Of a DNA stretch of 64,000 nucleotides, positions 1-64,000 are shown piece by piece. The notes below the pieces were generated by a model. The model saw nothing but the letters and a program-made list of their open reading frames with translations, searched no databases and had not been told where the DNA came from. Location: contig JARDZP010000005.1 in assembly GCA_029240795.1 (NCBI GenBank), positions 1 to 64,000 of the forward strand, written 5' to 3'. The position numbers were made by a program, and so were the translations under genes. The DNA comes from Haloplasmataceae bacterium. Its GTDB lineage: Bacteria > Bacillota_I > Bacilli_A > Haloplasmatales > Haloplasmataceae. The stretch's first letter is position 1; the number at the start of each line of letters is the position of its first letter.

Positions 1-39
1 ATGTATTTTGTTTGTGTTGCGGAAGGAGGGGAAAAATTT

Positions 40-216
40 ATGGCAAAAACTATTGTAAGAAGTAATGAATCTATAGAAGATGCTTTACGTCGTTTTAAAA
101 ATGATGTGGCTAAATCAGGAACCCTATCTGAAGCCCGCAAACGTCAGTATTATCTAAAACCAAGTGTAACAAAGAAAATGAAGGCTGCTGCTAAAGGTAA
201 TAAAAAAGCTTTCTAA
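40..216 (+). CDS. rpsU: 30S ribosomal protein S21 (copy 1)
   Basis: This gives a 58-aa basic protein beginning [20 protein letters not shown] and ending in a lysine-rich tail, the usual length and composition of bacterial S21. S21 sits in the small subunit near the anti-Shine-Dalgarno end of 16S rRNA and helps initiation on mRNAs. The ATG at 40 was chosen because a strong GGAGG lies at 24-28; an in-frame ATG at position 1 is upstream of that site and would add residues foreign to the family. The upstream promoter is outside the window. A terminator follows at once, so the gene is probably monocistronic. The encoded protein is identical to copy 2 at 472-648. Confidence 0.95.
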
Positions 217-226
217 TTTGATTTAT

Positions 227-260
227 AACGTTATCGAAAGATAACGTTTTTAATTTTTTT
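227..260 (+). terminator. Intrinsic terminator of rpsU copy 1
   Basis: A 9-bp perfect stem (aacgttatc / gataacgtt) closed by a GAAA tetraloop is followed by a T-rich tract. It begins 10 bases after the rpsU stop. Confidence 0.9.
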
Positions 261-399
261 TATATTTTCAGTAGTATATTTCTAATTAATTACAAATAAT
301 AAAAATATAAATTGTAATTAAAATTCACATTTTTTATAACTATAATTAATATAATGCAATAATAAGACAATACATTTCAAAGTTAAGAAAAAAGAAGTA

Positions 400-428
400 T
401 TTACTATTTTCCTTTTTTGTAGTATAAT
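400..428 (+). promoter_or_regulatory. Sigma-A promoter of rpsU copy 2
   Basis: TTTACT at 400-405 and a perfect TATAAT at 423-428 are separated by 17 bases. The expected start near 435 places the whole duplicated leader in the transcript. Confidence 0.7.
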
Positions 429-471
429 TTATGTGTATTTTGTTTGTGTTGCGGAAGGAGGGAAAAAATTT

Positions 472-648
472 ATGGCTAAAACTATTGTAAGAAGTAATGA
501 ATCTATAGAAGATGCTTTACGTCGTTTTAAAAATGATGTGGCTAAATCAGGAACCCTTTCTGAAGCCCGCAAACGTCAGTATTATCTAAAGCCGAGTGTG
601 ACTAAGAAAATGAAAGCTGCTGCTAAAGGTAATAAAAAAGCGTTCTAA
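472..648 (+). CDS. rpsU: 30S ribosomal protein S21 (copy 2)
   Basis: The 58-aa product is residue-for-residue identical to copy 1, with about eight synonymous codon differences. The ATG at 472 follows GGAGG at 456-460. An in-frame GTG at 433 is rejected because it falls at the predicted transcription start and upstream of the Shine-Dalgarno site. Unlike copy 1, its full promoter is visible (400-428), so the two copies can be expressed separately. All observed changes being silent implies that both copies are under selection for the same protein, or that the duplication is recent or maintained by gene conversion. Confidence 0.95.
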
Positions 649-665
649 TAGAAAATAAAACGTTA

Positions 666-905
666 TAATGTACCCTGTAGGATAGACACTTTAAAAAAAG
701 AGTTTATTTTACAGGGTATTTTTATGTATAACAGGATTAACAAATATAAAAGAGAGAACTTGAGTAATAAAATATTTAATAAAGAATAAATAGAATTATT
801 ATCAAAAAACAATTATGTATGATGGCATAGAGCATATAAAGAACAAGGTATTATATTACATCATTCCAATTTAAGACATAAAATATTCATTGTTTTATAG
901 AGATC
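666..905 (+). mobile_element. Possible remnant of an IS3-like insertion sequence
   Basis: There is no intact gene between 649 and 924. A 9-bp inverted repeat (taccctgta at 671-679, tacagggta at 710-718) starts a segment whose first 30 bases look like the terminal repeat of IS3-family elements (TGTACCC...GACACTTTAAAA). Around 825-900 a broken reading frame contains WHRAYKEQG, reminiscent of the helix-turn-helix part of IS3 OrfA. The resemblance is from memory and short. The 671-718 hairpin, followed by five Ts, could equally be the terminator of rpsU copy 2. Confidence 0.3.
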
Positions 906-907
906 AA

Positions 908-934
908 AAAAGATTGACTTTTGTTCAATCTTTT
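908..934 (-). terminator. Terminator of rnhC overlapping its stop codon
   Basis: Read on the minus strand, a stem of about 10 bp (aaaagattga / tcaatctttt) with a short A-rich loop runs into a T tract. The TGA stop of rnhC (925-927) lies within the stem. Confidence 0.75.
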
Positions 935-1812
935 ATTGTTAATGTATTCTTAAAATGTAATTTAGCTATTTTGGTTAAAACTTGTCTTCCATGTTTATTT
1001 ACAAGTGTTTGTGCTTGCGCATTTACTTTATCGGATGCACCTTTTAAAATGGTAGTAAGATATAAACTAGATAATTTATCCATTTCTTGCAAGAATATAT
1101 ATCTAGCCATCATGGATGCACAAGCAACTGATGCAAACTTACTTTCAGCTTTTGTTTGAAAATTTACTTTTTTAGAAAAAGTAGTATCTTTTACGTAACG
1201 ATTAAAGTTATCTATTGAAGAAAATTGGTCAATAATAATATTAACATGAGCTTTATTGATTTTCGCTTGTAAATTAGTAATGGCTTGTTTATGTAATACT
1301 GCTTTAAGTTTATTTAAATTCATATCACCTGTCATCACTTCATTATATTTTTCATTATTAACGACAAGTAATGAATAAGGTAATAGTTTAAATAAAGTAG
1401 GAGCTATTTTAATAATATGTTCATCTGTTAGTTTCTTTGAATCATCAATCCTTAATTTTTTAATTTCATTGATGTTTTGTTCATCAATGTATGCAGCTAC
1501 TACAACAACCGGACCGAAATAATCACCTGTACCAACTTCATCACTACCAATACTTGGTAAATAATAATTGAACTCTGTAGGGGTTACTTTTGTTGGCGTT
1601 TGATTGGTTATAGTAGTCCAAATACTAGCTTCGTTATCTGCACCTTCACCTTGAAAGAGGACTTTATGTGATTTATAAGCAGTTATAGTACAATTTTCCG
1701 CCTTTGCGCTAAATAGTGCATGAGGATTATTATTTGTTAATAGACAATCTTCATAAAAAATTATCATTTTATTGATTGTAGTTTCACTGACTTGAATGGT
1801 AATACTTGACAT
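925..1812 (-). CDS. rnhC: Ribonuclease HIII
   Basis: This protein cleaves the RNA strand of RNA-DNA hybrids, removing R-loops and primers. At 295 aa it has the family's usual length. The N-terminal 80 or so residues form the TBP-like substrate-binding domain of RNase HIII. The catalytic domain then opens with GSDEVGTGDYFGPVVVVAAY, where HIII enzymes have a characteristic DEVG(T/K)GD motif, and continues with DDSKKLTD and a later Asp within IIIDQF. The start is the ATG at 1812, preceded by GAGGTG. The gene diverges from mutS2, a neighbour pairing also common in Bacillota. No sign of damage is seen. Confidence 0.95.
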   Translation of the reverse strand: MSSITIQVSETTINKMIIFYEDCLLTNNNPHALFSAKAENCTITAYKSHKVLFQGEGADNEASIWTTITNQTPTKVTPTEFNYYLPSIGSDEVGTGDYFGPVVVVAAYIDEQNINEIKKLRIDDSKKLTDEHIIKIAPTLFKLLPYSLLVVNNEKYNEVMTGDMNLNKLKAVLHKQAITNLQAKINKAHVNIIIDQFSSIDNFNRYVKDTTFSKKVNFQTKAESKFASVACASMMARYIFLQEMDKLSSLYLTTILKGASDKVNAQAQTLVNKHGRQVLTKIAKLHFKNTLTIKD

Positions 1813-1890
1813 ATTTTAGTCACCTCAGTAATTAATACTATTATTTTATCACTTTTTTTGGTAAAATAAAATAAGTCTGGAGGTTTTAGT

Positions 1891-4230
1891 GTGTTTACTA
1901 GTTATAAAACATTAGAATTTGATAAAATTATCGATAAATTACATCAATATGCTAGCTGTTCATTAGGTAATGAAGCTATCAATGACATCGAGATCATTAA
2001 AGACTTAGATACTTTACAAGCTTTATTAAACGAAACAGACGAAGCATTGAAATTAATTTATCGTATGGGAGAACTTCCTTTAGGTGGAATAACCGACATT
2101 AGGCCCTATATTAAAAGAGCGACCATCGGTGGTATTTTAAACGTAACTGAACTAGTTGCGATTGTTGATTTTATTTATGGCGTTAATCAAATTAAAATCT
2201 ATATGGATAAAGTAATAAATGAAAGAATTGAAGTTAAATACATTAATGAATATATTAATAATTTAATTTATTTAAGTAGTTTAAGAAAAGATATAAATTT
2301 ATGTATTGATGATTTTGGAAAAATCGCTGATGACGCTACACCAAAGTTAAAAGAAATTAGAAGTACGATTAAAGTTTATGAATCAAGAATTAAAGAAAAA
2401 TTAAATAATATTTTAAATACTAAACGTGAATATTTAACTGAATCACTTGTAACGATTAGAAATGATCGATACGTAGTTCCAGTAAGAGTTGAATATAAAA
2501 ATACTTTTGAAGGGATTATTCATGATCAGTCACAAAGTGGTAGTACTATTTATATAGAACCTAAAGCTGTAGTGGATATGAATAATAAAATACATACATT
2601 AATTCTTGATGAGAAAGCTGAGATTGAGAAGATTCTTCGAAAGTTAACTGAAAAAGTGGCTGAAAATGCGAATGAATTATCTGAAGATTGTGAAAATGTA
2701 AAATGTCTTGATTTTATTTATGCGAAAGCTAAATATGCTCGTGAAATAAGTGCGGTAAAACCAATCATTAATGATTCAGGAATTATAAAAATTTATAAAG
2801 CCCGTCACCCATTAATCAGTAAAGATGAAGTTGTACCTAATGATATCTTTTTAGGTGAAGAATTTAATACAATTGTTATTACCGGTCCGAATACTGGTGG
2901 CAAGACGGTAACCCTAAAAACAGTGGGTTTATTTACTTTAATGATGCAAGCAGGACTTTTAGTTCCTGCAAATGATGAATCACACCTTGCGGTATTTGAT
3001 AATATCTTTGCGGATATTGGTGATGAACAAAGCATAGAACAATCTCTATCAACTTTTTCATCACACATGAAAAATATTATAAATATCGTTAATAACATTA
3101 CAATTAATAGTCTAATTTTATTTGATGAATTAGGAGCAGGAACTGATCCTAAAGAAGGAGCAGCATTAGCGATGTCAATCCTTGATTATTTTCATGAACG
3201 CGGTTCGCGAGTCATTGCGACGACTCACTATCCGGAGTTAAAAACATACGCTTATAATAATAAAAAAGTTATAAATGCGAGTGTTGAGTTTAATGTGGAA
3301 ACATTAAAACCAACATACAGGTTAATGATTGGTATTCCTGGAAGAAGTAATGCACTTGAAATATCTCGTCGACTTGGTTTAATTGAAAAGATTATTGATA
3401 AAGCAAAAGATAAAGTTGAAACAGAAAAAACTGATGTTGCCAATTTAATAATACAACTTGAAAATCAAGGTTTGTACTTACAAAATTTAGTTTCTGAGAA
3501 TGAAATAATCAAAAATAATTTGAATAGAGAAAAAAATCAATTTGAATCTAAAATTAATGAATTAGAAAGTCAAAAAGAAAGTATAATAAATAAGGCAAGG
3601 CTCGAAGCAGTGTCTATCATAAAAAAAGCTCAAAAAGAAGCGAATGAAGTAGTTGAAGAATTAAAAGAACTAAAACGAAACAAGGAAGCTAATTATAAAG
3701 AGCACGAAGTAATTGACATAAAGAGTAAATTAAATACTAAAAACTACTATGAAGAGAATATACAAGAATCTAAGACATATAGGGAATTAAAAGTAGGTGA
3801 CACTGTTCGAGTCTTAACCCTTAATAGGACAGGCCAAATCCTTGAAAAAGTAAATGAATCTGAATGGCTTGTTCAAATTGGTATTTTAACTTCGCGTGTA
3901 AATGCGAAATCACTAGAATTAATTGAAGAGAAAAAACAAGAGGAAGAGTATAGAACAAATAAAGTTACTATTGTAAAAGCTAGTTCTCAAAAAACCGAAT
4001 TGGATCTTCGTGGTGAACGATTTGAAGAAGCACTTATTAAATTAGATAAATTTATCGACTCAGCCTTACTAAATAATTTACACCAAGTCTATGTTATTCA
4101 TGGACACGGTACTGGTGCGCTACGTAAAGGTGTGCAAAATTATTTAAAAAAATGCCCTAGCGTTAAAGAGTATCGTTATGGTGGACAAGGCGAAGGTGGA
4201 GTTGGAGTAACAGTTGTTAATTTCAAATAA
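1891..4230 (+). CDS. mutS2: Endonuclease MutS2
   Basis: A 779-aa MutS-family ATPase that lacks the mismatch-recognition domain and ends in an Smr nuclease domain. In Bacillota, MutS2 proteins act on recombination intermediates and, in B. subtilis, in ribosome-collision rescue. Visible features are the Walker A GPNTGGKT at about residues 332-339, LILFDELGAGTDP as Walker B and signature region, a long charged coiled coil at about 515-610, and an Smr domain at about 700-779 with LDLRG and HGHGTGALR. The GTG start at 1891 follows GGAGG at 1879-1883. An extended -10-like TGGTAAAAT lies about 30 bases upstream. Confidence 0.95.
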   Translation: MFTSYKTLEFDKIIDKLHQYASCSLGNEAINDIEIIKDLDTLQALLNETDEALKLIYRMGELPLGGITDIRPYIKRATIGGILNVTELVAIVDFIYGVNQIKIYMDKVINERIEVKYINEYINNLIYLSSLRKDINLCIDDFGKIADDATPKLKEIRSTIKVYESRIKEKLNNILNTKREYLTESLVTIRNDRYVVPVRVEYKNTFEGIIHDQSQSGSTIYIEPKAVVDMNNKIHTLILDEKAEIEKILRKLTEKVAENANELSEDCENVKCLDFIYAKAKYAREISAVKPIINDSGIIKIYKARHPLISKDEVVPNDIFLGEEFNTIVITGPNTGGKTVTLKTVGLFTLMMQAGLLVPANDESHLAVFDNIFADIGDEQSIEQSLSTFSSHMKNIINIVNNITINSLILFDELGAGTDPKEGAALAMSILDYFHERGSRVIATTHYPELKTYAYNNKKVINASVEFNVETLKPTYRLMIGIPGRSNALEISRRLGLIEKIIDKAKDKVETEKTDVANLIIQLENQGLYLQNLVSENEIIKNNLNREKNQFESKINELESQKESIINKARLEAVSIIKKAQKEANEVVEELKELKRNKEANYKEHEVIDIKSKLNTKNYYEENIQESKTYRELKVGDTVRVLTLNRTGQILEKVNESEWLVQIGILTSRVNAKSLELIEEKKQEEEYRTNKVTIVKASSQKTELDLRGERFEEALIKLDKFIDSALLNNLHQVYVIHGHGTGALRKGVQNYLKKCPSVKEYRYGGQGEGGVGVTVVNFK

Positions 4231-4253
4231 TTTATATTTTTTAAGCAAAATGT

Positions 4254-4282
4254 TTGTAACTAGCATAATTTATAAGTATAAT
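4254..4282 (+). promoter_or_regulatory. Sigma-A promoter of trxA
   Basis: TTGTAA at 4254-4259 and TATAAT at 4277-4282 are separated by 17 bases, 28 bases before the trxA start codon. The short gap after mutS2 therefore carries an independent promoter. Confidence 0.75.
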
Positions 4283-4310
4283 ATATTTAGAATACTATAG
4301 GAGGTATATA

Positions 4311-4622
4311 ATGTCATTATTAAAGGCTGATGCTAACAATTTTGAAGAAAACATTAAATCAGGAGTCGTATTAGTAGACTTCTATGCTGACTGGTGTGGA
4401 CCATGTAAGATGATTGCACCGATCTTAGAACAAGTTTCACAAGAATATACAGATGTTAATATTGTGAAATTAAACGTTGATACAGCTCCAACTGTTGCTG
4501 AACAATTTGGTGTTCAAAGTATTCCAACTTTAATTTTATTTAAAGATGGTCAAAAAGTAGCGCAAACATTAGGTTTTCAACCAAAAGAAATGTTAAAATC
4601 TTGGATTGAAAAAAATAAATAA
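4311..4622 (+). CDS. trxA: Thioredoxin
   Basis: A 103-aa cytosolic thiol-disulfide oxidoreductase that reduces protein disulfides and serves as electron donor to enzymes such as ribonucleotide reductase. The active site WCGPC is at residues about 29-33 within FYADWCGPCKM. The cis-proline segment SIPTLILFKDG is at about 73-83. Length and motifs are canonical TrxA. The ATG follows AGGAGG with normal spacing. It has its own promoter and terminator, so it is probably monocistronic. No thioredoxin reductase is in the window. Confidence 0.96.
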   Translation: MSLLKADANNFEENIKSGVVLVDFYADWCGPCKMIAPILEQVSQEYTDVNIVKLNVDTAPTVAEQFGVQSIPTLILFKDGQKVAQTLGFQPKEMLKSWIEKNK

Positions 4623-4669
4623 TAGATTAATCTATTATAATTCGTTATATTATTTATTTGTCACGCTAC

Positions 4670-4709
4670 AAAAAACACATGCATTCTGATATGAATACAT
4701 GTGTTTTTT
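4670..4709 (+). terminator. Strong terminator downstream of trxA
   Basis: A 17-bp stem with one mismatch (aaaaaacacatg... / ...catgtgtttttt) and a 6-base loop ends in a T run. Both flanks are A/T tracts, so it would work in both directions. The rest of the 4623-5000 gap shows no gene I would defend. Confidence 0.85.
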
Positions 4710-5000
4710 ACTTATTACTATAGAAAAACTAATAATATCACCACTTTTAAGATTCATAGGATATGTTTCAATAGGATATCCATAATAATTATATGTAGTT
4801 ACATTGAATGTCCGGTATCGGTATTTTTCGCAACAATCCATAGATTAGTCAATAATTTAATAGTATAATTGATTATAAGTATATCAATGTTATATTGAAC
4901 GTCACAAATTATTTAAAGAAGGTTAATAATACTCTATTTAATTCTAACTGTAAATAAATTTAGTTAATTTTCGTAAAAGTCTATATTTTTTTATTAAAAT

Positions 5001-5009
5001 TGGTATAAT
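5001..5009 (+). promoter_or_regulatory. Extended -10 promoter
   Basis: TGGTATAAT is a perfect extended -10; no good -35 is seen 17 bases upstream. It sits five bases before an in-frame ATG (5014), which therefore cannot be the start, and supports the TTG at 5035. Confidence 0.6.
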
Positions 5010-5034
5010 TAAAATGTTTAAAGGAGTGATTAGA

Positions 5035-5574
5035 TTGGAAAATTTTTCAGTCTTTAAAGATTTTGAAAGCTATGTAACAGAAAATGAAAAACTTATTAAT
5101 TATTTAAATAATTCACTTTTAAATGATTTGATCATACCCATTGTTAAGACATTAACCTATTTAGAAAATTTAGATAAAGAAGATGAATTATCTATCGATA
5201 ATATAGAAATATTTGAATTTGGATTTGAATATTTATTTGAAAACCTTGAACAAATAAAAATATATTTACATCAATTTAAAAATAATTATGAAGTTTTAGA
5301 AGCAAAATCAGTGTATATTAAAATGATCTTTCAATTAGAAGAGTTTAAAGTAGAGTTAACTAAAAAGGAAGAAACTGATACTGAAATGAAGAGAGATTTG
5401 AAAAAAATTGATGAAGCGATCAATTTCTTTGATGAAAGTTTAACATCTACTATAATTATTGAACATGAACTTGAAGATTATTTACGCTTCTATTACGAAC
5501 TGACAGATAAATACGATGATATTTATTTAGTGAGTGATTCATTTAATGAATACTGCGCAAATTATGGAATATAG
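5035..5574 (+). CDS. Hypothetical acidic helical protein
   Basis: I do not recognise this 179-aa protein. It is rich in Glu, Asp, Leu, Ile and Tyr and looks almost entirely alpha-helical with coiled-coil character (for example around FQLEEFKVELTKKEE). It has no signal peptide or membrane segment and no Cys cluster apart from one Cys near the C-terminus. The TTG at 5035 is chosen because AAAGGAG lies at 5019-5025 and the promoter -10 ends at 5009. It ends nine bases before truB and probably shares that transcript, so it may be a cytosolic accessory factor; no function can be assigned. Confidence 0.75.
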   Translation: MENFSVFKDFESYVTENEKLINYLNNSLLNDLIIPIVKTLTYLENLDKEDELSIDNIEIFEFGFEYLFENLEQIKIYLHQFKNNYEVLEAKSVYIKMIFQLEEFKVELTKKEETDTEMKRDLKKIDEAINFFDESLTSTIIIEHELEDYLRFYYELTDKYDDIYLVSDSFNEYCANYGI

Positions 5575-5582
5575 GTGTTTTT

Positions 5583-6464
5583 ATGGATGGTATTTTATTA
5601 ATTAATAAACCAAAAGGAATGACGAGTCATGATTGTGTGAATAAAATCCGAAGAATATTTAATACAAAAAAGGTAGGTCATTTAGGTACTCTAGATCCAA
5701 ATGTTACCGGTGTTCTACCAATATGTATAAATAATGGTACAAAAGTGATTCAATTTATTGAAAATGAATCAAAAGAATATATCGCCGATATTTCAATCGG
5801 TATATCTACCTCTACCGAAGATGGTGATGGAGAAGTTGTAGAATCTGATACGAGTTATAAACATATAACACGAGATGATTTACTTTCGATTCTTAATAGT
5901 TTTATTGGTGAATATGAACAAATACCGCCAATGATCTCCGCAGTTAAGATTAACGGTAAAAAGTTGTATGAATATGCGAGACAGGGAAAAGTTGTTGAAA
6001 GACCAGCCAGAAAGGTGATTTTTCATGAGATAGAATTACTATCAAGTGAAAATGAATTTTCAGGAGAAACCATCACTTTCAAAATCAGAGTACATTGTAG
6101 CAAAGGAACCTATATAAGAACTCTAGCGGTTGATATAGGTAAGAAACTAGGATATCCTGCACATATGTCTTCTTTAATTCGGACAAAGTCAGGACAATTT
6201 AGTTTAGAAAATTGTTTTAGTTTTACTGATGTTGAAAATGGACATTTTGATTTCATTTCAATCTATGATTCTCTACAGCAGTATCAAATGATCATGGTTG
6301 ATGAATCACTTAAATTTAAAATAAAAAATGGTCAAAAACTAGAAAATCAATATGAATTTGATAATTATCTTGTCTTTTGTGATTATAAAGAAGTTTTGGC
6401 AGTATATGAACTTGATGAGAATCATAGTAATATGATCAAACCGGCGAGAGTTTTTAGCGAATAG
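5583..6464 (+). CDS. truB: tRNA pseudouridine(55) synthase
   Basis: A 293-aa enzyme converting U55 to pseudouridine in the T-loop of tRNAs. The catalytic motif GHLGTLDPNVTGVLPIC (catalytic Asp about residue 38) is present; most relatives have GHTGTLDP, so the Leu is a mild variation. KINGKKLYEYARQG and the RVHCSKGTYIRTLAVDIG segment are typical TruB landmarks. A short PUA-like tail follows. It sits between a hypothetical gene and ribF, as truB-ribF-rpsO often do in Bacillota. A modest AGGTG precedes the ATG. Confidence 0.95.
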   Translation: MDGILLINKPKGMTSHDCVNKIRRIFNTKKVGHLGTLDPNVTGVLPICINNGTKVIQFIENESKEYIADISIGISTSTEDGDGEVVESDTSYKHITRDDLLSILNSFIGEYEQIPPMISAVKINGKKLYEYARQGKVVERPARKVIFHEIELLSSENEFSGETITFKIRVHCSKGTYIRTLAVDIGKKLGYPAHMSSLIRTKSGQFSLENCFSFTDVENGHFDFISIYDSLQQYQMIMVDESLKFKIKNGQKLENQYEFDNYLVFCDYKEVLAVYELDENHSNMIKPARVFSE

Positions 6465-6476
6465 GATGTATTAATA

Positions 6477-7409
6477 ATGAAAGTAGTATATTTAAAAAAT
6501 GAAAGTAGTATTTTACCTGTAAAATCAGGCTTAGCTTTGGCATTAGGATTTTTTGATGGTCTTCATTTAGCTCATCAAAACTTAATTGATCAAGCGATAA
6601 AAATAGCAATAAACAGTAAATGTAAAAGTGGTGTATTCACTTTTAATCCCAGCCCTAAACAATTTTTAGGCAAAACTAGTATTGATAGTATGCTTACTCC
6701 TCACAATATGAAAATCGAATTATTAAATAAAATGGGTGTGGATTATTTGTTTGTTTTACAATTTGATGAACTTGTAGCAAATGTAGAACATAAAGAATTT
6801 GTTGAAAAGTTTATATTACCATTAAATGTAACACATCTCATAACAGGCTTTGATTATCGTTATGGCTATAAAGGGGAAGGCAATGCCCAAACGTTAGTTA
6901 AAGATGGAAATGATACCTTTGAATTAACAATCGTTGAACAAATTAAATTAAATGATGAAAAAATTAGTAGTAGTAAAATTCGAGAGTTCATCCTAAATGG
7001 TAAAGTCTTTGAAGCTAAAGACTTACTAGGTCGTTTCTATACGACGGAAGGAATTGTCATTCATGGCTTTAAAAGAGGTAGAGAAATTGGTTTTCCTACC
7101 GCAAATATCTCTACTATTGATAATTATTTAATACCACAAAATGGAGTTTATATTGTAAAAGTCAATATATTTCAAGATGAATATTATGGTATGTGTAATA
7201 TCGGCTACAATCCGACTTTTAGTCAAAATAACAATAAAACGATTGAAGTGAATATTATTAATTTTAATAAAGATATTTATAATGAAAAAATAACTGTTAA
7301 TTGGATTAAAAAAATCAGAGATGAAAAGAAATTTAATGGTGTTTTAGAGTTAATTGCACAACTAAATGAAGATAAACAAAAAGTATTTGAATATATCAAA
7401 AATAATTAG
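6477..7409 (+). CDS. ribF: Bifunctional riboflavin kinase / FAD synthetase
   Basis: A 310-aa protein that phosphorylates riboflavin to FMN and adenylates FMN to FAD. The N-terminal nucleotidyltransferase domain has LGFFDGLHLAHQ, a variant of GxFDGxHxGHQ with Ala for the second Gly. The SSSKIREFI segment near residue 165 corresponds to the ISSTxxR-type motif. The C-terminal kinase domain begins LLGRFYTTEGIVIHGFKRGR and includes GFPTANIS, where the Thr/Asn bind nucleotide and Mg. It follows truB by 12 bases and ends before a weak terminator. Confidence 0.95.
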   Translation: MKVVYLKNESSILPVKSGLALALGFFDGLHLAHQNLIDQAIKIAINSKCKSGVFTFNPSPKQFLGKTSIDSMLTPHNMKIELLNKMGVDYLFVLQFDELVANVEHKEFVEKFILPLNVTHLITGFDYRYGYKGEGNAQTLVKDGNDTFELTIVEQIKLNDEKISSSKIREFILNGKVFEAKDLLGRFYTTEGIVIHGFKRGREIGFPTANISTIDNYLIPQNGVYIVKVNIFQDEYYGMCNIGYNPTFSQNNNKTIEVNIINFNKDIYNEKITVNWIKKIRDEKKFNGVLELIAQLNEDKQKVFEYIKNN

Positions 7410-7422
7410 ATTTTACAATTTT

Positions 7423-7447
7423 CTCAATAATAATGAGATACATTTTT
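7423..7447 (+). terminator. Weak terminator after ribF
   Basis: A short 5-bp stem (tctca / tgaga) with a 7-base loop is followed by catttttt. The stem is weak, so readthrough into the next small reading frame is plausible. Confidence 0.45.
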
Positions 7448-7464
7448 TATAGGGAGGTTTTTTT

Positions 7465-7512
7465 ATGTATCTATTAATTTCTCTCATTGTTGTTTTGTTG
7501 AAGCTGATTTAA
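7465..7512 (+). CDS. Possible 15-residue hydrophobic peptide
   Basis: The frame reads MYLLISLIVVLLKLI then TAA, preceded by AGGGAGG (7451-7457) at 7-base spacing, one of the better ribosome-binding sites in the window. The peptide is almost purely aliphatic with one Lys near the end, like the membrane peptides of type I toxin-antitoxin systems (Ibs/Fst-like) or a leader peptide. It is too short for statistical support and no dedicated promoter or antisense RNA is evident, so chance is possible. It lies in the 311-base gap between ribF and rpsO. Confidence 0.3.
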   Translation: MYLLISLIVVLLKLI

Positions 7513-7609
7513 TGGATAGAATAATTTATTGCATTTTACGTATTTTTAAATACTTTAGAAATAAAAAAGCAACAATAACTATGTAAATTAAAATAATCTA
7601 AAATAATAC

Positions 7610-7638
7610 TTGATTAAATAAGATTATTGTTGTAAAAT
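7610..7638 (+). promoter_or_regulatory. Promoter of rpsO
   Basis: TTGATT at 7610-7615 and TAAAAT at 7633-7638 are 17 bases apart. The predicted leader of about 75 nt contains short self-complementary segments (for example tcg/cga near 7664-7676). It is where S15 autoregulatory leaders occur in other bacteria, but I cannot establish that structure here. Confidence 0.6.
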
Positions 7639-7720
7639 AAAAAATGGCTTTTATCTAAGCTTTTCGACACTCCGACGATTGCTTTGATGAACGCGACAAA
7701 ATTATAGGAGGAAAAAAACA

Positions 7721-7990
7721 ATGGCTATAACTAAAGAAGTAAAACAAGCACTGATCAAAGAATTCCAAATTAACGAAAGTGATACAGGATCTGCTGAAGT
7801 GCAAATTGCGATTTTAACACATGAAATTAATTCAATTAACTTTCATTTACAAACACATAAAAAAGATCATCATACTCGTAGAGGGTTATTGAAAAAAGTT
7901 GGTAGACGTAAACACCTATTAACATATTTAAAAGACAATGATGTTGCAAGCTATCGTACTGTTGTTGAAAAATTAGAATTACGTCACTAA
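7721..7990 (+). CDS. rpsO: 30S ribosomal protein S15
   Basis: An 89-aa primary 16S rRNA-binding protein of the small subunit. Diagnostic stretches are [35 protein letters not shown] and a C-terminal [10 protein letters not shown]. Length is exactly that of the family. The ATG follows AGGAGG. It is flanked by its own promoter and a strong terminator, upstream of pnp as in most Bacillota. Confidence 0.98.
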
Positions 7991-7995
7991 TTGTT

Positions 7996-8030
7996 AAAGC
8001 TATATACTTTTGTATATAGCTTTTTGTTTT
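7996..8030 (+). terminator. Intrinsic terminator of rpsO
   Basis: A 12-bp perfect stem (aaagctatatac / gtatatagcttt) with a TTTT loop is followed by a T-rich tail, five bases after the stop. Confidence 0.92.
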
Positions 8031-8116
8031 TATTTATTTGTAAATTATTACTTATTATAAAAATGTAAATATTTTTCAATTTTATGTCTCAAACTATAAA
8101 AAAAGAAAATATTTTG

Positions 8117-8125
8117 TGTTATAAT
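8117..8125 (+). promoter_or_regulatory. Extended -10 promoter of pnp
   Basis: TGTTATAAT is a perfect extended -10 motif about 40 bases upstream of the pnp start. No convincing -35 is seen. Confidence 0.55.
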
Positions 8126-8165
8126 TATACAGATAAAGGTAATAAATGGTAAAAGGAGATAAAGC

Positions 8166-10256
8166 ATGAGCGATAAAAAAATTTTCGAAATGGAATTCGC
8201 GGGTCGTAAACTTGTAGTTGAACATGGAGAACTTGCAAAACAAGCTAACGGAGCAGTTTTAGTTCGTTATGGTGAAACTGTAGTTTTATCAACAGTAACA
8301 GCTTCAAAAGAAGCGAAAAACATCGATTTCTTTCCACTTACAGTTGGTTATGAAGAACGTTTATATGCTGTTGGTAAAGTACCTGGTGGCTTCATTAAAC
8401 GTGAAGGGAGACCTTCAGAACACGCGATTCTATCTGGTCGTTTAATCGACAGACCAATACGTCCGTTATTCCCAGATGGGTTCCGTAATGAAGTTCAAGT
8501 AATAAATTATATATTATCAGTTGATCATGATTGTTCACCTGAAATGACAGCGATGTTTGGTTCATCTCTAGCACTAATGGTTTCAGATGTTCCATTTAAA
8601 GGTCCAATTGCAGGTGTTTATGTTGGTAGAGTTAATAATCAGTTAATTATTAATCCTACATCTGAACAAAAAGAATTATCAGATATAGATTTAGCGGTTG
8701 CTGGAACTAGTGAAGCTGTTAACATGGTTGAAGCAGGCTGTCAAGAGGTACCAGAAGAACAAATGTTAGAAGCAATTGTTTATGGTCATCAAGAAGCGCA
8801 AAAATTAATTAATTTCCAAAAAGAAATTATGCAACAAGTTGGAAAAACTAAACTTGAAATTAAATTATATGAAGTTGAAGCTGATTTAAATAAACGTGTA
8901 CGTGAACTTGCTGAAGCTGATATGAAAGTTGCGATTAAAACATTCGATAAACAAGAACGTCAGGCTAATATGGACGCAGTTGAAGAACGAGTTCTATCAG
9001 TGTTTATTGATGAAGCTAGTGATGAAGCAACTTTAAAACAAGTCAATGAAATTTTACATGATATCATTAAAGAAGAAGTTAGAAGATCAATTACTGAAGA
9101 TAAAGTACGTCCAGATGGTCGTAAAGTGGATGAAATAAGACCACTATCTAGTAAAATCGATATTTTACCTCGTGTTCACGGATCAGGCTTATTTACTCGT
9201 GGTCAAACACAAGTATTGTCGATTTGTACATTAGGTTCAATAAGTGAAAATCAAATATTAGATGGTTTAGAAGAAGAAGAAACAAAGCGTTTTATGCACC
9301 ATTATAACTTCCCACCATTCTCAGTAGGAGAAACAGGACGTTATGGAGCTCCGGGACGTCGTGAAATTGGTCATGGTGCACTTGGTGAACGTGCATTAAA
9401 ACAAGTTATTCCAAATGAAGAAGAATTCCCATATACCATTCGTTTGGTATCCGAAGTATTAGAATCAAATGGTTCAACATCTCAAGCATCTATTTGTGCA
9501 TCAACATTGGCAATGATGGCTGCGGGTGTTCCTATTAAAGCTCCAGTAGCTGGAATTGCGATGGGTCTAGTTAAAAAGGGTGATTATTATACTATTTTAA
9601 CTGATATTCAAGGAATGGAAGACCATTTAGGTGATATGGACTTTAAAGTAGCAGGAACGAGTAAAGGTGTCACAGCGATTCAAATGGATATCAAAATTGA
9701 CGGCTTAAGTAAAGAAATCTTACATGAAGCTTTACTTCAAGCTCGTAAAGGTCGTATGGAAATCTTAAATCATATGATGACTACTATTTCTGAAGTTCGT
9801 CCAGAATTATCTAAATATGCACCTAAAGTTAAATTAATAAGGATTAATCCAGAAAAAATCCGTGAAGTTATTGGCCCTAACGGAAAACAAATTAATCAAA
9901 TTATTGATAAAACCGGTGTTAAAATTGATATTGAACAAGATGGAAGAGTCTTTATTATGCATCAAGACTATAAAGCAATTAGAGATGCAGTCGCGATTAT
10001 AGAAGCGATTGTTCGTGAAGTTGAAGTGGGTGCAATTTATACAGGTAAAGTTACAAGAATTGAAAAATTCGGTTGTTTCGTTGAAATCTTCCCTGGAGCT
10101 GAAGGTTTAGTTCATATTTCACAATTAGATAATGAACGTGTAGCAAAAGTTGAAGATATTGTTGCTCTTGGTGATGAAATTATCGTTAAAGTAACAGAAA
10201 TCGATGAAAAAGGCCGTGTAAATCTTTCAAGGAAAGCTGCTTTACCAACTGAATAG
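8166..10256 (+). CDS. pnp: Polyribonucleotide nucleotidyltransferase (PNPase)
   Basis: A 696-aa phosphorolytic 3'-5' exoribonuclease of RNA decay that works as a homotrimer. Two RNase PH-like domains (about 1-210 and 300-540) flank a helical linker. The catalytic half contains [13 protein letters not shown] and [26 protein letters not shown] domain with [12 protein letters not shown] is at about 560-610 and an S1 domain with [11 protein letters not shown] is at about 625-690. Length is typical. The ATG follows AAAGGAG. A terminator separates it from the sporulation-type operon that follows. Confidence 0.97.
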
Positions 10257-10271
10257 TAATTTATAATAGAT

Positions 10272-10306
10272 TAAATGTTCGAAATGTTCGAGCATTTTTT
10301 TATTTT
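10272..10306 (+). terminator. Intrinsic terminator of pnp
   Basis: A stem of about 10 bp with one T-G wobble (aaatgttcga / tcgagcattt), a short loop and a run of Ts begin about 16 bases after the pnp stop. Confidence 0.85.
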
Positions 10307-10450
10307 TATAAAGTTTTATAGTTGTAAATACGATATTTAAACAAATAATTTTTTTAACATCGATAATGATGAAAAAGGCCTAGTTTTTTATTCTATATGG
10401 GCATTTTTTTTATTTCGTATAGTTAGACTTTCTTAACGGTCGTTAATGTA

Positions 10451-10477
10451 ACCTAAAGTGGAATTTATCATAAAATA
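10451..10477 (+). promoter_or_regulatory. Putative sigma-K promoter of the dipicolinate operon
   Basis: AC (10451-10452, in the context aACc) is followed after 16 bases by CATAAAATA (10469-10477). The Bacillus sigma-K consensus is mACm, about 16 bases, CATAnnnTA; every defined position matches. Transcription would start near 10485, about 20 bases before the dpaA start codon. In B. subtilis the orthologous spoVF operon is transcribed by sigma-K. No comparable sigma-A promoter is seen in this gap. Confidence 0.55.
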
Positions 10478-10505
10478 TTATGAAAGTAATATAGTAGGTG
10501 ATAAA

Positions 10506-11339
10506 ATGTCGAAGGTACTTGTAGTGAAAAATAGTGATAAAAGAATAAGATATCTAATCGAGTATCTCAAAAAAACTAATATAGTCATTGAAATATATGA
10601 TGAAATAACGTTAATAAATGAATTAAAAAGTGATCTTTATGAATGTCTAGTCTTACCCATTCGTGGGGTAAGTAAAGAATTTATCATTGATGGAACAAAT
10701 ATAAAGTTAAGTGAAGAGAGTCTAAAGCTTTTAAGTGGTAAGAAACTATTTACTGGTTTAATTAATCCTGACTTAGCTACAAGTTGTTCATTATATAATA
10801 TAAATTTAATCACATATATGACAGATGATTTCGCAATTAAAAACAATTATATAACCGTTGAAGGGATTATCGAAGCAATTGTCAATAACTCAGAAAAGGC
10901 TATATATAATGCCGATATCCTTGTAATTGGTTATGGAAGATTAGGTCAAATAACCGCCAATATCATGAAAAATCTTAAAGCGAATGTGACTGTTTCAGCT
11001 CGGAATGAAAAAGACTTAGTTCATGCGAAAATATCAGAATTTAATACAATTCACAATGATCAAGTGAGTCATTTTATTCATAAATATGATTTTATTATCA
11101 ATACCATTCCATTTAGAATACTTGATACAAGTATTCTAAAGAAAATAGAAAATACAGATATATTATTAATTGATGTGGCTAGTGAACCATTTGGACTTGA
11201 CCATGAAAGTGTAAAATCATTAAACATTAAAGTATTAAAATTACCTGGTATTCCAGGTAAAATTGCACCACTAACAGCAGGATACCTAATCGGTGAGTTT
11301 ATAAATTATATAAACTTAGGGGGTGTAAGTTGTGAGTGA
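10506..11339 (+). CDS. dpaA: Dipicolinate synthase subunit A
   Basis: With DpaB this subunit converts the product of DapA to dipicolinic acid (DPA), the calcium chelator of the spore core, in the mother cell. The 277-aa product has an N-terminal domain with a VLPIRG segment and a Rossmann NAD(P) domain opening ADILVIGYGRLGQITANIMK at about 136-155, then INTIPF and LIDVASEPFG as in SpoVFA. B. subtilis SpoVFA is about 20 residues longer. The ATG at 10506 follows AGGTG; an in-frame GTG at 10458 is rejected because it lies inside the predicted promoter. It overlaps dpaB by 8 bases, which implies translational coupling. Confidence 0.92.
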   Translation: MSKVLVVKNSDKRIRYLIEYLKKTNIVIEIYDEITLINELKSDLYECLVLPIRGVSKEFIIDGTNIKLSEESLKLLSGKKLFTGLINPDLATSCSLYNINLITYMTDDFAIKNNYITVEGIIEAIVNNSEKAIYNADILVIGYGRLGQITANIMKNLKANVTVSARNEKDLVHAKISEFNTIHNDQVSHFIHKYDFIINTIPFRILDTSILKKIENTDILLIDVASEPFGLDHESVKSLNIKVLKLPGIPGKIAPLTAGYLIGEFINYINLGGVSCE

Positions 11340-11919
11340 TAAGAAAAGCGTTGCCATCGCGATTGGTGTCTCGGGATCCTTTGGAAAAATCAATGATTTA
11401 ACTCCTGTTTTGAAAAATTTGGTTTTAAAAAATTATGAAATTAGATTGTTTGGTACAGACACAATTAAAGATAATCCTCTAGTGGTAAAAGAACTTGAGG
11501 ATGTCGTTGGACATAAATTTATTTATTCAATATCAGAAACAGAACCGTTTGGACCAAGTAAATTCTTTGATATCATGCTAATTGCGCCAATGTCAGGAAC
11601 AACACTAAGTAAATTAGCAAACGCAATTTCCGATAATGCGGTATTAATGACAGCAAAAAGTACATTAAGAAATAGTAGACCTGTAGTGTTAGCTGTATCA
11701 AGTAACGATGCCTTAGGAATGAATGGATCTAACTTAATGAAGTTATTAGTAATGAAAAATATATACTTCGTTCCATTTGGTCAAGATAATCCTGAGGAGA
11801 AGCCAAATAGCCTCGTCGCAGATTTTACCAAAATTGAAGATACAATAAAGTATGCAATAAATGGTAAACAAATCCAACCTATCATCATAGTTAAAAATAA
11901 GCGAGTTGATGAAACTTGA
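11332..11919 (+). CDS. dpaB: Dipicolinate synthase subunit B
   Basis: A 195-aa flavoprotein-family subunit of dipicolinate synthase. The N-terminus AIAIGVSGSFGKI and the central LIAPMSGTTLSKLANAISDN and VLAVSSNDALG segments match the SpoVFB/flavoprotein fold; the family length is about 200. The GTG start follows GGGGG and overlaps dpaA; its TGA stop overlaps the asd TTG start. The five genes dpaA to dapA therefore look like one tightly coupled unit that makes DPA. Confidence 0.92.
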   Translation: MSDKKSVAIAIGVSGSFGKINDLTPVLKNLVLKNYEIRLFGTDTIKDNPLVVKELEDVVGHKFIYSISETEPFGPSKFFDIMLIAPMSGTTLSKLANAISDNAVLMTAKSTLRNSRPVVLAVSSNDALGMNGSNLMKLLVMKNIYFVPFGQDNPEEKPNSLVADFTKIEDTIKYAINGKQIQPIIIVKNKRVDET

Positions 11920-12941
11920 GAATAGGTATCGTAGGTGCTACAGGCATAGTAGGGACAAAGTTAATTCAGTTATTAGAAAAAACGCATCTTCCGATTACAG
12001 AACTAAGATTAATCGCATCAGTTCATTCAAGTGGTAAATTAATCATCTTTAAAGAAAAATTATTAGAAGTATATAAAATAAGTGCTGAAGTCTTTGACAA
12101 CTTAGACTTAGTATTTTTTATGGCCAGTTCTGATGTCGCTAAAGAGTATGTAGATGTCGCTATTAGTAAGGGAGCAGTGGTAATAGATAATTCAAGCGCA
12201 TTTCGAATGAAAGAAAATGTACCGCTTGTTGTACCTGAAGTCAATCAAGAAGTCATCACTAAAAATGACAGATTGATCGCAAATCCAAATTGCTCTACCA
12301 TCCAATTAGTAGTTCCATTATATTTACTTTCAAAAATAAACCAAATAAAACGAGTGGATGTATCGACTTATCAAGCAGTATCAGGAGCAGGAAAAGAAGC
12401 TATCGATGAGTTTATCGAACAAATAAAAAATTATGAAACTAAAAAAGTAAAACCACAAATATTACCTGTTAAAGATGAATTGGTTCACTATGAAATCATC
12501 AATAATGCGATACCGCAAATCGATGTATTCGAAAACAATAATTATACAAAAGAAGAAATGAAAGTTATTCATGAAAGTCAAAAAATTTTAAATAAAAAAA
12601 TGCAGATAAGCTGTACTGCAGTAAGAATTCCAGTATTAAATGGACATTCTGAAAGTGTGACAGTAACATTTGAAAATGAGGTTTCTTTAAATCTAGTAAA
12701 AGAAGCTTTTAATGAAGAAAAAAATCTAATTGTATTAGATGATCCTAAAAATCAAGTTTATCCTTTAGCTAAAATAGCGAATGGAAAAAATGAGGTTTTT
12801 ATTGGACGTGTAAGAAAAGATATATATGCTAATAATATATTACACTTTTTTGTAGTAGCAGATAACTTACTAAAAGGTGCTGCTGCTAATGCTTTACAAA
12901 TTGCAGAGAAATGTTATTCTGAAAAGATTTACGGTTGGTGA
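11916..12941 (+). CDS. asd: Aspartate-semialdehyde dehydrogenase
   Basis: A 341-aa NADPH-dependent enzyme reducing aspartyl-4-phosphate to aspartate-4-semialdehyde. The N-terminal GIVGATGIVGTKLI is the nucleotide-binding loop. NPNCSTIQLV at about 125-134 holds the catalytic Cys, and later VSGAGKEAIDE and a conserved HSESV are seen. The TTG start is forced by the TTGA overlap with dpaB. Placement between dpaB and dapG dedicates it to lysine/DPA synthesis. Confidence 0.95.
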   Translation: MRIGIVGATGIVGTKLIQLLEKTHLPITELRLIASVHSSGKLIIFKEKLLEVYKISAEVFDNLDLVFFMASSDVAKEYVDVAISKGAVVIDNSSAFRMKENVPLVVPEVNQEVITKNDRLIANPNCSTIQLVVPLYLLSKINQIKRVDVSTYQAVSGAGKEAIDEFIEQIKNYETKKVKPQILPVKDELVHYEIINNAIPQIDVFENNNYTKEEMKVIHESQKILNKKMQISCTAVRIPVLNGHSESVTVTFENEVSLNLVKEAFNEEKNLIVLDDPKNQVYPLAKIANGKNEVFIGRVRKDIYANNILHFFVVADNLLKGAAANALQIAEKCYSEKIYGW

Positions 12942-12946
12942 AAAGG

Positions 12947-13987
12947 ATGAATATTGTTATTCAAAAATTTGGGGGAACATCAATAAGAAATCCTGAAGGT
13001 TATCAAAAGTCATTAATTCACATTAAAAAAGAATTAAAACTAAATCATAAAATCGTATGCGTGGTATCGGCTATGGGCAGGGTTGGAGAACCTTACGCTA
13101 CCGATACCTTAAAAAATTTAATTAAAAACCATGTTTCTAAAAAAGAACAAGATCGTTTAATCTCGATTGGCGAAGTGATTTCAAGTGTTGTCTTTACCGA
13201 TTTCTTAGTTGAAAATGGGATCAAAGCGATATCACTATCAACTAAAGAACTAGGAATCAACACAAATAATAACTTTACAAACGCGGATATTATAAAAGTA
13301 AATGATCTTGATATCTTGAATAAATTATGTGATTATGAAGTAGTTGTAGTACCTGGTTTTCAAGGGTTAACCTTAGAGTCTGATGTTACAACACTTGGTC
13401 GCGGGGGAAGTGACACTACCGCAATCGCATTAGGTATTACATTGAATGCGAAGTATGTTGAAATTATATCTGATGTACCGGGTGTATTTACGGCCGATCC
13501 AAGGATTGTGCCAAGTGCTACAAAAATACCAAAATTAAACTATGACATACTCTTAGCTATGACTAAAAGTGGTTCTAAAGTGCTCCACTATAAAGGTGCT
13601 TTAATGGCCTATAATCATCGAATAAAAATGAAATTTGTAGATGTAAATGATTTTAATTCTTACACAGTAGTCGAAGATGAAAATGTATTAGTAAAAAACG
13701 TTTCCTATAAAAATGATTTTATAAAATATACCTTAAATGAAGGTATAGGGTTATTAGATTACGTCTATCGTTATAACAATGATCAATATGTACATATAGA
13801 TGATGAATTTATATTTGATCAATATTTAAAAATTAACAATATTGAATATACAAAGAGTGCAAATTATAGTAAAGTTACAGTTATTATTTATGACATGCTT
13901 AAAATGGAAGAATATCATTTTGTGGAAACACAAAATGTTAATGATAAAATAAATGAACTTCATGAGAAATTCGTTATAAAGGGGTGA
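12947..13987 (+). CDS. dapG: Aspartokinase (DapG type) with shortened regulatory half
   Basis: This enzyme phosphorylates aspartate, the first step towards lysine, DPA and DAP. The kinase domain is intact: IVIQKFGGTS, VSAMGR, GRGGSDTTAIALG and VPGVFTADPRIV. The ATG at 12947 aligns with the start of B. subtilis DapG, although the purine-rich AAAAGG directly abuts it; an in-frame GTG lies 9 bases upstream. The product is 346 aa against about 404 in B. subtilis DapG. The part after residue 230 is short and shows none of the usual ACT-domain landmarks, so allosteric control may be lost or altered. It ends at the dapA start. Confidence 0.9.
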   Translation: MNIVIQKFGGTSIRNPEGYQKSLIHIKKELKLNHKIVCVVSAMGRVGEPYATDTLKNLIKNHVSKKEQDRLISIGEVISSVVFTDFLVENGIKAISLSTKELGINTNNNFTNADIIKVNDLDILNKLCDYEVVVVPGFQGLTLESDVTTLGRGGSDTTAIALGITLNAKYVEIISDVPGVFTADPRIVPSATKIPKLNYDILLAMTKSGSKVLHYKGALMAYNHRIKMKFVDVNDFNSYTVVEDENVLVKNVSYKNDFIKYTLNEGIGLLDYVYRYNNDQYVHIDDEFIFDQYLKINNIEYTKSANYSKVTVIIYDMLKMEEYHFVETQNVNDKINELHEKFVIKG

Positions 13988-13992
13988 GTATA

Positions 13993-14853
13993 GTGTTTGG
14001 GAAAATCATCACAGCTATGGTAACTCCATTTGATAAAAGTGATAATCTAAATTATGAAACTCTAAAAATCTTAATCAATCATTTAATTCGTAACAATTCT
14101 TCTTCACTTGTTGTCTGCGGTACAACAGGGGAGGCACCTACTCTATCCGATATCGAAAAAGTCATTTTAATTGAAAAAACATTAGAATATGTTAATGGGC
14201 GAATTCCTGTAATATTAGGTGTCGGTACAAATTGTACGCTAACAACGATTGATTTTATAAAAAAAATTGAACACTTAGGGGTTGCAGGATATTTAGTTGT
14301 AGTACCCTATTATAATAAACCAGATCAAGAAGGAATCTATGCTCACTTTAAAAAAGTTGCAAATAGCACAAAGAAGCCAATCATAATCTATAATATTCCA
14401 AGTAGAACGGGTGTAGATATAGATGTCGAAACAATAAAAGAACTCGCAAAAATCAGTAATATATATGGCTTAAAAGAATCAAGTACAGATGTTTCAAAAA
14501 TAAAACAAATAAAACAAGAATTAAAAGATTTTAAAGTTTATGTAGGTGATGATGTCTTACTTTATGATGCAATGATAAATGGAGCTGATGGAATTGTTTC
14601 TGTCGCTTCACATATATACGGAAAAAGTATACATAATATCTTACAATTAATAAGAACAAAACAATATGAAGATGCATCAGCAGTATTTGATATTTATTTT
14701 CCAAAATTCGAAGCGTTATTTATGAAACCTAATCCAGTTCCTATTAAAGCCGCATTAAATAAACTAGAAATTAACGTTGGAGGAGTAAGATTACCGCTTG
14801 TAGACATGAAAAATGAACTTAAAACAGAGTTATATAAAATATTAGGAATCTAA
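13993..14853 (+). CDS. dapA: 4-hydroxy-tetrahydrodipicolinate synthase
   Basis: This enzyme condenses aspartate semialdehyde with pyruvate; here its product directly feeds DpaAB. The 286-aa TIM barrel has FGKIITAMVTPF at the start, CGTTGEAPTLS, VPYYNKPDQEG (catalytic Tyr) and IYGLKESSTDV (Schiff-base Lys), all canonical. The GTG at 13993 is preferred because AAAGGGG precedes it and the N-terminus then matches the family; a GTG nine bases upstream is possible. No dapB is in the window, as expected if flux goes to DPA here. Confidence 0.94.
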   Translation: MFGKIITAMVTPFDKSDNLNYETLKILINHLIRNNSSSLVVCGTTGEAPTLSDIEKVILIEKTLEYVNGRIPVILGVGTNCTLTTIDFIKKIEHLGVAGYLVVVPYYNKPDQEGIYAHFKKVANSTKKPIIIYNIPSRTGVDIDVETIKELAKISNIYGLKESSTDVSKIKQIKQELKDFKVYVGDDVLLYDAMINGADGIVSVASHIYGKSIHNILQLIRTKQYEDASAVFDIYFPKFEALFMKPNPVPIKAALNKLEINVGGVRLPLVDMKNELKTELYKILGI

Positions 14854-14885
14854 AAGATCATCATTTTGATGGTCTTTTTTAATTT
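14853..14885 (+). terminator. Terminator of the dpa-dap operon
   Basis: A 10-bp stem with one wobble (aaagatcatc / gatggtcttt), a 5-base loop and a T run begin at the dapA stop codon. Confidence 0.85.
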
Positions 14886-14963
14886 TTTAATGTAAAATAA
14901 AGTAATTTAAATAAAAAATGAGTGAAGATAACATAATAATAAAGTAATATAATTTAATTGATG

Positions 14964-14992
14964 TTGTCATTTTAATTTATTTTTTTTATAAT
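14964..14992 (+). promoter_or_regulatory. Sigma-A promoter of rnjB
   Basis: TTGTCA (14964-14969) and TATAAT (14987-14992) are 17 bases apart. This vegetative-type promoter separates rnjB from the sporulation-type operon upstream. Confidence 0.75.
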
Positions 14993-15052
14993 TTGAGTTA
15001 TAATATGAAAAGTAGTATAAATTTTTTCTATTATTTTACAAGGAGGATTTTT

Positions 15053-16738
15053 GTGGAAAGTATTAAACTATCAAAAGTAAAAATTTTTGCTTTAGGCGGA
15101 CTAGGTGAAAATGGGAAAAACATGTATGTTATTGAAGTTAATAATAAAATATTTGTTTTGGATGCAGGTTTACGTTATCCTGGTGAAGATTTATTAGGAG
15201 TTGACGCTGTTATTCCTGATATCAAATATTTAATTGAAAATAAAGAACGAATTGTTGGTTTATTTCTATCTCATGCTCATGAAGACCACATCGGTGCAGT
15301 ACCTAATTTATTAAAGGCGCTTAATATTCCGGTTTATGGTACACGTTTAACGATGGCTCTTGTAGAGGATTCATTAAAAGAGCAAGGTGAAAATCTTGAA
15401 AATTTTACCTTAAATAAAATACGTTCGGATAATACATTAACCTTTAATGATGTTAAAGTATCCTTTTATAATACTACTCATAGTATACCAGATTCAGTTG
15501 GAATTTGCGTTCATACACCAGATGGTGTCATTGTTTATACTTCAAATTTTACATTTGATCAAAGCGTCGATAAACGCTATTTTACAAGTTATGATTTAAT
15601 ATCTGACGTTTCACGTGTGGGTGTATTAGCTCTTTTATCTGAAAGTTTATCTGCAGATAAACTAGGACACACAAGCAGTGTCAATCATTTAAAATATGAA
15701 TTAGCAGAGGCTTTTTCACAAGCACCTGGAAGAATTATCGTATCTGTATTTTCATCTGAATTACAAAGAATTCAACAAATTATTGATGTTGCTAATGAAT
15801 TTAATCGTAAAATTGCGATCATTGGTCGTAAAATGCAACGGATTGTTGATATCGCGGTAAAAATGGGTTATTTAAAATTTCCTACTTCAGGAATGCTTGT
15901 TAATCTAAAATATATTGATGAAACAAATGATAATAATTTACCTAACTTAGTCGTACTTGCTACAGGTGAAAGACAAGAACCATTTGACGCGTTAATTAGA
16001 ATGGTTCGTAAATTAGATCGTTTAATTCATGTTGAACCTAATGATACTATTCTAATCGCAACTCCACCCATTCAAGGAACAGAAATTAAGTCCGCAAGAA
16101 CCATTGATTTATTGTATCGAACAGGAGCCAATGTTATAAAAATCAATAAAATGTATTTACCACTTTCACATGCAAGTGCCGAAGATCTTAAATTAATGAT
16201 TAATTTATTAAAACCAAAATATATCATACCAGTCATTGGTGAATATCGTCATCAATACGCTCAAGCTAAAATTGCCGAACAAATGGGTTATAACTCAGAA
16301 AATATTGTACTACTAGATAACGGAATGGTTGTTGAATTTGAGCAAGGCGATTTAGTAAATATTTCAAATGATATAGAAGTTGACCAAATCTTAATTGATG
16401 GTTTAAGTGTTGGTGAAATAAGTAATGTTGTCTTAAAAGACCGTGTATTATTATCGCAAGATGGTATTTTATTAGCGATTGTTTCCATTGATATGAGAAC
16501 GCGTAAAATTATTGCTGGACCGGAAATTGTTTCTCGTGGTTTCATCTATGTTAAAGAAAATGAAGAAATTATTAATAATGTCCAAAATATTTTAAATCAA
16601 TCTTTATCTGAAGCAGAAGCGATTCCTAAAACAGAATGGAACAAAGTTAAAAATGATATACGAGATAAAATTGGTAAGTATTTATATAAAGAAACAAAGC
16701 GAAAGCCAATTATTATGCTCGTTATTAACGAATTATAA
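15053..16738 (+). CDS. rnjB: RNase J2-type protein with degenerate active site
   Basis: A 561-aa member of the RNase J metallo-beta-lactamase/beta-CASP family, which performs 5'-exo and endonucleolytic mRNA and rRNA processing as a J1-J2 complex. The first motif SHAHEDHIG (residues 73-81) and THSIPDS are kept. The usual TGDFKFD is TSNFTFD (ligand Asp becomes Asn165), the usual SGHGS is LSHAS (371-375), and the usual PxHGEYR is PVIGEYR (ligand His becomes Ile395). C-terminal stretches such as LLSQDGILLAIV and ETKRKPIIM are intact. Position after dapA matches B. subtilis rnjB, whose own active site is diverged. The GTG at 15053 follows AAGGAGG; an in-frame upstream ATG lies at the promoter. Confidence 0.88.
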   Translation: MESIKLSKVKIFALGGLGENGKNMYVIEVNNKIFVLDAGLRYPGEDLLGVDAVIPDIKYLIENKERIVGLFLSHAHEDHIGAVPNLLKALNIPVYGTRLTMALVEDSLKEQGENLENFTLNKIRSDNTLTFNDVKVSFYNTTHSIPDSVGICVHTPDGVIVYTSNFTFDQSVDKRYFTSYDLISDVSRVGVLALLSESLSADKLGHTSSVNHLKYELAEAFSQAPGRIIVSVFSSELQRIQQIIDVANEFNRKIAIIGRKMQRIVDIAVKMGYLKFPTSGMLVNLKYIDETNDNNLPNLVVLATGERQEPFDALIRMVRKLDRLIHVEPNDTILIATPPIQGTEIKSARTIDLLYRTGANVIKINKMYLPLSHASAEDLKLMINLLKPKYIIPVIGEYRHQYAQAKIAEQMGYNSENIVLLDNGMVVEFEQGDLVNISNDIEVDQILIDGLSVGEISNVVLKDRVLLSQDGILLAIVSIDMRTRKIIAGPEIVSRGFIYVKENEEIINNVQNILNQSLSEAEAIPKTEWNKVKNDIRDKIGKYLYKETKRKPIIMLVINEL

Positions 16739-16746
16739 CAATTTTT

Positions 16747-16779
16747 ATCCTAATACATTCAATGTATTAGGATTTTTTA
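16747..16779 (+). terminator. Terminator of rnjB
   Basis: An 11-bp perfect stem (atcctaataca / tgtattaggat) with a 5-base loop is followed by six Ts. Confidence 0.9.
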
Positions 16780-16857
16780 TTGAATATGATAAAATTCATC
16801 ATTATTTGATATCATAAATTTACTAAAATGTGTTTATGGATGAAAGGTGGTGGTAAA

Positions 16858-18672
16858 TTGTCAAAAGAAAAGAAAAGAAAACCAAAAGAAGATCCAACGA
16901 AAGAAGGACAGGTTTATTTTGAAGTTTGGGGAATACTTTTTATACTTATTACAATTATTTTATTATCTGAACTTGGACCTGTTGGTGAAACATTAAACAT
17001 TTTAACAAAAATGATTTTTGGTGATTGGTATTGGATTATTTTAATATTTTTATTTTATTATGGAACTTTGATGATTATCTACCATCAATTTATAACTTAT
17101 TCATCTATTAAAATTAAAGGGATGATCTTTTTAAGTGCTGGGTTATTGATTTATACACATTTTCCGATCTATAATGCCGTAATTAGTGATATTGAAAAAT
17201 ATGATTCGAACGTTATTTCTGAATCATATAGTCTTTTTATGAGTTATATTGAAAATCAAAACTATAATGGTGTTTATGGTGGTGGAATGCTTGGTGCTAC
17301 ACTTTTTTGGTTATGTATTAATTTATTAGGAGAAGTTGGCACAAAGATTTCAGCGATTATTCTTTTAATTTCAGGTATTTCATATTTATTTGAAAAAACA
17401 ATTTACGAATTTATTGATGATACTTATTATGGTTCAAAAAATGCATTTATTAAAGTTAAACACTATGTTAGCCGAATTTTTAATCAAATGGCTGAAGTGT
17501 CTAAATTAAGTAAAAATCCAAGTGTTGAAGTAAAAACAGAAAAGATAAAAGTGCAAGAAAATAATAATGTTAAATTTGAAAATATTGTTATGACAAAAGC
17601 AGAAAAATTTGTGGTAGAAAAAGGAAAGTATATAAAACCTAACAGTAAACAATTAAAATATCATGAAAATAAAGGGATTTTAGAAAGTCAAAAAGAAATA
17701 ACGATTAATAATGGTAAAATCATAAATGAATTTACTAGATCGTTATTTTTAAGCATGGAAATTAATGAAATTTATATTGGACCAACTATTTCAACCTATA
17801 TCATTGATATAGAAAACACAATTAAAAGCAAAAAAATCATAAGCAATAAAGAAGAACTGTTTTTAATGTTAGAAACAAGAAATATTCGTATATATGATAA
17901 ATATGAAAATAAACATTCTTTATATATTGAAGTACCCAATAAATTTCGCTATTTAGTTAGTTTAAGAGAAATATTAGAAGAAGAAACAGATGAAAAATTA
18001 TTCCCAATCGGAAGAAATTACCGTGGTCAAGTATTTAGTATTGATTTTAAACAAATGTCTAACATATTGGTGATTGGACATGATATTGATTCGAAAATTA
18101 TGTTATTAAAAACGATAATCAGTTCAATCTTGTATAGAAGAACGCCCGACGAGTTTAAACTTGTAATATGTGATTCAACAAAATACGAACTGAATGACTT
18201 TGAAAATAATCACCATTTATATTATGAATTAATTGATAATTTTCAAAGTATGAAACCCATGTTAATAAAACTTTATACTGAAGTTGAACAACGTTTAAAT
18301 AATATTAACTACCAAACAAAAGACCCAACGGCAATACTTTTAATTTTAAATGATTTTGTTGATTTTTATATAAATAACGATGAGTTTTTAAAATATTTAA
18401 ATTATATTTTAGTATATGGAAGTAAAGTGAATGTTTTTACAATTTATTCTACAAGCAACCTCGATGATAAAATCATAAACAATAACTTAAAAGCTCAATT
18501 TGATACAACAATTGCATTAATGATGAATAGTAAAGAAGTTTCATTTAAATACATAGAAGATGACACAAGTAAACTTTTGAAAGACGGAGATTGTTTAATT
18601 TTGTCGAGAAGTGTTAATACTAATATTAGGGTTCAAATCGCAAATTTAACAGATGAAGATATAATTAATTAA
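16858..18672 (+). CDS. Degenerate SpoIIIE/FtsK-like membrane protein
   Basis: This 604-aa protein sits where spoIIIE lies in Bacillus. About four membrane helices fill residues 15-180, as in SpoIIIE. The motor fold is recognisable (FPIGRNYRGQVFSID, NILVIG, SSILYRRTPDEFKLVICD, KLLKDGDCLIL). The Walker A position reads GHDIDSKI (407-414) instead of GxxGxGKS: the Lys remains, but the preceding Gly and following Ser are lost. The Walker B VDE becomes LND (497-499). The protein ends where the alpha-beta motor ends, without the winged-helix gamma domain that reads DNA orientation; relatives are about 180 aa longer. It probably cannot hydrolyse ATP or pump DNA. The TTG start follows AAAGGTGG. A scaffold or septal role is only a guess. 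Confidence 0.85.
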   Translation: MSKEKKRKPKEDPTKEGQVYFEVWGILFILITIILLSELGPVGETLNILTKMIFGDWYWIILIFLFYYGTLMIIYHQFITYSSIKIKGMIFLSAGLLIYTHFPIYNAVISDIEKYDSNVISESYSLFMSYIENQNYNGVYGGGMLGATLFWLCINLLGEVGTKISAIILLISGISYLFEKTIYEFIDDTYYGSKNAFIKVKHYVSRIFNQMAEVSKLSKNPSVEVKTEKIKVQENNNVKFENIVMTKAEKFVVEKGKYIKPNSKQLKYHENKGILESQKEITINNGKIINEFTRSLFLSMEINEIYIGPTISTYIIDIENTIKSKKIISNKEELFLMLETRNIRIYDKYENKHSLYIEVPNKFRYLVSLREILEEETDEKLFPIGRNYRGQVFSIDFKQMSNILVIGHDIDSKIMLLKTIISSILYRRTPDEFKLVICDSTKYELNDFENNHHLYYELIDNFQSMKPMLIKLYTEVEQRLNNINYQTKDPTAILLILNDFVDFYINNDEFLKYLNYILVYGSKVNVFTIYSTSNLDDKIINNNLKAQFDTTIALMMNSKEVSFKYIEDDTSKLLKDGDCLILSRSVNTNIRVQIANLTDEDIIN

Positions 18673-18680
18673 ATTATTAC

Positions 18681-18714
18681 AAATATTTACATTTATGTAA
18701 ATATTTGGTAGAAT
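18681..18714 (+). promoter_or_regulatory. Promoter of the BMP gene with an overlapping palindromic operator
   Basis: A 12-bp perfect inverted repeat (aaatatttacat / atgtaaatattt, 2-base centre) at 18681-18706 covers the -35 TTTACA (18686-18691) and the spacer of a promoter whose extended -10 is TGGTAGAAT (18706-18714), spacing 17. The repeat is not followed by a T run, so it is more likely a repressor site than a terminator. The regulator is unknown. Confidence 0.55.
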
Positions 18715-18753
18715 AAGATTAACCCGATAAAAATAAAATATGGAGGAAAAGAA

Positions 18754-19920
18754 ATGAGAAAATTATTCGCTTTATTTTCAGTATTTGTTCTATTCACTGT
18801 TTTAACAGCGTGTGGACCAAAGCTTGATTACGATAAAGGAACTTTTACAGGTCCTTATTGTGATGATCTAGATGTGTTTGCTGATGCTAAGAAAGCAGCA
18901 ATTGGTATGGTAACTGACTCTGGAACTATTGATGATAAATCATTTAATCAAGGTACATGGGAAGGTATTCAATGTTACAATGCTAAACATACTTCAGCAG
19001 TAAAATATTTACAACCAAGTGGGGAAACTAAAGAAGATTACATTAATGCAATCGATAATTTAGTTGATGCTGGTTATAAAATGATTGTTGCTCCAGGATT
19101 CAAATTTGAAAATGCAATTTTTGAAGCACAAACTACACATGAAGATATAAAATTTATTATAATTGACGGTGCACCACACAGTGGAAATTATGTTCCAGAC
19201 ATCAAATCTAACACTGTATCAGTAATGTTTGCTGAAGAACAAGTTGGATTTTTAGCAGGTGTTGCTGCAGCGTTACAAACTGAAACTGGAAAAGTAGCAT
19301 TTGTTGGGGGAATGGAAATTCCTGCAGTGCAAAAATTCGGTTGGGGCTATGTAGCAGGTGTTGCTTACGCTAATGACACATATGATTTAAATGTAGTAGT
19401 AACTGACTATTTATATCAAGGTACATTTACAGAAGTAACAGCTGGTCAAACAATAGCTGCAGGAATGTATGATGAAGGTATTGATATTATATTCGCTGCT
19501 GCTGGTGGTGTTGGCGTTGGAGTAATTAATGAAGCTAAAACACGTACTGAAGCGGGTGAAGAAGTATGGGTAATTGGCGTTGACTCAGATCAATACGATG
19601 CTGGAAAATATGGAACAGCAGGAAAATCAGTTATTTTAACTTCTGCTATGAAACGTGTTGACTTAGCTGCATATAATTATTCAGGAGCACTTGCGACTAA
19701 TTCATTTGTAGGTGGTAAACAAGTCACTTATGATATTAAAAATGATGGGGTAGGATTACCAGCAAATAACCCTAATTTAGCTGCTGATACACTTACTAAA
19801 GTTGATACAGTTGTTGCTGCTATGAAAGCTGATACAATTGTAGCTCCAAATACAAAAGAAAAATTAACTACTTATTTAACTAGTAAAGGATATGTAACTC
19901 CTGGTACAATTACTTATTAA
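18754..19920 (+). CDS. BMP-family nucleoside-binding lipoprotein
   Basis: The substrate-binding component of an ABC importer, most likely for purine nucleosides. The signal peptide ends in VLTAC with the lipid-anchored Cys at residue 20. The mature protein shows the BMP/Med pattern: IGMVTDSGTIDDKSFNQGTW, FIIIDG, SVMFAEEQVGFLAGV, GKVAFVGGMEIPAVQKFGWGY, IIFAAAGGVGVGVI and VIGVDSDQY. The 388-aa length is normal for the family. A terminator follows, then a separate promoter for the ABC ATPase and permeases; this is common where binding protein is made in excess. The PnrA/NupN group is the closest named match. Confidence 0.92.
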   Translation: MRKLFALFSVFVLFTVLTACGPKLDYDKGTFTGPYCDDLDVFADAKKAAIGMVTDSGTIDDKSFNQGTWEGIQCYNAKHTSAVKYLQPSGETKEDYINAIDNLVDAGYKMIVAPGFKFENAIFEAQTTHEDIKFIIIDGAPHSGNYVPDIKSNTVSVMFAEEQVGFLAGVAAALQTETGKVAFVGGMEIPAVQKFGWGYVAGVAYANDTYDLNVVVTDYLYQGTFTEVTAGQTIAAGMYDEGIDIIFAAAGGVGVGVINEAKTRTEAGEEVWVIGVDSDQYDAGKYGTAGKSVILTSAMKRVDLAAYNYSGALATNSFVGGKQVTYDIKNDGVGLPANNPNLAADTLTKVDTVVAAMKADTIVAPNTKEKLTTYLTSKGYVTPGTITY

Positions 19921-19927
19921 AAATAAT

Positions 19928-19959
19928 AAAAAAAGGGTTAGGAAACTAACCCTTTTTTT
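19928..19959 (+). terminator. Terminator after the BMP gene
   Basis: A 12-bp or longer stem (aaaaagggttag / ctaacccttttt) with a GAAA loop and flanking A and T tracts. Confidence 0.92.
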
Positions 19960-19987
19960 AAAAAACATAAATTAAGCGTTTTATTTT

Positions 19988-20017
19988 TTTACAATTGCAA
20001 AAAATATATGATATAAT
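19988..20017 (+). promoter_or_regulatory. Promoter of the nucleoside ABC ATPase operon
   Basis: TTTACA (19988-19993) and TATAAT (20012-20017) with 18-base spacing, about 30 bases before the ATPase start codon. Confidence 0.7.
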
Positions 20018-20047
20018 AGTTGTAAATAATAAAGAGAGTGTGATTAT

Positions 20048-21574
20048 ATGGACTATGTAATAGAAATGCTCAATATCACTAAAGACTTTCCAGGTATACG
20101 AGCGAATGATAATGTCACTTTACAAGTAAAAAAGGGTGAGATTCATGCTTTATTAGGTGAAAACGGAGCAGGTAAATCAACGCTTATGAGTATCTTGTTT
20201 GGGTTATATCAACCAGATTCTGGCGTTATTAAAATAAAAGGTCAAGAAGTTAAAATTACTGACCCTAATGTCGCTAATGAGTACAAAATCGGTATGGTAC
20301 ATCAACACTTCAAATTAGTTCACAATTTTTCCGTGACTGAAAATATTATTTTAGGTTTAGAACCCAAAAAAACTTTTGGACGTGTTGATATCACTTACGC
20401 TGCTAAAAAAGTTCAGGATCTTTCTAATAAATATAGTTTAAAAGTAAATCCTTACGACTTAATTCATGATATTTCCGTTGGAATGCAACAAAGAGTAGAA
20501 ATTTTAAAGATGTTATATCGTGATGCTGAGATTCTTATTTTTGATGAACCAACTGCTGTTTTAACACCTCAAGAAATTGATGAATTAATGGAAATAATGC
20601 GTAATTTTGTTAATGAAGGAAAATCAATTATTATTATTACTCATAAACTTAAAGAAATAAAAAAAGTTGCAGACCGTTGTACAGTCTTACGTAAAGGTAA
20701 ATATATTGATACAGTTGACGTTAAAAACACCAGTGAAGAAGAATTGGCTCGTTTAATGGTCGGTAGAGATGTTATTTTTAAGGTTGATAAAGCTCCTTTT
20801 AAACCGGGTAAGATGGTATTAGAAATTAATAATTTAAAGCGTACAGATAAAGTAAATTTAAGCAAAAGTCTAGATGTTGAACACCTTGAACTTAGAGAAG
20901 GTGAGATATTAGGGTTAGCAGGTATTGAAGGAAATGGTCAAACTGAGTTCATCCAAGTGCTAACAGGACTTAAAGAGCTTGAATCAGGCGAGATTTTATT
21001 TTTGGGACAAGACATAAGTAATCTTTCAATAAGAGAAAAATCAGCTTTAGGAATAGCTCATATTCCAGAAGATCGGCATAAACATGGTCTTATTCTAGAT
21101 TTTACTCTAGAAGATAACATCGCTTTGCAAGAATATTATAAATCACCTTTTAGTAATAATGGTATTCTAGATCGAGGTTATATGAAGCAATATGCTAAAG
21201 ATATCATCAAGCGGTTTGATGTTCGAAGTGGAAAAGGCGAATTAACTTTAACACGTTCGATGTCAGGTGGTAATCAACAAAAGGCAATTGTTGGTCGTGA
21301 GGTTGCACGTAATCCTAAACTATTAATTGCTGTTCAACCAACTCGAGGATTAGATGTTGGTGCTATTGAATTTATTCATTCTGAATTAATTAAAGCCCGT
21401 GATGAAGGACGAGCTGTACTTTTAGTTTCTTTGGAGTTAGATGAATTACTCAACCTTTCAGATCAAATTGCTGTTATGTATGAAGGTAAAATTGTTGGTT
21501 CATTATCTTCTGAAGATGCTGATGAAAACAAAATTGGGTTATTAATGTCTGGAGGTAATAACGTTGGAAAATAA
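20048..21574 (+). CDS. Nucleoside ABC importer, duplicated ATPase subunit
   Basis: A 508-aa protein with two fused ABC domains, as in NupO and sugar importers such as RbsA. The first domain has GENGAGKST, the signature-like SVGMQQRVEI and LIFDEPTAVL. The second has GIEGNGQTEF in place of a Walker A Lys-Ser/Thr and SMSGGNQQKAIVGRE as signature; this asymmetric second site is normal for the family. It energises the permeases encoded immediately downstream. The ATG follows a modest GAGAGTG. Confidence 0.93.
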   Translation: MDYVIEMLNITKDFPGIRANDNVTLQVKKGEIHALLGENGAGKSTLMSILFGLYQPDSGVIKIKGQEVKITDPNVANEYKIGMVHQHFKLVHNFSVTENIILGLEPKKTFGRVDITYAAKKVQDLSNKYSLKVNPYDLIHDISVGMQQRVEILKMLYRDAEILIFDEPTAVLTPQEIDELMEIMRNFVNEGKSIIIITHKLKEIKKVADRCTVLRKGKYIDTVDVKNTSEEELARLMVGRDVIFKVDKAPFKPGKMVLEINNLKRTDKVNLSKSLDVEHLELREGEILGLAGIEGNGQTEFIQVLTGLKELESGEILFLGQDISNLSIREKSALGIAHIPEDRHKHGLILDFTLEDNIALQEYYKSPFSNNGILDRGYMKQYAKDIIKRFDVRSGKGELTLTRSMSGGNQQKAIVGREVARNPKLLIAVQPTRGLDVGAIEFIHSELIKARDEGRAVLLVSLELDELLNLSDQIAVMYEGKIVGSLSSEDADENKIGLLMSGGNNVGK

Positions 21575-22712
21575 GCATAAATCTGCTCGTGAAAGATTTA
21601 TACACTATTTTAGTGATGAATCTAATCGAAGAAAATTGGCACCCTATATTTCAATATTATTTGGACTTTTAGCTGGGTTAATTTTGATGTTATTAATAGG
21701 GCAAGACCCGATTAAAGGATACATAAATATCTTAAACGGTTCTATTTTCAAAGGCTTATTTGAGGGGAATTTTAGACGTTTAGGTGGAACTTTGGCAATT
21801 GCTACTGTATTAACATTTACTGGACTATCCGTTGCATTTGCTTTTAAAACTGGCTTATTTAACATAGGTGTTGGTGGCCAAATGTTGTTTGGTGGTTTTA
21901 TAGTAGTACTACTAGGAAATGTTCTGACTTTACCAAAACCAGTTCATTTATTAGTTATTGTTTTAGCTGCTGCTATAGGCGGAGCTTTATGGGCACTTGT
22001 TCCCGGAATTCTAAAAGCACGGTATCGGATTAGTGAAGTGGTAACGACTATTATGATGAACTATGTCGCGATGTGGACTGTCAGTTATTTTGTTCGAAGA
22101 TGGATACCCGGACATTATGAAACTGAATCCAGTATGATTAAAGAATCTGCATCGTTAAAGTTTGAATTATTAACAGATTTATTTAGTGGTTCAGCTATAA
22201 ATCTTTCAATTATTCTAGCTGGATTAGTTGTTGTATTTATTTGGTATATCTTAGAAAAAACAACTTTTGGATATGAATTAAAAGCTGTTGGATTTAATCC
22301 CGATGCTTCAAAATATGCGGGTATGAAAGTTAATCGAAACATCTTGTATTCGATGATTATTTCCGGCGCAATTGCGGGTTTAGCAGGTGCAAGTTATTAT
22401 GCAGGCTATACTAACCATGTTAAACTTGGTGTTGTACCCAATTTTGGCTTTGATGGAATAGCTGTTGCTTTGCTTGGTTTAAATTCTCCTTTTGGTGTAG
22501 TTTTATCTGCATTATTATTTGGAGTACTTAGAACAGGTGGAGAATATTTGAATGCCATGACTTCTATTCCAAAAGAGTTAGTCGACATTATTGTAGGATT
22601 GATTATTTACTTTGCAGCTGCAACTTTATTAATTCAATTTATGTTAACTAAATTAATTAAAAAAATGAAAAAAAATGATGAAAAACATATTGAAGAAAAG
22701 GTGGTGGAATAG
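21564..22712 (+). CDS. Nucleoside ABC importer permease 1
   Basis: A 382-aa membrane protein with about eight to ten hydrophobic segments. FKTGLFNIGVGGQMLFGG (about 95-112) and GLAGASYYAG are hallmarks of the BPD_transp_2 permeases of BMP-linked nucleoside importers. The TTG start lies inside the 3' end of the ATPase gene, overlapping by 11 bases, behind GGAGG at 21551-21555. The C-terminus is a charged cytoplasmic tail rich in Lys and Glu. Corresponds to NupP-type permeases. Confidence 0.9.
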   Translation: MENKHKSARERFIHYFSDESNRRKLAPYISILFGLLAGLILMLLIGQDPIKGYINILNGSIFKGLFEGNFRRLGGTLAIATVLTFTGLSVAFAFKTGLFNIGVGGQMLFGGFIVVLLGNVLTLPKPVHLLVIVLAAAIGGALWALVPGILKARYRISEVVTTIMMNYVAMWTVSYFVRRWIPGHYETESSMIKESASLKFELLTDLFSGSAINLSIILAGLVVVFIWYILEKTTFGYELKAVGFNPDASKYAGMKVNRNILYSMIISGAIAGLAGASYYAGYTNHVKLGVVPNFGFDGIAVALLGLNSPFGVVLSALLFGVLRTGGEYLNAMTSIPKELVDIIVGLIIYFAAATLLIQFMLTKLIKKMKKNDEKHIEEKVVE

Positions 22713-23675
22713 ATGTTAGATTTTTTAAATCAAATATTTCCATTAGCCATTGCTGCATCAATTCCAATTATGATTACTGCAATTGGAGGATTGTTTTCTG
22801 AAAGAAGTGGAGTAGTTAATATTGGACTTGAAGGTTTAATGCTTGTTGGTGCTTTTACTTCTTCAATTACAATTCATTATTTTGATCAAGCAGGCAATAA
22901 TAATGAATATGTTGTTTGGATTGCGATTCTTTTAGCTGGAATTGTTTCTGGATTATTCGCGATACTTCATGCGTATGCATCAGTTAGTTTAAAGGCTAAC
23001 CAAGTTATTTCAGGAACCGCAATTAATATGTTAGCTACTGCTCTTACAATTTTCTTTGCACGCTTTTTAACAAGAAGTCAAAATATCTCATTACTTAATC
23101 GTGCTGATCGTTACCAAAAAATTCCGATTTTAAGTGATATACCGTTAATTGGCAATTGGTTATTTACGGACATTTATATCACCTCATTCTTTGTTTTACT
23201 TCTTTGTGGTATTGCGTGGTTTATCATTTTTAAAACAACTCATGGTTTACGTTTACGATCATGTGGTGAGTACCCACAGGCTGCTGATTCAGCAGGGATA
23301 AATGTTGTAAAATTACGTTATCAAGCCGTTATTATTTCAGGTATTTTATCTGGATTTGGTGGGGCAATCTATATAGTAACCATCGCTGGTGAATTTAATG
23401 GTTCAGTAAATGGTTTTGGATTTTTAGCTTTAGGTGCTCTAATATTTGGTAAGTGGAAACCTTTAAACATTGTTTTCGCGACATTCTTTTTCGGATTTAT
23501 GTCAACGTTTGCTTCATTAAGTTTTGTTAACGAAGTGATAAGTTCATTTAGAATACCATATCAGTTTTATAATGCATTACCCTATGTCATGACATTATTT
23601 GCACTTGTCATTTTTTCTCGTAATGCATCAGCTCCAATGGCTCTAGGTGAACCATATGATGCGGGAAAACGTTAA
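22713..23675 (+). CDS. Nucleoside ABC importer permease 2
   Basis: A 320-aa partner permease, NupQ-like, starting directly after the stop of permease 1. The segments FSERSGVVNIGLEGLMLVGA near residue 28, SLKANQVISGTAINMLA and the conserved RLRSCGEYPQAADSAGINV loop identify the family. The C-terminus ends NASAPMALGEPYDAGKR, very typical. It is the last gene of the operon and is followed by a terminator. Confidence 0.92.
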   Translation: MLDFLNQIFPLAIAASIPIMITAIGGLFSERSGVVNIGLEGLMLVGAFTSSITIHYFDQAGNNNEYVVWIAILLAGIVSGLFAILHAYASVSLKANQVISGTAINMLATALTIFFARFLTRSQNISLLNRADRYQKIPILSDIPLIGNWLFTDIYITSFFVLLLCGIAWFIIFKTTHGLRLRSCGEYPQAADSAGINVVKLRYQAVIISGILSGFGGAIYIVTIAGEFNGSVNGFGFLALGALIFGKWKPLNIVFATFFFGFMSTFASLSFVNEVISSFRIPYQFYNALPYVMTLFALVIFSRNASAPMALGEPYDAGKR

Positions 23676-23689
23676 TTGAAATCATTTAT

Positions 23690-23719
23690 ACAACGTGAAA
23701 AACTTCACGTTGTTTTTTA
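23690..23719 (+). terminator. Terminator of the nucleoside importer operon
   Basis: A 10-bp perfect stem (acaacgtgaa / ttcacgttgt) with a 4-base loop and six Ts. Confidence 0.9.
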
Positions 23720-23739
23720 TTGTATTTTTCTATTTCTAT

Positions 23740-23768
23740 TTGAATATAATAATAAAAACTGATATAAT
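23740..23768 (+). promoter_or_regulatory. Promoter of the nad operon
   Basis: TTGAAT (23740-23745) and TATAAT (23763-23768) with 17-base spacing. Just downstream, an imperfect inverted repeat (taatcaa ... ttgatatta, about 23766-23782) might be an operator, but I cannot tie it to a known NAD regulator. Confidence 0.65.
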
Positions 23769-23806
23769 CAATTTGATATTATTAAAATGTTGATATGGAG
23801 GATCAT

Positions 23807-24718
23807 ATGGAAATTAATTTTGTTCAGGAGATTAATAGATTAAAGAAAGAGAAAAATGCGATCATTTTAGCCCATTATTATCAACGTCCTGAAGTTCAAG
23901 ATGTAGCTGATTATTTAGGTGACTCTCTTGCTTTAAGTAGAGTAGCAGCGAAAACCGATGCTGACATCATCGTTTTTTGTGGAGTTCACTTCATGGCTGA
24001 AACTGCAAAAATTTTATCTCCAAATAAAAAAGTATTACTACCTGTTAAAGAAGCAGGATGTCCGATGGCAGAAATGGTAACGGATACACTACTCCAAAAA
24101 TATAAAGATGAACATCCTGATGTTAAAGTAATCTGTTACGTCAATTCAACTGCGAAAGTAAAAGCTCTTAGCGACGTATGTGTTACTTCAAGTAACGCTG
24201 AAAAAGTCGTTTCACAATATATCGGTCAAAAACTACTTTATATACCTGATAAAAATCTAGGTATTTATCTACGTGAGAAATTTAATTTGGATATGGAAGT
24301 TTGGAAAGGATTTTGTTGTATCCATAATGATGTAACAAAAGACCAAGTCATAAAAGAAAAAGAATTACATCCACTTGCACAGTTTATAGTTCATCCTGAA
24401 TGCCAATTAGAGATTGTCAAGATGGCGGATTTCGTAGGTAGTACAAAAGGCTTATTAGATTATGTTACTAAGAGTGATTGTCAAGAGTTCATTGTTGGTA
24501 CTGAAAAAGGAATTATTCATCAAATGGAAATAAAATGCCCAAACAAAAAATTCTACTTGTTGACACAAAATTTATCTTGTTTTGATATGAAATTAACGAA
24601 CTTAGAAGATGTTTATACTGCTTTAAAAAACGAAGAAAACGTAATTGAAGTTGAAGAATCTATTCGTTTAAAAGCATTAAAATCTTTAAATAAAATGTTC
24701 GAATACACGGATAACTAG
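23807..24718 (+). CDS. nadA: Quinolinate synthase
   Basis: A 303-aa 4Fe-4S enzyme that condenses iminoaspartate with dihydroxyacetone phosphate to quinolinate. Typical motifs are AIILAHYYQRPEVQDVADYLGDSL, VFCGVHFMAETAKIL, AGCPMAEMV and WKGFCCIHNDVT, followed by HPECQLEIV; three spread Cys provide cluster ligands. The start at 23807 has GGAGG at 23797-23801 in front; an ATG 12 bases earlier overlaps that site. First gene of a five-gene operon for NAD synthesis from aspartate. Confidence 0.95.
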   Translation: MEINFVQEINRLKKEKNAIILAHYYQRPEVQDVADYLGDSLALSRVAAKTDADIIVFCGVHFMAETAKILSPNKKVLLPVKEAGCPMAEMVTDTLLQKYKDEHPDVKVICYVNSTAKVKALSDVCVTSSNAEKVVSQYIGQKLLYIPDKNLGIYLREKFNLDMEVWKGFCCIHNDVTKDQVIKEKELHPLAQFIVHPECQLEIVKMADFVGSTKGLLDYVTKSDCQEFIVGTEKGIIHQMEIKCPNKKFYLLTQNLSCFDMKLTNLEDVYTALKNEENVIEVEESIRLKALKSLNKMFEYTDN

Positions 24719-24726
24719 GTGAGAAT

Positions 24727-26211
24727 ATGGAAAAATATGATGTAATTGTCGTTGGTAGTGGTTTGGCAGGTTTATATACTGCATTAAATGTTACACGAAG
24801 AAAAAAAGTTTTATTAATCACTAAAGATAAACTCAATTTAAGTAATTCCTTTTTAGCACAAGGTGGAATCGCCGGAGAACTTTTTGAAAGTGATGAATCT
24901 TATCAAAAACATATTGATGATACTTTAATCGCGGGTTCTTATTTAAATGATGTAGATGCCCTAAAAGTATTAGTTTATGAATCAAGTCACAATTTAAATA
25001 AATTAATCAATTATGGTGTTAACTTTGACAAAGATGCAAATGGAAATATTCTTTTAACGCGTGAAGGGGGTCACTCTGAACGTAGAATTTTACATGCTGG
25101 AGGAGACGCTACTGGTAAAGCAATTGTCGATTCACTCATCCCACTTGTGATGCATAAAGCAAATATTGATATTTTAGAATATTCAATGGTTATTGATTTA
25201 ATTATTCAAGAAGATCAATGTATCGGTGTAAAGGTTTTAAATGATAATAAAATTAAAGATATAACCGCACCGTTTACAGTATTATGTACGGGTGGAATTG
25301 GCGATATTTACAAAAATACCACGAATCCTATCGTCGCAAAAGGTGATGGAATTGCTATAGCACATCGTGCTGGAGCAAAAATTGAAAATATGGAATTTAT
25401 TCAATTTCACCCAACCGCATTTTTCAATAAAGAAACTGGTCCACGTTTTCTAATTTCAGAAGCGATGCGTGGTGAAGGTGGTACCTTACTTAATGTAGAA
25501 GGACATAGGTTCATGCATAAATACCATTTGCTATTAGAGTTAGCTCCACGTGATATTGTGTCACAAAGCATTTATCGTGAAATGTACGATACATGGAGTG
25601 ATCATGTTTATTTAGATGTCAGACATTTAGATCCAAACTTTTTACAAAATCGTTTCCCAACGATTTATAATCGTTGTTTAGAAAACGGTATTGATATCAC
25701 AAAAGATTTAATTCCTGTATCACCTGTTGAACACTTTAGTTGTGGTGGAATTGTTGTTGACTTAAAGGGTGAGACTACTATTAAAAACCTATTTGCGAGT
25801 GGTGAATGTGCGGATAGTGGCGTTCATGGTGCTAATCGTTTAGCTAGTAACTCTTTACTTGAATGTACCGTTTGGGGTAGAAGAATAGCTAAATATATTA
25901 ATGAATTGGATACTGTATTAGATAGATCAAGTATTGTTGAAGAAGAAGTAACCATTTCTAATTATACTTATCGTGATATTAGACTTCAAATTAAGGATAT
26001 TATGGAACGGTATGTCGGTATTGTTCGAACTGAGAAAAACTTAATAAGTGCCAAAGAGGTAATTAGTAAGATTTTAAATGATCTAAAGAAAGATCGAAAA
26101 AGTTGTATGGCTTATTTTGAATTATTAAATATGGCAACCGTTTCAATGATTATCATTGAAAGTGCACTTAATCGTAAAGAAAGTGTTGGTTGTCATTATC
26201 GAATTGACTAG
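24727..26211 (+). CDS. nadB: L-aspartate oxidase
   Basis: A 494-aa FAD enzyme oxidising aspartate to iminoaspartate for NadA. The N-terminal dinucleotide fold VIVVGSGLAGLYTAL, SFLAQGGIAGE, HRAGAKIENMEFIQFHPTAF, SVEHFSCGGIVVD after a small Pro-containing variation, and GANRLASNSLLEC are all diagnostic. Starts 8 bases after nadA. The C-terminal helical region is present, so the protein is full length. Confidence 0.95.
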   Translation: MEKYDVIVVGSGLAGLYTALNVTRRKKVLLITKDKLNLSNSFLAQGGIAGELFESDESYQKHIDDTLIAGSYLNDVDALKVLVYESSHNLNKLINYGVNFDKDANGNILLTREGGHSERRILHAGGDATGKAIVDSLIPLVMHKANIDILEYSMVIDLIIQEDQCIGVKVLNDNKIKDITAPFTVLCTGGIGDIYKNTTNPIVAKGDGIAIAHRAGAKIENMEFIQFHPTAFFNKETGPRFLISEAMRGEGGTLLNVEGHRFMHKYHLLLELAPRDIVSQSIYREMYDTWSDHVYLDVRHLDPNFLQNRFPTIYNRCLENGIDITKDLIPVSPVEHFSCGGIVVDLKGETTIKNLFASGECADSGVHGANRLASNSLLECTVWGRRIAKYINELDTVLDRSSIVEEEVTISNYTYRDIRLQIKDIMERYVGIVRTEKNLISAKEVISKILNDLKKDRKSCMAYFELLNMATVSMIIIESALNRKESVGCHYRID

Positions 26212-26220
26212 AGGTGTAAT

Positions 26221-27054
26221 ATGAAAGAAATTATTATCGAAAATTTTATTAAACAAGCTTTGCTTGAAGATATGCCTTATGGTGATATCACAACTGATAA
26301 TTTAATTGAAGATCATCATAAAAGCATCGGTTACTTTTTAGCGAAAGAGTCTGGAGTTATTGCTGGACTAGAAATCGCAAAAAAAGTCTTTTTAACAATT
26401 GATCCTACAATTGCTTTTAGAGATCAATTTAAAGATGGTCAAAAAGTAAATAAAGGTGATATCATCACTATTATTGAAGGAAAAACAAAAACAATTTTAA
26501 GAGGCGAAAGATTATCACTTAATATTATGCAAAGAATGTCAGGCATAGCGACTTTAACTTCACAATTTGTGGAAGAGGTAAAGGATTACGATACTAGAAT
26601 CGTTGATACTCGTAAAACTACACCAAATTTCCGCTTTTTCGAAAAAGAAGCTGTGAGATTTGGTGGCGGACATAACCATCGTTTTAATTTATCCGATGCA
26701 GTTATGTTAAAAGATAATCATATAGAAGCAGCTGGTGGAATTAAGAAAGCAGTTGAAAAAATTCGTAAATCAGTTACACATACGACAAAAATTGAAGTAG
26801 AAGTTGAAAATTTAACGATGTTAAATGAAGCAATTGAGGCAAAAGTGGACATAATAATGTTAGATAATATGCCACTTGAATTAATGCAAGAAGCAGTTAA
26901 AATCAATAATAAACGCATTATTTTAGAAGCATCAGGCAATATGACTTTAAATCGTGTTAAAGATGTAGCGAAAACTGGTGTGGATATAATAAGTGTTGGT
27001 GCATTAACTCATTCTTACAAATCACTTGATATTAGTTTAAGATTTAAAATTTAG
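26221..27054 (+). CDS. nadC: Nicotinate-nucleotide pyrophosphorylase (carboxylating)
   Basis: A 277-aa quinolinate phosphoribosyltransferase giving nicotinate mononucleotide. Diagnostic segments are EDMPYGDITTD, RLSLNIMQRMSGIAT, DTRKTTPNFRFFEKEAVRFGGGHNHRFNLSDAVMLKDNH (split here for length in the protein around residues 123-160), and the C-terminal EASGNM and DIISVGALTHS. Nine bases after nadB, with GAGGTG in front. Confidence 0.96.
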   Translation: MKEIIIENFIKQALLEDMPYGDITTDNLIEDHHKSIGYFLAKESGVIAGLEIAKKVFLTIDPTIAFRDQFKDGQKVNKGDIITIIEGKTKTILRGERLSLNIMQRMSGIATLTSQFVEEVKDYDTRIVDTRKTTPNFRFFEKEAVRFGGGHNHRFNLSDAVMLKDNHIEAAGGIKKAVEKIRKSVTHTTKIEVEVENLTMLNEAIEAKVDIIMLDNMPLELMQEAVKINNKRIILEASGNMTLNRVKDVAKTGVDIISVGALTHSYKSLDISLRFKI

Positions 27055-27065
27055 TTGGTGATCAT

Positions 27066-27653
27066 ATGATAATTCTTTATGGTGGTAGTTTTAATCCACC
27101 AACAATAGCACACTTTGAAATCGCAAAGTATTTAATTTCTAAATATAAGCCTTTAAAATTTGTTTTTGTTCCTGTGGGTAGTTATTATAATAAACCTAAT
27201 GTAGCAAATTTCAATGATCGTAAAAATATGCTTGAAATTATTGCCAAGAAGTTAGATCATTCGATTGTAACTGATTTTGAGGATACGATGCGACCTTTTA
27301 AAGGTACGATTTCCACATTAGATTATTATAAGTCACAAAATCCAAGTCAAGAACTTTATTTTGTCTTAGGTGCTGATAATTTAATGACATTAGATCAATG
27401 GATTAGAATTGAAGAAATGCTTAAAAAATATTATTTTATTATTCTAAATCGGAATCAAATAGATGTAAAAAACTTAATTCATACAAATTATTTGTTAAAA
27501 AACTATCAAAATAAATTTATTATTGAAGAAAATCTACCAAATATCAATATTTCAGCTACAATGTATCGTAACTCAATTTGTGATGATGTCGTTTTAAAAG
27601 AAATAAACGACTATATATACAGTCACAAATTATTTAATAGAGGTGTTTTATGA
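27066..27653 (+). CDS. nadD: Nicotinate-nucleotide adenylyltransferase
   Basis: A 195-aa enzyme adenylating nicotinate mononucleotide to deamido-NAD. The N-terminus GGSFNPPTIAHF replaces the more usual HxGH by TxAH, a variation within the (H/T)xGH nucleotidyltransferase superfamily. FVLGADNLMTLDQWIRIEE and the C-terminal ISATMYR (for ISSTxxR) support NadD. It lies between nadC and nadE, 11 bases after nadC and overlapping nadE by 4 bases. Confidence 0.9.
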   Translation: MIILYGGSFNPPTIAHFEIAKYLISKYKPLKFVFVPVGSYYNKPNVANFNDRKNMLEIIAKKLDHSIVTDFEDTMRPFKGTISTLDYYKSQNPSQELYFVLGADNLMTLDQWIRIEEMLKKYYFIILNRNQIDVKNLIHTNYLLKNYQNKFIIEENLPNINISATMYRNSICDDVVLKEINDYIYSHKLFNRGVL

Positions 27654-29536
27654 AAGATAATCAATTTGTTAAAGTTGCTACCGTTTCACCTAAAATTGAA
27701 GTTGGGAATCCCATGTTTAATATTAAACAAATATTAAACGAAGTAGATCATTTAATAGAAAAAAAGCCACACTTTATTTTGTTTCCAGAATTATCTGTAA
27801 CTGGTTATACTTGTCAGGATTTATTTTTACAGAAATATTTAATTGAAGGGAATTATAACGCAATTAATTACTTCTTAAAACATAACAATTATCAAGGGAT
27901 TGTAATATTAGGTGCAATATATTCATTTAGAAATAATTTATTTAATTGCGCTTATGTTATTCAAGGAAATAATATTTTAGGAATAGTACCAAAAATGTAT
28001 ATCCCTAATTATTCAGAATTTTATGAAAAAAGACATTTTCTTTCAGGTATTTCATTAAATGATAAAAATTATTTTGTTGATGATTTTAATACTTATTTTG
28101 GAGCTTTAATTTTCCAAGAAAGTAGTAAAAAAGTGACTTTCGGAATTGAAATTTGTGAAGACATGTGGGCACCAATTGCTCCTAGTTCTTTTTTATCAAT
28201 TAATGGTGCGGAAATTGTTTTTAATCTATCAGCTAGTAATGAAGTTTATGATAAAGATGAAGTGAGACGTTACACGACACAAAGTGTTTCTCGTAGAAAT
28301 CATATCGCTTATGTTTATGTTTCTAGTAGTCGTTATGAATCAACACAAGACACAGTCTTCTCTAATCATAGTTTAATTGTTCAAAATGGAGAAATATTGT
28401 CTGAATCAGCGTTGTTTTCAAAAGAAGCAACAGTTTTAGTAGATGATATTGACTTAAACTTATTAAAATTTTTAAGACGTAAAAACAGTTCTTTAAAAGA
28501 CTCGTTTCAACTTTATAATAAAGAATATCAGATTATTAAGACAAATTGTAAATTTGATGACTCTGATTTCGAGTTTTGTAAAAAAATAAATAAAACACCT
28601 TTTGTACCTACGAAAAATCTTGAACAAAGTTTTAAAAAAATGATCAATATTCAAGTAGCTGCTTTAGCGAAAAGAATGGAACACGTACAAGCAAAAACTA
28701 TTGTCTTAGGAATCTCTGGTGGATTAGACTCTACGCTCGCTCTATTAATTGCCTATAAAACCTTTTTATATTTAGGAAAAGATATATTGGATATTTTACC
28801 TGTCACCATGCCGGGATTTGGTACGAGTGACCGAACTTATAAAAACGCTCGTAACTTAGGAAGTTCTCTAGGATTAAATATGATGGAATGTGATATAAAG
28901 CCAAGTGTTCTAGCACAATTTCAAGCAATAAATCATGATCCCTTTCTAAAAGACGTGACTTATGAAAATGCCCAAGCGAGAGAGCGAACTAGTATTTTAA
29001 TGAATTTAGCGAATAAACACCAAGGGTTACAAATTGGTACAGGAAATTTATCAGAACTAGCATTAGGTTGGTGTACATACAATGGCGATCAAATGTCTAT
29101 GTATAGTATAAATGGCGGTTTACCTAAAACGTTAGTTAAATTTTTGGTTAAAGCTTTTGCTGATTATGAATTCTATGAAAATGAATTATTAAGAACTACT
29201 TTATATGACATTTTAGATACACCAATTTCACCAGAACTATTAAGTACTTCGCAAAAAACAGAAGATATTATTGGAAAATATGAAGTAAATGATTTTATCA
29301 TGTATCGTTTCTTAGAATGTAATGATGATGAAGAACGAATTAACTATTTATTAAATGAAGTCTTTGGTAATGATTTATCAAAAGAAGAGATTGATAAGTA
29401 TTTAAAAATATTTTTTGAGCGTTTCTTTAGTCAACAATTTAAGCGTTCTACAATGCCTGATGGACCAAAAGTTATTAATATCTCTTTATCACCTAGAAGC
29501 GACTGGCGGATGCCAAGTGACGCAAAATACAAATAA
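27650..29536 (+). CDS. nadE: Glutamine-dependent NAD synthetase
   Basis: A 628-aa two-domain enzyme that amidates deamido-NAD using glutamine. The N-terminal nitrilase-like glutaminase shows the triad regions FPELSVTGY (Glu), KMYIPNYSEFYEKRHF (Lys) and GIEICEDMW (Cys). The C-terminal synthetase has the PP-loop LGISGGLDSTLALL at about 353-366, TMPGFGTSDRT and GTGNLSELALGW. ATGA-type overlap with nadD. It completes an all-in-one nadABCDE operon. Confidence 0.95.
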   Translation: MKDNQFVKVATVSPKIEVGNPMFNIKQILNEVDHLIEKKPHFILFPELSVTGYTCQDLFLQKYLIEGNYNAINYFLKHNNYQGIVILGAIYSFRNNLFNCAYVIQGNNILGIVPKMYIPNYSEFYEKRHFLSGISLNDKNYFVDDFNTYFGALIFQESSKKVTFGIEICEDMWAPIAPSSFLSINGAEIVFNLSASNEVYDKDEVRRYTTQSVSRRNHIAYVYVSSSRYESTQDTVFSNHSLIVQNGEILSESALFSKEATVLVDDIDLNLLKFLRRKNSSLKDSFQLYNKEYQIIKTNCKFDDSDFEFCKKINKTPFVPTKNLEQSFKKMINIQVAALAKRMEHVQAKTIVLGISGGLDSTLALLIAYKTFLYLGKDILDILPVTMPGFGTSDRTYKNARNLGSSLGLNMMECDIKPSVLAQFQAINHDPFLKDVTYENAQARERTSILMNLANKHQGLQIGTGNLSELALGWCTYNGDQMSMYSINGGLPKTLVKFLVKAFADYEFYENELLRTTLYDILDTPISPELLSTSQKTEDIIGKYEVNDFIMYRFLECNDDEERINYLLNEVFGNDLSKEEIDKYLKIFFERFFSQQFKRSTMPDGPKVINISLSPRSDWRMPSDAKYK

Positions 29537-29543
29537 ACATCAT

Positions 29544-29579
29544 AATCGTACTGATTATTTATCAAGTACGATTTTTTTA
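29544..29579 (+). terminator. Terminator of the nad operon
   Basis: A 9-bp stem (aatcgtact / agtacgatt) with a 12-base loop and seven or more Ts, seven bases after the nadE stop. Confidence 0.85.
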
Positions 29580-29748
29580 TTTATTCGTATAACATTCGAC
29601 AAAAGTATAAATAATGATGAGAAAAATCATCTTTTTAATAACATTTTTAAACTTTATGGTTAAAAAAAATGTAAGAAAATAGGTGAAATAAAAAAAAGTC
29701 AATTTTTTCCAATATAATAGGAATATATGAATAAAGAATGGTGAGATT

Positions 29749-31617
29749 ATGAGAAAAATAATATTTGTATTTGTAGTCATGTTATGTTTATTTTATTTTA
29801 AACCAATAATCAGTTCAGCTAATGAATGTGTTCCTGATCCCAAACCCCTTATTAACGGTGCTCATGATATCAATTTTGAAATAGATGATCCCAAACCCAC
29901 TTGGTTAGAAGGAATCAGTGCAATAGATAGTTGTGGTAATGAAGTAGTAGTTAAAGTAGACGATGAGGATGTTAATATATTTGCAGTAGGAGTTTATTAT
30001 ATACATTATACAGCAAAAGGAAATACCATTACATTTAATGTACGTGTTTTTGAAGATATTACTAAACCAGTTATTACAGGGGCTGAAAGTTTCTCAATAG
30101 AAGTTAATTCGACTATTGTTGATTATCTAAGAAATGTTGAAGTGACAGATAATAAGGATACTGAAATAGAAGGTAAACTAGAGATTGATTCTACAAAAGT
30201 AGATCTTACAAAAGTAGGTAAATATCAGTTAGAATATAAAGCTATAGACTATAAAGGTAATACTGAAATAGTTGCAGTGGATGTATTAGTAGTAGATACT
30301 ACATTTCCTATTTTAGAAAATGTAAATCATTTAGAGTTAGAAGTAAATCAAAATATGAATGGTTATGACTGGTGGTCCGGAATAAATACAGGTGATAATA
30401 GTAATTTATTTCGAAATGTAATCGATTTTCGTAATTTTGATATCAAAAATATTGGTATTTATAGTTTGACTTATAAAGTTATTGATGATGTAGGGAATAC
30501 TACTGAAAAAACAATTCAAGTCAGTGTTGTTGATAAAATAAAGCCAGAACTGGTTTTAAATCAAGAAATAAAAATTAAAATGGGTGATGTACAGATTGAT
30601 TGGTTAAACGGAATTGATATTCTCGATAATTATGAAAATATTCCTCTATCAAAAATATTTTGTGATACATCTAGGGTTAATTTAGAAGTACCAGGTACAT
30701 ATAAAATTTTCTATTTTGTTTCTGATTCTAGTGGTAATTATTATACACTAGACAAAGATGTGATTGTTTATGATGATGATTTTCCAGCATTCCATAACGT
30801 ACTTTCCTTTAATATTTTTGTGAATACAGAACAAGTTGATTATAAACACAACATTACAGTGTCTGATCCAACAGATGGTGATATTACAGATCAAATGATT
30901 ATTTACGATAAAAATGTTAATTTATCTAAAGTAGGAATGTATAAATTATTCTATATGGTTACTGATAGAAGTGGAAACAGAACGATAGAAACGGTAAATG
31001 TGAATGTATACGATAATGAAGGTCCAGTGATTAACGGAACAAAAGATTTACTCATTGAAGTTCATACGACTGATTTTGATTTTTTAAATGGTGTATCTGC
31101 AAATGATAACATTGATGGAGATCTTGATGTGGAAGTTGATTTTTCAAGTGTTAAATTTAATGAACTTGGGAATTATTCTATTAAGTATACAGCCATAGAT
31201 AGTAACAACAATAAAACTGAAGTAATCGTCAATGTATCAGTTGTTGATACAACTAAGCCAGTACTAGAAGGATATCAAGATATAACTGTTTTAGTTGGAA
31301 CTAACATCAATCTATTAGAACATATTAAAGCAATCGATAACTTTGACGGCGATATAACCAGTAACATTGAATTAATTGGTACTTATGACATCAATAAAGC
31401 GGGAGAATACCAAGTAAAGATTGAAATTGAAGATTATAGTGGCAATTATGCAAGTGCTTATTTTAAATTAATTGTAAAAGAAGAACATATTATTAAGGGG
31501 GTAGACCAAAATACAATGTATTATATCATAGCAGGTGTAGGGGCAACGATCTTAGTCTTTGGTTTTATTAGTGTCATTTCAAGAAAGAGAAGTAGAATTA
31601 TTAGATCTCGGAGATAA
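29749..31617 (+). CDS. Membrane-anchored protein with seven Ig-like repeats
   Basis: A 622-aa surface protein. A signal peptide occupies about residues 1-24. Seven repeats of about 78-85 residues follow, each with a pattern like DxxKPxIxG...DNxDGDIT...GxYxxxYxAxDxSGNxxxxxVxV, matching bacterial Ig-like DUF5011/HYR-type domains. Repeat 1 has two Cys that could form a disulfide. A single C-terminal membrane helix (about 595-615) and the basic tail SRKRSRIIRSRR anchor it; no LPxTG is seen. A TATAAT at 29713-29718 may be its -10. A role in adhesion or cell-surface structure is inferred from the domain type only. Confidence 0.85.
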   Translation: MRKIIFVFVVMLCLFYFKPIISSANECVPDPKPLINGAHDINFEIDDPKPTWLEGISAIDSCGNEVVVKVDDEDVNIFAVGVYYIHYTAKGNTITFNVRVFEDITKPVITGAESFSIEVNSTIVDYLRNVEVTDNKDTEIEGKLEIDSTKVDLTKVGKYQLEYKAIDYKGNTEIVAVDVLVVDTTFPILENVNHLELEVNQNMNGYDWWSGINTGDNSNLFRNVIDFRNFDIKNIGIYSLTYKVIDDVGNTTEKTIQVSVVDKIKPELVLNQEIKIKMGDVQIDWLNGIDILDNYENIPLSKIFCDTSRVNLEVPGTYKIFYFVSDSSGNYYTLDKDVIVYDDDFPAFHNVLSFNIFVNTEQVDYKHNITVSDPTDGDITDQMIIYDKNVNLSKVGMYKLFYMVTDRSGNRTIETVNVNVYDNEGPVINGTKDLLIEVHTTDFDFLNGVSANDNIDGDLDVEVDFSSVKFNELGNYSIKYTAIDSNNNKTEVIVNVSVVDTTKPVLEGYQDITVLVGTNINLLEHIKAIDNFDGDITSNIELIGTYDINKAGEYQVKIEIEDYSGNYASAYFKLIVKEEHIIKGVDQNTMYYIIAGVGATILVFGFISVISRKRSRIIRSRR

Positions 31618-31620
31618 TGC

Positions 31621-31650
31621 AAAAAATCTAGTCTTTTGACTAGATTTTTT
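31621..31650. terminator. Bidirectional terminator between convergent genes
   Basis: A stem of at least 10 bp (aaatctagtc / gactagattt, extended by the A and T tracts) with a TTTT loop lies between the Ig-repeat gene and rarA and works for both strands. Confidence 0.9.
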
Positions 31651-31671
31651 AATGATGACGATATAAATTTT

Positions 31672-32910
31672 CTATTTAAATTTTTTACTTTTTAATAATT
31701 TATAATTATTAATTAAGTTAATTTCATATGTGTTTTGATACTCTTTAGGTTGATAATACTCTGTGTTTTTTAGTATATCTGGTAAATAGTGATACATATA
31801 TTTGTTAGGGTCATCTGGGCTGTACTTAATAGGTGGATTAATTGGACTTGATTTGATAAACTCTGGTATCTCACCAACTTTACCATTTTCTATATCATCT
31901 ATTGCTTTATCTAGAGCGATATGACCTGATCTTGATTTAGGTGATAGGGCAAGTTCAATAACAGCATTTCCTAAAGGAATACGTGCTTCAGGAAACCCAA
32001 CTTGTCTTGCAGCATCAATTGCGGACATAGTGTGAACACAAGCGTTAGGATTCGCTAATCCGATATCTTCAAAAGCAATGATTGAAAGACGCCTACAAAT
32101 GCTATCCATATCACCTGCAAGAATAAGTCTTGCCAAATAATGAAGTGCGGCATTCACGTCGCTACCTCTAATTGATTTCTGAAAAGCACTTAATGTATCA
32201 TAATATCCATCTGAATCTTTATCAATTGTGAATGAACCTTTAATTAATAAATTGTCAAGATTACTTATAGTGATCAAGTTATCATTTGCAGATAAAATTG
32301 ATAATTCTAATAAATTTAAAGCGTTTCGTAAATCACCGTTTGCTATCGTTGAGATTTTCTCTATGACTTCATCATCAATCTGATAGTAATTTGCACTATT
32401 GTTATTTATTTCAGTATCACTCACTTTGATTAATTCCAATCGTTCTTTAATATCTTCTTTTTCTAAAGGTTTTAATTCTAATATATGACACCTAGAACGA
32501 ATAGCTGGATTAACACTATAATATGGATTATTAGTAGTTAATCCAATGATATAACAAGTACCATTTTCAAGATAGGGTAGTAATACATCCTGATTATCTT
32601 TTTTTAATCGATGTATTTCATCAATTATGATAATATAATCAGTCGATAATTTTGCTGTATCAATGATTCCAGTTAGTCTTGCCTTATTATCAGTTGATGC
32701 ATTAAATTCCGCAAAAGGGATGTTTAAGGAATTCGCAATGATTTTAGCAATTGTCGTTTTACCACATCCAGGTGGACCAAATAAGATAAACGAAAAAATC
32801 TGTTTATGATCAATTAAATTATTTATTAGTTTACCAACACCGATGATATGTTTTTGTCCTACTACATCACTTATTGTTTTTGGTCTTAATCTATATGCTA
32901 ATGGCTCCAT
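31672..32910 (-). CDS. rarA: Replication-associated AAA+ ATPase RarA/MgsA
   Basis: A 412-aa clamp-loader-like ATPase acting at stalled replication forks. PLAYRLRPKTISDVVGQKHI, Walker A FGPPGCGKTT, Walker B IIIDEIHR, the sensor segment GLTTNNPYYSVNPAIRSRC and the C-terminal RGSDVNAALHYLARLI and SIIAFEDIGLANP are typical. The ATG at 32910 follows GAGGTGG; an in-frame ATG 51 bases upstream is rejected because a terminator-like hairpin lies between it and the ribosome-binding site. It is transcribed away from mnmA. Confidence 0.93.
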   Translation of the reverse strand: MEPLAYRLRPKTISDVVGQKHIIGVGKLINNLIDHKQIFSFILFGPPGCGKTTIAKIIANSLNIPFAEFNASTDNKARLTGIIDTAKLSTDYIIIIDEIHRLKKDNQDVLLPYLENGTCYIIGLTTNNPYYSVNPAIRSRCHILELKPLEKEDIKERLELIKVSDTEINNNSANYYQIDDEVIEKISTIANGDLRNALNLLELSILSANDNLITISNLDNLLIKGSFTIDKDSDGYYDTLSAFQKSIRGSDVNAALHYLARLILAGDMDSICRRLSIIAFEDIGLANPNACVHTMSAIDAARQVGFPEARIPLGNAVIELALSPKSRSGHIALDKAIDDIENGKVGEIPEFIKSSPINPPIKYSPDDPNKYMYHYLPDILKNTEYYQPKEYQNTYEINLINNYKLLKSKKFK

Positions 32911-32928
32911 TAAATCCACCTCTATTAT

Positions 32929-32953
32929 AAAAAACTGTTGATTTTCAACAGTT
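32929..32953 (-). promoter_or_regulatory. Terminator-like hairpin in the rarA leader
   Basis: Minus strand: a 9-bp perfect stem (aactgttga / tcaacagtt) with an AAA loop runs straight into six Ts. It sits between the predicted transcription start (about 32972) and the rarA ribosome-binding site, so it looks like an attenuator. Confidence 0.5.
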
Positions 32954-32978
32954 AACATCAATTCTAATTTTTTATTTT

Positions 32979-32987
32979 ATTATACCA
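32979..32987 (-). promoter_or_regulatory. Extended -10 promoter of rarA
   Basis: Read on the minus strand this is TGGTATAAT, a perfect extended -10. No clear -35. Confidence 0.55.
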
Positions 32988-33077
32988 TGTATATTTAAGG
33001 TTATAAAGAATTTATGTTTTTAAAAAGCGCTTTATGTAAAAAAGTAGGTCTTTAAAATATAAAAAAAAGTAATTGTA

Positions 33078-33086
33078 TGTTATAAT
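33078..33086 (+). promoter_or_regulatory. Extended -10 promoter of mnmA
   Basis: TGTTATAAT about 30 bases upstream of mnmA; no convincing -35 in the A-rich sequence before it. Confidence 0.5.
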
Positions 33087-33088
33087 AG

Positions 33089-34243
<1,155 letters not shown>

Positions 34244-34260
34244 AACTAGTAGGTGTTAGG

Positions 34261-36570
34261 ATGCGAAATTCAATAACCGGATGGTTTAAAAGAGAAATAT
34301 TCTTTAATAATGATAATAGCTATTTAATTGGCAAAATTCAAGTTCTTAAAAGTAATATGGAAGTTCAAGTTATTAAAGAAAATACAATTGAAGGTTTAGT
34401 CACTGTTGTTGGTTATATGCCCAAACTTTTAAAAGATGAAACCTATCATTTTTATGGTGATTTTGTTAAAAGTAACTATGGACCACAATTTTTGGTTGAA
34501 AGTTATGAAGCTGAAGAAAAGAAAGATCATAAGAGTTTAATTGAATTTTTATCGAGTGATTTATTTAAAGGAATCGGTAAATCAACTGCGAAAAAAATCG
34601 TTGATAGCTTAGGTGTCGATGCGATTGATAAAATATTAAAAGATCAAGATGTATTAACTGAAATTGGTATTAAACCCAATACCGTTAGTATGATTTATGA
34701 AGTATTATTGATCAATTATGAATCCGAAAAAATAATCCGTTTTTTATTAAAAAATGGTTTTGGGAGTAAGTTATCACGTAAAATTTTTAAATTATATAAA
34801 CAAAATACGATAAACTATTTAAATGAAAATCCTTATCGTTTAATTAATGATATTGAAGGTATTGGTTTTAAAAAAGCTGATGCCTTTGCTTTTAGCCTAA
34901 ATTATGACTTAAAGAGTCCATACAGGATTCAAGCTGCGATAAAATATACATTTGAAGAATTTTGTTTTAATGAAGGTTTTACTTATATATTATTAGAACA
35001 ATTAATGAATCAAGCTAATGCCTTTTTAAATGAAAATAATATAACACTAACTGACGAAGAAATTCAAAAAAATATCGATCTTTTAGTAAATACTAAAAAT
35101 ATTATTAAAGAAAATGACAAATATTATTTACCTAATTTACACAATGCGGAAAATTCAATTGCTGGTAGGATTAACGCGCTTATATTTAATGACGAAGAAG
35201 GAAAAATAGAAGTTGAAAATATAAGTGAGATCATTAAAACAACCGAGGAAGAAGCAAAAATAAATTATACAGATAAACAAAGACAAGCGATAGAAGCTGC
35301 TTTACTTAATAAAGTGCTTATCTTAACTGGTGGACCAGGAACTGGTAAAACAACTGTAGTTAATGGGATAATAAAAGCATATATCAAGCTAAATGAGTTA
35401 TCTAAAGGACAAGTTGCATCAAACATTGCACTTGTTGCACCAACAGGACGTGCAGCAAAACGTTTAAAAGAAACGACAGGTTGTGACGCTTCAACCATTC
35501 ATCGTATGCTGGGTTATCAAGTGACAGGCAATTTTTCATATGATGAACGAAATAAATTAGAACAGAAATTGTTTATCTGTGATGAAAGTTCAATGGTTGA
35601 TGTCACGTTATGTGCAAATTTTTTAAAAGCAATTAAAAATGATGCTAAAGTCATTTTCGTTGGTGATGAAAATCAGTTACCATCAGTTGGACCAGGCGAA
35701 GTATTAAAAGATTTGATTGCTTCAAATTGTGTTACAACCATAAAATTAGATAAAATACATCGTCAAAGTGGTGATTCATCCATTATTACACTTGCACATG
35801 AAATAAATGAACAAATCGTTTCTTCTGATTTATTAATTAAACAAAAAGATCGGAATTTTATTTGTTGTAATAATGATAAAATTTTAGATCATTTAGAGTT
35901 TATCTTTAATAACGCTATAACGAAAGGTTTTTCAATTGATGGTATGCAAGTATTAGCACCGATGTATAAAGGCACAGTTGGGATTGATAATATAAATAAT
36001 CGATTACAATCTTGTATTAATCCAAAAAGTGACGATAAAAAAGAAATAACGCATTTTAATAGAATTTTTAGAGTTGGAGATAAAGTCATCCAATTAGTTA
36101 ATAAACCTGATCAAAATGTCATGAATGGTGATATTGGTTATATCAAACACATCTTTTTAGAAAAAGAAAGTGATGATGATACGAAATTAATCGTTGATTT
36201 TGATGGTAATGAAGTTAAATATCAAGAACCAGACTTATTTGAAATAGCATTAGCTTATTGTATTTCCATTCATAAATCACAAGGTAGTGAGTTTGAAATA
36301 GTAGTTTTAGTATTATCAAAAAGTTATAGTATCATGTTAAGAAAAAAATTGATTTATACTGCAGTTACCCGTGCTAAAAAATTTTTAATATTACTTGGTG
36401 ATGTTGATGCTTTTGGTATTGCGGTAAATAATACACGTGAAACTGTCCGTCAAACTACTTTAAAAGAAAAATTATTAGCATTAATAAAAACAAAAGAAGT
36501 AGTTATAGATGAGTTTAAATTTAATTATGTTAAAATGGAAAAATTTTCGCCTTATGATTTTATGGAATAG
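34261..36570 (+). CDS. recD2: ATP-dependent DNA helicase RecD2
   Basis: A 769-aa 5'-3' superfamily 1B helicase of the RecBC-independent RecD2 group. An N-terminal OB-like region and helix-hairpin-helix repeats (FKGIGKSTAKKIV at about 102-114; IEGIGFKKADAFA) precede the motor domain: Walker A TGGPGTGKTTV, ICDESSMVD, FVGDENQLPSVGPGEVL, KIHRQ and the C-terminal SIHKSQGSEFE and YTAVTRAKKF. Length is typical. It is 17 bases after mnmA and probably co-transcribed. Confidence 0.95.
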   Translation: MRNSITGWFKREIFFNNDNSYLIGKIQVLKSNMEVQVIKENTIEGLVTVVGYMPKLLKDETYHFYGDFVKSNYGPQFLVESYEAEEKKDHKSLIEFLSSDLFKGIGKSTAKKIVDSLGVDAIDKILKDQDVLTEIGIKPNTVSMIYEVLLINYESEKIIRFLLKNGFGSKLSRKIFKLYKQNTINYLNENPYRLINDIEGIGFKKADAFAFSLNYDLKSPYRIQAAIKYTFEEFCFNEGFTYILLEQLMNQANAFLNENNITLTDEEIQKNIDLLVNTKNIIKENDKYYLPNLHNAENSIAGRINALIFNDEEGKIEVENISEIIKTTEEEAKINYTDKQRQAIEAALLNKVLILTGGPGTGKTTVVNGIIKAYIKLNELSKGQVASNIALVAPTGRAAKRLKETTGCDASTIHRMLGYQVTGNFSYDERNKLEQKLFICDESSMVDVTLCANFLKAIKNDAKVIFVGDENQLPSVGPGEVLKDLIASNCVTTIKLDKIHRQSGDSSIITLAHEINEQIVSSDLLIKQKDRNFICCNNDKILDHLEFIFNNAITKGFSIDGMQVLAPMYKGTVGIDNINNRLQSCINPKSDDKKEITHFNRIFRVGDKVIQLVNKPDQNVMNGDIGYIKHIFLEKESDDDTKLIVDFDGNEVKYQEPDLFEIALAYCISIHKSQGSEFEIVVLVLSKSYSIMLRKKLIYTAVTRAKKFLILLGDVDAFGIAVNNTRETVRQTTLKEKLLALIKTKEVVIDEFKFNYVKMEKFSPYDFME

Positions 36571-36626
36571 AAGAAGAATAATAATGTGCATAAGCACAAG
36601 GTCTCTCTAAATGAGGTGATTAATAT

Positions 36627-36773
36627 ATGAGAGCTATGAGATATATTATGCTAGGTGTAGTAGGCGTAATGGCTTATCAAATGATTTCTGACAATCAAAA
36701 TATGCTATCAAGAGATATGCGCAAAATGATGAAACATAATAAAGTAATGAAATTAGTTAGAGAGATCTTTTAA
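36627..36773 (+). CDS. Small membrane-associated protein, DUF3918-like
   Basis: A 48-aa protein starting MRAMRYIMLGVVGVMAYQMI, with one hydrophobic N-terminal helix and a Met/Lys/Arg-rich cytoplasmic tail. GAGGTG (36613-36618) precedes the ATG. Size, composition and position near recD2 resemble the short DUF3918-type proteins of Bacillota; this link is from memory. Function unknown. A strong terminator follows directly. Confidence 0.7.
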   Translation: MRAMRYIMLGVVGVMAYQMISDNQNMLSRDMRKMMKHNKVMKLVREIF

Positions 36774-36779
36774 TGAATT

Positions 36780-36820
36780 AACTGTATCAATACATTGTAT
36801 TGATACAGTTTTTTTATTTT
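36780..36820 (+). terminator. Strong terminator of the mnmA-recD2 cluster
   Basis: A 13-bp perfect stem (aactgtatcaata / tattgatacagtt) with a 5-base loop and a long T tract. The remaining gap to 37058 is AT-rich; a TATAAT at 36924-36929 may be a promoter element for pdhA, without a clear -35. Confidence 0.95.
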
Positions 36821-37058
36821 TTAAACTAACCACTTATATATCATGAATTTTTAATAGTTATTAAAATGTTAGTTTTATATACAGTTTATGAGCATTTCAT
36901 TCACGCTAAAAATAATTTAATAATATAATGATATTGTAAATAATCAATAATGATTATCAATTAGGTGCATATCACTTGATGAAAAATATGGGATATTAGA
37001 TAATAATATTAAGGCAACATGAATTTGGTGCAAACTATTATTAAGGAGGTTTAAAAAG

Positions 37059-38144
37059 ATGTTAATCAAAAAATTTGATCCATTAAAAAAGAAAATGTTA
37101 CAAATAATTGATGTATATGGAAATATTGTCGATGAATCTTTAGTACCAAAAATCGATGATGAAACATTACTTAAAATGTATAAAACCATGCTTTTAGGTC
37201 GAATTGCTGATACGAAAGCAGTTCAATTTCAACGTCAAGGTAGAATGTTAACATTTGTAGTAAATAAAGGTCAGGAAGCTTCACAAGTGGGAACTGCTGC
37301 AGCTTTAGAAAAAAAAGACTGGTTAGTTCCAGCATTTCGTGAATTTAGTGCATTATTATATCGAGGTGCACCACTTGAACAATTATATTTGTATTGGTAT
37401 GGTAATGAACTAGGAAGTAAATATGCTGAAGATGTAAAAATCTTACCTATTAACGTACCCATTGGTTCACAATTCAATCATGCAAATGGTATTGGTATGG
37501 CAAGTAATATTTTGAATAAAAATGAAGTCGTTCTAACTTATATCGGTGATGGTGGAACTTCACATGGTGAATTTCATGAAGGTTTAAATTTTGCTGCTGT
37601 ATTTAATACACCTGTGGTATTTATTATTCAAAATAATCACTACGCGATTTCTGTACCAAGAAATAAACAAACTAAATCAGAAACATTAGCGCAAAAAGCA
37701 ATTGCCTATGGAATGCCTGGTATTCAAGTTGATGGAAATGATATTTTAGCGGTTTATGCGGCAACGAAAGAAGCTGTTGACCGAGCTAGAAATGGTGAAG
37801 GTCCAACCTTAATTGAATTAGTAACTTATCGATTAGGCCCTCATACAACCAGTGATGATCCAACCATTTATCGTGAAAATAAAGAAGTCGAAGAATGGGA
37901 AAAGAAAGAACCATTAATAAGATTTAAAAAATATTTAGTAGATATTGGTTTGTGGAGTGAAGAACAAGAAGGTAAAGAAATCGAAGAAATCACAAATTAT
38001 GTTAATGAGACATTTAAAAAAGTTGAAAACTCAGGTTTAGTACCTTTAGAAGATATTTTCAAATATCAATATGCTGAAATGCCACCACATTTGGTGGAAC
38101 AATATGAAGAATATAAACAATATCTAGAGGAGGTGAACGAATAA
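37059..38144 (+). CDS. pdhA: Pyruvate dehydrogenase E1 component, alpha subunit
   Basis: A 361-aa thiamine-diphosphate subunit that with PdhB decarboxylates pyruvate and acetylates the lipoyl arm of E2. Visible are RQGRMLTFVVNKGQEASQVG, the PVGSQ-like PIGSQFNHANGIGMA, the ThDP motif GDGGTSHGEFHEGLNFAAVF, NNHYAISVP and the phosphorylation-loop-type RLGPHTTSDDPTIYR. The ATG follows AAGGAGG. First gene of the pdhABCD operon. A branched-chain E1 is less likely because the pyruvate-type motifs dominate. Confidence 0.94.
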   Translation: MLIKKFDPLKKKMLQIIDVYGNIVDESLVPKIDDETLLKMYKTMLLGRIADTKAVQFQRQGRMLTFVVNKGQEASQVGTAAALEKKDWLVPAFREFSALLYRGAPLEQLYLYWYGNELGSKYAEDVKILPINVPIGSQFNHANGIGMASNILNKNEVVLTYIGDGGTSHGEFHEGLNFAAVFNTPVVFIIQNNHYAISVPRNKQTKSETLAQKAIAYGMPGIQVDGNDILAVYAATKEAVDRARNGEGPTLIELVTYRLGPHTTSDDPTIYRENKEVEEWEKKEPLIRFKKYLVDIGLWSEEQEGKEIEEITNYVNETFKKVENSGLVPLEDIFKYQYAEMPPHLVEQYEEYKQYLEEVNE

Positions 38145-39121
38145 TGGCAACTATTTCACTTATTCAAGCAGTTAATCAAGCGCTTGAACAACAAATGGAA
38201 AAAGACCCAACAGTTGTAGTATTTGGGGAAGACGTAGGTTTTGAAGGCGGAGTATTTAGAGCGACAGCTGGCTTACAAAAAAAATTCGGTGAAATGAGGT
38301 GTTTTGATACACCCATTGCTGAAGCTGGTATAATTGGAGCTGCACTTGGAATGGCAATAAATGGATTGAAACCAGTAGCTGAAATTCAATTCTCTGGATT
38401 CATGCTTCCGGGGTATAACCAAATCGTTGCGCACATAGCTAGAATGCGTAATCGATCAAGGGGACGGTATACTGCTCCACTTGTGATCAGAATGCCTTAT
38501 GGTGGTGGTATTAGAGCCCTAGAACATCACTCTGAGAGTCAAGAAACATTATTTGCTCATATACCGGGGCTTAAAGTTGTTATTCCTTCAACACCTTACG
38601 ATGCTAAAGGCTTACTAACTGCGGCAATTCAAGATCCAGACCCTGTTATATTCATGGAGCCAAAACGGATTTACCGTGCATTTAAACAAGAGGTACCTGA
38701 TGAAGAATATATTGTGCCAATCGGAAAAGCTAAAATAGTAAATAATGGTACTGATATTACAGTGGTCGCTTGGGGTGCAATGGTAAGAGAAGTGCAAAAA
38801 GCAATGAAGACTTTAGAAGGAGAAGGTATTAGTGTTGAACTAATTGATTTAAGAACTATTTCACCAATAGATCAAGAAACGATTGTTGAATCAGTAAAGA
38901 AAACAGGAAGATTCTTAGTTGTTCATGAAGCAGTAAGAGCGTTTGGTCCTGGAGCGGAATTAATCGCGATGATTAATAAACACGCTTTCTTAAGTTTAGA
39001 AGCTCCCCCAACTCGTTTAACTGGATTTGACATAATTGTGCCACTTGACAAAGGTGAACATCATTATATCATTGACCCAAAACGAATTGCTTATGAAGTT
39101 AAAAAATTAATTCAATATTAA
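38144..39121 (+). CDS. pdhB: Pyruvate dehydrogenase E1 component, beta subunit
   Basis: A 325-aa partner subunit. VVVFGEDVGFEGGVFRAT, FDTPIAEAGIIGAALGMA, EIQFSGFM and MPYGGGIRALEHHSES are canonical. The ATG overlaps the pdhA stop by one base (TAATG) behind GAGGAGG, indicating coupled translation. Full length. Confidence 0.95.
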   Translation: MATISLIQAVNQALEQQMEKDPTVVVFGEDVGFEGGVFRATAGLQKKFGEMRCFDTPIAEAGIIGAALGMAINGLKPVAEIQFSGFMLPGYNQIVAHIARMRNRSRGRYTAPLVIRMPYGGGIRALEHHSESQETLFAHIPGLKVVIPSTPYDAKGLLTAAIQDPDPVIFMEPKRIYRAFKQEVPDEEYIVPIGKAKIVNNGTDITVVAWGAMVREVQKAMKTLEGEGISVELIDLRTISPIDQETIVESVKKTGRFLVVHEAVRAFGPGAELIAMINKHAFLSLEAPPTRLTGFDIIVPLDKGEHHYIIDPKRIAYEVKKLIQY

Positions 39122-39133
39122 TGGAGGCTAAAA

Positions 39134-40435
39134 ATGTATAATTTTAAATTTGCTGATATCGGTGAAGGAATTCATGAAGGAGTCATCCTTAAATGGATGT
39201 TTAAAGTTGGTGATTCGATTAAAGATGGCGATACACTCTGTATCGTTGAAACAGATAAAGTAAATGCTGAAATTCCATCTCCAGTTAATGGGAAAATTGC
39301 TGAACTGCTTTTTAAGGTTGGCGATACGATTCATGTCGGCGATGTAATTGTTAAAATAGATGATGGAAGTGGAACTGCTGAAAAGAAAACAACAGGCGAT
39401 GTTTCAATGTTATCCGATAACACTAACGAAAGTGTTTCGGAAAATGATGGAGAATCAGCTGGTGTTATAGGCGAAATTAAAGTTTCTTCAGAAGTAATCG
39501 AAAGTAGTACTGAAGGAACAATAAATCAAAAAACAACAAATAAAGAAAAAGCTTTAGCAACTCCTGTTGCTCGTAAATTAGCAAAAGACTTAGGTGTAGA
39601 TATCAATACAATTAAGGGATCAGGAATTGTTGGAAGGGTAATGAAAGAAGATATTCTAAAATCAATTGAAGAGAAAATACAAGTAGAAAAAGAACCTGTA
39701 ATGTCTACAATTAAGGCACCTAAGCTTGATTTTAATGGTGATATCGAAAGAGTTAAAATCTCAAAATTGCGAAAAACAATTGCGCAAAATATGGTACTTT
39801 CTAAAACAATCATCCCTCATGTTACTTCAATGGATGAATTTGATGTAACTGAACTCGTTGAATTAAGAAAGAAACATAAGGAAATAGCTGCAGAACAAGG
39901 TGTAAACTTAACTTATTTACCATTTATAGTAAAAGCATTAACACTAACGTTAAAAGAACATCGAATTATAAATTCTAGTTTTGATATGGAACAAGAAGAA
40001 ATAATTTATAAAAACTTTTATAATATTGGTATAGCGGTTGATACAATAGATGGCTTAATTGTTCCTGTAATTAAAAACGCAGATAAGTTAGGCATAATCG
40101 AAATCGCAAAAGAAATTCAACAAATTTCAGAACAGGCAAGAAATAGAACAATACCACTAGATAAACTTCAAAATGGAACTTTCACAATCACAAATTATGG
40201 TGCAACAGGTTCTTCATATGGCGTTACTGTGATTAGATATCCTGAATCAGCAATTCTCGGTACAGGATTAATTGTAAAAAAACCAGTTGTGATCAATGAT
40301 GAAATTGTGATCCGTAGTATTATGCCAATCTCAGTTAGTTACGACCATCGAATCATTGATGGAGGAGACGCAGGTCGATTTTTAATGCGATTAAAACAAT
40401 ATTTATCTAACCCCATGCTCCTTCTCTTAAGTTAG
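39134..40435 (+). CDS. pdhC: Dihydrolipoyllysine acetyltransferase (E2)
   Basis: A 433-aa core enzyme transferring acetyl from lipoamide to CoA. One lipoyl domain lies at 1-77 with the lipoylated Lys in VETDKVNAEIPSP (about residue 42). An E3-binding domain (ATPVARKLAKDLGVDINTIK) is at about 140-175. The catalytic domain (about 205-433) has VSYDHRIIDGGDAGRF with the catalytic His. The linkers are rich in Ser, Thr and Glu. The lipoate ligase encoded at 41904-42896 probably modifies this protein. Confidence 0.96.
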   Translation: MYNFKFADIGEGIHEGVILKWMFKVGDSIKDGDTLCIVETDKVNAEIPSPVNGKIAELLFKVGDTIHVGDVIVKIDDGSGTAEKKTTGDVSMLSDNTNESVSENDGESAGVIGEIKVSSEVIESSTEGTINQKTTNKEKALATPVARKLAKDLGVDINTIKGSGIVGRVMKEDILKSIEEKIQVEKEPVMSTIKAPKLDFNGDIERVKISKLRKTIAQNMVLSKTIIPHVTSMDEFDVTELVELRKKHKEIAAEQGVNLTYLPFIVKALTLTLKEHRIINSSFDMEQEEIIYKNFYNIGIAVDTIDGLIVPVIKNADKLGIIEIAKEIQQISEQARNRTIPLDKLQNGTFTITNYGATGSSYGVTVIRYPESAILGTGLIVKKPVVINDEIVIRSIMPISVSYDHRIIDGGDAGRFLMRLKQYLSNPMLLLLS

Positions 40436-40447
40436 GAAGTGATTTAT

Positions 40448-41830
40448 ATGAAAGAATTTGATATATTAGTTTTAGGTGGCGGTCCTGGAGGATATGTAGC
40501 CGCAATTAAAGCAGCACAAATGGGTGCTAAAACCGCATTAATTGAAAAACGTGATATTGGTGGAGTGTGTTTAAATTGGGGATGTATTCCAACGAAAGCT
40601 TTATTAAAAAGTGCAAAAGTATATAAATATATGATCCATTCAGAAGATTACGGTATTGACATTGACAACAAAGATTCAATAAAAATTAATTGGAAAAATA
40701 TGGTGTTCCGTAAAGATAGTGTTGTTAAAAAATTAACTGATGGTGTAAAAACATTATTAGATAAAAATGGTGTTACCACTATTATGGGTTGGGGTACTGT
40801 AATTGATAAAAATACTGTAGAAGTGAATGGTGAAAAAATAAAAACAAAAAATTTAATCTTAGCGACAGGTTCATCACCCTTTTTACCGCCTATCAAAGGC
40901 TTAAAAGAAGCAATTGATCGGGGATATGCATTAACGAGTGACGCTATATTAAGTGTTGAGAAAATACCTCAAGAACTCGTTATTGTAGGTGGTGGAGTAA
41001 TTGGTATTGAATTTGCGACTTTATTTTCAACATTAGGTTCAAAAGTAACAATTATAGAAAAAGCAAATGAGATATTATTAAATGTTGATGAAGATATCGT
41101 CAAATTAAAAAAACGTATTCTTAAAAAAGCAAATGTAAATATCTTAACTGAAGCAGAATTAGTTGCAATCAACGAAAATAATTTAGAAATTAGTATAAAC
41201 AATCAAAAACAAACAATAAATGCAGATATTGTATTAGTTTCAATCGGTCGTAAAGCAAATATAAAAGGTCTTGAACCTTTAAATCTAACTACTGATCGTG
41301 CTGGTGTCGTAACAAATGAAAAATTAGAAACGAATGTATTAGGTGTTTATGCTATAGGTGATTTAAACGGTAAATATATGTTAGCACACGTTGCTTCAGC
41401 TGAAGGCATCGTCGCCGTTGAAAATATTATGGGTAAAAATTCTAAAATTAATTACGATAGAGTCCCATCATGTATCTATAGTTTCCCTGAAATCGGTTTT
41501 GTTGGTTTAACTGAAAAGCAAGCTAAAGAAAAAGGTCATGATGTTGTGACGAGTACATTCCCTCTTACTGCTAATGGTAAAGCTTTAGCAGAAGGAGAGT
41601 CTGAAGGTTTCATCAAAATCGTGGCTGATAAAAAATATGGTGAAGTTTTAGGTGTACATATTATCGCTGTAAATGCGACAGATATGATCAGTGAAGCTGT
41701 AGTTACACTAGAACTTGAAGGTACTGCTTATGAACTTGCAAAAGCCATCCATCCTCATCCAACCTTATCAGAAATAGTTATGGAAGCAGCACATGGTATT
41801 ATTGATAAACCCATTCATATACTTAAATAA
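40448..41830 (+). CDS. pdhD: Dihydrolipoyl dehydrogenase (E3)
   Basis: A 460-aa FAD enzyme reoxidising dihydrolipoamide with NAD. FAD-binding DILVLGGGPGGYVAAIKAAQ, redox-active disulfide GGVCLNWGCIPTK, NAD-binding IVGGGVIGIEFATLF, YAIGDLNGKYMLAHVASAEG and the C-terminal HPHPTLSE catalytic His-Glu pair are present. The ATG at 40448 is preferred; a GTG nine bases upstream overlaps the AGGAAG site. Last gene of the operon, ending at a bidirectional terminator. Confidence 0.96.
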   Translation: MKEFDILVLGGGPGGYVAAIKAAQMGAKTALIEKRDIGGVCLNWGCIPTKALLKSAKVYKYMIHSEDYGIDIDNKDSIKINWKNMVFRKDSVVKKLTDGVKTLLDKNGVTTIMGWGTVIDKNTVEVNGEKIKTKNLILATGSSPFLPPIKGLKEAIDRGYALTSDAILSVEKIPQELVIVGGGVIGIEFATLFSTLGSKVTIIEKANEILLNVDEDIVKLKKRILKKANVNILTEAELVAINENNLEISINNQKQTINADIVLVSIGRKANIKGLEPLNLTTDRAGVVTNEKLETNVLGVYAIGDLNGKYMLAHVASAEGIVAVENIMGKNSKINYDRVPSCIYSFPEIGFVGLTEKQAKEKGHDVVTSTFPLTANGKALAEGESEGFIKIVADKKYGEVLGVHIIAVNATDMISEAVVTLELEGTAYELAKAIHPHPTLSEIVMEAAHGIIDKPIHILK

Positions 41831-41859
41831 TATATTTATTTAAATTCAAATTAAATAAA

Positions 41860-41897
41860 AAATAGAGGTTTAACTTTTGTTAATCCTCTATTTTTTT
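41860..41897. terminator. Bidirectional terminator between pdhD and lplA
   Basis: A 15-bp stem with one mismatch (aaatagaggtttaac / gttaatcctctattt) with flanking A and T tracts between convergent genes. Confidence 0.9.
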
Positions 41898-41903
41898 ATC
41901 TTT

Positions 41904-42896
41904 TTAATAGAATATGCAATTAATTAAATCATCTAATGTTATTTTAAAGAAGTAATCACCCACATCAATTGTACTTAAAACTTTCCTTAGTGATTGTTCT
42001 TCGAATTTATTATCTTCAATAAGTTTTTCTAATTTACTTACTTCTTCTTTACCAAAAAAGTCACCAAATATTTTTATATTTTCGATTATTCCATCTTCAA
42101 CTATGAGACGAATATCTAAATTTCCACCTTCATAACGTTTACTTTTTTGAAGATCAAATTTAGGTGATTCACCATAATTCCAATCCCATCCATCGTATTT
42201 TACTTCTTTTAAGCCATTAATTTTTTTCAAGTCAGATTCTGTTAATTTATATTCTTTACTGCTTATATCGTCAGTACCTAAAATTGATTTAAGTAATTTT
42301 TCTTGAAACGCCACAATTGTTGTTGGTTCTTTCAAGTAAGGGAGTACATTAGTAACTCTGCTTCTCACTGATTTAATACCTTTAGATTCAATTTTATCTA
42401 CCTTCACGTTTAATACTCTTGATACAGCTTCTAAATCAGCATTAAAGAGGATTGTGCCATGATGAAACATTTTGTTTCTAAAATAACTTTGGGCATTTCC
42501 CGAAAACTTTTTTCCCTCAATTGTGATGTCATTTCGACCTGAGAATTCTGCAGGTACACCAAGTTCATTAAGTATTTTAATGACAGGTTCGGTAAATTTA
42601 CGGTAATTATTTAAATTATCTTTTAAATTCTTTGTAACAAAAGTGTAATTTAAATTTCCTAGGTCATGGTATACAGCACCACCACCAGAAATACGTCTAA
42701 CAACATTAATATTGTGTTCGTTAACGTAACTAGAATTAACTTCCTCAATTGTATTTTGGTTTCTTCCTATTATAACTGACGGCCCGTTTTGCCATAGCAA
42801 TATGAAGTCTTCATCTATTTCCAAAAATTTTAAAACATATTCTTCTAAAGCTAAATTGAATCTAGGATTTGTACTTTTATTTATAATTGTTAACAT
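41904..42896 (-). CDS. lplA: Lipoate-protein ligase A
   Basis: A 330-aa enzyme that activates free lipoate with ATP and attaches it to E2 lipoyl domains. The signature RRISGGGAVYHDLGNLNYTF (about 68-87), the QNTIEEVN segment, GRNDITIEGKKFSGNAQ with the conserved Lys, and HHGTILFNADL identify it. The C-terminal accessory domain is present. The ATG at 42896 follows AAAGGAG; an in-frame TTG five codons earlier overlaps that site. It sits beside the PDH operon, its likely main substrate source. No lipoate biosynthesis genes are in the window, suggesting scavenging. Confidence 0.94.
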   Translation of the reverse strand: MLTIINKSTNPRFNLALEEYVLKFLEIDEDFILLWQNGPSVIIGRNQNTIEEVNSSYVNEHNINVVRRISGGGAVYHDLGNLNYTFVTKNLKDNLNNYRKFTEPVIKILNELGVPAEFSGRNDITIEGKKFSGNAQSYFRNKMFHHGTILFNADLEAVSRVLNVKVDKIESKGIKSVRSRVTNVLPYLKEPTTIVAFQEKLLKSILGTDDISSKEYKLTESDLKKINGLKEVKYDGWDWNYGESPKFDLQKSKRYEGGNLDIRLIVEDGIIENIKIFGDFFGKEEVSKLEKLIEDNKFEEQSLRKVLSTIDVGDYFFKITLDDLINCIFY

Positions 42897-42928
42897 ATAA
42901 TCTCCTTTCAAACTATTATTATAATTCT

Positions 42929-42957
42929 AGTCTATCGACTAAAGAAATATTTGTCAA
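42929..42957 (-). promoter_or_regulatory. Promoter of lplA
   Basis: Minus strand TTGACA (42957-42952), 17-base spacing, TAGACT (42934-42929). The spacer and -10 include a small inverted repeat (tagtc / gacta). Confidence 0.6.
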
Positions 42958-43100
42958 TTCATTTGAATTCATTTGAAAATGATGTATTCTATAAAAATAA
43001 AATATTATGTGAAAAAGTGTAAATTTTATCTAGGCATTAGCATATTATTATAACAAATAATTCAATTTTAATAAATTACATAAAATTAATTAAATTGTTG

Positions 43101-43129
43101 TTGACAAGGACATGATGGTAATATATAAT
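43101..43129 (+). promoter_or_regulatory. Perfect consensus sigma-A promoter of the opp operon
   Basis: TTGACA (43101-43106), exactly 17 bases, TATAAT (43124-43129). It predicts a long leader of about 215 nt before oppB, in a 454-base gap that has no gene. Confidence 0.85.
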
Positions 43130-43265
43130 TACTTTAAAATTTACTTTAACAAATTAAAGTGTTACAAATAATTCATACATAAATTAATATTTAGTTATGA
43201 ATTATTAAAAATTTCACACAAAAATTGGTAAACTACTTAAAAGCGGTTTATATTTTTTAATCAAC

Positions 43266-43285
43266 CACTTTATTTTGTTAAAGTG
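43266..43285 (+). other. Hairpin in the opp leader
   Basis: A 7-bp perfect stem (cacttta / taaagtg) with a 6-base loop, without a following T run. It could be a regulatory or mRNA-stabilising element; no known riboswitch is recognised. Confidence 0.4.
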
Positions 43286-43350
43286 CTAGTTATAGCTTTA
43301 AATTTTAAAAAAGTAAACTTTATAATAATTTTATTTAGGGAGGGAAAAAC

Positions 43351-44271
43351 TTGTTAAAATTCATTATTAAACGGTTTATCTCGATGATATTAACTTTGTT
43401 AGTCATCTCGGTAGTAACTTTCTTTCTGATGCATACTGCACCAGGTAATCCATTTACAGGAGAGAAAGCACTATCACCAGTAGTAATGGCTGCACTGAAA
43501 AAAGAATATGGTCTAGACCAACCAATTATTATTCAATATTTCAATTATTTAAAAGGAATTTTAGTATTTGATTTTGGTATTTCATTTCATAGGGATGGTA
43601 TTCCAGTAAGTGAAATCATTCAAAAAACTTATGGTCCTTCAGCTATTATTGGAGCTTTAAGTAGTGTTTTCATTCTTTTAGTAGGGATACCTATTGGTGT
43701 CATTGCTTCACTAAAGCACAATAAATTTGTTGATAGAATGTCAATGTTTCTCTCAATTATTGGTGTTACCGTTCCTAGCTTTGTATTAGCTACTCTATTT
43801 CTATATTATTTTAATACTAAATTAGGGTGGGTACCATCATTTGGTGTAGGTTCATTTAAACATTACATAGGACCTGCATTATGTATATCTGTATTTTCAT
43901 TAGCATTCGTAACACGTTTAACAAGATCAAGTATGTTAGAAGTATTACAACAGGATTACATAAGAACAGCTAGGGCTAAAGGTCTTAATAATTTTAAAGT
44001 ATTATTTAAACATGCTTTACGTAATGCCCTGATTCCTGTAGTAACCTACGTTGGTCCGATGATTGCAGGATTATTAACTGGATCTTTTGTAGTTGAAAGA
44101 ATTTTTGCCATTCCAGGATTAGGACAAAATTTTACTGTAAGTGTAACTAATAGAGATTATACATTAATTATGGGAATGACAATGTTCTACGCTGTATTCC
44201 TAGTTGTCGCAATATTCTTAGTTGATATTGTTTACTCTTTAATTGATCCTCGTATAAAGTATGAAAGTTAG
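43351..44271 (+). CDS. oppB: Oligopeptide ABC importer permease OppB
   Basis: A 306-aa permease with six membrane helices. HTAPGNPF after TM1, the EKLxxxYGLDQPI-like region, and the EAA-loop LEVLQQDYIRTARAKGLNNFKVLFKHALRNALIPVV (long motif around residues 193-230) identify OppB/DppB. The TTG start at 43351 follows GGGAGGG. First gene of oppBCDFA. Confidence 0.94.
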   Translation: MLKFIIKRFISMILTLLVISVVTFFLMHTAPGNPFTGEKALSPVVMAALKKEYGLDQPIIIQYFNYLKGILVFDFGISFHRDGIPVSEIIQKTYGPSAIIGALSSVFILLVGIPIGVIASLKHNKFVDRMSMFLSIIGVTVPSFVLATLFLYYFNTKLGWVPSFGVGSFKHYIGPALCISVFSLAFVTRLTRSSMLEVLQQDYIRTARAKGLNNFKVLFKHALRNALIPVVTYVGPMIAGLLTGSFVVERIFAIPGLGQNFTVSVTNRDYTLIMGMTMFYAVFLVVAIFLVDIVYSLIDPRIKYES

Positions 44272-44282
44272 AAGGTGAAAAT

Positions 44283-45542
44283 GTGGAAAAATGGGAAATT
44301 AATAAGTGGGATAAATTAGATAAAGAGAATACCCTATCAGAAGAATTAAAAAGACCAAGTTTAACATTCTGGGCTGATGCATTTAGAAGATTAAGACAAA
44401 ACAAATTATCAATGATATCCTTAGTTTTTTTAATTATTTTAACTCTTTGTGTTATTTTAATTCCGAAATTTTGGCCTAGAGATTATGATGATACAATACT
44501 TGAATATGCATATATACCTCCAACCTTAGATATTTATGATATTGGAGATAATCAATATATTTATGTAACTAAAGATTATAAAGGAATTCTTGTTTCCAAA
44601 AGTGGTGAACTTATTGAGGCACTCGTACCAATTAATAAAGATACTACAATATCTCTTAAGTATACATATAAAATTGATGAAAAATCTATATTAATCAATT
44701 ATGGTTTAATAAAAGAAGCTACAAGGGAATATAATAAACAAGTTGCAAGAGCTAAAAATGATCCCACAATCGATTTAGTTGAAGCGAAAAGAGTCCTTGA
44801 TAGTACTCCAAGATATAAACTTATAGTTGATGATGTTGAAGTTACTGGTACTACAAATGTTAAAAATCAATCTTACCTTTTAGGTACAGACTCATTAGGT
44901 CGAGATTTCTTTATTCGAATCATTTATGGTGGAAGAATATCATTAATGGTAGCAATCGTTGCTGCTTTAGTTAATTTTGTTATAGGAGTAGCTTACGGAG
45001 GTATCTCTGGTTATTTTGGTGGCAGAGTTGACAATATTATGATGAGAATTGTCGATACTATAAGTACTATTCCTCTAATTCTTTATGTTATTGTCTTAAT
45101 GGTAGTATTAGAACCTAGTTTAGGAACAATTATTATTGCATTAAGTTTAACCTATTGGGTTGGTATGGCCCGAACAGTTAGAGGTCAAGTCCTTAGTTTA
45201 AAGGAACAAGAATTTGTTCTAGCTGCTAAAACAATTGGTGCAAGCGTACCTAGAATTTTGTTTAGACATATAATACCAAATGCGATGGGTCCAATTATGG
45301 TTTCTCTAACAATGCAAATTCCAGCAGCAATATTTACAGAAGCATTCTTAAGTTTCATTGGATTAGGTGTTATGGAACCGATTCCATCTTGGGGTGCTAT
45401 AGCTAATGAAGCATATGAAGACTTTTTAGAATATCCATATTTCTTGTTTTATATAGCACTAATAATGAGCTTGACATTATTAGCATTTAACTTACTAGGT
45501 GACGGGTTAAGAGATGCATTAGACCCAAGATTACGTAAATAG
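44283..45542 (+). CDS. oppC: Oligopeptide ABC importer permease OppC with enlarged external loop
   Basis: A 419-aa permease; the family is normally about 300 aa. TM1 is at about 43-62. Then comes an insertion of roughly 100 residues (about 80-190) rich in Tyr, Asp, Lys and Ile before the family motif GTDSLGRDFF (201-210). The rest is standard, with EAA-loop VLAAKTIGASVPRILFRHI and the ending LLGDGLRDALDPRLRK. The inserted segment would face outside and might contact the binding protein. The GTG start follows AAGGTG. Confidence 0.92.
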   Translation: MEKWEINKWDKLDKENTLSEELKRPSLTFWADAFRRLRQNKLSMISLVFLIILTLCVILIPKFWPRDYDDTILEYAYIPPTLDIYDIGDNQYIYVTKDYKGILVSKSGELIEALVPINKDTTISLKYTYKIDEKSILINYGLIKEATREYNKQVARAKNDPTIDLVEAKRVLDSTPRYKLIVDDVEVTGTTNVKNQSYLLGTDSLGRDFFIRIIYGGRISLMVAIVAALVNFVIGVAYGGISGYFGGRVDNIMMRIVDTISTIPLILYVIVLMVVLEPSLGTIIIALSLTYWVGMARTVRGQVLSLKEQEFVLAAKTIGASVPRILFRHIIPNAMGPIMVSLTMQIPAAIFTEAFLSFIGLGVMEPIPSWGAIANEAYEDFLEYPYFLFYIALIMSLTLLAFNLLGDGLRDALDPRLRK

Positions 45543-45554
45543 GGGGAGAAAAAG

Positions 45555-46553
45555 ATGAAGAATAATATATTAGAAGTTAAAAATTTAAAAACGTCCTTTT
45601 ATACCCACCTAGGGGAAGTTCAAGCAATTAGAGGTATATCATTTACAGTTAGTGATGGTGAAATACTTGGTATAGTAGGTGAGTCTGGTTCTGGAAAAAG
45701 TGTAACTGCACTTTCGATTCTTCAATTGTTAATATATCCTGGTAAAATTAAAGAAGGTAATATCTTATTTAATGGAAAAGATTTATTATCATTAAAAGAT
45801 CATGAAATGCGACACATTCGTGGTAATGAGATTTCTATGATTTTCCAAGATCCAATGACATCACTAAATCCCGTTTATACGATTGGTAATCAAATCGATG
45901 AAGTTTTAAAAGTTCATCAAAGCTTAACAAGACTTGAAAGAAAAGAGAGAACAATAGAACTATTAGAATTGGTTGGAATTCCTGATCCAGTTAAAAGAAG
46001 AAAATGTTATCCTCATGAATTTTCTGGTGGAATGAGACAACGTGCGATGATTGCGATGGCTCTTGCTTGTGAGCCACAACTACTTATTGCTGATGAACCA
46101 ACAACTGCTCTAGATGTTACTATTCAAGCTCAAATTTTAAACATCATGAAAAAGATTAATAAAGAAAAAAATAATTCAACTATTTTAATTACACACGATT
46201 TAGGTGTAGTTGCTGAAACCTGTGATAGAGTAATTGTTATGTATGGCGGATTAATAATGGAACAAGGAACTATTGAACATATTTTTAAGAATCCCTCTCA
46301 TCCATATACTTTAGGACTACTAAGATCATTACCTAATATCAAACGTAATAATAAAGAAAAATTAATTCCGATAAAAGGGACTCCACCTGATTTACTATAT
46401 CCTCCAAAAGGTTGTCCTTTTGCAGCTCGATGTGATAAAGCCATGAACATATGTAATCATCAATTACCAGATTTATTTGAAATTGAAGAAAATCATCGTT
46501 CATTATGTTGGCTAAATCATCCTGACTATAAAGCTAGTAGAGAAGAGGTGTAG
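45555..46553 (+). CDS. oppD: Oligopeptide ABC importer ATPase OppD
   Basis: A 332-aa ATPase. Walker [11 protein letters not shown]-loop [18 protein letters not shown], signature [15 protein letters not shown], Walker [13 protein letters not shown] and the C-terminal oligopeptide-transporter extension with three Cys ([18 protein letters not shown]), which in some homologues binds a 4Fe-4S cluster. Starts 12 bases after oppC. Confidence 0.95.
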
Positions 46554-46556
46554 GTA

Positions 46557-47723
46557 ATGGATGAAAATATATTAGAAGTTAAAAATGTGAAAAAGTATTT
46601 CACTAAATCAGAAGGAATATTCGGCGGACGTAAGTTATATGTGAAAGCAGTCGATAATGTCAGTTTTTCAATAAAAAAAGGTGAAACATTTGGTCTTGTA
46701 GGAGAATCTGGGTGTGGTAAGTCAACACTAGGACGATCAATTATCAGATTATACGATATAACAGATGGTGAAATATTCTTCAAAGGTCAAAGAATTGCGA
46801 CTGGATCAATGTTAAATAAAAAAGCAAAAAAACATAAACCAGATAAAATTTTAATGACTAAAATGCAATTAATTTTTCAAGATCCATATGCTTCTTTAAA
46901 TCCAAGAATGACAGTTGCAGATATCATTTCTGAGCCTTTATTCATTGCAGATCGATTAAGCGGAGAAAAAAGTAGAAGAGTAAAACGAATTGCATTAGTT
47001 AAAAATAAATTAAAATTGGATATTTTGGAGTTAAATAAACAACAAAATACAGATGATATAGAAAAAATTAAAAAAATTAAAGATTTAAAACAAAAAGCTC
47101 ACGATGAAATTAATCGTGTTAGAGCCGAGTTTAATCCTAAAGAACGCGTGAACGAACTATTAAGTACGGTTGGGCTTAATCGTGAACATGCTAGTAGATA
47201 TCCACATGAATTTTCTGGTGGGCAACGCCAAAGAATTGGGATAGCTCGAGCATTAGCTGTTAATCCAGAATTTATTGTTTGTGATGAACCGATATCTGCA
47301 TTAGATGTTTCTATTCAAGCCCAAGTAATCAATTTGCTAGAAGAATTACAAGAAAAATTAGGTTTAACTTATTTATTTATTGCTCATGATTTATCAATGG
47401 TTAAACATATATCAGATAGAATAGCTGTTATGTACTTAGGTAAAATCGTTGAGGTAGCAAATAGTGATGAACTTTTTGAAAACACATTACATCCTTATAC
47501 AAAGGCGTTACTATCATCAGTTCCTGTACCTGATATAAATAAAGAAAAATTACATGAAAGACAAGTAATAGAAGGTGAAATACCTAGTCCATTAAATCCA
47601 CCTTCAGGATGTCGTTTTAGAACACGATGTAAATATGCAACAGAACGTTGCACATTAGAAGAACCATTACTTAAAGAACATGGTGAAGGGCATATAGTCG
47701 CGTGTCACCTATTAGATGAGTAG
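46557..47723 (+). CDS. oppF: Oligopeptide ABC importer ATPase OppF with helical insertion
   Basis: A 388-aa ATPase with Walker [28 protein letters not shown], signature [15 protein letters not shown] and [10 protein letters not shown]. It is about 60-80 residues longer than usual because of a highly charged, probably coiled-coil insertion at about 135-195 (for example [20 protein letters not shown]) between the Q-loop and the signature. The Cys-containing C-terminus ([15 protein letters not shown]) is kept. Starts three bases after oppD. Confidence 0.93.
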
Positions 47724-47779
47724 ACCACTTACCGAAAGGTAATTCTTATAAATTATTAATAATAAAGGGAGGAAATTTA

Positions 47780-49522
47780 ATGAAAAAGTTATTTATATTA
47801 TTAACTTTTGTACTTGGAGTATTTGTCCTTACAGCTTGTAAGACAACAACTACAAAGACTACAACTGGAAATACAACTGGAAATACTACTGGCACAACAA
47901 CTGTCACAACAACAGCTCCTGTTGTAAGTGATGGGTATTTAGTATTTTCCACACTATCAGATCCACAAACTTGGGATCCAAGTCATAATAGTGCTGCTGA
48001 TGGTGGACATATAATTAATAATATGTTTGAAGGTTTATATAGAGCTACAGCTACAGGTATTGAATTAGCTGGAGCAACTAGTGTTGATGTATCAACTGAC
48101 TTAAAAACATATACATTCCATTTAAGAGAAAATGCTAAATGGTCAAATGGTGAAGCAGTTACTGCAGGTGATTATAAATATTCATGGTTAAGAGTTATTG
48201 ACCCTGTTAAACCTTCAGAATACTCATTCATTATGTCTCCATATATCGTTGGTGCTGAAGCATACCTTAAAGGTACTGGAACAGCAGAACAAGTAGGAAT
48301 TGAAGTTGTTAATGACTTTACTCTTAAAGTAACTTTAATTAATCCAGTTCCATACTTTACTCAATTATTATCATTCTATACTTATCTACCTGTATATAGT
48401 GCTGATGGAAGTGCTTTAGCTGCTGGGTGGGAAAAGAGCGGTACAGTTGTAAGTAATGGTCCATTCAAATTTAAAGAATATGCGATTGGTTCTCATATTA
48501 CAATTGAAAAGAATGATCAATATTGGAATAAAGCTGATGTAAAAATTAAAGGTGTTAGATTTCAAATAATCGGGGAAGAAACTACAGCATTAAACGCTTA
48601 TAATCAAGGCGATGTACATGTTTTAGATTATGTTCCTCTAAATCAAATTACTGAATTGAATGCTACTAATCCAGACTTTGAAATTCAAGCTCAAATTGGT
48701 ACTTATTTCTACGTATTTAACATGGATGATGAAACAATTGGTACACCAGCTGGTGCAAACGGAAAGAAAATTCGTCAAGCATTATCAATGGCAATTGATC
48801 GTACATCTATCGTTGAAAATGTAACAAGAGGTGGACAAATTCCTGCTACTCAATTCGTTCCTGATACATTATCTTTCTCTGATGGTACTCCATGGACTGT
48901 AGATTATGGAATTAAAGCAACTGTACAAAAAGATGCTGCTAAACAATTACTTGCTGAAGCAGGTTATAGTACAGCTGAACAATTAAATAATTTAAGTAGA
49001 AAAATTAAATTAGGTTATAACTCAAGTGATGGAAATAATAAGATTGCGGTTGCTCTTCAAGCTATGTGGAAAGAAAACTTAGGATTAAATGTTTCTATTA
49101 CACAAGAAGACTGGGCAGTATTCCAAGATTCACGTAAATATGGTGATTATTCAATTGCTCGTCATGGTTGGTTAGGAGATTATCCAGATCCAAATACGAT
49201 GTTAGATTTATTTACATCATATTCAGGTAATAATGATTCACAATGGCGTTGGGAAAATGGTACAGGATTTGAACATGATACAGTATTAAATCCTGGTAAT
49301 AAAGCATTTGATGATGCTATTGAAGCAGCTATGACTGCAAGTGGTGCAGCTCGTGACAACTTCTTAAAAGAAGCTGAAAGAATTCTTGTTCAAGAAGAAG
49401 TCGCAGTATTACCTATTTACCATTACAACCGTCTACAATTAATTAACAGTAGTACTGTTGATGGTGTTGTAAGAACACAAATGGGACATTGGTGGTTTGG
49501 TGACGCTGAATTATTTGAATAG
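47780..49522 (+). CDS. oppA: Oligopeptide-binding lipoprotein OppA
   Basis: A 580-aa SBP family 5 lipoprotein. Lipobox VLTAC with Cys20, then a Thr-rich linker (21-48). DPQTWDPSHNSAADGGHIINNMFEGLY and YTFHLRENAKWSNGEAVTAGDYKYSW regions are typical, and the C-terminus is complete. GGGAGG precedes the ATG. A small hairpin (ttacc GAAA ggtaa, 47728-47741) lies in the 56-base gap after oppF and may tune relative expression. Main peptide-capture component of the operon. Confidence 0.95.
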   Translation: MKKLFILLTFVLGVFVLTACKTTTTKTTTGNTTGNTTGTTTVTTTAPVVSDGYLVFSTLSDPQTWDPSHNSAADGGHIINNMFEGLYRATATGIELAGATSVDVSTDLKTYTFHLRENAKWSNGEAVTAGDYKYSWLRVIDPVKPSEYSFIMSPYIVGAEAYLKGTGTAEQVGIEVVNDFTLKVTLINPVPYFTQLLSFYTYLPVYSADGSALAAGWEKSGTVVSNGPFKFKEYAIGSHITIEKNDQYWNKADVKIKGVRFQIIGEETTALNAYNQGDVHVLDYVPLNQITELNATNPDFEIQAQIGTYFYVFNMDDETIGTPAGANGKKIRQALSMAIDRTSIVENVTRGGQIPATQFVPDTLSFSDGTPWTVDYGIKATVQKDAAKQLLAEAGYSTAEQLNNLSRKIKLGYNSSDGNNKIAVALQAMWKENLGLNVSITQEDWAVFQDSRKYGDYSIARHGWLGDYPDPNTMLDLFTSYSGNNDSQWRWENGTGFEHDTVLNPGNKAFDDAIEAAMTASGAARDNFLKEAERILVQEEVAVLPIYHYNRLQLINSSTVDGVVRTQMGHWWFGDAELFE

Positions 49523-49566
49523 ATAGTTTACCTCACGGTGGTCGATTGAAGTAACTATATATTATA

Positions 49567-49611
49567 AAACTCTTATAGTAGGATTTTCTACTATAAGAGT
49601 TTTTTTATTTT
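49567..49611. terminator. Bidirectional terminator after oppA
   Basis: A 14-bp perfect stem (aaactcttatagta / tactataagagttt) with an 8-base loop and T tract; the convergent amidase gene ends in its right flank. Confidence 0.93.
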
Positions 49612-50093
49612 AATATTTTAATAAAATGCATTCTCGTTTTTTGTGGTTTATAATAGCTAATGTTTACTACATCTGGTGAATGTTGGGTGATTAGTGGAGA
49701 GCCATTAAAAAAAGCAGTTACAATAGCAACATGATTTATAACATTTTTCTTATTACGATAAAAAATAAGATCTCCATAGTTTAATTGATTTAGGTTATCT
49801 ACTTCAATAGCTCGTGGACCAACATCACTTTTTTGAGATCGACTTTTAATCGTATTGTATAAAGAATTTGATAAAACCCAACTGGGTGAATAAGTATGAT
49901 TTTCTGTATTATACCACCAGGGAGCAATATCATCTTTGACCATTTCTATACCTCCTGCTAATAAGCATTGGGATACGAAATTGGTACAGTCACCACCATC
50001 ATATTCATAAACTTTAAAATAACGATAATCAGGATTTGGATTTTCGTAATATTTAAATGCATAATTAACAGCTTTCTCGAAAGAATAACTCAT
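49605..50093 (-). CDS. Putative amidase-domain protein (Amidase_6 type)
   Basis: A 162-aa protein matching the papain-like putative amidase domain: YSFEKAVNYAFKYYENPNPD, then the nucleophile region GGDCTNFVSQCLLAGG (Cys about residue 36), APWWYN, the GDLIFYRN segment, and the catalytic His in INHVAIVTAF. No signal peptide or membrane segment is present, so it would act inside the cell that makes it. A sigma-K-like promoter lies upstream, hinting at mother-cell expression and a possible cortex or coat role. That role is an inference. Confidence 0.85.
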   Translation of the reverse strand: MSYSFEKAVNYAFKYYENPNPDYRYFKVYEYDGGDCTNFVSQCLLAGGIEMVKDDIAPWWYNTENHTYSPSWVLSNSLYNTIKSRSQKSDVGPRAIEVDNLNQLNYGDLIFYRNKKNVINHVAIVTAFFNGSPLITQHSPDVVNISYYKPQKTRMHFIKILK

Positions 50094-50120
50094 ATAAACA
50101 CCTTCCTTTAATCTTTAGTT

Positions 50121-50147
50121 TATATTATGTCAAAAAAATAATAACGT
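50121..50147 (-). promoter_or_regulatory. Putative sigma-K promoter of the amidase gene
   Basis: Minus strand: AC (50147-50146), 16 bases, then CATAATATA (50129-50121). This is the same AC-16-CATAnnnTA layout seen at 10451-10477. The start would fall about 20-25 bases before the start codon at 50093. A TTGACA overlaps here but has no -10 at the right distance. Confidence 0.5.
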
Positions 50148-50188
50148 TATCATATTGATTAGTTTCTTATTATAAGTTAGAATTAATT

Positions 50189-50263
50189 AAATTCGTATAT
50201 CCTCGATAATATGGTTCGAGAGTCTCTACCCCAAAACCTTAAAATTTGGGACTATGAATATGG
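50189..50263 (+). ncRNA. Guanine-type purine riboswitch aptamer
   Basis: The P1-P2-P3 three-way junction is clear. P2 pairs ctcga with tcgag around the loop taatatgg. The conserved junction AGTCTCTACC follows, then P3 pairs cccaaa with tttggg around accttaaaa. The 3' strand begins ACTATGA; the C of GACTATG is the specificity base for guanine (adenine riboswitches have U). P1 pairs attcgt with atgaat. It controls the guaA-guaB operon. Confidence 0.93.
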
Positions 50264-50290
50264 CTTTTTTTGTCATATTCGGAATAGTAG

Positions 50291-50315
50291 AGCATTCGTA
50301 CGAATGCTTTTTTTG
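50291..50315 (+). terminator. Riboswitch-controlled terminator before guaA
   Basis: An 8-bp perfect stem (agcattcg / cgaatgct) with a 2-base loop, followed by seven Ts. An alternative pairing of gaatatg (50255-50261) with catattc (50274-50280) competes with P1 of the aptamer and is a candidate antiterminator. Guanine binding is expected to stop transcription. Confidence 0.85.
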
Positions 50316-50334
50316 TTTTAGAAAGGAGAAATGT

Positions 50335-51873
50335 ATGCATTTAGATAAAATCATTGTTCTTGATTACGGTAGTCAATATAACCAACTAATCGCAAGAAGA
50401 ATTAGAGAATTTGGTGTTTTTAGTGAATTATTATCACATGAAATAAGTGCAACTGAAATTAAGAATATGCCAAATATCAAAGGGATTATTTTAAGCGGAG
50501 GCCCTAACAGTGTCTATGAAGAAAATTCATTTGGGATTGATTCAGAAATCCTTAATTTAGGAATTCCAATTTTGGGTATATGTTATGGGATGCAACTTAC
50601 AGTAGACCGACTTGGCGGTCATATTCAAAAAGCAAATCATCGTGAATATGGTAAGTCACCTATAACATTAGTAGAAGAAAATTCATTACTATTTTCTAAT
50701 TTGCCTAAGACACAAAATGTTTGGATGTCTCATGGTGATCAAGTCGTTACTTTACCAAGTGGGTTTAAAGTGTTAGCTAGTAGTGAAACTTGTCCTTACG
50801 CTGCCGTTAGTAATGAAAAAGAAATGATTTACGCTGTACAATTTCATCCTGAAGTAAGGCACACAGAATATGGAAATCAAATTTTAAATAACTTCGTTTT
50901 TAAAATTTGTGAATCAGAAGCCAATTGGAATATGGGAGAGTTTATCGATAAACAAATCGAGGTTATTAGAGAAACAGTCGGCGATAAAAAGGTATTATTA
51001 GGTTTAAGTGGTGGAGTTGATTCATCTGTTGCGGCCGTTTTAATTCATAAAGCAATTGGAAATAATTTATTCTGTATCTTTGTCGACCATGGTTTATTAA
51101 GAAAAGATGAAGCTAAGCAAGTAATGGAAACTTTTGCGAAAGGTTTTAATATTAATATTATTAAAGTTGATGCAAAAGTACGTTTCTTATCTAAACTAAA
51201 AGGTGTAAGTGACCCTGAACTCAAACGCAAAATCATCGGAAATGAATTTGTTTATGTATTTGATGAAGAATCAAAAAAACTAGGTGATTATGACTTTTTA
51301 GCACAAGGTACTTTATATACAGATATTGTTGAATCGGGTACTAAAACTGCACAAACAATCAAGTCACATCATAATGTGGGTGGTTTACCTAAAGAAATGA
51401 AATTTAAATTAATTGAACCACTAAAAACTTTATTTAAAGATGAAGTAAGAGCATTAGGTGAAAAATTAGGAATACCTCATGAAATTGTTTGGCGTCAACC
51501 ATTTCCAGGTCCTGGTTTAGGAATTAGAGTAATAGGTGATGTGACTGAAACAAAACTTTATTTGGTAAGAGAATCTGATGCTATCTTGAGAGAAGAAATT
51601 ATTAAAGCTAAATTAGAAAATGATGTGTGGCAGTATTTTACTGTTTTATCTAATATTCAAACAGTAGGGGTAATGGGTGACCAAAGAACTTACGATTATA
51701 CAATTGGTATTAGAGCTGTAACTTCAATCGACGGAATGACAGCTGATTGGGCAAGATTACCTTGGGAAGTCTTAGATAAAATATCACGTCGTATTGTTAA
51801 TGAAGTTAAAGGAATCAATCGTGTCGTCTATGACATTACCTCTAAACCACCAGCAACAATAGAATGGGAATAA
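50335..51873 (+). CDS. guaA: GMP synthase (glutamine-hydrolysing)
   Basis: A 512-aa two-domain enzyme that amidates XMP to GMP. The class I glutaminase has [10 protein letters not shown], the nucleophile in GICYGMQL and HPEV (His and Glu). The ATP-PPase has the PP-loop [16 protein letters not shown], and the C-terminal dimerisation domain has [15 protein letters not shown] and the ending KPPATIEWE. The ATG at 50335 follows AAAGGAG; an in-frame ATG at 50254 lies inside the riboswitch and is rejected. Controlled by the upstream guanine riboswitch. Confidence 0.97.
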
Positions 51874-51888
51874 GAAAGGAGAAGAAAG

Positions 51889-53358
51889 ATGAGTTTACAT
51901 GGAAAATTAGTACAAGAAGGATATACATTTGATGATGTTCTATTAATACCTCAAAAATCTGAAGTATTACCATCACAAGTAAATTTATCCACTTTTCTAA
52001 CAAATAAAATTAAATTACAAATACCTATTTCAAGTAGCGCTATGGATACAGTTACTGAAGCAGAATTAGCAATTGCGTTAGCTAGACTTGGAGGAATAGG
52101 TTTTATTCATAAAAATCTTACTATTGAAGAACAAGCTAAATTAGTTAAAAAGGTTAAGTTAAGTGAAAATGGGATGATTACCGATCCAGTCACTTTAACT
52201 AAAGAACAAACTTTAGAAGATGCTAATCATTTAATGGGTTATTATCGTATTTCTGGTTTACCTGTTATTAAAGAAGACGGAACCTTAATTGGTATTTTAA
52301 CTAATCGAGATTTAAAATATCGCGAAGATTTGTCAACACCAGTAATTGATGCGATGACTAAAGAAAATCTAATAACAGCTAAAGAAGGTACGTCTTTAGA
52401 AGAAGCAAAAGCTATTTTACTTAAACATCGTATTGAGAAATTACCTATAGTTGATGAATGTTATAAACTAAAAGGCTTAATTACAATAAAAGACATTGAT
52501 AAAGCGAAAGCATTTCCTAATGCGGCCAAAGATGATTTAGGAAGATTACTTTGCGGTGCAGCTGTAGGTGTTACCGAAGATACATTAGTAAGAGTTAAAG
52601 CTCTTGTTGATGCAGGAGTGGATGTCATTACAGTTGATTCAGCTCACGGACACTCACAAGGAGTTATAAATACAGTTAAAATAATAAAAAATAATTATCC
52701 TGATTTACAAGTGATTGGTGGTAATATTGTCACAAAAGAAGCAGCGGTCGCATTAATAGAAGCTGGTGCTGATTGTGTGAAGGTTGGTATTGGTCCTGGT
52801 TCGATTTGTACAACAAGAGTTGTGGCAGGTATCGGAGTACCACAAATTACTGCTGTTAATGATGTATATGAAGTATGTAAATCACTTCATGTAAGAGTGA
52901 TTGCTGATGGTGGAATTAAATATAGTGGAGATATCGTTAAAGCAATCGCGGCTGGCGCAGATTTAGTAATGCTTGGTAGTTTACTCGCAGGTACTGAAGA
53001 AGCACCAGGTGAAGAAATCATCTATAATGGTCGCAGATATAAAATCTATCAAGGAATGGGCTCTCTTGCAGCGATGAAACGGGGTTCAAGTGACCGTTAT
53101 TTCCAAGGTGGTAAAAAAGAAGCTAAAAAATTAGTGCCTGAAGGAATTGAAGGTCGTGTTCCATATAAAGGTAAATTAGAAGATGTCATTTATCAACTTT
53201 GTGGTGGAATAAGAGCTGGAATGGGGTATTGTGGTACAGGTACAATCGAAGATTTAAAATTAAACGGAAAATTTATTAAAATCACAAATGCCGGTTTAGT
53301 TGAATCACATCCTCATGATGTTGAATTAACTGCTGCTGCACCTAATTATTCAAAATAA
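51889..53358 (+). CDS. guaB: Inosine-5'-monophosphate dehydrogenase
   Basis: A 489-aa enzyme oxidising IMP to XMP, the substrate of GuaA. The barrel contains [17 protein letters not shown], the catalytic loop [13 protein letters not shown] (Cys about residue 305), [11 protein letters not shown] and the flap [10 protein letters not shown]. Two CBS domains are inserted at about 95-205. It is 15 bases after guaA with AAAGGAG, one operon. Length matches B. subtilis GuaB. Confidence 0.97.
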
Positions 53359-53373
53359 TATTTATATAATAAT

Positions 53374-53411
53374 AAAAACGTAAAGAATTTCTTTTTTACG
53401 TTTTTTTTTTA
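53374..53411 (+). terminator. Terminator of guaAB
   Basis: A stem of about 11 bp (aaaaacgtaaa / tttacgttttt) with a 10-base loop and a run of more than ten Ts. Confidence 0.88.
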
Positions 53412-53491
53412 AAATTACCTTCTTTTGGATTGTATAACACTATAAAAGCAATGAAGACTAAAAAAGATAACGATTAAAAGAAGGTGTATTT

Positions 53492-53971
53492 ATGGGTTAT
53501 TTTATCTTTGTAATTGCTGTTGTCATTTTATTATGGTACATTGCTCAAGAATCCAAACGGAAAGATATAAAACTTAAAAAAATGAATAATAATGAAATTA
53601 GAAGAAAATATGAAGATCGAATTGTTAAAAACGAAGCAAATCGTAGAAATAATGAAATCGGAAAAATTTATAGTACAGAATTTGCTGAACAAGATTATTT
53701 AGATGATAATTTTAAAAATAAAACGCATGACGATATTGAGCAATTAAATTTTATGTTGCCAAAAGATATTAATACGGTGGGTAAATTACAAGCTACTCAA
53801 CATAATGAGATGGACCGCATTGATGATGAAAGAGATGACCACTATTATCGAAAAAGTATTCAAAATCCTGAAAAAAGAATGGATGCTGTAGAACAAGTAT
53901 TAAAAGAAGCCTACAAGGATGAAAAAAGGGCTGATCAAGATTTAGGTGGAAGTATTGATCATGACATTTAA
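53492..53971 (+). CDS. Hypothetical single-span membrane protein
   Basis: Not recognised. The 159-aa product has an N-terminal membrane helix (YFIFVIAVVILLWYIA, about 3-18) without a lipobox, then about 140 residues of very charged, Asn/Asp/Lys/Arg-rich sequence likely to be cytoplasmic and partly coiled or disordered. The ATG follows GAAGGTG. It has terminators on both sides and so its own transcript, although no confident promoter is seen. No functional guess is justified. Confidence 0.75.
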   Translation: MGYFIFVIAVVILLWYIAQESKRKDIKLKKMNNNEIRRKYEDRIVKNEANRRNNEIGKIYSTEFAEQDYLDDNFKNKTHDDIEQLNFMLPKDINTVGKLQATQHNEMDRIDDERDDHYYRKSIQNPEKRMDAVEQVLKEAYKDEKRADQDLGGSIDHDI

Positions 53972-54008
53972 ATATAAAGTCCAGCATAAAAACAAATGTT
54001 AATAAAGG

Positions 54009-54045
54009 AAAAGTAGAGTTTCACTATGAATCTCTACTTTTTATA
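54009..54045 (+). terminator. Terminator after the hypothetical membrane protein
   Basis: A 10-bp perfect stem (aaaagtagag / ctctactttt) with a 13-base loop and Ts. Confidence 0.85.
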
Positions 54046-54297
54046 TTTTGTTAAGTAAAAGATTAAATAAACATAATGACTTGATGCTGGTAGAGATTAT
54101 TTGTTTTTACACGCTTTAGAATAAAATTGTATAATCAAAGGTCACAATGCCTGCATAGACTCCAAATGAAATTCATATTTAAATATTGATAAAAACTAGT
54201 AGTAAAAAATAATATATGATCGTACATTAAAAATATCATAACATACCAACACAATCTTCAAATGGTTTATCTTGACATATTCCCATTTTTTATTTGA

Positions 54298-54561
54298 ATA
54301 AGAATAAAAAGTAAGGTATGTCTATTCAAAGAAGAGTGTGGATACAATAATAAACAAAAAGGTAGGACTTATACAATAACACTAAAAAAAATAGTGTACA
54401 TGAAGAAACAAGAAACAGAGGAGTTTAAAGAGTTAGCTAAGAAACAATATATGATAGAAGCTAAGAACTCTGAACTCAAAAATAGCCATGGATTTAAAAA
54501 GTGTAATTCCAATGGCCTTTTTGGCATGCAGATACAAGCTGCCACAACGATATTTGTGTAA
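54298..54561 (+). pseudogene. 3' relic of an IS1182-type transposase
   Basis: The gap 53972-54802 has no intact gene. In this frame the sequence contains CLFKEECGYNNKQKGRTYTI, then RYKIEAKNSELK-like QYMIEAKNSELKNSHGF and NGLFGMQIQAATTIFV, the typical C-terminus of IS1182-family transposases (Cys motif, then YxIEAKNSELKxxHG and GLxGMxxQxA). An in-frame stop at 54295 cuts it off, leaving about 87 codons and no DDE domain. A composite hairpin follows at 54537-54595. The relic lies directly upstream of the hut operon. Confidence 0.8.
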
Positions 54562-54595
54562 AAGAGACCGCTTATTCAGCAGTCTCGTGGCAGCT
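54537..54595 (+). repeat. Composite hairpin at the end of the transposase relic
   Basis: Outer stem agctgccac (54537-54545) with gtggcagct (54587-54595) and inner stem gagac (54564-54568) with gtctc (54582-54586). It overlaps the relic's last codons and may be the IS end or its terminator. Confidence 0.5.
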
Positions 54596-54763
54596 ACTCT
54601 TTTTACTTTTTCTGTGTTCGAATTGAAAACATCTACTAAAAGACTTGGTTTAAGAATATAGTTAAAATGGATCATGATTACTCATTATTTTATCATTTTA
54701 TTAATATAATTATATAGTGAGTAGATTCGACAATTTTCTACAAAAATTTAAGTGAAAGTAAAG

Positions 54764-54769
54764 TATAAT
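54764..54769 (+). promoter_or_regulatory. -10 element of the hut operon
   Basis: A perfect TATAAT 33 bases before the hutH start, without a recognisable -35 at 16-18 bases, so the promoter may be weak or need activation. Confidence 0.5.
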
Positions 54770-54772
54770 TGG

Positions 54773-54787
54773 ATGGAAACGCTTACC
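54773..54787 (+). promoter_or_regulatory. Catabolite-responsive element (cre) of the hut operon
   Basis: ATGGAAACGCTTACC matches the CcpA site consensus WTGNAANCGNWNNCW at all but the last position. It lies just downstream of the TATAAT, around +1 to +12, where CcpA binding would block transcription. This is the only convincing cre I found in the window. Confidence 0.75.
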
Positions 54788-54802
54788 TTAGGGAGGTAAA
54801 AA

Positions 54803-56323
54803 ATGCTTTTTTTAGATGGAAATAGCTTAAATTTAGATGACTTTATCAAAGTAGTGAGGTACAAAGAAAAAGTTGAATTAAGTAAAATTTCACGTCAAAA
54901 GGTTAATGATGCCAGGAAAGTTATTGACAAAATTGTGAATGAAGAATTAATCGTTTATGGAGTGAACACTGGTTTTGGTAAACTAGCTAATGTGGTTATT
55001 AGTAAAGATGACGTATGTAAATTGCAAGAAAATTTACTTAAGTCACATGCATGTGGTATAGGAGAATTATTTAATGAAGAAGTCGTTCGAGGGATCATGC
55101 TTTTAAGGATTAACGCTTTAGCGAAGGGCTTTTCTGGTATTCGGTTAAGTACCATTGAAAAACTAATTACTTTTTTAAATGACAATATTATTCCTTGTAT
55201 ACCTGAAAAAGGATCACTTGGCGCTAGTGGTGACTTAGCACCACTATCACACATGGCCTTAGCCCTTTTAGGTTTAGGCGAAGTTATTTATCAAGGAGAA
55301 ATAATGAGTGCTGCTATTGCTTTAAAGTTAGCCGGAATTAAACCGGTTGATAAACTTATGGCTAAAGAGGGTTTATCACTCATTAATGGTACTCAAGTTA
55401 TGACATCAGTTGGAGCGATTACGACATATGATGCTATTCAACTTTCAAAAACTTTAGATATCGCCGGGTCTTTGACGATGGAGGCTCTTTATGGAATTAA
55501 AGATGCATTTAATCTAGAAGTGCATCATACTAGACCACATTTAGGGCAAATTGATTGTGCTAAAAACATTTTGAAATTAGTTGAAAATAGTCAGTTTATA
55601 ACGAAACAAGGTGAAAAACGGGTTCAAGACCCCTATTCTATTCGTTGTATACCACAAGTTCATGGAGCGAGTAAAGACGCACTGATGTATGTTAAAGATA
55701 AGATTGAAATAGAAATGAATTCAGCTACTGATAATCCATTAATAATCGGAGATCAGGTTATTTCATGTGGCAATTTTCATGGTCAACCCATGGCACTTAG
55801 TTTTGATTATTTGAAAATAGCGATTGCTGAAATGGCCAATATCTCAGAAAGACGGATTGAAAGATTAGTAAATCCGCAATTAAGTGAAGGATTACCAGCA
55901 TTTTTAGTTTTAAATAAAGGATTAAACTCAGGTTTTATGATTATGCAGTATACTGCTGCTTCGTTGGTGAGTGAAAATAAAGTCATAGCCCACCCTGCTA
56001 GTGTTGATTCTATTCCTTCTAGCGCAAACCAAGAAGATCATGTTTCAATGGGAACAATAGCGTCTCGAGGTGCAAGGGATATATTTAACAATGCTCGAAT
56101 TGTTATCGCAATTGAATTAATGACTAGTTGCCAAGCAATTGATTTAAGAGAAAAAAAACAATTAGGAAATGGAACAATTGAAGCATATCATGTTATTCGC
56201 AACTATATTAATTTTATTGACGAAGATGTCATTATGTATCCACTTATTAATCAAATAGAAGAACTCATTAAAAGTGAAATAGTTTTAAAAGCAGTTGAAA
56301 ATAAAATTGGAATGTTAAATTGA
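54803..56323 (+). CDS. hutH: Histidine ammonia-lyase
   Basis: A 506-aa enzyme deaminating histidine to urocanate. The MIO cofactor forms from Ala-Ser-Gly in KGSLGASGDLAPLSHMAL (about residues 140-145). YGVNTGFGKLA near the N-terminus, and QDPYSIRCIPQVHGASKDAL and SANQEDHVSMG later, are canonical. GGGAGG precedes the ATG. First gene of hutH-hutU-ftcD-hutI-fchA, under a cre site, so it is likely repressed when sugars are available. No hutP-like antiterminator gene is seen. Confidence 0.96.
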   Translation: MLFLDGNSLNLDDFIKVVRYKEKVELSKISRQKVNDARKVIDKIVNEELIVYGVNTGFGKLANVVISKDDVCKLQENLLKSHACGIGELFNEEVVRGIMLLRINALAKGFSGIRLSTIEKLITFLNDNIIPCIPEKGSLGASGDLAPLSHMALALLGLGEVIYQGEIMSAAIALKLAGIKPVDKLMAKEGLSLINGTQVMTSVGAITTYDAIQLSKTLDIAGSLTMEALYGIKDAFNLEVHHTRPHLGQIDCAKNILKLVENSQFITKQGEKRVQDPYSIRCIPQVHGASKDALMYVKDKIEIEMNSATDNPLIIGDQVISCGNFHGQPMALSFDYLKIAIAEMANISERRIERLVNPQLSEGLPAFLVLNKGLNSGFMIMQYTAASLVSENKVIAHPASVDSIPSSANQEDHVSMGTIASRGARDIFNNARIVIAIELMTSCQAIDLREKKQLGNGTIEAYHVIRNYINFIDEDVIMYPLINQIEELIKSEIVLKAVENKIGMLN

Positions 56324-56335
56324 AAGGGTGATAGT

Positions 56336-58345
56336 ATGGATTTAATCAATGAATTGTTTAATGAATTACCTGAATATCCTGAGTTTATTGAGGGAATCAG
56401 AAGAGCACCAAAACGAGAGTTTACATTAACAGTACAAGAAACAGAACTTGCTATTAAAAATGCATTAAGATATATACCAGTTAAATGGCATGAATTATTA
56501 GCTAAAGAATTTTTAGATGAGTTACAAACACGTGGCAAAATATATGGTTACAGGTTTATACCAAATGAACGAATTTTTGGTAAACCAATTGATGAATATC
56601 AAGGGAAAACAATTGAAGGAAAAGCAATTCAAGTTATGATTGATAATAATCTTGACTTGAATATTGCTTTATATCCTTATGAACTAGTAACATACGGCGA
56701 AACAGGTAGTGTTGCTCAAAATTGGATGCAATATCATTTAATCAAAAAATATTTGGAAAAAATGACCGACGAACAGACTTTAGTCATTATGTCGGGTCAT
56801 CCATTAGGGTTATTTAAATCAATGAAGCATTCACCCAGAGTAATTATAACAAATGGATTAATGATAGGTATGTATGACGATTTAAAGAATTTTAATCGTG
56901 CTAGTAGTTTAGGGGTAGCATCCTATGGACAAATGACCGCAGGGGGTTATATGTATATTGGTCCTCAAGGAATTGTCCATGGTACTTATAACACATTACT
57001 GAATGCAGGTAGATTGAAATTCAATATTCCTGAAGAAGGAAATTTAGCGGGTATTTTATTTGTTTCAAGCGGCTTAGGTGGTATGAGTGGCGCTCAAGGA
57101 AAAGCTTGTGAGATTGCATGTGGAGTGAGTATTATTGCAGAGGTTGATTTTTCGCGTATTGAAACACGTTTAAATCAAGGTTGGATTAGTATCATAACCC
57201 ATGATCCTGAAGATGCGTTTACCAAAGCATTAGAATACAAAAACCGCAAAGAACCCATTACAATTGCTTATCATGGAAATATTGTGGAAATTTTAGAATA
57301 TGCGATTGATCACAACATTCCTATTGATTTATTAAGTGATCAAACATCCTGTCATAATGCATATGAAGGTGGGTACTGTCCTGTTGGAATCGATTTTATC
57401 GAAAGAACAGAATTACTCTATAAAGATAAAAATAAGTTTACTCATTTAGTTGATAAAAGTTTAAAACGTCATTTTAAAACAATCAAAACTTTAACGGAAA
57501 GAGGAACCTATTTCTTTGATTACGGTAATAGTTTTATGAAAGCTATTTTCGACGCTGGTGTCAAAGAAATTTGTAAAAATGGAGTAGACCCAATGGATGG
57601 CTTTATTTGGCCTAGTTATGTTGAAGATATCATGGGCCCCATCCTTTTTGATTATGGGTATGGACCCTTTAGATGGATTTGTTTAAGTGGTAAAGAGAGT
57701 GATTTAGAAAGAACAGATCAAGTAGCAATGGAATGCATTGATTGTGATAGACGTTTCCAAGACCGCGATAATTATAATTGGATTAGAGACGCTAAAAAGC
57801 ATAATTTAGTGGTCGGAACTAAAGCACGAATTTTATATCAAGACGCAAGTGGTAGATTAAAAATTGCTTTGAAATTGAATGAATTAGTCAGAAATGGTGA
57901 AGTGGGTCCGATCATGTTAGGCAGAGATCATCATGATACAGGCGGAACCGATTCGCCTTTTAGAGAAACCGCGAATATTAAAGATGGCTCTAATATAATG
58001 TCTGAAATGGCTACACAAGTTTTCGCTGGTAATGCGGCTAGGGGAATGACATTAGTAGCACTTCACAATGGTGGAGGTGTAGGTATTGGTAAAGCTATTA
58101 ACGGCGGATTTGGGCTTGTTTTAGATGGTAGTAGTCGAGTGGATGAAATTTTAAAAAGTGCAGTTATTTGGGATGTATTAGGGGGAGTCGCAAGACGAGC
58201 TTGGGCTCAAAATGAACATGCATTAAAAACTGCAAGTATAAGTAATGATGATAATTGTGAAACAATTATAACATTACCTAATCCGACAAATTCCGACTTA
58301 ATTAGTCAATTAGTTAGAAATGAATATGTTAAAGGTGGGAAATAA
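56336..58345 (+). CDS. hutU: Urocanate hydratase (long form)
   Basis: A 669-aa NAD-dependent enzyme converting urocanate to imidazolone propionate. It is about 110 residues longer than the Bacillus/Pseudomonas type; long versions exist in some anaerobic Bacillota and Fusobacteria (from memory). Typical segments are YGQMTAGGYMYIGPQGIVHGT, FVSSGLGGMSGAQGKA, DQTSCHNAYEGGYCPVG and the C-terminal GGGVGIGKAINGGFGLVLDG. It is 12 bases after hutH and overlaps ftcD by one base. Confidence 0.94.
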   Translation: MDLINELFNELPEYPEFIEGIRRAPKREFTLTVQETELAIKNALRYIPVKWHELLAKEFLDELQTRGKIYGYRFIPNERIFGKPIDEYQGKTIEGKAIQVMIDNNLDLNIALYPYELVTYGETGSVAQNWMQYHLIKKYLEKMTDEQTLVIMSGHPLGLFKSMKHSPRVIITNGLMIGMYDDLKNFNRASSLGVASYGQMTAGGYMYIGPQGIVHGTYNTLLNAGRLKFNIPEEGNLAGILFVSSGLGGMSGAQGKACEIACGVSIIAEVDFSRIETRLNQGWISIITHDPEDAFTKALEYKNRKEPITIAYHGNIVEILEYAIDHNIPIDLLSDQTSCHNAYEGGYCPVGIDFIERTELLYKDKNKFTHLVDKSLKRHFKTIKTLTERGTYFFDYGNSFMKAIFDAGVKEICKNGVDPMDGFIWPSYVEDIMGPILFDYGYGPFRWICLSGKESDLERTDQVAMECIDCDRRFQDRDNYNWIRDAKKHNLVVGTKARILYQDASGRLKIALKLNELVRNGEVGPIMLGRDHHDTGGTDSPFRETANIKDGSNIMSEMATQVFAGNAARGMTLVALHNGGGVGIGKAINGGFGLVLDGSSRVDEILKSAVIWDVLGGVARRAWAQNEHALKTASISNDDNCETIITLPNPTNSDLISQLVRNEYVKGGK

Positions 58346-59238
58346 TGAAAATTGTTCAATGTGTACCTAATTTTTCTGAAGGTCGTGATTTAGAAAAAGT
58401 CGAAAAAATTGTTAGTGTATTTAAGAATATTGATAAAGTTAAACTAGTAAGTTATGAACCAGAGCCGAATTATAATCGTACTGTCGTTACCCTACTTGGG
58501 GATCCTGAATTAATCAAGGATGCGGTGATTAAAATGGTAGGTCTAACTACAGAATTAATTGATTTAAATAATCATGTAGGTGAGCATCCAAGGATGGGAG
58601 CTACAGATGTTATTCCGTTTATTCCGATTAAAGATATGACAATGGAAGAATGCATAAATTTAGCTAAAGATTTAGGAAAAGAAATAAGTCAAATATATAA
58701 TATACCCGTCTTTTTATATGAAGAAGCCGCAAATTTAGAATATCGACATGATTTATCTGATATTCGAAAAGGTCAATTTGAAGGTATGAAAGAAAAAATT
58801 AAAGATCCACGTTGGAACCCTGATTTTGGTAATCCTGAAATTCATCAGACTGCTGGAGTTACAGCTGTCGGAGCACGAATGCCTTTAGTTGCTTTCAATA
58901 TTAACTTAGATTCAAGCAACGTTGAAGTAGCTAATAAAATCGCTAAAGCAATTCGATATTCTAACGGTGGTTTTCGTTATATTAAAGCAGGTCCTGCAGA
59001 AATAAAAGATAAAGGAATTGTTCAGGTTACGATGAATATTACCAATTATAAGAAAACGAGTATTTATCGAGTGTTTGAAACCGTAAAAATGGAGGCACGA
59101 AGATACGGAATTAATGTGTTAGGTAGTGAAATTATTGGTCTAGTTCCACTAGAAGCTCTTGTAGAATCAATGGAATATTATTTAGGTCTAGAAGGATTTA
59201 GTGTTAACAAAGTGTTAGAAACGAACCTTATTGAATAG
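58345..59238 (+). CDS. ftcD: Glutamate formimidoyltransferase
   Basis: A 297-aa enzyme moving the formimino group from formiminoglutamate to tetrahydrofolate, releasing glutamate. IVQCVPNFSEGRDLEKVEKI, HVGEHPRMGATDVIPFIP, VFLYEEAA and GVTAVGARMPLVAFNINL are diagnostic. It is the transferase domain only; the cyclodeaminase is a separate gene (fchA), in contrast to the fused animal FTCD. Start overlaps the hutU stop (TAATG). Confidence 0.95.
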   Translation: MKIVQCVPNFSEGRDLEKVEKIVSVFKNIDKVKLVSYEPEPNYNRTVVTLLGDPELIKDAVIKMVGLTTELIDLNNHVGEHPRMGATDVIPFIPIKDMTMEECINLAKDLGKEISQIYNIPVFLYEEAANLEYRHDLSDIRKGQFEGMKEKIKDPRWNPDFGNPEIHQTAGVTAVGARMPLVAFNINLDSSNVEVANKIAKAIRYSNGGFRYIKAGPAEIKDKGIVQVTMNITNYKKTSIYRVFETVKMEARRYGINVLGSEIIGLVPLEALVESMEYYLGLEGFSVNKVLETNLIE

Positions 59239-59246
59239 GAGGTTAT

Positions 59247-60500
59247 ATGGATTTAATTATTTATAATATTTCTCAATTAGTAACCATGCGTGGTAAAAAT
59301 GCATTAAGATGTGGAATTGAGATGCAAAAAGTTGAGATTCTTGAGAATGCTTATATAGTGATTAAAAATGGTAAGTTTTTATCAATTGGTATGGGTGAGG
59401 GGTATAGTCAATATTTAAATGATGATACAAATTTGTTAAATGGTAAAGGATATTTAGTCACACCGGGTTTAATTGATTCACACACCCATTTAGTTCATTA
59501 TGGTTCAAGAGAACATGAATTAGAAATGAAATTAAATGGATTTTCTTATATGGATATTTTAAATAAAGGGGGAGGAATCTTATATACAGTTGCTCAAACT
59601 AGAGCTGCTTCATTTGATCAACTATATTTAAAGGCGAAAAAAAGTTTAGATGAGATGTTACGATTAGGTATTACTTGTGTTGAGGCCAAAAGTGGCTATG
59701 GTTTGAATTTAGAAACAGAAATTAAACAACTTGAAGTCGCCAAGAAGTTAAATGAATATCATCCGATTATGATTAAGAGTACATTTTTAGGTGCACACGC
59801 TATTCCATTTGAATACAAGGAAAAAAAGGATCTTTATATAGAAGAAGTTCTAAAGATGCTTGAAGTAATTAAAGAAAAAGATTTAGCTGAATATTGTGAT
59901 GTGTTTTGTCAAGATGGGATATTTGATAGAGAAGAAAGTAAAAGGATATTAATAAGAGCGAAGGAATTAGGGTTTAAATTAAAAATTCATGCTGATGAAA
60001 TGTCTAGTGGTGGAAGTCATTTAGCTTGTGAACTAACGTGTGTTTCAGCGGATCATTTAATGACTTCAACATTAAATGATATAAAAAATTTAGCGAATCA
60101 TAAAGTAATTACTAATTTATTACCCGCAACAACATTTAATTTGAATAAGGATTATGCATTGGCTAGATTAATGATTGATAATAATTGCGGTGTCGCATTA
60201 TCATCTGATTATAATCCAGGAAGTTGTCCTTCTTTAAATCTTCAATTTGTGATGTATTTAGCTACTAATAAAATGAAGATGTTACCCATAGAGGTAATGA
60301 CAGCAGTTACAATGAATGGTGCCTGTTCAATAAATTTAGAAAATGAAAAAGGGTCAATCGATATTGGTAAAGACGCTGATTTTGTTATATTTGATGCACC
60401 AAATTTAAATTATATAATGTATCATTTTGGTATAAATCATGTTAAAGATGTTTATATCAAAGGTAAATGTGTTGTAAGTGACCAAAAAATTTGTTACTGA
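59247..60500 (+). CDS. hutI: Imidazolonepropionase
   Basis: A 417-aa amidohydrolase opening the imidazolone ring to formiminoglutamate. Metal ligands are in VTPGLIDSHTHLVHYGSRE (His-x-His), LKIHADEMSSGG and SADHLM; ALSSDYNPGSCP is the Asp motif. KSGYGLNLETE is also characteristic. Eight bases after ftcD with AGGAGG. Full length. Confidence 0.96.
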   Translation: MDLIIYNISQLVTMRGKNALRCGIEMQKVEILENAYIVIKNGKFLSIGMGEGYSQYLNDDTNLLNGKGYLVTPGLIDSHTHLVHYGSREHELEMKLNGFSYMDILNKGGGILYTVAQTRAASFDQLYLKAKKSLDEMLRLGITCVEAKSGYGLNLETEIKQLEVAKKLNEYHPIMIKSTFLGAHAIPFEYKEKKDLYIEEVLKMLEVIKEKDLAEYCDVFCQDGIFDREESKRILIRAKELGFKLKIHADEMSSGGSHLACELTCVSADHLMTSTLNDIKNLANHKVITNLLPATTFNLNKDYALARLMIDNNCGVALSSDYNPGSCPSLNLQFVMYLATNKMKMLPIEVMTAVTMNGACSINLENEKGSIDIGKDADFVIFDAPNLNYIMYHFGINHVKDVYIKGKCVVSDQKICY

Positions 60501-60509
60501 GGTGAATAT

Positions 60510-61151
60510 ATGAGTTTAAAAGATTTAACTATTTTAGAATTCTTAAATGAAGTTGACTCCAAAAGTCCTGCTCCTGGTGGTGGAAGTGTTTCAGCTTTAA
60601 CAGCAACTCTGGGTGTTGCATTAACAAGAATGGTAGGCCATCTAACATTAAATCGTAAAGGATTTTTTGAATTATCTGATTCTTTACAAAATGAATACAA
60701 ATATCATTTTAATTTATTATGTATTATTAAAGAAAAGTTACTCGTTTTAATGGATGAAGATACTAACGCCTTTAATAAATATTTGTCAGCAACAAAATTA
60801 CCTAAAAACAACGATGAAGAAATAAGCGTTCGTAAAGAAGCAATCGATCTTGCGACTATAGAAACAATACAAGTTCCATTAGAAGTTGCTAATTTATCGT
60901 ACAAAGCACTTGAAGTGATAGAAAAGATGGTTAATTATGGTAATAAAAATGCGATATCAGATATTGGCGTTGGTGTTATACTCATATATGCTGGAATCGA
61001 AGGCGCAATTTTAAATGTGAAGATCAATTTAAGTGGGTTACAAGCTGAACAAAGTGCTCATTTCAAAAAAGAATGTCAAGATTTAATTAACCGCAGCAGA
61101 AAAATTAAAGATGAAATGATGCTAATAGTAAATGATTTTATAAATTTGTAA
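60510..61151 (+). CDS. fchA: Formimidoyltetrahydrofolate cyclodeaminase
   Basis: A 213-aa helical enzyme converting 5-formimino-THF to 5,10-methenyl-THF and ammonia, so histidine breakdown feeds the one-carbon pool. SPAPGGGSVSALTATLGVAL at about 21-40 is the signature; DEDTNAFNKY and the C-terminal GAILNVKINL follow. Nine bases after hutI. Last gene of the hut operon; no strong terminator is visible right after it. Confidence 0.94.
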   Translation: MSLKDLTILEFLNEVDSKSPAPGGGSVSALTATLGVALTRMVGHLTLNRKGFFELSDSLQNEYKYHFNLLCIIKEKLLVLMDEDTNAFNKYLSATKLPKNNDEEISVRKEAIDLATIETIQVPLEVANLSYKALEVIEKMVNYGNKNAISDIGVGVILIYAGIEGAILNVKINLSGLQAEQSAHFKKECQDLINRSRKIKDEMMLIVNDFINL

Positions 61152-61217
61152 AATCTTCTTTAATTTTTTAATAAAATGAATTATAATTGAAATATAATAT
61201 GGGAAAGGAATTGTAAT

Positions 61218-62036
61218 ATGAGAAGATTAAGTCTATTAACTGCACTACTAATTGTAGTGATATTGTCTGGTTGTCAAAAAAGTACAACAGAGGCAACAAC
61301 TACAAAACCAGAGTTAACTGTAAATGAGGTATGGGAGGGAGTAAAAAGTAATTATCAAGATGCAAACAGCATTTTAGTAGATGAATATTCAAAATTAAGT
61401 TTTAAAACGAATGGTACATTATTAAATTTTGAGTTAACTGGAAAATATGAATCTACAAAAGATCCTTTAGTTCATAAATTAAACAACCTTTTGGATTTTG
61501 ATAATATAGACCCAATGGATATGTATATGTATATAGTTAAAGAAGGTAATAATTATTTCAGTTATAGTTCACTAAACAACAGTAGTTTTGAGAAGGAACC
61601 AATTAGTGAAACGGAAATGAATGAAGAATTAGAAAATGTAATACTAGATTTTACTATTGATGTAATGCCAACTAATATTACAAACACAAATAAATATACA
61701 ACAAATGGTGTAAACTATGTTGAGTATACTAACGTGTTTAAATTAAGTGATGTTGCTACAAAATATCAAGATATGTTTGAAGTGGATATTATTTTATATT
61801 ATGGTGACTATGATCTTGACTTAATTAAAGGTATTGAAATAGAAGAAAAAATAATTGTAAATTTAGATGAATTAGTCATTGTATCAGCGAATTTTGATGT
61901 AAAAGATATTATGCAAAAATGTATGGATGAAAGTATACTTCCGACTATAGCGACAATAACAGGTTTAGAAACTGAACATAAAATAACATTCTCTAAATAT
62001 AATAATGTTACGATTGATACAACTATTCTAGAATAA
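61218..62036 (+). CDS. Hypothetical lipoprotein
   Basis: A 272-aa lipoprotein with lipobox ILSGC (Cys19) and a short Thr/Glu linker (TTEATTTKPE). The rest alternates beta-type segments with acidic stretches (for example TIDVMPTNITNTNKYTTNG), which loosely suggests a LolA/LppX- or DUF6612-like fold; I cannot confirm that. GAAAGGAA precedes the ATG and a TATAAT lies at 61193-61198. It has its own terminator. Function unknown. Confidence 0.8.
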   Translation: MRRLSLLTALLIVVILSGCQKSTTEATTTKPELTVNEVWEGVKSNYQDANSILVDEYSKLSFKTNGTLLNFELTGKYESTKDPLVHKLNNLLDFDNIDPMDMYMYIVKEGNNYFSYSSLNNSSFEKEPISETEMNEELENVILDFTIDVMPTNITNTNKYTTNGVNYVEYTNVFKLSDVATKYQDMFEVDIILYYGDYDLDLIKGIEIEEKIIVNLDELVIVSANFDVKDIMQKCMDESILPTIATITGLETEHKITFSKYNNVTIDTTILE

Positions 62037-62042
62037 ATATTT

Positions 62043-62077
62043 AGGACTAATCGGTTTGATTAGTCCTTTATTTTTTT
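62043..62077 (+). terminator. Terminator of the lipoprotein gene
   Basis: A 10-bp perfect stem (aggactaatc / gattagtcct) with a 5-base loop and T run. Confidence 0.92.
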
Positions 62078-62144
62078 ATGTAATTCATAAATTATTAATT
62101 TAATGATTATAATGTATTAAAGTGATATTTAGGGAGGGTTTTTC

Positions 62145-63524
62145 ATGAATAAATACATAGCTCCACCATTTCGGATTAAAATGATTGAATCAATTAAAAT
62201 GACAACTTTAGAAGAAAGAAAATTAAAGTTAAAGGAAGCAGGATATAATCCATTTTCATTAAGAAGTGAAGATGTCTACATAGATCTCTTAACTGATAGT
62301 GGAACTGGTGCAATGAGTCAAAATCAATGGGCAGCCTTAATGGTTGGCGATGAAGCTTACGCAGGCAGTAAAAGTTTTTTTAAGTTAGAAGAAGTCGTTA
62401 AAAAGATAACAGGTTATCAATTTGTTATTCCAGCTCATCAAGGTCGTGGTGCAGAACAAGTGGTGTTGCCACTTTTAATGAAAGAAAAAGGGATGTATTA
62501 TATCAGTAATACCCATTTTGACACAACTCGAGCGCATGTTGAAATCGCTGGTGGTCGTGCAGTAGATATTGTGATTGATGAATGTTTTGACACAGAACAA
62601 AATCATCCATTTAAAGGGAATTTTGACCTCGAAAGATTAGAGAAATTTATTAAAGAAAAAGGTCCCAGTCAAATTGCCGGAATTATTATGACAATCACAA
62701 ATAATTCAGCTGGTGGTCAACCTGTAAGTATGGAAAATATGCGTGAAGTAAAGAAAATCGCAGACAAATACAAAATAAAAACATTAATTGATGGTGCAAG
62801 ATATGCAGAAAATGCTTATTTTATAAAACAACGTGAAAAAGGTTATGAAAATAAAACTATTAGTGAAATTGTAAAAGAAGTCTTGAGTTATGCTGATATT
62901 TTCTTAATGAGTGCAAAAAAGGATGGGTTAGTTAATATTGGTGGCTTGATAGCGATTAAAGATGATTTTGATTTTTATCAAAAATGTCGAACTTACATCG
63001 TTCCTTGGGAAGGCTTTCCAACTTATGGTGGATTAGCAGGTCGTGACATGGAAGCTTTAGCTGTTGGACTAGAGGAAGCATTAGAAGAAACTTATTTGCA
63101 ACATCGAATTGACCAAGTTCGTTTTCTAGGAGAAAAACTGTTAGAAGCAGGCGTGCCAATCCAATACCCTATTGGTGGTCATGCCGTTTTCGTTGATTGT
63201 AAAAAAATCTGTCCTCATATTCCCTATTTTGAGTTTCCAGCTCAAGCTGTTTGTAACGAATTATATCTAGAAGCTGGAGTTAGAGCTGTAGAAATAGGAT
63301 CCTTTTTGTTAGGAAGAAACCCAGATACAGGAGAAAACCTAGAGAGTCCACTTGAATTTATGCGATTAACAATACCACGTCGAACTTATACAAATGAACA
63401 TCTAGCTTATGTTGCTGAAGCTGTAATCAATGTTTACAAAAGAAGAGAAACTATAAAAGGTTTTGATTTTGAATATGAACCACCTGTATTACGTCACTTT
63501 ACAGCGAGATTAAAACCATTATAA
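62145..63524 (+). CDS. tnaA: Tryptophanase
   Basis: A 459-aa PLP enzyme splitting tryptophan to indole, pyruvate and ammonia. THQGRGAEQ-type [23 protein letters not shown] and PLP-Lys in MSAKKDG (Lys260) are present. The overall sequence, especially [15 protein letters not shown] and [15 protein letters not shown], resembles tyrosine phenol-lyase. Three positions separating the two are tryptophanase-type: Asp126 (HFDTT; Thr in TPL), Ile385 in [10 protein letters not shown] (Arg in TPL) and His451 in LRHFTARL (Phe in TPL). GGGAGGG precedes the ATG. The upstream gap of about 70 nt has no room for an E. coli-type tnaC leader, and no tnaB permease is adjacent. Confidence 0.92.
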
Positions 63525-63536
63525 TTTTATTCATTA

Positions 63537-63567
63537 AAAGACAGACTAAATTTTTTAGTCTGTCTTT
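63537..63567. terminator. Terminator between convergent genes
   Basis: A 12-bp stem (aaagacagacta / tagtctgtcttt), short T runs on both sides, located between tnaA and the minus-strand membrane protein gene. Confidence 0.75.
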
Positions 63568-63586
63568 AAAATATGCTTCTCATTTT

Positions 63587-63886
63587 TTACTTCCAAGCAA
63601 ACCGAATGATAATGTAAAACCAATATATTATATTTAAAATAACAATAGAGGCATTGTAAATAATTATTTTAGTTTTACTGGATAACTTTCTAGAGGTAAT
63701 TCCACCACTTATGATCGCTATTCCACACAAAATCGCAAATACTATTCTTCTAAAACTGTTAGCATTAAAATCCGCATAAGGATCATGACCCAATAGATCA
63801 ACTAATAAAACTACATCAAGAATAGAGTAAGGAATAAGTAGAATAGGTATTAACACAAACGGTAAGATGAATTTTAATTTTCTCAT
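63587..63886 (-). CDS. Hypothetical small membrane protein
   Basis: A 99-aa protein with three hydrophobic helices (about 4-30, 44-60, 72-93) joined by a short acidic loop (LGHDPYADFN) and a Lys/Arg-rich loop. Not recognised. The ATG at 63886 follows AAGGAG. The upstream gene's stop TAA overlaps this ribosome-binding site, so the two genes are probably co-transcribed and coupled. Confidence 0.75.
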   Translation of the reverse strand: MRKLKFILPFVLIPILLIPYSILDVVLLVDLLGHDPYADFNANSFRRIVFAILCGIAIISGGITSRKLSSKTKIIIYNASIVILNIIYWFYIIIRFAWK

Positions 63887-63897
63887 AAATTCACTCC

Positions 63898-64000
63898 TTA
63901 TTTTAATAATTTTATTTGAAAACAACGATGAATTTGAGCAGGATAACTTTCGGCAATCAGTCCATTAAAGATTATTTCAACTTGATCATTAACTTGAATA
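63898..64000 (-). CDS. 3' end of a hypothetical protein (partial)
   Basis: The last 33 codons of a minus-strand gene run in from beyond the window, ending QVNDQVEIIFNGLIAESYPA and then a short basic tail. The NGLIAESYPAQI pattern is reminiscent of DUF3221/YobA-like secreted proteins, but the piece is too short to be sure. Its TAA stop is at 63898-63900. Confidence 0.6.
   Translation of the reverse strand, partial: IQVNDQVEIIFNGLIAESYPAQIHRCFQIKLLK

Follow-up and report, generated by a model that had tools for sequence, protein, structure and literature searches.

In the 64,000-nucleotide stretch of Haloplasmataceae DNA analysed here (the window), the spoIIIE position is occupied by a gene whose product, pseudo-SpoIIIE, has, by its sequence, kept the membrane domain of SpoIIIE and lost the DNA motor; in Bacillus, SpoIIIE drives DNA into the forming spore. 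Our preferred reading, to which we give a probability of about 0.5, is that pseudo-SpoIIIE is a SpoIIIE orthologue turned non-pumping membrane protein and kept for the sporulation septum, with a soluble translocase of the SftA type as the remaining motor. The initial annotation had described a motorless SpoIIIE at this place, and the present analysis extends it with the occurrence of the protein in five families, its tracking of the spore-coat gene spoIVA, the soluble SftA-type partner and a shift of conservation away from the motor and towards the membrane domain.

The gene and its surroundings comprise the following features, all on the forward strand.

10458 to 11919, + strand: genes for both dipicolinate synthase subunits, A (spoVFA) and B (spoVFB), which form the sporulation part of this locus (Pfam DpaA_N and Flavoprotein)
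14993 to 16738, + strand: RNase J, conserved upstream neighbour of pseudo-SpoIIIE (locus comparison)
16747 to 16778, + strand: terminator-like hairpin and T run, 3′ of the RNase J gene (read directly from the sequence)
16795 to 16801, + strand: TTCATCA, one mismatch against the Spo0A box TTCGNCA (suggestive only)
16858 to 18672, + strand: pseudo-SpoIIIE, the motorless SpoIIIE (TTG start, 604 aa; orthologues in 8/8 Haloplasmataceae)
18754 to 19920, + strand: BMP/PnrA-type lipoprotein, downstream neighbour conserved in Haloplasmataceae (f1) and one f3 genome (locus comparison)

The gene order in the window is spoVFA-spoVFB-asd-dapG-dapA-RNase J-pseudo-SpoIIIE, followed by a BMP/ABC transporter operon, and the order at the Bacillus subtilis spoIIIE locus is likewise spoVFA-spoVFB-asd-dapG-dapA-RNase J. 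Judged by its neighbours, the position is the spoIIIE locus. The Haloplasmataceae and genome G020 of family f3 have the same neighbours, and the position of the gene is conserved; RNase J also precedes the gene in several genomes of f5 and f21, and in the f21 genomes examined a dipicolinate-synthase-A-like gene adjoins RNase J and pseudo-SpoIIIE. In the loci of f5, f16 and f21 that were read, and in a single f3 genome, a convergent gene for an MgsA/RarA-type AAA ATPase stands beside pseudo-SpoIIIE; the window has such a gene at 31672-32961, 13 kb downstream, as well as a gene at 29749-31617 for a secreted protein that carries six bacterial surface Ig-like domains.

The frame, described at the outset as long and uninterrupted, is indeed open from TTG 16858 to the stop at 18672, with the ribosome-binding site GGTGGTGG directly 5′ of the TTG. 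The mechanically called open reading frame begins further 5′, at ATG 16828; the starts of the relatives align with TTG 16858, which is the likely start and the one used in the initial annotation. The gene probably has its own promoter, the terminator-like hairpin and T run separating it from the RNase J gene. An exact TTCGNCA, whose background frequency is 0.25 per kb, is found at the aligned place in five of the eight Haloplasmataceae (upstream of L005, L006, L008, L009 and L012), 57-65 bases 5′ of the start and with TAAAAT or TAGAAT downstream of it. Because the box is missing upstream of most pseudo-SpoIIIE genes of f5, f16 and f21, it was demoted from a regulatory signature to a hint.

Within the protein, the domains and motor remnants are arranged as follows.

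16897 to 17388, + strand: four-helix membrane domain and extracellular loop with FGDWYW, SHFP and GGG motifs (predicted structure, helices 14-177; invariant columns)
17389 to 17637, + strand: variable linker, partly disordered (pLDDT <50 at residues 218-255)
17638 to 17940, + strand: FtsK alpha domain (Pfam PF17854, 43.3 bits)
17995 to 18555, + strand: degenerate FtsK/SpoIIIE beta (motor) domain (Pfam PF01580, 46 bits; Foldseek against FtsK 6t8o, TM-score 0.77)
18076 to 18099, + strand: Walker A remnant GHDIDSKI, which retains the Lys but neither the Ser/Thr nor the last Gly (alignments)
18337 to 18354, + strand: Walker B remnant LLILND, Asp replaced by Asn and the catalytic Glu by Asp (alignments)

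That the four-helix membrane part and the motor fold were kept, as first proposed, is upheld by several lines of evidence. Four N-terminal membrane helices are indicated by hydropathy, by the helices of the model and by alignment with intact SpoIIIE; the FtsK_4TM Pfam match of the window protein is weak (16 bits, below the cut-off), and that of L070 lies above it. The alpha/beta motor fold is recognized by Pfam, by a PDB profile match (E 5e-28) and by Foldseek, and the model of an f5 pseudo-SpoIIIE, with about 15% identity to FtsK, yet matches the FtsK motor with a TM-score of 0.75. The absence of the gamma winged-helix domain was confirmed: FtsK_gamma (Pfam) gave no match in the window protein, and all aligned motorless forms end after the beta domain, without gamma. 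The ATQRP (QRP) motif is likewise missing in the alignments, and Walker A is present in 0 of 18 motorless forms versus 38 of 38 other FtsK/SpoIIIE proteins. The claim that the Walker motifs were gone stands in so far as neither appears to work, with the refinement that the Walker A Lys is kept and invariant in Haloplasmataceae (pattern xxD[IL][ND]SK[ILV]). The P-loop remnants differ between families, f1 keeping the Lys and losing SG, f16 and f21 keeping SG and losing the Lys (GxxxSG[IV][KT]; L005, L070, L133), and the Lys is lost in the sampled proteins of the families other than Haloplasmataceae; the P-loops of Haloplasmataceae and of f16/f21 may have decayed by different routes. On alignment, neither Walker motif of pseudo-SpoIIIE is functional, which amounts to loss of the motor.

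Named relatives are Haloplasma contractile, Inordinaticella fortuita and uncultured Haloplasmataceae, which places the window in that family. Pseudo-SpoIIIE was found in all eight Haloplasmataceae genomes, which make up the whole sampled order; the proteins share 45-64% identity, the frames contain no stops and the same motor losses recur in each (the G003 gene lies in two parts on separate contigs). A profile of these proteins matched shorter 4TM frames in four further families of the same class, f3, f5, f16 and f21, suggested, partly from a published survey (PMC10868615), to be Izemoplasmatales, Anaeroplasmataceae or ML615J-28-like groups. None of the 4TM frames examined in these families has a Walker A motif, all stop after the beta domain, and they are more degenerate than the Haloplasmataceae versions. 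The homologues thus share the losses, as the initial annotation had proposed to check, and an oddity confined to Haloplasmataceae was rejected.

The whole-gene dN/dS of pseudo-SpoIIIE between close pairs is 0.03-0.24, similar to that of the active FtsK of the same genomes, and that of the membrane half and of the motor half is 0.01-0.09 (six pairs), all rough values because most pairs approach saturation at synonymous sites. Maintenance as a protein, assumed at first from the open frame, is borne out by these ratios and by the orthologues in 8/8 genomes; within the Haloplasmataceae, no relative has an intact SpoIIIE here, no frame is decayed and no neutral dN/dS was seen. A pseudogene or an assembly artefact was therefore rejected on the stop-free frames in all eight genomes and the low dN/dS. 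Every pair of intact 4TM SpoIIIE proteins shows stronger conservation of the beta domain than of the membrane domain; among motorless forms, the membrane domain comes first in 91% of the pairs within a family and in 98% of those between families, against 0% of intact pairs. As read from these alignments, the membrane domain has overtaken the motor as the more constrained part, opposite to what intact SpoIIIE shows, and the loss of the motor is old and selected. The motor half is itself under purifying selection, and therefore the membrane part would not be the whole function of the protein.

The motorless forms make up one group in both the motor tree, which has very long branches, and the 4TM tree, so that several independent inactivations of SpoIIIE need not be assumed, a possibility that the long branches and the differing P-loop remnants leave. 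The membrane-domain tree places them (support 90/92 for the motorless group) beside the 4TM SpoIIIE of f10 and f11. All soluble FtsKs fall in one SftA clade, including the soluble FtsK of f11, whose genomes carry it together with an intact 4TM SpoIIIE; f10 also keeps an intact 4TM SpoIIIE.

An intact FtsK elsewhere in the genome, which the initial annotation had suggested seeking, exists (C97, L001) and matches the Pfam motor, alpha and gamma domains with 222, 108 and 87 bits. Each Haloplasmataceae genome, except the fragmented G003, has one full FtsK; its frame measures 769-926 aa, contains GSTGSGKS and a Walker B of the VxxIDEL type, and lacks a membrane helix at the N-terminus. The second, active FtsK/SpoIIIE postulated at first is accordingly present as an active FtsK, but of the soluble SftA type and at a murC-ccpA locus, not as a SpoIIIE. 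The active FtsKs of f3, f5, f16 and f21 are also soluble and belong to the same clade as the f11 soluble FtsK; six representative soluble FtsKs have alpha, beta and gamma domains. In the genomes read, the full FtsK of Haloplasmataceae adjoins a thioredoxin-like gene, and in 4/5 its surroundings also hold murC, tyrS, an aroA/ccpA-like pair and a gene resembling ytxG (gene names taken from the sequences); such are the surroundings of sftA in B. subtilis. No intact 4TM SpoIIIE was found in the pseudo-SpoIIIE-bearing genomes checked, and a second intact SpoIIIE elsewhere was rejected, the intact FtsK of these genomes being soluble and SftA-like. Where checked, the only intact chromosomal FtsK beside pseudo-SpoIIIE is, by its sequence, of the soluble SftA type; no active FtsK was found in G182 and only a partial one in G397, both of them metagenome-assembled genomes. 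Many soluble SftA-type FtsKs of f1, f3, f5, f11, f16 and f21 (e.g. L016, L105, L109, L114 and L128) carry a short motif F[VL]SPxxG close to the N-terminus, a candidate divisome-binding motif that is missing from the 4TM SpoIIIEs checked. Three genomes (G005, G006 and G007) have extra small FtsK-like proteins of 329-439 aa with intact Walker A (L020, L021 and L022), which probably derive from mobile elements.

The presence of pseudo-SpoIIIE is associated with that of spoIVA. Among 59 genomes of f3, f5, f16 and f21, 31 have both genes, 3 pseudo-SpoIIIE only, 1 spoIVA only and 24 neither (Fisher p 3e-12), G177 and the contig-split G323 being counted as carriers after their sequences were read. 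The exceptions are G205, G323 and G398, the last two fragmented, which have pseudo-SpoIIIE without spoIVA, and G093, which has spoIVA without pseudo-SpoIIIE. On the soluble-FtsK (SftA) tree, eight phylogenetically independent pairs differ in pseudo-SpoIIIE, and spoIVA changes the same way in 7.8 of them on average and the opposite way in 0 (sign test p 0.008). Across these genome sequences, pseudo-SpoIIIE thus tracks spoIVA, and its carriers would sporulate, to judge by marker genes. SpoIVA and Spo0A were each found in 8/8 Haloplasmataceae; of the named control genomes, only one was above the cut-off in each search, B. subtilis being listed for Spo0A and topping the SpoIVA list. Haloplasma and the Haloplasmataceae have been described as non-sporing. 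Because of their dipicolinate synthase, SpoIVA and Spo0A genes, it seems likely that they sporulate or do something derived from sporulation.

The proposed role follows the behaviour of SpoIIIE(ATP-) in B. subtilis, which still gathers into normally sized foci and allows membrane fission at the septum without DNA translocation; fission requires the membrane domain of SpoIIIE together with its extracellular loop, and taking SpoIIIE out of either cell abolishes it (PMC4423119). Whether the B. subtilis membrane domains serve only to place the pump, or pair up into a channel that separates the membranes, is debated (PMC4423119). The soluble SftA is brought in by FtsZ and carries DNA clear of the septum as it closes (PMC5357621). 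By analogy, the four helices and extracellular loop of pseudo-SpoIIIE would probably come together in both membranes of the septum, and the assembly would seal or separate the membranes of mother cell and forespore where they surround the trapped chromosome; the dead motor ring would stay as an assembly or docking platform, and the soluble SftA-type translocase would move DNA before or during septum closure. Septal localization, a role in membrane fission and cooperation with SftA are what we infer for the protein. Between the scaffold and the regulator that were first envisaged, the data lean towards the membrane or septum role.

An unlikely alternative is a split pump, in which pseudo-SpoIIIE would be a membrane ring or channel docking the soluble SftA motor in sporulation, the pair replacing single-chain SpoIIIE in at least five families. 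The solubility of every active chromosomal FtsK found in pseudo-SpoIIIE-bearing genomes, with no intact 4TM SpoIIIE among them, and the kept and constrained hexamer-forming alpha/beta fold are consistent with it; SpoIIIE and SftA do not colocalize in B. subtilis, however (PMC5357621). The dependence would also be one-sided, because genomes that lost pseudo-SpoIIIE still have SftA, with few exceptions. Regulation is a common role of pseudoenzymes, and the motor half is still under purifying selection, so that pseudo-SpoIIIE might bind DNA or SftA subunits and restrain or time the active motor at the sporulation septum; we consider this distinctly improbable, since conservation is strongest in the membrane domain and the catalytic and DNA-reading parts are lost. 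Continued ATPase activity, alone or in mixed rings, by way of unusual residues is very doubtful: D409, S412 and K413, the last being the Walker A Lys, are invariant in Haloplasmataceae, but the Walker A Ser/Thr, the Walker B Asp, the catalytic Glu and QRP are all lost, and the Lys is gone in the other sampled families. A decaying relict with little function, for which the family-to-family variation of the P-loop remnants speaks as drift of an unused site would, is refuted as stated by the dN/dS, the complete frames in five families and the loss of the gene along with spoIVA.

Set beside B. subtilis SpoIIIE, pseudo-SpoIIIE is alike in locus order, four membrane helices and alpha/beta fold, with the membrane-domain tree tentatively joining it to the intact 4TM SpoIIIE of f10 and f11, and unlike in having no Walker A/B function, QRP or gamma, in its better-conserved membrane domain and in being kept almost only with spoIVA. 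It resembles the engineered SpoIIIE(ATP-) in combining the membrane part and fold without ATPase, and differs in being natural, old and without gamma, and in occurring in families with a soluble chromosomal FtsK motor; the best reading is that it may be the natural counterpart of that mutant. Bacillus SftA (YtpS) is like the active partner, without membrane helices, with alpha, beta and gamma domains and adjoining murC and ccpA-like genes, and unlike pseudo-SpoIIIE, which is membrane-bound by four helices and motorless, with no Walker motifs. The degenerate ATPase domains of EssC/EccC likewise have the FtsK-HerA fold without full catalysis (fold matches by Foldseek), but there they are additional domains within a single secretion ATPase, whereas pseudo-SpoIIIE appears wholly inactive and stands at the spoIIIE locus. 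No earlier report of an inactive SpoIIIE was found in the literature searched, most subscription papers lying outside its scope, so an earlier mention is possible. A survey of 2650 Bacilli genomes reports sporulation loss in these orders, and SpoIIIE and FtsK are absent from its main text (PMC10868615).

Annotations as SpoIIIE in these genomes are misleading, a family match not being equivalent to a DNA pump, and the finding raises how bacteria with pseudo-SpoIIIE bring the chromosome into the forespore. On the simplest reading, SpoIIIE would have been reduced to a septal membrane role in these families, with SftA as the motor. Pseudo-SpoIIIE amounts to a separation-of-function experiment that nature has carried out with a textbook motor: the motor was removed and the membrane part kept almost only where spoIVA remains, which argues that the membrane part of SpoIIIE is selected for a separate role in spore formation.
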